Of a stretch of DNA of 7,738 nt, positions 1-7,738 are shown one piece after another. The position numbers were made by a program, and so were the translations under genes. The stretch's first letter is position 1; each line of letters starts with the position of its first letter. The DNA is taken from NCBI GenBank assembly GCA_009704155.1, contig WLES01000035.1, positions 1-7,738 of the forward strand. The letters are read 5' to 3'. Source of the DNA: Actinomycetota bacterium (GTDB lineage: Bacteria; Actinomycetota; Actinomycetes; Actinomycetales; Microbacteriaceae). The notes below the pieces were generated by a model. It was not told the origin of the DNA. It was given only the letters and a program-made list of their open reading frames with translations, and did no database searches.

Positions 1-864
1 TCCGATCACCGCGAAAAGTTGCAGCGTTCGTGCCCGACCAAGCTTGTCGCTGATACGGCCCCCGATTATTCTCGTCACGATCATCGCGACCATCAATATC
101 GCATAGGCGATTGCACCGTTGGTTCGAGACTCGTCGTAGTCGTCGACGATTGATAAGACCAGCCAGTCGTTCGACGCACCCTCGGCGAGTGTGATGCAAA
201 AAATACCCGCTCCGAGTGCGAGCACCAAAGGCGATTTCCACAGTGGAGTGTTGGGTGCCGCCTCCACCAACTCTTCACGTGTGGAGCGAGAGTCAGACGG
301 AAGCGTGCGGACCGAGAACACGGCGATGATCGTGGTCGCAATCGCAAGGAGGATGAGTTGAAGGACGAGCGGAAAGTGAATCGTTGTCCCGATTGCACCG
401 ATTCCGACACCGACGAACGTTCCTACCGAGAAGCCCGCGTGAAGCATCGGCATCACTGTTTTGCCCATCGACTGCTCGAGTGCTGCGCCACTGACGTTGA
501 TGGCGACATCGGTTGCGGAAACAGCCAGCCCGAGGATGAGAAAGCCGACGAACAACCCGACCCCGGAGCCGAGCTGAATTGCCAGCGACTGGACGAGAAC
601 AGCACATCCGGAGGCAACAAAACCCCACAGGACAATTGGCCTGACCCCGGTTCGCTCAATGATTCGACCCGCTGCCGCCAACCCAACGAGCGATCCGATT
701 GCAAAGCCCAACAAAATGAAACCAATTCCGGCCGTTGTCGTGTCGACAGCGTCACGAACCTCGGGAAGTCGGGCAAGGAGTGACGCGTTGGTCAGACCGA
801 GCATGGCAAAGAGCAAAAGGACTGCCCGATACCAGCCGGAGAAGTTGTGACTTTTTTCGGTCAT
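1..864 (-). CDS. MFS transporter, MosC/YbjJ-like (3' end cut by window edge)
   Basis: This is a major facilitator superfamily membrane transporter; its substrate cannot be told from the sequence. The frame is open from an ATG at 864 to the left edge, giving 288 residues without a stop, about three quarters of a usual 380-420-residue protein. Hydrophobic segments lie at roughly residues 12-32, 46-66, 76-95, 102-122, 142-160, 165-186, 211-229 and 250-267. The stretch DVAINVSGAALEQ (119-131) followed by MLHAGFSVGTF (140-150) resembles the MosC/YbjJ branch, as does EGASNDW (228-234). GGRISDKLGR (268-277) matches the basic loop motif repeated in the second half of MFS proteins. The start lies 4 nt after the stop of the upstream gene (869-1375), and the purine-rich GGTGGGTAAAGG just upstream can serve as ribosome binding site. 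The two genes are probably one transcript. Family call firm, subfamily moderate. Confidence 0.85.
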   Translation of the reverse strand, partial: MTEKSHNFSGWYRAVLLLFAMLGLTNASLLARLPEVRDAVDTTTAGIGFILLGFAIGSLVGLAAAGRIIERTGVRPIVLWGFVASGCAVLVQSLAIQLGSGVGLFVGFLILGLAVSATDVAINVSGAALEQSMGKTVMPMLHAGFSVGTFVGVGIGAIGTTIHFPLVLQLILLAIATTIIAVFSVRTLPSDSRSTREELVEAAPNTPLWKSPLVLALGAGIFCITLAEGASNDWLVLSIVDDYDESRTNGAIAYAILMVAMIVTRIIGGRISDKLGRARTLQLFAVIG

Positions 865-868
865 GCCT

Positions 869-1375
869 TTACCCACCCGCCGCAATGTCAGTAAACGACG
901 ACCACGAAAAATCTCCAGACGGCCCCCTGACGACAAGAGTGAAGTCGTTTCCGTCGCGGGGGTCAGGGACATGTAAACGAACCGACGCATTTTCGGAAAC
1001 CCACTCAACGAGGAGTCCATTCTCGTCTGAATCCCACTCGTAGTGACCATCAAACGCGTCGTGAAAACGGCGAAGGTTCGCCAGTTTCAGGGTCGCTCGC
1101 GTGAGCGACTCCCTGAGGGCCGCCGCCGTGTCGCTCCGTTCACCGACAAGTGCCGACATCGTGAACACGACGTGGACGTCGGTGAGCATCGCAATCACAC
1201 GATCCATGAAGTCATCAGCGTGGTCGAGGCTTGGCATCGCGTCGAGAACGATCGGGTCGTCCTCAAACTGGGTGGCTTCCGTCATGACGAGCAGGTCGTC
1301 AAGCAGTTCCGTGACGTCGCGAGGTGCATTGTTGAGGGTGCCGGTGTCGTCATACACAAACGTCATTGGTCGCAT
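869..1375 (-). CDS. Conserved-looking acidic protein of unknown function
   Basis: I do not recognise this 168-residue protein. It is rich in Asp and Glu, has no signal peptide or membrane segment, and should be soluble and cytoplasmic. The first two thirds look helical, with a run of charged heptad-like segments (about residues 38-105). The last third (about 110-160) alternates hydrophobic and charged residues as in a small beta sheet, with EWDSDENGLLVEWV and FTLVVRGPSGDFSW as landmarks. The ATG at 1375 is preferred because a near-perfect ribosome binding site, GAGGAGGGG at 1389-1381, sits 5 nt upstream; a second ATG three codons later is less well placed. It is the first gene of a unit with the MFS transporter, which starts 4 nt after its stop, and is divergent from xseA. 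A role with the transporter is possible but unsupported. Confidence 0.8.
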   Translation of the reverse strand: MRPMTFVYDDTGTLNNAPRDVTELLDDLLVMTEATQFEDDPIVLDAMPSLDHADDFMDRVIAMLTDVHVVFTMSALVGERSDTAAALRESLTRATLKLANLRRFHDAFDGHYEWDSDENGLLVEWVSENASVRLHVPDPRDGNDFTLVVRGPSGDFSWSSFTDIAAGG

Positions 1376-1380
1376 TGATT

Positions 1381-1389
1381 CCCCTCCTC
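1381..1389 (-). promoter_or_regulatory. Strong ribosome binding site for the 869-1375 gene
   Basis: Read on the minus strand this is GAGGAGGGG, highly complementary to the 3' end of 16S rRNA, with a 5-nt spacer before the ATG at 1375. It fixes the start of that gene. It contrasts with xseA on the other side of the intergenic region, which has no such site. Confidence 0.75.
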
Positions 1390-1402
1390 ACACAGTGCTA
1401 CC

Positions 1403-1408
1403 ACCGTA
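1403..1408 (-). promoter_or_regulatory. Possible -10 element for the minus-strand unit
   Basis: The minus strand reads TACGGT here, fitting the TANNNT pattern of actinobacterial -10 elements. A start of transcription about 6-7 nt downstream would leave a leader of about 20 nt that includes the strong ribosome binding site. No convincing -35 element is seen, so this is tentative. Confidence 0.35.
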
Positions 1409-1433
1409 TCGCGCAGAGGTCGATGCGCGCGGG

Positions 1434-1439
1434 TACGGT
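1434..1439 (+). promoter_or_regulatory. Possible -10 element for leaderless xseA
   Basis: TACGGT fits TANNNT and lies exactly 6 nt before the xseA ATG at 1446, the spacing expected if transcription begins at the A of the start codon. The absence of any ribosome binding site before xseA agrees with a leaderless mRNA, which is common in actinobacteria. No -35 match is seen. Confidence 0.45.
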
Positions 1440-1445
1440 TGATTC

Positions 1446-2642
1446 ATGCCCGCAGGACTGTCAGAAGAGGAGCCGCTGTCTATCAGCGCGGCGTCCGGCT
1501 TTGCGCGGCAGAAAATCTCCGCCTGGGGCGAGTTTTGGCTCGAAGGTGAAATCGCTGAGTGGCGACCCTGGCAGTCGATCGTGTTCTTCACACTCAAAGA
1601 CGACACGGCCAAGCTCGAAGGAAAACTCGACGCATCCACTGTCGCAGCATCCGGTGAACAATTCGCCAGCGGAGACAAGGTCCGAATGTTCGGGCGGTTT
1701 GACCTGTGGCCCAAGAACGGTGAAATCAAGTTCATTGCGACCGCGGTGCGAAACAAGGGCCTCGGAGACTTCATCGTGTCAATTGAGAAGCTGCGGGTTC
1801 AACTTCAGTCAGAGGGACTCTTCGACGAATCTCGCAAGGTAGCGCTGCCGTATCTGCCTCTCGGGATTGGGCTCATCACATCGAAGGACTCCGACGCCGA
1901 GAAGGACGTCATCACGAACGCGCGACTTCGCTGGTCGGATGTGAAGTTTGTCACTGTTCACACGGGCGTCTCTGGCGATGCGGCTGTCACGCAAATTCCA
2001 CGCGCCATCGCGGAACTCGACGCCAACCCCGACGTCGACGTCATCATCATCGCTCGCGGCGGAGGGGCCTTCATGGAACTTGTAGCGTTCAGTGATGAAC
2101 GAATCGTGCGCGCAGCTGCCGCATGTGTGACTCCTCTGGTCTCCGCCATCGGACATGAAAACGACAGGCCACTTCTCGACGAGGTTGCAGACCTCCGTGC
2201 CTCTACCCCAACCGACGCAGCCAAGCGGGTCGTTCCCGATGTTGCTGCAGAAATCAACGCCGTGACCCAACTCCAAGCCCGCGGTCGTTCGATCCTCACG
2301 ACGACGCTTGCCCATGAAATCGACCGAATCACGCAACTCGCATCGAGGCCCGTCATGACGAGCCCGCTCGCCTACATCGAGCGAGCGACCAGCGACCTCA
2401 TCAATTACCGGCACCGGGGCTTCACGCTTCTCGACTCAGCGATGCAGCGGGCAACCGATGCGGTTCATCGGCTCTCATCACAACTTCGAACCCTCTCCCC
2501 GCAAAACACGCTCGATCGTGGTTACGCGATTGTTCGTGACGCAGCTGGATCAATCGTCTCGAAACGGGGCAAAGTTTCAGGGGGAGACAACGTCACCCTT
2601 CAAGTTTCTGACGGGTCGATTTCGGCGACGGTAACCGACTGA
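1446..2642 (+). CDS. xseA: Exodeoxyribonuclease VII large subunit
   Basis: XseA is the catalytic large subunit of exonuclease VII, which together with several XseB subunits degrades single-stranded DNA from both ends and acts in the cytoplasm in repair and recombination. The 398-residue protein has an N-terminal OB fold (about 12-105; LEGEIAEWRPW at 32-42), then the catalytic core with AEKDVITNARLRW (151-163), the glycine-rich stretch IIARGGG (201-207), SAIGHEND (233-240) and DLRASTPTDAAKRVVPD (249-265). A helical region (about 265-345) and the conserved C-terminal LDRGYAIV (356-363) complete it. The length is normal for actinobacteria, shorter than the E. coli protein because of a shorter coiled coil. 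One oddity is GGGAFMEL (205-212), where most relatives read GGGSxEDL. The gene appears leaderless, heads the seven-gene run and is followed 16 nt later by its partner xseB. Confidence 0.97.
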   Translation: MPAGLSEEEPLSISAASGFARQKISAWGEFWLEGEIAEWRPWQSIVFFTLKDDTAKLEGKLDASTVAASGEQFASGDKVRMFGRFDLWPKNGEIKFIATAVRNKGLGDFIVSIEKLRVQLQSEGLFDESRKVALPYLPLGIGLITSKDSDAEKDVITNARLRWSDVKFVTVHTGVSGDAAVTQIPRAIAELDANPDVDVIIIARGGGAFMELVAFSDERIVRAAAACVTPLVSAIGHENDRPLLDEVADLRASTPTDAAKRVVPDVAAEINAVTQLQARGRSILTTTLAHEIDRITQLASRPVMTSPLAYIERATSDLINYRHRGFTLLDSAMQRATDAVHRLSSQLRTLSPQNTLDRGYAIVRDAAGSIVSKRGKVSGGDNVTLQVSDGSISATVTD

Positions 2643-2646
2643 ACGG

Positions 2647-2652
2647 TATCGT
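2647..2652 (+). promoter_or_regulatory. Possible internal -10 element before xseB
   Basis: TATCGT fits TANNNT and ends 6 nt before the ATG of xseB at 2659, and xseB has no clear ribosome binding site. An extra leaderless transcript starting at xseB is possible. The pattern is short and may be chance. Confidence 0.25.
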
Positions 2653-2658
2653 TGACGC

Positions 2659-2871
2659 ATGGCTGAGAAACTTCCCGACCCCGCGAGCATGAGCTATGAG
2701 GCCGCCCGCGACGAGTTGATGGCAATTGTTGCCACACTCGAAAAGGGAACGGCGTCTCTCGACGAATCGGTCACGCTCTGGGAGCGAGGCGAAGCACTCT
2801 CACAGCGATGTGAGGAATGGTTGGTCGGTGCCCGCGCACGGCTCGAAGCTGCTCGAAAGACGGCAGAGTGA
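2659..2871 (+). CDS. xseB: Exodeoxyribonuclease VII small subunit
   Basis: XseB is the small helical subunit that binds the coiled coil of XseA to form active exonuclease VII. The 70-residue protein has the family pattern: [20 protein letters not shown] (residues 11-30), then the [14 protein letters not shown] block (34-47) and the C-terminal helix with [13 protein letters not shown] (51-63). The length is typical. It follows xseA by 16 nt, and its stop overlaps the GTG start of the next gene by 4 nt (GTGA), so translation of the two is probably coupled. Confidence 0.95.
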
Positions 2872-3428
2872 GCGACGCGCGAAGTCGCCGAAACCGCCAA
2901 AACACTCTCACGCTCATTGGGGCGCTCGGGGCATCTCTCGCTATCGTTCTCCTGCTCGTACTCGTGACCGTTCGCCCAACGAACCTCGACAGGAACGAGG
3001 TTGACTGGGGCTCAGTGTGGACGACAGTAGCTGAGAACGAAGCGCTCGCCAACCCTGAATTTGTTGAGTCAGACGGCGACTGGTGGTCGAACCGTGCCGA
3101 ACTCATTGGTGGGCAATATCCCGTCTGGTACATCGGCTTCATTTCGCCGACGAACGGGTTCGTCGCTGTCGAGCAATTCGCCGGAGACCCGGCACCGGAA
3201 ATCGCCGCTCAACTCGACGACGTGACCCCGACTCAGGTAAGCCTCGGCGACGAGACGTGGACAGTGTTTGACCGCAGTGGAATGGACGATGTCGGCAACA
3301 GGCGCACGATCTACCTCCTCAGCGAAATTGGCGAAGGCGCTAATCTGATGGTGTCGGGCACAGCCCCAATCTCAGAAATCGAATTGGTTGCACTTCGTGC
3401 ACTGGAATCATTGGAGACATCCCCATGA
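2868..3428 (+). CDS. DUF4245 family membrane-anchored protein
   Basis: This 186-residue protein matches the actinobacterial DUF4245 family, whose function is unknown and which is usually found between exonuclease VII genes and fumC. A basic N-terminus (residues 1-11) is followed by one membrane segment (about 13-35), and the rest (about 36-186) should be outside the membrane. Landmarks are VDWGSVW (45-51), the [17 protein letters not shown] region (about 85-101) and WTVFDRSG. The GTG start at 2868 is chosen because it overlaps the xseB stop as GTGA, has GAAAGA 8 nt upstream, and places a basic segment directly before the membrane helix. An in-frame ATG at 2817 would lie deep inside xseB and is unlikely. 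Its stop overlaps the carbonic anhydrase start as ATGA. Confidence 0.88.
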
Positions 3429-4066
3429 GCAAAGCGCCTCGGACCCCTCGAGACGCGTGGCAGCTGCTCACAGAAGGGAATCGTCGATTCGTTTCAGGCT
3501 CGCCTGAACACCCTAACCAAGACGCCGCGCATCGAGATACGGTTGCCGACGGCCAAACGCCTTACGCCGCACTCTTCGGTTGCTCAGACTCTCGGCTCGG
3601 CGCTGAAATGATTTTCGACGTTGGCCTCGGCGACCTTTTTGTGGTTCGAAACATTGGCCAGACCATCTCCCCATCGGTCATCGGGTCCCTCGAATACGCT
3701 GTTGCGATTCTCAAGGTGCAGCTCATCCTCATTCTTGCCCACGACGGTTGCGGTGCGGTGAAAGAAGCAATCGACTCACTGCGGGACTCCGCAGTTCCAC
3801 TCCCACCCAACATCAGAGTCCTGACAAACACCATCCATCCAGCAATTCACCGGGTCATGGCGAGCCACGCGACCACCGTCATCGACGACATTCACATCGA
3901 TGAAGTCGGTGAGGAGCACCTCCGCGACACAATCGGCGAACTACTGGCAACCAGCGAGCTCATCGCCGAAGCCGTTGCTGCCGGAGGCATCGCGATCGTT
4001 GGAGCAACATACAACTTGAAGGAAGGCAACGTCTTGCCGTCCGTTGTCATTGGTGACATTGAATAA
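3425..4066 (+). CDS. Beta-class carbonic anhydrase
   Basis: Beta-carbonic anhydrases are zinc enzymes that interconvert carbon dioxide and bicarbonate in the cytoplasm, supplying bicarbonate for carboxylations. The 213-residue protein carries the zinc ligands Cys53 and Asp55 in CSDSR, with Arg57 forming the usual Asp-Arg pair, and His106 and Cys109 in [15 protein letters not shown] (73-79) and GSLEYAV (87-93) are also family hallmarks, and [10 protein letters not shown] near the C-terminus fits the last strand. There is no signal peptide. The ATG overlaps the DUF4245 stop as ATGA and has GGAG (3413-3416) 8 nt upstream. Position directly before fumC suggests co-expression with the TCA-cycle enzyme. 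HDGCG replaces the more usual small or basic residues after the zinc histidine, a mild variant seen in this enzyme class. Confidence 0.93.
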
Positions 4067-4067
4067 G

Positions 4068-4073
4068 AAGGAG
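4068..4073 (+). promoter_or_regulatory. Ribosome binding site that sets the fumC start
   Basis: AAGGAG lies 6 nt before the GTG at 4080, inside the short gap after the carbonic anhydrase stop. It supports that GTG over a possible upstream in-frame start at 4044, which would overlap the preceding gene. Confidence 0.8.
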
Positions 4074-4079
4074 AACCGC

Positions 4080-5477
4080 GTGAGCGAATATCGAATCGAA
4101 CATGACACCATGGGTGAGGTTCGCGTCCCCATCGACGCGTTGTACAGCGCTCAAACACAACGCGCCGTCGAAAACTTCCCGATCTCAGGCAGCGGACTGG
4201 AAGCGGCGCAAATCATCGCACTCGCTCACATCAAGCGCGCCGCTGCGATTGTCAACGAGCAGCTCGGAATCATCCCAGCCGATATTCGAGATGCCATTGT
4301 TGGTGCAGCCGACGACATCATCAGCGGAAAGCACCATGACCAGTTCCCCGTTGACACGTACCAAACGGGCTCTGGGACCTCGTCGAACATGAACATGAAC
4401 GAAGTGCTCGCGACCCTTGCGACAACTCGACGCGGAGACACTGTTCACCCCAACGACCACGTCAACGCGTCCCAATCGTCAAACGACGTGTTCCCGACAT
4501 CCGTTCACCTCGCCGTGACATCGGCCCTGCTCAACGATGCACTGCCCGCACTCGACCATCTCGCACAGGCTCTGGATGCGAAAGCTACTGCGTGGGCTGG
4601 GCACGTCAAGCCAGGGCGGACGCACCTCATGGACGCGACACCTGTCACCCTCGGCCAAGAGTTTGGCGGTTACGCGAGACAGATTCGACTCGGAATCGAA
4701 CGAATCGAGTCAACGATCTCGAGAGTCGCGGAAGTCCCACTCGGCGGCACCGCCGTTGGAACTGGAATCAACACTCCTCTTGGCTTCTCAGCTGCTGTCA
4801 TCGAAGAGCTCGCTTCTGCGACGGGGCTTCCCGTGAGCGAAGCTAAAGACCACTTCGAGGCACAGAGTGCACGCGACGGACTTGTTGAAGCCTCCGGCGC
4901 ACTCCGCGTGATCGCGGTGTCGCTCACCAAGATTTGCAACGACATCCGTTGGATGGGCTCCGGACCCAACACGGGAATCGCCGAAATCCACATTCCCGAC
5001 CTTCAGCCTGGTTCGTCGATCATGCCGGGCAAAGTCAACCCCGTCGTGCCAGAGGCTGTCCTCATGGTGTGTGCTCGAATCATTGGAAACGACGCCACCA
5101 TCGCGTGGGCTGGCGCATCAGGCTCATTCGAGCTGAACGTTGCCATCCCCGTTATGGGAACGTCACTACTCGAATCAATTCGATTGCTCGCAAATTCCAG
5201 CCGAGTTCTCGCCGACAAGACTGTGTCTGGTCTCGAGGCAAACGTTGAGCGGGCGGCAGCCCTCGCAGGGATGTCCCCGAGCATCGTGACACCGCTCAAC
5301 CGAATCATCGGTTATGAAGCGGCCGCTCAAATTGCCAAGCACTCCGTCAAGGCCGGAATCACAGTCCGTGACGCCGTCATCGAACTGGGCTATGTTGAGA
5401 GAGGGGACATCACCCTCGAACAACTGGACACGGCACTGAATCTGTTGTCCATGACCAAACCCGGCGTAGCTGGATAA
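4080..5477 (+). CDS. fumC: Class II fumarate hydratase
   Basis: Fumarase catalyses the reversible hydration of fumarate to malate in the TCA cycle; the class II enzyme is an iron-independent cytoplasmic homotetramer. From the GTG at 4080 the protein has 465 residues, the usual length. Visible motifs are [12 protein letters not shown] (98-109), [18 protein letters not shown] (123-140), the catalytic-histidine segment [11 protein letters not shown] (179-189, His182) and the superfamily signature [11 protein letters not shown] (311-321) holding the catalytic serine. The signature is followed by VVPE rather than TQ-containing residues, the form I associate with actinobacterial enzymes. A ribosome binding site at 4068-4073 supports the start. 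It sits 13 nt after the carbonic anhydrase and 14 nt before the heliorhodopsin. Aspartase belongs to the same superfamily, but the HLMDATP segment and the context favour fumarase. Confidence 0.95.
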
Positions 5478-5478
5478 C

Positions 5479-5484
5479 GAAAGG
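5479..5484 (+). promoter_or_regulatory. Ribosome binding site for heliorhodopsin
   Basis: GAAAGG begins immediately after the fumC stop and lies 7 nt before the GTG start at 5492. This gives the heliorhodopsin its own translation start within the fumC transcript and fixes the choice of the GTG codon. Confidence 0.7.
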
Positions 5485-5491
5485 CACCACC

Positions 5492-6295
5492 GTGGCACGA
5501 ATTGAACGAACCATCGATCAACAGATCGGTCGGCTCCGCGCCTACAACATTGTCGCAGGACTAGTCCACCTCCTTCAGGGACTGGCATTCCTCTTTGCGC
5601 TCACTCTGATCAGCTCCCCCGTCTTGTTCCCCGTCACGGTTGACTACATGACCGGCCCTCCCGGAGTAAACCTGCCAACTGAGCGGGTCGTGCTTTTCGA
5701 AGTTGACCTCGGTCTCGGCGTCGTGACGTTCCTGTTCCTGTCGGCGTTCTTCCACTTCCTCATCTCGTCTCCTGGAGTCTTCCAGCGTTACGGCCGTGGA
5801 CTGAAAGACAATCACAACTACTTCCGCTGGACCGAGTACTCACTCAGTTCGTCAGTGATGATCTGGCTCATCGCGCAACTCACGGGAAGTTCCGACTTCG
5901 GCGCGCTCTTTGGCATCTTCGCCGTCAACGCGTCGATGATCATGTTCGGTGCGCTTCAGGAGAAGTATGAGAAGCCCGGCAACGGAAAACTCCTTCCCTT
6001 CATCTTTGGTTGCCTCACCGGAATCGTCCCGTGGCTCATCGTGCTCGTCTATACGCTCCAGCCAGGATCGGAAAGTGCAGCTGAGGTTCCTGGATTCGTC
6101 ATCGGAATCATCATCTCCCTCTTCCTTTTCTTCAACACCTTTGCGCTCAACCAGTGGTTGCAGTACAAGCAGGTCGGCGCGTGGAAGAGCTACATCCGCG
6201 GTGAGCGCATGTACATCACGCTGAGCCTCGTAGCCAAGAGCGTTCTCGCGTGGCAGGTGTTCTCCGGAGCACTCGTTCCACTCTTTGTCGACTAG
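5492..6295 (+). CDS. Heliorhodopsin
   Basis: Heliorhodopsins are seven-helix retinal proteins only distantly related to type 1 rhodopsins. They sit inverted in the membrane (N-terminus inside), have slow photocycles and generally do not pump ions, so a sensory or regulatory role is assumed. This 267-residue protein aligns along its length with the actinobacterial prototype 48C12 as I recall it. Key features are the retinal Schiff-base lysine Lys249 in SLVAKSVLAWQ, the counterion Glu115 in FRWTEYSLSSS (111-121), the conserved His26 and His88 (equivalent to H23 and H80), the TGPPG turn (54-58) of the A-B loop, NASMIMFG (146-153), QEKY (156-159), and the GIIISLFLFFN stretch (205-215). Helices fall at about 20-42, 70-92, 112-131, 134-154, 168-189, 199-223 and 240-260. 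It starts 14 nt after fumC with a good ribosome binding site, and a DoxX-like gene follows 4 nt later. No retinal synthesis gene is nearby. Confidence 0.97.
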   Translation: MARIERTIDQQIGRLRAYNIVAGLVHLLQGLAFLFALTLISSPVLFPVTVDYMTGPPGVNLPTERVVLFEVDLGLGVVTFLFLSAFFHFLISSPGVFQRYGRGLKDNHNYFRWTEYSLSSSVMIWLIAQLTGSSDFGALFGIFAVNASMIMFGALQEKYEKPGNGKLLPFIFGCLTGIVPWLIVLVYTLQPGSESAAEVPGFVIGIIISLFLFFNTFALNQWLQYKQVGAWKSYIRGERMYITLSLVAKSVLAWQVFSGALVPLFVD

Positions 6296-6299
6296 TCGA

Positions 6300-6746
6300 A
6301 TGAACTCGCGGACCATTGGGTGGTGGCTTCGGGCCGCAGCTCGAACAGCCCTGGGTGTGGCTCTCACCTTCGCCGGGTGGAGCCACCTCACGTCCGCGCG
6401 CGCTGAATTTCAAGCGCAAGTTCCGCCGTGGGTTCCACTCGAGGCTGACTTCGTTGTCCTCGCTTCAGGTGTCGTCGAAATTGCTCTCGGTCTTTCGCTG
6501 ATTGTTCTCGTTCGGTTACAGAAGTGGGTTGGCCTCGCGACCGCACTATTCTTTATCGCGATTTTCCCCGGGAACATCTCGCAGTATGTCAACGGAATCG
6601 ACGCTTTCGGGCTTGATACTGATCAGGCTCGATTCACCCGCCTGTTCTTCCAGCCTGTTCTCGTCTTATGGGCATTGTGGTCTACTAGTGCTTGGCGACT
6701 TTGGCGACGACGGGCTCAGAACAGCTCGAACGAAACCACGGGTTAA
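6300..6746 (+). CDS. DoxX-like integral membrane protein
   Basis: The 148-residue protein fits the DoxX/MauE-like group of small four-helix membrane proteins. Hydrophobic helices lie at about residues 12-30, 50-71, 75-92 and 115-132. The first helix ends in AGWSHLTSARAEFQAQVP (25-42), typical of DoxX proteins, and the second holds ASGVVEIALGLSL (55-67). The C-terminus is basic (RLWRRR, 133-138) and probably cytoplasmic. In mycobacteria a DoxX protein forms a membrane complex with superoxide dismutase and a thiosulfate sulfurtransferase in oxidative-stress defence; transfer of that role to this protein is only inference. The ATG at 6300 begins 4 nt after the heliorhodopsin stop and has no obvious ribosome binding site, suggesting translational coupling. 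A TTG at 6285 overlapping the heliorhodopsin is a weaker alternative. It is the last gene of the plus-strand run. Confidence 0.82.
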   Translation: MNSRTIGWWLRAAARTALGVALTFAGWSHLTSARAEFQAQVPPWVPLEADFVVLASGVVEIALGLSLIVLVRLQKWVGLATALFFIAIFPGNISQYVNGIDAFGLDTDQARFTRLFFQPVLVLWALWSTSAWRLWRRRAQNSSNETTG

Positions 6747-6767
6747 CTGCTGATTTAGCTCACCTAG

Positions 6768-6787
6768 ACAGGGGTGTTTGCACCTGT
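6768..6787 (+). other. Weak stem-loop after the DoxX-like gene
   Basis: ACA (6768-6770) and GGTG (6773-6776) can pair with CACC (6781-6784) and TGT (6785-6787) around a TTTG loop, with a two-base GG bulge. It lies 21 nt after the stop of the last gene of the run, a plausible place for transcription end or mRNA stabilisation. There is no T-tract, so it is not a standard intrinsic terminator. Confidence 0.3.
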
Positions 6788-6794
6788 TATTCGA

Positions 6795-6842
6795 TTGCAA
6801 CCCCTCGACCAGCAGCCGTGTCCTACGTTGTGAGGGGCGCAA
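6795..6842. repeat. Imperfect inverted repeat with 25-nt loop
   Basis: TTGC-aa-CCCCTC (6795-6806) faces GAGGGG-c-GCAA (6832-6842): 10 base pairs with a small internal loop and a 25-nt centre. The CCCC of the left arm can instead pair with GGGGT at 6771-6775, with TGCA at 6779-6782 pairing with TGCA at 6796-6799, so two exclusive folds are possible. No T-tract follows on either strand. It could be an operator, an RNA switch or leader for the gene at 6860, or chance. The 6747-6859 gap shows no other gene. Confidence 0.4.
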
Positions 6843-6847
6843 AACTT

Positions 6848-6853
6848 TAGGCT
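6848..6853 (+). promoter_or_regulatory. Possible -10 element for the small gene at 6860
   Basis: TAGGCT fits TANNNT and ends 6 nt before the GTG at 6860, the same leaderless spacing seen before xseA. A TTGTGA at 6828-6833 could be a poor -35 element, but its 14-nt spacing is short. The start has no good ribosome binding site. Confidence 0.3.
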
Positions 6854-6859
6854 GAATTC

Positions 6860-7045
6860 GTGGCCGACAATTACGGGGATGACCTTCGCGAATCGCTTCG
6901 ACAGTTCAAAGAACACTTGTCTCTCAGCAGCGATGCGCTAGAGCCAAGGTCTCCCCCGGTCCAGACGACGAGCGCTGTGTCGGCCGAACAGTTGCGGCAG
7001 AAAGAAGGCATCCCCTACTTTGTCTCAATTCCCGATCGCGCATAG
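6860..7045 (+). CDS. Small hypothetical protein
   Basis: The 61-residue product is not recognised. It begins with an acidic, probably helical segment (DNYGDDLRESLRQFKEHLSL, residues 3-22), continues with a Pro/Ser/Thr-rich linker (about 28-39) and a second short helix (about 41-49), and ends in EGIPYFVSIPDRA. There is no membrane segment or signal peptide. The GTG start is supported only by a possible leaderless promoter; codon choice looks like that of its neighbours. It ends 3 nt before the stop of the convergent histidine-kinase-like gene, a tight fit that favours a real coding boundary. It may be a small soluble regulatory or adaptor protein, but nothing in the sequence proves this or that the frame is translated. 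Confidence 0.5.
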   Translation: MADNYGDDLRESLRQFKEHLSLSSDALEPRSPPVQTTSAVSAEQLRQKEGIPYFVSIPDRA

Positions 7046-7048
7046 GTC

Positions 7049-7738
7049 TTAGGCGACTTCGGACGGTACGTCCACAGTTTTGCGAGTTTTCGCGGCACCA
7101 GCATCCCTCTGCAACGGGATTGCCCCGGTGAGTCGGTATTCCGTCGGTGTGACGGTGAGATGCCTGTCGAGTAGCACCGACTCGACAAGTTCAGAACCGA
7201 CCCCACCCGTCGAACTCGCGGCACGTGTGTCCTTCGTGGCTTCTCCCATCGTCGCAGGGGAGTTCTCTTCACCTTCATCATTCCAACGCGAATTTGCTAA
7301 ACACATTTCGACGCGATCCTCTTTTGCGCTGAGCACCAGGTTCACGTGCTCCGCCCGTCCGTGCTTGACCGCGTTCACGACAAACTCCGTGAGAACCTCC
7401 CTCGTCACGGCAAGACAAATCGGGTCAGCGTTGATGGCGCGTCGAGTATTTTCGGCACATTCGAACTCCAGCGCGAGGAATGAACCCCATCGGTCGTTCA
7501 GTGCCTCGCGAAACAATTCGAGCGTTGCACCCATTTTTGGTGTTCCGATTCGACTAGGAACGTCTCGGAGCAAGTCTTGGACTTCTGCGACAACCGTCTC
7601 CACGTCGTCATCAGCGTCGATCGCTCGTTGAATTCGCAACTGGGCGACGAGGACAAGTGACTGCACCTCTCCGTGAAGAAAGGTGGCCAGGTTTCGTTGT
7701 TCAACCCACGCTTGGCAGTTGATCCTCGCGATTTTCCA
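7049..7738 (-). CDS. Sensor histidine kinase-like protein, C-terminal part (5' end outside window)
   Basis: The frame is open from the right edge to a TAA at 7049-7051, giving the last 229 residues. A GTG at 7666 is in frame, but the reading frame continues upstream with a conserved-looking segment, so the protein is partial rather than starting there. That segment reads NLATFLHGEVQSLVL, like the phosphoacceptor helix of actinobacterial kinases with an LHGxVQ motif; the histidine codon is at 7673-7675. The ATPase domain follows, with an N-box EFVVNAVKHG (Asn codon 7373-7375) and a glycine-rich GGVGSELVESV near 7175-7207. The usual DxGxG box is not apparent; LANSRW stands about where it should be. 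Such kinases phosphorylate a response regulator, not present here, and the sensor domain is beyond the edge. It could also be a kinase-like protein with an altered ATP site. Confidence 0.75.
   Translation of the reverse strand, partial: WKIARINCQAWVEQRNLATFLHGEVQSLVLVAQLRIQRAIDADDDVETVVAEVQDLLRDVPSRIGTPKMGATLELFREALNDRWGSFLALEFECAENTRRAINADPICLAVTREVLTEFVVNAVKHGRAEHVNLVLSAKEDRVEMCLANSRWNDEGEENSPATMGEATKDTRAASSTGGVGSELVESVLLDRHLTVTPTEYRLTGAIPLQRDAGAAKTRKTVDVPSEVA

What the first reader, a model, noticed from the sequence alone, without database searches (positions are those of the whole stretch)
5492..6295. Heliorhodopsin embedded at the end of an exonuclease VII-carbonic anhydrase-fumarase run
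A light-responsive retinal protein starts 14 nt after fumC in a run of seven closely packed same-strand genes, so it is probably transcribed with housekeeping metabolism. Heliorhodopsin function is still debated, and stable placement with fumarase and carbonic anhydrase would hint at light-dependent tuning of central carbon metabolism. The rhodopsin assignment rests on visible motifs (Lys249, Glu115, His26, His88); the metabolic link is inference.
Basis: partly seen in the sequence, partly recalled or inferred. Interest (0 to 1): 0.8.

Follow-up and report, generated by a model that had tools for sequence, protein, structure and literature searches.

The report
Heliorhodopsin lodged behind fumarase operon
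A gene for heliorhodopsin, a protein predicted to sense light with retinal, sits directly behind the fumarase gene in two species of one bacterial genus and was not found behind it in the other relatives examined, so the two genes are likely copied onto one RNA but probably have no conserved working link.

Summary
In detail: a full-length heliorhodopsin (HeR) gene at 5492-6295 starts 14 nt after fumC, in a run of seven same-strand genes (xseA, xseB, DUF4245, beta-carbonic anhydrase, fumC, HeR, DoxX-like). The metabolic reading does not hold up. The xse/carbonic anhydrase/fumC run also stands without HeR in outgroup genomes, two of which carry HeR on another contig. Among 203 distinct HeR sequences compared, the fumC neighbour was found only in the window and one congener. 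In that genus 2 of 15 genomes carry HeR; in 7 HeR-less ones fumC is followed directly by the DoxX-like gene, so HeR is an optional cassette between the two. The congener with HeR has an HeR-less sister species. HeR is under purifying selection, so it looks like a working gene. Best account: an ordinary photosensory-type HeR, likely co-transcribed with a housekeeping operon through lineage history, not a conserved light switch on fumarase. Two weak leads remain: DoxX-like genes lie near HeR in five genera, and in three Aquiluna-type loci HeR lies near an aspartase-like gene, another fumarate enzyme. Two models of retinal-forming enzymes found nothing in the genus.

The parts
5492..6295 (+). heliorhodopsin (HeR), 267 aa, GTG start
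5479..5484 (+). GAAAGG, Shine-Dalgarno-like, 7 nt before the HeR start
   Evidence: sequence; role inferred
4080..5477 (+). fumC, class II fumarase, 465 aa
3425..4066 (+). beta-carbonic anhydrase, 213 aa
   Evidence: Pfam Pro_CA 122 bits; best solved match 2a5v, E 4e-50
2868..3428 (+). DUF4245 protein
2659..2871 (+). xseB, exonuclease VII small subunit
1446..2642 (+). xseA, exonuclease VII large subunit
6300..6746 (+). DoxX-like small membrane protein, ATG 4 nt after the HeR stop; follows fumC directly in 7 HeR-less congeners
   Evidence: PF07681 20.0 bits, below the cut-off of 23.6, over it (31.6) in relative P0023

Best explanation
This is a heliorhodopsin gene standing between fumC and a DoxX-like gene at the end of an exonuclease VII-carbonic anhydrase-fumarase run, a place it holds in two species of one genus, where it is likely transcribed with the run and predicted to act as a retinal-based light sensor that probably has no conserved tie to fumarase. 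Shown: family, key residues, gene order, its absence from this site in close relatives, purifying selection. Inferred: a shared transcript; its own ribosome start (GAAAGG before GTG); retinal on Lys249, taken up from outside or made by an unrecognised enzyme; [quoted passage not shown] a protein partner, if any, not established. Of the neighbours, the DoxX-like gene is a slightly better partner candidate than fumarase, because it recurs near HeR in other genera.
For: Family and residues. The genus has HeR in 2 of 15 genomes, both between fumC and DoxX-like. Of the 13 HeR-less genomes, 7 have fumC followed by DoxX-like after 3-4 nt, 3 have fumC without DoxX-like behind it, and 3 cannot be read. 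251 loci gave 203 distinct HeR; carbonic anhydrase, xse genes and a true fumC beside HeR only in the window and G010 (the three other fumC-query matches there are aspartase-like). The five-gene run stands in order in 3 of 4 outgroup genomes, G140, G284 and G318 (G390 gave no carbonic anhydrase match), of which G284 and G318 carry HeR on other contigs. G007 (no HeR) is sister of G010 (HeR) with support 100. HeR dN/dS 0.105 between G000 and G010. Papers: varied HeR neighbours (PMC8612252, sections 7-8; PMC11109279, section 6).
Against: No transcript data exist here; a separate promoter is not excluded by a consensus scan. Two species diverged enough for 85% HeR identity keep the same position, which could mean selection for it. 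Three HeR loci lie near an aspartase-like gene, a second fumarate enzyme. Most genomes of the genus are fragmented and incomplete; G000 is 65% complete, so absence of retinal enzymes there is weak evidence. 39 of the 203 HeR have less than 1.5 kb upstream.
Confidence: 0.77

Rival explanations
1. HeR is a light-dependent regulator of fumarase (or carbonic anhydrase) in this genus, as AbHeR is reported to be a regulator of glutamine synthetase.
For: Tight same-strand adjacency kept in two species; HeR under purifying selection; published precedent of HeR binding an operon neighbour (PMC9529153, abstract and passages); three HeR loci near an aspartase-like gene.
Against: Adjacency found for 2 of 203 distinct HeR; absent in the sister species of G010 with the operon intact; HeR-bearing G284 and G318 keep the operon without HeR in it. 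In Aurantimicrobium photophilum heR and a class II fumarate hydratase have distant locus tags (PMC8591293 passages).
Confidence: 0.07
2. HeR works with the DoxX-like membrane protein 4 nt downstream; the HeR-DoxX pair is the functional unit and fumC is only the upstream neighbour.
For: Ten DoxX-like cluster members (nine genomes; G603 counted twice) within about 5 kb of 151 distinct survey HeR, in 5 of 52 genera and 2 families, in several orientations; divergent with about 45-70 nt between in L271 and L280. PMC8612252 Fig. 3 legend names a glutaredoxin-COG4270 fusion gene among genes that may be transcribed with HeR; whether this DoxX-like protein is COG4270 was not tested.
Against: The DoxX-like family is common without HeR: 235 of 398 family genomes, and it follows fumC without HeR in 7 congeners. 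Several other families reach 4 genera and large ones 6-10, so 5 is only slightly above background.
Confidence: 0.15
3. The HeR gene is a recent transfer into one of the two species by recombination across the shared operon, and has no settled role there.
For: HeR synonymous divergence between G000 and G010 (dS 1.0) is lower than that of DUF4245 1.4, fumC 1.7, DoxX-like 2.1, carbonic anhydrase 3.1; operon genes and other markers place G000 differently.
Against: HeR protein identity of 85% lies between those of fumC (90%) and DoxX-like (76%); dS values this high are imprecise; dN/dS 0.105 says the gene is kept.
Confidence: 0.2

Closest known systems
Heliorhodopsin 48C12 (PDB 6su3)
   Same: aligned over window residues 10-264, E 3.7e-87; 15 residues named for 48C12 in passages of PMC9726877 (Asn16, His23, Gln26, Ser76, His80, Tyr92, Arg104, Glu107, Tyr108, Ser111, Glu149, Glu230, Ser237, Lys241, Trp246) have identical residues at the aligned window positions
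   Different: five extra residues between about 35 and 66 of the window protein; different gene neighbourhood
AbHeR-glutamine synthetase operon (PMC9529153, abstract and passages seen)
   Same: actinobacterial HeR downstream of a metabolic enzyme in a presumed operon
   Different: there binding and activity change were measured; here the enzyme is fumarase, nothing is measured and the pairing was found in one genus only
HeR operon groups of PMC8612252 (sections 7-8) and PMC11109279 (section 6)
   Same: HeR in short-gap same-strand runs with changing neighbours
   Different: the words fumarase, fumarate and carbonic anhydrase do not occur in either main text; figures and supplementary tables could not be read

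Membership tests
heliorhodopsin | match to curated family models | tested here: met
heliorhodopsin | retinal-binding Lys, Glu counterion, the two His of the proton path | tested here: met
   K249, E115, H88, H26
heliorhodopsin | inverted seven-helix topology | not tested
   expected from similarity to 48C12 only
heliorhodopsin | binds retinal and runs a photocycle | not testable with these tools
   needs expression and spectroscopy
HeR regulating its operon neighbour (AbHeR-GS type) | partner gene adjacent to HeR across genera | tested here: not met
   2 of 203 distinct HeR, one genus
HeR regulating its operon neighbour (AbHeR-GS type) | shared transcript | tested here: inconclusive
   14-nt gap; no separating site found by consensus scan
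HeR regulating its operon neighbour (AbHeR-GS type) | binding and activity change of the partner | not testable with these tools
   needs purified proteins
DoxX (downstream gene) | Pfam DoxX over its cut-off | tested here: inconclusive
   20.0 bits against 23.6; relative P0023 31.6 bits

The most novel reading that the evidence does not exclude
Heliorhodopsins of these aquatic actinobacteria tune the fumarate node by light: here HeR acts on the fumarase made from the same transcript, in Aquiluna on the aspartase encoded beside it, and bicarbonate from the operon's carbonic anhydrase is the ligand of the cytoplasmic cavity that others have proposed could hold carbonate.
Probability: 0.04. Interest if true: 0.8.

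Novelty: new member of a known kind. Interest (0 to 1): 0.3.

Why it matters
What HeR does is still debated, and gene neighbours have been a main lead. This case shows how far a neighbour can mislead: a tight, convincing operon position turns out to be a genus-level option, with the same site readable with and without HeR in close relatives. Those paired species are a natural with/without experiment for asking what HeR changes. If the fumarate reading were true it would add a central-carbon enzyme to the reported HeR partners.

Tried and rejected
Conserved fumC adjacency across actinobacteria: rejected. A carbonic anhydrase or exonuclease VII link: rejected by the same comparison. fumC being an aspartase: rejected. 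fumC-DoxX adjacency as an old family trait: by eye, in rows listed by both that I compared (G087, G089, G093, G097, G159, G251, G291) the two genes are about 20 kb or more apart; both lists are cut off and I did not compute it for all rows. RNA element in the window: none at gathering score. One search read several reverse-strand loci in the wrong orientation; its junction output is discarded and replaced. The gene clusters rest on a crude ORF finder, include shadow frames, and miss some DoxX-like genes that tblastn finds (L064, L070). The class and family genome samples are drawn evenly by the tool, not complete. Left out of the neighbourhood comparison: 14 of 95 places (68 bits or less) and 9 places (G478, G585, G709, G764, G766, G422:C251, G760:C1 and two of G638, all partial matches). 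One search found 184 relatives and kept the best 80. Literature, held library only: heliorhodopsin with fumarase 0 papers, with DoxX 0 papers; a five-term search gave 635 papers of which 20 were listed, none holding heliorhodopsin. Supplementary tables were not readable, so an earlier listing of this pairing is not excluded.

Full report
What is there. The window encodes, on the + strand, xseA (1446-2642), xseB (2659-2871), a DUF4245 protein (2868-3428), a beta-carbonic anhydrase (3425-4066), fumC (4080-5477), a heliorhodopsin (5492-6295) and a DoxX-like small membrane protein (6300-6746). The heliorhodopsin is unambiguous: Pfam 315.9 bits, NCBIfam equivalog 339.9 bits, PDB 48C12 at E 3.7e-87. 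His26, His88, Glu115 and Lys249 align with His23, His80, Glu107 and Lys241; by the same alignment 11 further residues named for 48C12 in passages of PMC9726877 are kept too: Asn19, Gln29, Ser84, Tyr100, Arg112, Tyr116, Ser119, Glu157, Glu238, Ser245, Trp254.

Where it lies. The genome (G000) has 918,447 bases in 151 contigs and is 65% complete. Its genus has no name in my results; the contig of the congener G010 has the length of CAJAKC010000009.1, an uncultured Microbacteriaceae bacterium, isolate Loc081215-9m_bin-1979, with the same HeR DNA.

Genus comparison. HeR is in 2 of 15 genomes of the genus. In both, the order is fumC-HeR-DoxX-like, with 14 nt between fumC and HeR in each; in G010 the contig ends after xseB, so xseA is not seen there. 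Of the 13 others, 7 (G003, G004, G007, G009, G011, G012, G013) have fumC followed by the DoxX-like gene, with a start codon 3-4 nt after the fumC stop, 3 (G001, G005, G006) have fumC and no DoxX-like gene behind it, and 3 (G002, G008, G014) cannot be read because the contig ends there or fumC was not found. HeR is thus a cassette at one site, present or absent.

History. G007 (no HeR) is sister of G010 (HeR) with support 100 in the concatenated trees with and without xseA and in the small DoxX-like tree. The place of G000 conflicts: operon genes without xseA put it next to G007 and G010 (no support value printed for that node), while xseA and an aspartase-like marker put it with other species (support 99 each). 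The two HeR proteins, with their near-identical database relatives, form one clade with support 100. Vertical descent needs at least one loss (G007), two or more if the second placement is right; transfer within the genus is the alternative, and HeR has a lower synonymous divergence than the four neighbours measured (1.0 against 1.4-3.1). dN/dS of 0.105 says the gene is kept functional.

Wider comparison. In the family sample, 80 of 398 genomes have a match to the HeR model, 77 over its cut-off; in the class sample, 77 of 394. I collected 80 neighbourhoods from the family survey (14 weak places left out), 80 named loci (the best 80 of 184) and 90 loci of the class survey (9 partial places left out). 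With the window these are 251 loci and 203 distinct HeR DNA sequences, 182 of them over 150 bits against the window HeR; 164 of the 203 have at least 1.5 kb upstream and 195 at least 0.5 kb. Carbonic anhydrase, DUF4245 and xse genes lie beside HeR only in the window and G010. The fumC query also matched near HeR in L177, L181 and L216 at 40-41%, but those genes are aspartase-like (below). The run itself is older than the genus: 3 of 4 outgroup genomes (G140, G284, G318) have matches to all five genes in the same order, with about 1.6 kb between xseA and xseB in G140; G390 gave no carbonic anhydrase match. G284 and G318 carry HeR on other contigs. In Aurantimicrobium photophilum PMC8591293 gives heR as AURMO_01564 and a class II fumarate hydratase as AURMO_01262 (passages).

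Other neighbours. A DoxX-like cluster of ten members (nine genomes, G603 counted twice) lies within about 5 kb of 151 distinct survey HeR, in 5 of 52 genera and 2 families. Four large families reach 6-10 genera and several others 4, so this is a lead, not a result. It fits the COG4270 note in PMC8612252 (Fig. 3 legend) if the two families are the same, which I did not test. In 3 of the 203 distinct HeR loci (L181 and L177, titled Aquiluna, and L216, titled Microbacteriaceae bacterium) a gene 54% identical to the aspartase-like gene of G000, against 40-41% to fumC, lies upstream of HeR on the opposite strand: 85 and 108 nt away in L181 and L216, one gene away in L177. A third locus titled Aquiluna (L208, 828 nt upstream) shows none. 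The G000 gene itself passes an aspartase subfamily cut-off but not the aspA equivalog one. Both aspartase and fumarase handle fumarate (established enzymology); the coincidence was seen after the fact and may be one event.

Retinal. The Brp/Blh-type model PF15461 finds nothing in 15 genomes of the genus, though the same search passes the cut-off in 10 of 32 HeR-bearing genomes (30 besides G000 and G010; the 6 of genus g60, the Aurantimicrobium genus, also show none). The RPE65 model also finds nothing in 15 (two of 14 control genomes ring). G010, 94% complete, has HeR and a type-1 rhodopsin; type-1 rhodopsins are in 7 of 15 genomes. Retinal is either taken up or made by an enzyme not recognised here.

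Transcription. The consensus scan finds no promoter-like site on either strand in 1300-7100 (1.4 expected in shuffles) and no + strand terminator-like site between fumC and HeR; it does list two weak + strand ones inside HeR (5670, 6266) and a - strand one at the junction (5498-5484), with 7 in all against 4.7 expected. HeR has GAAAGG seven bases before its start; G010 has AAAGGA in its 14-nt gap. Co-transcription is likely but unproven.

Verdict. A genuine, functional-looking heliorhodopsin in an unusual but genus-bound place. The published HeR-partner cases (PMC9529153 passages; PMC11109279 section 6) keep the idea testable, and the HeR-less sister species makes a clean comparison.

Noticed in passing
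L181:1687-3078 (-) with HeR 3164-3970 (+); L216:2211-3605 (-) with HeR 3714-4520 (+); L177:5483-6871 (-) with HeR 8001-8807 (+): Aquiluna-type heliorhodopsin genes lie near a divergent aspartase-like gene, a second fumarate-handling enzyme near a heliorhodopsin.
   Followed up: partly
L271, L280 (HeR at about 5015 and 5075), L270: In a genus of another family (f33 g170) the DoxX-like gene is divergent from heliorhodopsin with about 45-70 nt between; in L270 two small ORFs lie between them.
   Followed up: partly
genus of the window, 15 genomes: Type-1 rhodopsin genes in 7 of 15 genomes and heliorhodopsin in 2, yet no match to two retinal-forming oxygenase models: retinal source unknown.
   Followed up: partly
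L325 (G007) xseA: xseA of G007 is only 56% identical to the window's, against 63-71% in the other congeners except G001 (55%), while its DUF4245, carbonic anhydrase and fumC are the closest of all: a hint of recombination within the run.
   Followed up: no
window 7049-7738 (-): Protein with a weak histidine-kinase-type ATPase domain (PF13581, below cut-off), cut by the contig end; possible regulator next to the run.
   Followed up: no
window 869-1375 (-): 168-aa protein with no Pfam or NCBIfam match at E 0.001, divergent from xseA; relatives (61-69%) were found beside xseA in 9 congeners.
   Followed up: no
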